The notes under the pieces are model-generated. The model ran no database searches, was not told the DNA's origin, and worked only from the letters and a program-made list of their open reading frames with translations. From Gammaproteobacteria bacterium (lineage in GTDB: Bacteria > Pseudomonadota > Gammaproteobacteria > SZUA-152), in assembly GCA_030599435.1 (NCBI GenBank), contig JAUVNZ010000077.1, positions 1 to 7,142 on the forward strand: a DNA stretch of 7,142 nucleotides, given 5' to 3'. Below, piece after piece: positions 1-7,142 of this stretch. A program made the position numbers and the translations under genes. The stretch's first letter is position 1, and every line of letters begins with the position of its first letter.

Positions 1-53
1 AAAAAAGAATCTGATAATCGTTATGGACAAAATTAAAAAAGAGGTGTTCGACA

Positions 54-1352
54 ATGAGTGCTACTGAAAATATGGCGGTTTTTGCAGTATCACTGGATAC
101 CGTGTGGGTCATTCTTGCGGCCGTGCTGGTGTTTATGATGAATGCAGGATTCGGAATGCTCGAAGCAGGACTTTGCCGGGCAAAGAATACCGTTAATATT
201 TTTGCAAAAAATATTGTCATGTTTGCGATTGCCAGCCTGAGTTTTTGGTTAGTCGGTTTCGGTTTGATGTTTGGGGATGGTAACTCCCTGATGGGAACAA
301 CGGGCTGGATGTTGTCGGGAGAAGATAACAGTCCGGCCATTGGTGAATATTATTACGGTGATTACAGTTCGCTCGGTTGGGCGGCGTTACCTCTTTATGC
401 AAAGGTTTTATTTCAATTGATGTGTGTTGCGGCCTCCGCGCATATTGTTTCGGGCGCGGTTTCGGAACGAATCAAGTTTTTCTCATTCATTGCTTTTTCT
501 ATAGTGCTGGTTGCCATTATATATCCAACCATTGGCCACTGGGTTTGGGGCGGCGGCTGGTTAGGTGATATGGGGTTCACTGACTTTGCAGGTTCTTCAG
601 TAGTGCATTCCGTTGGCGGTTGGGCGGCATTAACAGGCAGCATTGTTTTAGGTGCACGGGCAGGTAAATTTACCCGAGGTGGCCGGGTAGCGCCTATCCC
701 TGGTCACAACCAGGCCATGGCAGCACTGGGAATGTTTCTCCTGTGGTTCGGTTGGTTCGGCTTTAACGCCGGCAGCGCCATGACAGCGGGCAGTGACATT
801 ATCGCTACGGTTGCACTCAACACAACGCTTGCCGCTGCGGCCGGCGTGCTTAGTGCCCTAATTGCGGCCGAGGTGCTTGTCGGCAAACCCGACTTGAGCA
901 TGATTCTTAATGGTTCATTGGCTGGCCTGGTCGCCATTACCGCCGGTTGTGCCGTTGTCAGTACCAGTGGTGCAGTGATCATCGGGCTTGTCGCCGGTGT
1001 TCTGGTCGTTTACTTCATCATGTATCTCGATAAACGTCGCATAGATGATCCCGTTGGTGTGATTCCGGTACATCTCGTCAACGGTATCTGGGGAACACTG
1101 GCCGTTGGTTTGTTTAGCCTGAAGGATGGTTTCTTTTATACCGGTGAACTTTCATTGTTGATTGTTCAACTGACTGGGATTGCAGCGATTGCTGTCTTTG
1201 CAGGTGTTGGCAGCTATTTTGTCTGGCGTCTGGTCAGCCTGCTTTTGGGTGGCTTGCGCGTTAGTCAGGAGGAAGAGCACGTTGGTCTTGATATTAGTGA
1301 ACACGGTATGGAAGCGTATCCAAGCAGTTCTGGACCAAGGAGCCTCTATTAA
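54..1352 (+). CDS. amt: Ammonium transporter, Amt family
   Basis: This 432-residue inner-membrane channel/transporter carries ammonium (as NH3 or NH4+) into the cell. The Amt/MEP/Rh family hallmarks are all visible. An N-terminal GFGMLEAGL..AKN motif lies at about residues 32-45. The family signature starts DFAGSSVVH at 177 and ends at R202. Both pore histidines are present, H185 and H340 (in DDPVGVIPVH). W165 in the WGGG motif and the WFGWFGFNAGSA stretch at 231-242 are also kept. About eleven membrane segments fit the length. The cytoplasmic tail keeps the VGLDISEHGMEAYP pattern that contacts GlnK in the family. A GAGG ribosome site at 41-44 supports the ATG at 54. No glnK is visible, but only 53 bases lie upstream. 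Two further + strand genes follow without a visible terminator. Family assignment is firm; regulation by PII is an inference from the family. Confidence 0.96.
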   Translation: MSATENMAVFAVSLDTVWVILAAVLVFMMNAGFGMLEAGLCRAKNTVNIFAKNIVMFAIASLSFWLVGFGLMFGDGNSLMGTTGWMLSGEDNSPAIGEYYYGDYSSLGWAALPLYAKVLFQLMCVAASAHIVSGAVSERIKFFSFIAFSIVLVAIIYPTIGHWVWGGGWLGDMGFTDFAGSSVVHSVGGWAALTGSIVLGARAGKFTRGGRVAPIPGHNQAMAALGMFLLWFGWFGFNAGSAMTAGSDIIATVALNTTLAAAAGVLSALIAAEVLVGKPDLSMILNGSLAGLVAITAGCAVVSTSGAVIIGLVAGVLVVYFIMYLDKRRIDDPVGVIPVHLVNGIWGTLAVGLFSLKDGFFYTGELSLLIVQLTGIAAIAVFAGVGSYFVWRLVSLLLGGLRVSQEEEHVGLDISEHGMEAYPSSSGPRSLY

Positions 1353-1429
1353 TATGAGAGGCAAGGTGAGAAATAAGATGAACAATAAGATTGGCAATTT
1401 CGATTAGAAAATGTTGAAGGAGAATTAAA

Positions 1430-2089
1430 GTGGGCTGGTTAATATTCTTTTTTTGCTGGATCTTGTTCCTTTGGCTGTATCGCTACAGTGAGAGGAATAA
1501 GCAGCTACGGGCACAGTCAACGCAGGTCGATAAACGCATGGATTATGGCTCAATAAAACACGACTTTGATGAAAGCATGAAGTCATTCAATGATGCCGAG
1601 GATTTCAAAACGCGACTTGCTCATATTGATCGTGCCATCAGTTACCTTGAGCAGATGGAGGAGATGTTGCCGGGAAAACATTCATCCGATCAACTCGATG
1701 AATTGCTTTCCTTAAAACAGGCGTTAACCCATTCCGGTATTAAGGGACGATTTCAGGAGTCAATGCGTAAGGCTCGTGAGTCCACCAGCACTGTAGCCAA
1801 AGTCAACTATGCAACATCGGCACAGGCCGTTCTGAGCGAAGGATTAAATTTGGGACTTGACGAAAAGACATTAACGGATGAGATCGAGGAATCCAATGAT
1901 TTTGTCAATCAGTTGCAATATGACGAATATCTCGCCAAGGCCAGCAAGGAAGAAGATAAGGGGAATATAAAAGGTGCGATTGACCAATATCAGGTGGCAC
2001 TGTATTTCCTAAAGATGGCCCATATGGGAAGCGAAAAGCAGGAAACGCTGGCAAATGAAATTGAGAACAAATTACAGAAGCTTTCTTAA
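1430..2089 (+). CDS. Unrecognised single-pass membrane protein with helical/TPR-like tail
   Basis: I do not recognise this 219-residue protein. It starts with GTG, supported by an AAGGAGAA ribosome site at 1417-1424. Residues 2-17 are strongly hydrophobic (WLIFFFCWILFLWLY). A basic stretch with two Arg, one Lys and one more Arg follows at 18-27. By the positive-inside rule this suggests a membrane anchor with the C-terminal domain in the cytoplasm. The rest is charged and looks almost wholly helical. Residues about 163-195 (YDEYLAKASKEEDKGN, then IKGAIDQYQVAL) resemble one degenerate tetratricopeptide-type helix pair. It lies 77 bases after amt and 52 bases before the SPFH gene's ribosome-site region, so it may be co-transcribed with both. 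A scaffold or partner role with the SPFH protein is possible, but nothing in the sequence proves it. Being a real gene is well supported by its start, length and spacing. Confidence 0.8.
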   Translation: MGWLIFFFCWILFLWLYRYSERNKQLRAQSTQVDKRMDYGSIKHDFDESMKSFNDAEDFKTRLAHIDRAISYLEQMEEMLPGKHSSDQLDELLSLKQALTHSGIKGRFQESMRKARESTSTVAKVNYATSAQAVLSEGLNLGLDEKTLTDEIEESNDFVNQLQYDEYLAKASKEEDKGNIKGAIDQYQVALYFLKMAHMGSEKQETLANEIENKLQKLS

Positions 2090-2141
2090 TAAATTTCTAA
2101 GTTTTTTAAATGAAAAGAGTAAGTGAATAGCGGAGACGATC

Positions 2142-3557
2142 ATGGAAAATAATGAAACGCAGGGTAATATAAACAAGTTTGGGGGAAAAACACTATTGAC
2201 TGGTTTGCTGGCAGCCGTTCTTGTTGCTGCGGGTGCAACCGGTCTTCTGGAAACCAATGAGGCTGGTTATATCACGGTTAAACAATCGGTTATGACCGGA
2301 AAGGTTTCCATCATTTCTGAGCCGGGCCTGTTTTGTCAGTGCTTTGGTACGATTACAAAGTACCATGAGGCGGGCACTGTTAAGTTTGCACAAGCGGATC
2401 AAATAAAAGGTCCTGATGGAGTGCTGATTGAACGACCCAGCAAAAATAAAGAAAAGGATCCTTCAATCTCCAGCGAAATCGAAGTGCGTTTCAACGATGG
2501 TGGCCTGGGCTGGATCTCGGTGATGACCTTGTTTGACCTGCCAACCGATCAAGATCAGTTAGGACTTGTGCATAAAAAATTCAGGAATTATAAAAACCTC
2601 ATTGAGACAGGGATCAAACCCACTATTGAAGAGTCTGTGGTACTTACTGCTGCACTGATGAATTCGGGTGAATCGTACACCACCAAACGCGCTATTTTCT
2701 CCGAATGGGCCAAGGGGCAGCTGACCAAAGGCACCTATATTACCGAGGAGCTTAGCCGAACAGAACAAGCGCCAGCGACTGATGTCGTCGAAAATAATGT
2801 CGTTAGGGTGAAAACAGAAGGTGGTGTACAACTCAGAAATGAGAGCCCGCTTGAACGCTATGGCATCAAGTTCAAGCAATTTCAGGTTACCAGTATTCGT
2901 TATGAAGCCGAGACCGAAAACCTGATTAAAATTAAGAGAGAGGCGCTGCAGCAGACGATAGTCGCCAAAATAGCGGCTGAAAGGGCAAAACAGGAAAGGT
3001 TGGCCGCTGAAGAGTTTGGTAAAAAGAAAGTCACCATTGCTGAATACGATGCCATGGTGAAAAAGAAAAAATCGGAAGTTGCGGCTGAAGAAGAGAAGTC
3101 CGTGGCCATCATTAATGCTGAGCGGAAACTTGCGGTAGCAAAAGTAATGAAACAAAAAGATCTTGGTACAGCTAATAAAAAAGTTGAGCTCGAAAAACTC
3201 GCCAAGGCCAAGGCCGTTGTCGCTGCTGAAAAGAACGTCAAGGTTGCTAAGCTCAATGCCCAGGCAGCCAAACATAATAAGCAGGCGCATATCCTTGATG
3301 GCCAGGGCCTGGGCGAACAAAGACGACTCATCTATAAAGCCGATGGTGCCCTGCAGCAGAAGCTGGATGCCTACGTGAAGGTTATGTCGGTATTGTCAAA
3401 AGAGTTAGGCAAGCAAAAATGGGTGCCTGATATTGTCATGGGTGAAAGTGGCAAAGGTGCAAAAAGCCAGGGTAACGCTGCAGCAGGATTCATGAACCTG
3501 TGGATGATGAAAACGGCAAAAGATCTTGGGGTTGAAATGATGGGGAGTAAGAAGTAG
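2142..3557 (+). CDS. SPFH/band 7 (prohibitin-like) membrane protein
   Basis: This 471-residue protein has the layout of the SPFH (stomatin/prohibitin/flotillin/HflKC) superfamily. It has a short polar N-terminus, one membrane segment at about 17-35, a beta-rich SPFH-like domain at about 40-255, and a long coiled coil at about 256-385. The coil is very rich in Ala, Lys and Glu (for example IAAERAKQERLAAEE and LEKLAKAKAVVAAEK). The passage GVQLRNESPLERYGIKFKQFQV leading into IRYEAETENLIKIKREA is typical of the SPFH-to-coil junction. A more hydrophobic, Met-rich end follows (about 447-468). Such proteins build ring- or cage-like oligomers that organise membrane proteins and quality control. A GGAG site at 2132-2135 supports the ATG. 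It is the last gene of the amt-led run. The exact subfamily and client are unknown; it is not clearly HflK, HflC, FloT or YbbK. Confidence 0.85.
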   Translation: MENNETQGNINKFGGKTLLTGLLAAVLVAAGATGLLETNEAGYITVKQSVMTGKVSIISEPGLFCQCFGTITKYHEAGTVKFAQADQIKGPDGVLIERPSKNKEKDPSISSEIEVRFNDGGLGWISVMTLFDLPTDQDQLGLVHKKFRNYKNLIETGIKPTIEESVVLTAALMNSGESYTTKRAIFSEWAKGQLTKGTYITEELSRTEQAPATDVVENNVVRVKTEGGVQLRNESPLERYGIKFKQFQVTSIRYEAETENLIKIKREALQQTIVAKIAAERAKQERLAAEEFGKKKVTIAEYDAMVKKKKSEVAAEEEKSVAIINAERKLAVAKVMKQKDLGTANKKVELEKLAKAKAVVAAEKNVKVAKLNAQAAKHNKQAHILDGQGLGEQRRLIYKADGALQQKLDAYVKVMSVLSKELGKQKWVPDIVMGESGKGAKSQGNAAAGFMNLWMMKTAKDLGVEMMGSKK

Positions 3558-3599
3558 TCATCAGTTTCAAACAAGAACCCTGTATAGATTCGGTACGGC

Positions 3600-3626
3600 C
3601 AGGATTCGTATACGACAACTATCCTG
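3600..3626. repeat. Nested inverted repeat after the SPFH gene
   Basis: CAGGAT at 3600-3605 pairs with ATCCTG at 3621-3626. The loop contains a perfect 10-base palindrome, TCGTATACGA, at 3606-3615. It lies 43 bases after the SPFH stop codon. No T-run follows, so it is not a standard intrinsic terminator. It could be a weak terminator, a protein-binding site or chance. Confidence 0.35.
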
Positions 3627-3655
3627 ATAAAGAGGTTACCTAACCGTTTCCGGAT

Positions 3656-3674
3656 CCTGTGTTTCAAGCACAGG
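3656..3674. repeat. Small hairpin, 6-bp stem and 7-nt loop
   Basis: CCTGTG (3656-3661) and CACAGG (3669-3674) form a perfect 6-bp stem around the loop TTTCAAG. No T-tract follows, so it is a poor intrinsic terminator. It looks superficially like an anticodon arm, but no tRNA could be built around it. Role unknown. Confidence 0.3.
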
Positions 3675-3784
3675 TTGCCCGAAGTGGTCTGTTATAGCCG
3701 ATCAGTGTGTAATTTTCAGGTTTTTGCAGATCAAATATTGAGCAATTCTGGGATAAATATGGGACACTTTGAACATTACTTCGT

Positions 3785-3819
3785 GTGATCTGATGTGATC
3801 CAGAGTGATGCTAGGTGAT
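3785..3819. repeat. Four GTGAT repeats at an exact 10-base period
   Basis: GTGAT occurs at 3785, 3795, 3805 and 3815, so all four copies lie on the same face of the DNA helix. The five bases between copies vary, so this is not a simple copied satellite. The positions before and after (3775 and 3825) do not continue the pattern. Direct repeats of about 10-11 bases are the usual layout for tandem binding of OmpR/PhoB-type regulators. Whether any protein binds here is unknown. The fourth copy runs into the presumed 5' end of the tRNA remnant. Confidence 0.55.
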
Positions 3820-3930
3820 AGCTTTTTCAGTGGTTTAAGAAGAAGGTCCTTTAAATCAATGCCCTTAAAGTGGGCTTGAAAACCGTTGACGGGCAACCGT
3901 CCGGGGGTTCGAATCCCAATAGACATGGGC
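3814..3930 (+). pseudogene. Decayed tRNA-Ser(UGA) gene with a 27-base insertion
   Basis: The block 3875-3917 reads as the 3' half of a serine tRNA. It has anticodon loop CTTGAAA (anticodon TGA at 3877-3879), a serine-type long variable arm GACGG-GCAA-CCGTC at 3888-3901, and T-loop TTCGAAT at 3908-3914. Upstream, CAGTGGTTTAAG (3828-3839), five more bases and GGTC (3845-3848) match the spacing of a serine tRNA D-arm and the 5' side of the anticodon stem. Between them sit 27 extra bases (about 3848-3874); removing them restores four of five anticodon-stem pairs. The acceptor strands (about GGTGATA and TAGACAT) do not pair, two T-stem pairs are lost, and no CCA follows. It therefore cannot be a normal tRNA. 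The comparison is with the tRNA-Ser(UGA) pattern from memory. An integration scar or a dead gene copy are both possible. Confidence 0.55.
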
Positions 3931-3955
3931 AAGGATTGTTCCAGACAATCCTTTT
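3931..3955 (+). terminator. Intrinsic terminator-like hairpin after the tRNA remnant
   Basis: AAGGATTGT (3931-3939) and ACAATCCTT (3945-3953) form a perfect 9-bp stem around the loop TCCAG, ending in TTTT (3952-3955). The T-run is short and the stem only moderately GC-rich, so strength is uncertain. It fits rightward transcription through the tRNA remnant and lies between convergent genes. A second small hairpin (CCCACA/TGTGGG, 3962-3977) follows. Confidence 0.55.
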
Positions 3956-4042
3956 GCATTCCCCACATCCCTGTGGGTTATGTGCAGGTGCCGCGAGAGC
4001 ATTTATGCCCTGTGGGTACAAGGATGTGTAAAGTGGTGTCGC

Positions 4043-5209
4043 TTAAATATTATGTGCTCGCTTTAAAGCAAGCCGAGTAAATACTGGCCCTATAATTTCA
4101 AAAAACACCGTTGAGCTGATAATAACTGATAAAAGTACCTGACGATATTCAGGGAAGTAGTTTGAGGCCACAAGCGCCATGCCTATTGCGACACCAGCCT
4201 GTGGGAATAAAGCAACGCCCATCCAGTTTTTTGTAGCCTTGTCAGCCCCGCTGAATTGGCTACCGATCCTGGCGCCGAGGATTTTTCCAGCGGCTCGACA
4301 TAAAATATAAATAACACCAATTAACCCGATTTCTTTCATCGTGCTGAGTTCAAGCGATGCCCCGGCAAGGACAAAAAAGACAACCATAAATGGCCATTCA
4401 ATACCTTCGATAGTGTGAAATGGATACTCGTGATGTTTAGCAACGTTCGCTATTACCGCACCGAGTACCATTGATGTAATCAAAAAAGACACCTCAAGCC
4501 AGATGGCCAGGCCACCACAAACGAAAACAAGACCGAGAGCTTCAGTTAAGATTGGTTGCCCTGGTTTAATCCTTCCTGTTAAATATGCAGCAGGTAGTCC
4601 AATTAATACTCCCAATATTACCGCGCCACCAATTTCTTTTGTTGCCATCAACAAGGGTGATATGTCTTCACCATGGCCATTTAATGCCGTCACTACGGCC
4701 ATTCCAATAGCAAATAGCACTAAAGCCCAAATGTCATCGAGTGCAACGATGGAAAGTAGAATGTCCCTAAATGGGGTTTTATCGTCCGTCTCTATGACGA
4801 CATCAAGAACTGCCGCTGGCGCAGTAGCTGATGCAATACAACCTAATAAGATTGCAATCTCTTTTGAAACTCCGGCCCATATAAGACCCAGACTCACAAT
4901 TGTTGCGGTTACAATTGCAGCACCGATGGAAATCCACAACACTTTACCTGCTGATTTTTTTAGGGAGTCCGTGGTGAGCTTGCCACCTAACAGAAAACCC
5001 ACCATGAGCAGCGCCATATCAGCAATAATTTCAAAATGCTTAATAAATGCTGACGGAACAACATCAATTACTTCCTTCCCAATAATTACCCCAAAAATTA
5101 GCAAGAGTGTTACTCGAGGCAGGAAGGAACGTCGTCCTAATGTGGATGTCACTAAACCAAGCAGAAGAATTCCGCCAAGTGTTAAAAGAAATTGAGATGT
5201 TGATTGCAT
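4043..5209 (-). CDS. Cation:proton antiporter, CPA2 (NapA/Kef-like) family
   Basis: This inner-membrane protein exchanges a monovalent cation (Na+ or K+) for protons, as in the Na+/H+ exchanger family. I prefer the ATG at 5209 (388 residues), which has an AGGCG ribosome site 8 bases before it. A GTG at 5224 would give 393 residues but has no ribosome site. Numbering from the ATG, about 12-13 hydrophobic segments are visible. The broken-helix motif SATAPAAVLD lies at 127-136. The ion-binding pair D158-D159 sits in ALDDIWALVLF. Later come the conserved RAAGK (305-309) and LFPQAGVAIGMAL (334-346) stretches. An Asp-Asp pair is typical of electrogenic exchangers such as NapA and NhaA, whereas Kef proteins usually have another residue at the first position. 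There is no RCK/TrkA-N regulatory domain, so it is a bare transport domain. It stands alone on the minus strand. Ion preference cannot be read from sequence. Confidence 0.9.
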   Translation of the reverse strand: MQSTSQFLLTLGGILLLGLVTSTLGRRSFLPRVTLLLIFGVIIGKEVIDVVPSAFIKHFEIIADMALLMVGFLLGGKLTTDSLKKSAGKVLWISIGAAIVTATIVSLGLIWAGVSKEIAILLGCIASATAPAAVLDVVIETDDKTPFRDILLSIVALDDIWALVLFAIGMAVVTALNGHGEDISPLLMATKEIGGAVILGVLIGLPAAYLTGRIKPGQPILTEALGLVFVCGGLAIWLEVSFLITSMVLGAVIANVAKHHEYPFHTIEGIEWPFMVVFFVLAGASLELSTMKEIGLIGVIYILCRAAGKILGARIGSQFSGADKATKNWMGVALFPQAGVAIGMALVASNYFPEYRQVLLSVIISSTVFFEIIGPVFTRLALKRAHNI

Positions 5210-5240
5210 GCCAAACGCCTGCACATATATTTTTGAACGA

Positions 5241-5269
5241 GTTATTTTATATATTTAACAGTTATTTTA
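5241..5269. repeat. GTTATTTTA direct repeat upstream of the antiporter
   Basis: GTTATTTTA occurs at 5241-5249 and 5261-5269, two helical turns apart, in a very AT-rich stretch 30-60 bases upstream of the antiporter start. The position suits a promoter or regulator site for that gene. I could not find a convincing -35/-10 pair on the minus strand, so the promoter is not placed. Confidence 0.3.
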
Positions 5270-5353
5270 CGGATCCATCAGGGCAGTATAGTTAACTTCC
5301 TGGTCCCCCATAATGATCTTGAATTTCTTTAAAATATATAAAAATGGGTGTGC

Positions 5354-5371
5354 CTGAGTTTCTGGTCTCAG
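5354..5371 (-). terminator. Weak hairpin after the LysR-like remnant
   Basis: Read on the minus strand, CTGAG-(8 bases)-CTCAG starts directly after the TGA of the LysR-like fragment. It is followed nine bases later by a short T-run (ATTTTTAT). The stem is only 5 bp. It may be a leftover terminator of the lost gene. Confidence 0.25.
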
Positions 5372-5482
5372 TCATGCTGCTTTGTTGGGTTTCTCCCGCA
5401 ATAAGTGGATAAATGCTTCCGAAACCGGGCTATCCAGGTTGGAGCGAACGCGTGCTATTGAGATATCAAACACCCTCACACT
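5372..5482 (-). pseudogene. C-terminal remnant, probably of a LysR-type regulator
   Basis: Leftward from 5482 to a TGA at 5374-5372, one frame reads SVRVFDISIARVRSNL, then DSPVSEAFIHLLREKPNKAA. The part SPVSEAFIHLLRE closely resembles the usual end of LysR-type regulators (a Ser-Pro followed by an Ala-Phe-Ile-x-x-Leu helix). The frame stays open only back to a TAG at 5521-5519, far too short for the roughly 300-residue family. There is also no start signal, and the promoter for the PqqD-like gene lies over its upstream end. I read it as the tail of a deleted regulator. The frame was recognised by eye from about 30 residues, so a chance resemblance remains possible. Confidence 0.4.
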
Positions 5483-5503
5483 TATCAGAATAGCTGCTAT
5501 ACT
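5475..5503 (+). promoter_or_regulatory. Sigma70-type promoter with extended -10
   Basis: The -10 box TATACT lies at 5498-5503, preceded by TGC at 5495-5497 (extended -10). Exactly 17 bases upstream is CTCACA (5475-5480), matching TTGACA at four of six positions. Transcription would start near 5509-5511, giving a leader of about 37 bases before the PqqD-like gene. Confidence 0.65.
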
Positions 5504-5504
5504 G

Positions 5505-5526
5505 AATATTAGAAACCGCTAATATT
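5505..5526. promoter_or_regulatory. Perfect inverted repeat at the promoter start site (likely operator)
   Basis: AATATTAG (5505-5512) and CTAATATT (5519-5526) are perfect 8-base arms around the spacer AAACCG. The repeat begins one base after the -10 box and covers the expected transcription start. A transcript starting near 5510 would lack most of the left arm, so a DNA operator for a dimeric repressor is more likely than an RNA hairpin. The protein is unknown. Confidence 0.55.
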
Positions 5527-5527
5527 T

Positions 5528-5546
5528 AAAAAAAAGGGGGGGAAGT
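5528..5546 (+). promoter_or_regulatory. A8G7 tract forming the ribosome binding site
   Basis: Eight A (5528-5535) are followed by seven G (5536-5542) and AAGT, then the ATG at 5547. The G-run and GGAAG serve as the Shine-Dalgarno sequence. Paired homopolymer runs are prone to slippage, which would change the spacing to the start codon. Confidence 0.5.
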
Positions 5547-5837
5547 ATGACGAATTCCAAAGATTTGGGCTCATCATCTGGCTCTGAGTTATTCCCGCCA
5601 CTGGATGTGTTGAATCGCCTGGCAGTAAGTGAGAGTGGTTTCGTTTTTGATCCCTCTAGCGGCCACAATTTCACCGTGAATGAAACTGGTCTGTTTTTGT
5701 TGCGCCTTCTGTTGAAGGAGCAGCGCCTCGATCAAATACTCGAAACCCTGCATAATGAATTTGACGCTGATCCACGGGACATAGAACGTGATGTCATCGA
5801 GTTTGTTAGCGCCTTGCGTGAGAACGTGGGGGCCTAA
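5547..5837 (+). CDS. PqqD-like peptide-binding protein (RiPP recognition element fold)
   Basis: This 96-residue cytoplasmic protein matches the PqqD family in length and pattern. After a Ser-rich N-terminus (1-14), residues 22-39 (LNRLAVSESGFVFDPSSG) form the expected strand region. FTVNETGLFLLRLL (42-55) follows with the family's Asn-x-Thr-Gly turn into a helix. The last helices are LDQILETLHNEFDADP (61-76) and IERDVIEFVSALRE (79-92). PqqD proteins use a small winged-helix domain to bind the leader of a precursor peptide and present it to a modifying enzyme. In PQQ synthesis that enzyme is a radical SAM protein; none is seen here. The stop codon overlaps the ATP-grasp start (TAATG), so the two are probably translationally coupled and act together. 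It is the first gene after a clear promoter. Its client peptide is unknown. Confidence 0.85.
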   Translation: MTNSKDLGSSSGSELFPPLDVLNRLAVSESGFVFDPSSGHNFTVNETGLFLLRLLLKEQRLDQILETLHNEFDADPRDIERDVIEFVSALRENVGA

Positions 5838-6949
5838 TGTCTGTTTCTAAAACCAAGGTCAATGCCACGGTCGCTATCACTGGTATGAATGCCAAGCCAG
5901 ACAATCCGGGTCCCGGTGTGGCAGTAGCACGTTGTCTTCGCGAGTCGCCTGATTTCCAGGGCCGCATCATTGGCCTGGGTTACGATGCGCTGGATCCGGG
6001 TCTGTATCTGGATGATTACTGTGACGCCTCCTATCTCTTGCCTTATCCATCTGCTGGTGACGATGCCTTGCTGGATCAATTGCATATGATTCAGCAACGA
6101 GAACAGATTGATATCTTGTTACCCTGTCTGGATGCAGAGCTACCCGGCATGGTGCGTTTGCTGCCGGCGTTAAAAGAAATGGGTTTCAAAACCTTTCTTC
6201 CTACCGCCGGACAATTGCACCTGCGCAATAAGGATCGTCTACCAGAACTGGCGGAGATGGCCGGTATTTATTGTCCCGAGATCAAGGCCATTACCCAGGC
6301 GGGGTTCTTCTACAAATGTCAGGAAGAGGGCTGGTCGTACCCATTAGTGGTGAAGGGCCTGTTTTATGGTGCCTACATTGTTCATAGTGCGGACGAGGCC
6401 GCCGATGCCTTTCGCAAGATTGCTGCCGAGTGGGGTTTTCCCGTATTGGTGCAGGCAATGGTCAAGGGCGAGGAATACAACCTCACTGCGGTGGGAGATG
6501 GCGAGGGCAACCTGCTTGGGTCGGTAATGATGAAAAAAATGGCGGTTACCGACAAGGGCAAGGCCTGGTCCGGTATCAGCATTGATGACCAGCCCCTGCT
6601 GGAGGCCAGTGTCGCTCTTGCCAGGGCTATTAAATGGCGCGGTCCGCTGGAAGTGGAAGTCATACGAGATCAGCAAGGTCATTATCAATTGATTGAAATT
6701 AATCCACGGTTTCCTGCCTGGATTTACCTCTCGGTGGGTGTTGGACGCAATTTGCCGCTTACCTTATTGCAGCTAGCCATGGGGCTGAAACCTGATTCCT
6801 TTACTGAAACAAAAGCCGGCGTGTTGTTTATTCGTTATGCGGTGGAGAACATTGTGCCTATCGCTGAATTTGAATCGGTTGTTATGCAGGGTGGCCGGCA
6901 CATGTCGGGTAATGTTTCGACTGTCAGTGAGTCGCCCAGCAATGAATAG
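5837..6949 (+). CDS. ATP-grasp ligase partnered with the PqqD-like protein
   Basis: This 370-residue protein is a cytoplasmic ATP-grasp enzyme of the CarB/PylC-like kind. Such enzymes activate a carboxylate as an acyl phosphate and join it to an amine or other nucleophile. The N-terminal pre-ATP-grasp half shows AITGMNAKPDNPGPGVAVAR (13-32) and DILLPCLDAELPGM (92-105). ATP-binding residues include K173 in YPLVVKG and E212-E213 in GEEYN. Metal-binding residues are E272/E274 in LEVEV and E287, N289, R291 in IEINPRFPAW. A conserved-looking LSVGVGRNLPLTLLQLAMG (298-316) follows. The active-site set appears complete. The ATG overlaps the upstream stop by one base, with GGGGG at 5828-5832 as ribosome site. 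It does not look like the microviridin/graspetide ligases, and its substrate is unknown. Coupling to a PqqD-like protein suggests a peptide or protein substrate, which is inference. Confidence 0.88.
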   Translation: MSVSKTKVNATVAITGMNAKPDNPGPGVAVARCLRESPDFQGRIIGLGYDALDPGLYLDDYCDASYLLPYPSAGDDALLDQLHMIQQREQIDILLPCLDAELPGMVRLLPALKEMGFKTFLPTAGQLHLRNKDRLPELAEMAGIYCPEIKAITQAGFFYKCQEEGWSYPLVVKGLFYGAYIVHSADEAADAFRKIAAEWGFPVLVQAMVKGEEYNLTAVGDGEGNLLGSVMMKKMAVTDKGKAWSGISIDDQPLLEASVALARAIKWRGPLEVEVIRDQQGHYQLIEINPRFPAWIYLSVGVGRNLPLTLLQLAMGLKPDSFTETKAGVLFIRYAVENIVPIAEFESVVMQGGRHMSGNVSTVSESPSNE

Positions 6950-6999
6950 CGGTTAAATGGGAGTAGTAAAAAAAGAATAAATGTGAAAAGGATGATGTT

Positions 7000-7142
7000 A
7001 TGACTGAAGAAAGCTCCCAGGGTGAAACTCAAGATAAGAATGAGACAACTAAAAGGGTCTGGGTTAAGCCTACGATTACCGCACTGCATACCGGCACCAT
7101 CAACAAATTTGGCGCCATGCGACATGAACAATGGCGCGACAA
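7000..7142 (+). CDS. Third gene of the PqqD/ATP-grasp set, cut by window edge
   Basis: The frame opens with ATG at 7000 after an AAAGGA ribosome site (6987-6992) and stays open for 47 codons to the window end. ATGs at 6992 and 6995 run into a stop at once. Residues 1-19 are polar and acidic-to-basic (MTEESSQGETQDKNETTKR). VWVKPTITALHTGTINKFG follows, with W21, P24 and I26. This W-x-x-P-x-I pattern resembles leader motifs bound by PqqD-type domains (compare Y-x-x-P-x-L in lasso leaders), which would make it a precursor peptide. Equally, the NKFG....WRD stretch could be the start of a full-size enzyme, for example a PLP-dependent decarboxylase. The gap to the ATP-grasp gene is 50 bases with no terminator, so it probably belongs to the same operon. 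The real length is needed to decide. Confidence 0.7.
   Translation, partial: MTEESSQGETQDKNETTKRVWVKPTITALHTGTINKFGAMRHEQWRD

Follow-up and report, generated by a model that had tools for sequence, protein, structure and literature searches.

A leader-like tail on a PLP decarboxylase encoded with a discrete RRE and an ATP-grasp ligase suggests RiPP-type recognition turned onto an enzyme

The known role of RREs is to grip short precursor peptides. According to excerpts of a study of their discrete forms, these bind leaders of the type [Y/W]xxPx[L/V/I/F/A]; in LppB, Asn33 holds the leader backbone at the Pro, Asp70 bonds to the Tyr, and Phe74 packs on the Pro, the same positions being occupied in PbaB1 by Gly42, Gln79, and Phe83 (PMC13381572). 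In lasso leaders, YxxPxL spans positions −17 to −12, with Thr at −2 and Gly at +1 (excerpts of PMC10368454). A survey of RREs includes the motif W/Y/LxxP; its sections 6 and 7 describe no leader borne by an enzyme, and a term search found "decarboxylase" absent from its main text (PMC12710340). Among decarboxylases, BtrK, which acts on carrier-bound glutamate, and MccE are precedents from the clade of the enzyme considered below, and Met355 of FigC is predicted to stack on the acylated substrate (excerpts of PMC7857480).

At the right end of the window (the whole stretch of 7,142 nucleotides that was analysed), we find an operon that combines elements of these systems (Table 1). The first-pass annotation had described here a PqqD-like gene overlapping an ATP-grasp gene by one base, behind its own promoter and with a third gene close behind. 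The overlap is indeed a single base common to the two ORFs (TAATG at 5835–5839), and the third ORF begins 50 nt after the end of the ATP-grasp ORF, at 7000; the promoter did not hold up, as the region upstream of the RRE gene contains one sigma-70-like site with 9 of 12 matches, fewer than the average of 2.8 in shuffles of the region and no better than chance. In relatives, the product of the third gene is a PLP decarboxylase of approximately 470 aa from the fold group of LysA, FslC, and BtrK, with PF02784 and PF00278 found in the products of three relatives; a close full-length homologue of the protein cut by the window end is P0089 (496 aa).

Table 1. Coordinates of the operon genes and associated features in the window
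Feature	Coordinates	Strand	Basis
Discrete RRE (PqqD/lasso-B1-like), 96 aa	5547..5837	+	PF05402, PDB chain matches, conservation
ATP-grasp ligase, CarB/PylC-like fold, 370 aa	5837..6949	+	ATPgrasp_Ter, CPSase_L_D2
PLP decarboxylase (Orn/DAP/Arg group), first 47 codons, cut at window end	7000..7142	+	
Leader-like tail WVKPTITALHTGTINKFG	7060..7113	+	Sequence, conservation, lasso numbering from PMC10368454 (excerpts)
Sigma-70-like site preceding the RRE gene (weak, no better than chance)	5475..5503	+	

Elsewhere in the window, an ammonium transporter (54–1352, PF00909), close to the NCBIfam "marine subtype" TIGR03644 and under its cut-off, precedes an ORF of 219 aa, whose MIT match is sub-threshold, and a Band-7/SPFH protein; all three apparently lie outside the operon. 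A sodium/hydrogen exchanger gene (4043–5224, minus strand) is directed away from the operon, and synteny of another locus (L033) with the window, at 84.6% identity, begins at 4040, near this gene.

The 96-aa product of the first gene matches the Pfam PqqD profile PF05402 with E 1.2e-13 and 51.6 bits against a cut-off of 23.4, so that its description as PqqD-like can be sharpened to a true PqqD/RRE domain. It lies under the cut-off of every NCBIfam PqqD model listed, the best being lasso_PqqD_Strm (40.8 bits vs 70), and the PqqD model of the PQQ pathway scores it at 27.0 bits against 46. The best PDB chain for the single sequence is TfuB1 (6jx3, E 1.4e-4), and a family profile matches TfuB1 (E 3.7e-10), TbiB1 (E 1.3e-7), and PbaB1 (9x90, E 0.0058), with LppB at E 0.2 only. 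The profile alignment to PbaB1 places Asn45, Asp82, and Phe86 opposite Gly42, Gln79, and Phe83, and their equivalents in LppB are Asn33, Asp70, and Phe74. Among 55 readable distinct RREs, Asn45 is kept in all, Phe86 in 54, and Asp82 in 42. Thus, the residues of the leader-binding cleft are retained in the window RRE, and leader binding itself is predicted. In seven of 13 operon-bearing genomes, the operon RRE is the sole match to the PqqD domain, and in one (G085) it falls under the Pfam cut-off.

The 370-aa ATP-grasp ORF matches ATPgrasp_Ter (37.4 bits, cut-off 29.1) and CPSase_L_D2 (21.1 bits, cut-off 19.8); it reaches none of the NCBIfam cut-offs, its matches there being CPS-like models. 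Lys132, Lys173, Glu274, Glu287, and Asn289, which we take to be the ATP and metal residues of the ATP-grasp fold, are invariant in all 30 aligned sequences, in line with the earlier description of these residues as intact. In one genome (G004, that of locus L002), two ATP-grasp matches each have PqqD-domain and decarboxylase matches nearby on the same contig, which suggests two copies of the operon, one of the ATP-grasp matches having an internal stop.

A first scan of genome contigs with the ATP-grasp protein yielded 35 loci. A profile made from the window RRE and those of 25 of the loci detected the RRE gene in 32 of the 35, bearing out the coupling of the PqqD-like and ATP-grasp genes across genomes. 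In the other three, a partial RRE gene was recognised by eye (L028), the contig starts inside the ATP-grasp gene (L008), or the 141 bases preceding the ATP-grasp gene show no RRE (L030). The contig extends past the third gene in 30 of the 35 loci, and in 29 of these 30 the gene directly following is a relative of a urea-transporter/M23 (UT-M23) fusion; barrel-like and TPR proteins are also present in 19 of 35. PF03253 and PF01551 were found in two UT-M23 queries. In L034 (12490–14697) and its relatives, the M23-like domain joined to the urea-transporter domain has HLH and AHL motifs, and its first metal motif (TH...ALD) differs from that of M23. An alphaproteobacterial locus (L031) has its UT gene past the RRE gene, divergent from it and encoded by the other strand. 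We found no paper in the openly licensed literature that treats a urea transporter and peptidase M23 together.

The same association is seen in wider samples. Among 78 genomes of one class, that of locus L023 from Mariprofundus sp. EBB-1, the ATP-grasp gene is present in 19, and the tailed decarboxylase in these 19 and in G020, where the operon is divergent; UT-M23 occurs in 18 of the 19, in G020, and as a contig-edge fragment in G040, being missing in G026, whose decarboxylase is cut by the contig end. Of 398 genomes sampled from the phylum, 39 contain a relative of the decarboxylase, with an RRE nearby in 35; three of the remainder are cut by contig ends (L046, L061, L083), and the fourth is an orphan (L081) that has neither the tail nor, within 17 kb, an RRE, ATP-grasp, or UT gene, and that has Thr rather than Met beside the catalytic Cys. 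Because three operons (L077, L092, L093) combine the RRE, ATP-grasp, and decarboxylase genes with no UT-M23 in the 12–12.5 kb fetched, the minimal unit comprises the RRE, the ATP-grasp ligase, and the tailed decarboxylase. All three are also the operons with Thr at tail position −2. This trio is present in several proteobacterial classes, and the tailed decarboxylase also in Campylobacterota, where no RRE was seen in L046, whose contig starts inside the ATP-grasp gene. The genome of L046 is grouped with the class of G001, and the contig may be a contaminant; no plasmid-borne relatives of its decarboxylase were found at E 1e-60.

As to described operons, the earlier suggestion that the pathway is distinct from those of PQQ and lasso peptides agrees with the gene content: PqqE was over the cut-off in none of 13 operon genomes, and the operon genes (RRE, ATP-grasp, decarboxylase, UT-M23, barrel-like, and TPR) include neither a macrolactam synthetase nor a B2 peptidase. 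A short precursor with this leader, as expected of lasso and graspetide pathways, was not found at the sensitivity of the tail profile described below. A role in anti-phage defence was also considered, and six proteins gave no PADLOC match.

The N-terminal part of the decarboxylase carries a tail motif, [WY]xxPx[IL]x9KxG, which precedes the core. In the window protein, Trp21, Pro24, Ile26, Lys36, and Gly38 fall on lasso positions −17, −14, −12, −2, and +1, respectively. The tail is present in all 32 first-scan loci where the decarboxylase start is on the contig, in 117 of 120 homologues of a Mariprofundus protein among the matches listed, and, as Y..P.I.........K.G, in 117 of 120 homologues of a divergent protein, likewise among the matches listed, where seven organisms are named (three Sulfurimonas, two Sulfurovum, one Helicobacteraceae, and one vent metagenome). 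Of the six misses, four start late (P0033, P0231, P0238, P0239), P0095 is partial, and P0052 has a five-residue insertion. In an alignment of 251 sequences, from which five truncated ones had been dropped, position 23 is Trp or Tyr, Pro26 occurs in 251, Lys38 in 248, and Gly40 in 249. In three operons (listed as L075–L077), Thr stands in place of Lys38, so lysine chemistry does not extend to the whole family; the motif halves are one residue closer in L031, L068, and L070 and five further apart in P0052, so that the lasso register is not exact everywhere.

The motif is absent from 16 of 16 paralogous decarboxylases of family-bearing genomes (one of which, L104, probably lacks its start) and from 1444 other open frames of the loci, and it arises in one of 12150 shuffled N-termini. 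In the AlphaFold2 model, ten-residue mean pLDDT is 42–57 over residues 1–40 against 82.5 for the whole protein, so that the tail probably lies outside the folded part. Compared with 5.8 billion proteins, a profile made from 20 tails found no free precursor of similar length: 152 candidates gave three matches, all of them N-terminal fragments of the same decarboxylase, in a search that needs shared five-residue words and hence could miss a distant precursor. The first-pass annotation had proposed ligation on a peptide or on a protein-borne leader; the second part agrees with the presence of the leader-like sequence on an enzyme, the product of the third gene, while no free peptide emerged for the first.

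A lasso-like register with Gly at +1, a variable stretch behind it, and the peptidase-like M23 domain encoded nearby would suit a classical RiPP, with the N-terminal part of the decarboxylase modified and cut off as the product. We regard this as very improbable, given the lack of both leader peptidase B2 and macrolactam synthetase among the operon genes, of any conserved modifiable residue after the motif in the Proteobacteria branch, and a distance from the Trp/Tyr to the core of 40–42 residues wherever measured.

The RRE and the tail also vary together. Where both genes are readable, all 39 [WY]xKP tails, the four Tyr tails among them, are paired with Asp82, and all 11 W[ED][PVL]P tails with Ala, Gly, or Ser at position 82 (from 12 rows, leaving out L086 as a repeat of the genome of L068). 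On a tree of 50 ATP-grasp proteins, the switch involving Asp82 and tail Lys25 is one change on one branch; the covariation, being a single event, agrees with a contact and is no proof of it, nor a replicated, independent test. Binding of the decarboxylase tail by the RRE is a well supported prediction.

Such binding may additionally be read out as regulation, as the architecture of some RREs suggests. Among the first 35 loci, 14 of 30 uncut RRE proteins are 255–276 aa long, with a long N-terminal region and the RRE as the C-terminal part (L034, 9159–9977, and 13 others). Of the two examined for Pfam TetR_N, L034 contains it and L013 does not. Where it could be recognised, the additional N-terminal region resembles TetR; its presence points towards a further, regulatory function, and these proteins are possibly leader-sensing regulators. 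On this evidence, and with an ORF just upstream in L010 that looks TetR-like by eye, one may propose that an RRE fused to a TetR-like DNA-binding region senses the free decarboxylase tail and adjusts expression of the operon. As an account of the whole system, this is unlikely: the RRE of the window and of other gammaproteobacterial loci is discrete, with no DNA-binding part, and the constant ATP-grasp gene would be left unexplained.

Turning to the decarboxylase core, the two main branches share 48% identity there and 25% in the linker. Public databases name the protein diaminopimelate decarboxylase or alanine racemase, and it could simply be an ordinary diaminopimelate decarboxylase whose extension has no meaning and whose neighbouring genes are unrelated. 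Three relatives score 207–224 bits with the LysA model TIGR01048 (cut-off 297.9), and in 14 genomes the family proteins, in one case that of the untailed orphan, score 202–231 bits, all under the cut-off. A separate LysA over the cut-off is present in eight of these 14 genomes; six have none, which would leave room for a housekeeping role, and in G067 nothing except the tailed protein matches the model, the genomes without LysA being probably incomplete assemblies. The active site differs as well, all eight LysA paralogues having Cys–Glu where the tailed family has Cys–Met. Together with the absence of the tailed protein from 58 of the 78 genomes of the Mariprofundus class, the strict coupling, and the tail conservation, this disfavours a housekeeping LysA, and we consider the ordinary enzyme hardly probable.

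The closest solved sequence is instead the N-citrylornithine decarboxylase 7kh2 (E 1.8e-57), in an alignment that starts beyond the tail, 7kh2 being considered from residue 36 on; the scores of three relatives with the FslC model NF041039 are 207–214 bits against a cut-off of 500. Met beside the catalytic Cys (Cys393–Met394) is present in 251 of 251 aligned tailed decarboxylases, matching Met355 of FigC as described in the excerpts cited above, and all 16 paralogues have Glu, Thr, or Asp. These likenesses favour docking only, i.e., an RRE scaffold that joins the decarboxylase and the ATP-grasp ligase for two successive steps on a free small molecule, e.g., an N-acylated diamino acid, the tail being unmodified. 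The replacement of the tail Lys by Thr in three operons points the same way, unless the Thr is a hydroxyl acceptor. Docking does not obviously explain why Lys and Gly, 12–14 residues past the conserved Pro, are conserved nearly as well as catalytic residues. Overall, we hold this possibility to be nearly as likely as acylation of the tail.

Starting from the observed gene set, tail, intact RRE cleft, and gene coupling, we favour, with a probability of approximately 0.45, a scheme in which the leader-tailed decarboxylase is gripped by the RRE, the ligase is brought in, and the tail Lys is probably acylated, following a carrier logic like that of BtrI/BtrJ/BtrK. In its best supported step, the [WY]xxPx[IL] segment of the tail would form a beta strand clamped in the RRE cleft. 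Gene coupling and RRE precedent make it likely that the ATP-grasp ligase acts jointly with the RRE and thereby reaches the tail. The ligase might then, as we guess from analogy, activate a small carboxylic or amino acid as the acyl-phosphate, and the activated acid would most likely be joined to the tail Lys at lasso position −2, making the tail a carrier arm and the acylated Lys a tethered substrate for the decarboxylase. The core could, again as a guess, decarboxylate the tethered or acylated amino acid in the manner of BtrK, in cis or across the dimer; more speculatively, the product may be handled by UT-M23 and the envelope proteins encoded downstream. The strongest form of the scheme, in which the decarboxylase carries its own substrate on the RRE-held tail, receives it at the −2 Lys from the ligase, and then itself decarboxylates the bound amino acid, is rather doubtful, and we put it forward tentatively.

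We found no description of the operon or of a leader-bearing decarboxylase in the openly licensed literature. With the discrete RREs of lasso and LPP pathways (TfuB1/FusB1, PbaB1, LppB), the system shares the RRE family, the leader motif, and mostly its spacing, as well as the cleft Asn and Phe, and the Asp with all four readable Tyr tails. It differs in that the leader there is on a short precursor and here on an enzyme of approximately 470 aa, in having Lys (248 of 251) or Thr (three) at −2, where lasso leaders have Thr, and in lacking the lasso cyclase and B2 peptidase among the operon genes. With PqqD/PqqE it has the PqqD domain in common, the RRE being under the cut-off for PqqD of the PQQ pathway. 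FslC/FigC (7kh2) is the best match among solved structures and shares the Cys–Met active site, as far as the excerpts cover it, whereas the NCBIfam model, with its cut-off of 500 bits, gives a score of 213 and the NIS-synthetase partner is not among the operon genes.

The butirosin side-chain system BtrI/BtrJ/BtrK likewise combines an ATP-grasp enzyme with a decarboxylase that belongs to this fold group. BtrJ loads the carrier, and the present ligase would be its counterpart by analogy. BtrK acts on a carrier-tethered amino acid (excerpts of PMC7857480), whereas here the proposed carrier is the tail of the enzyme itself, with no acyl carrier protein seen and an RRE instead of a phosphopantetheine arm. 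If true, this would lead from RiPP-type recognition to a carrier-arm pathway on an enzyme, with neither an acyl carrier protein nor a peptide product. A conserved grip sequence on a catalytic enzyme would widen the uses of leader recognition, and RiPP mining restricted to short ORFs would miss such systems. What is new here is thus a known type of recognition, of a leader by an RRE, predicted on a new kind of client, an enzyme.
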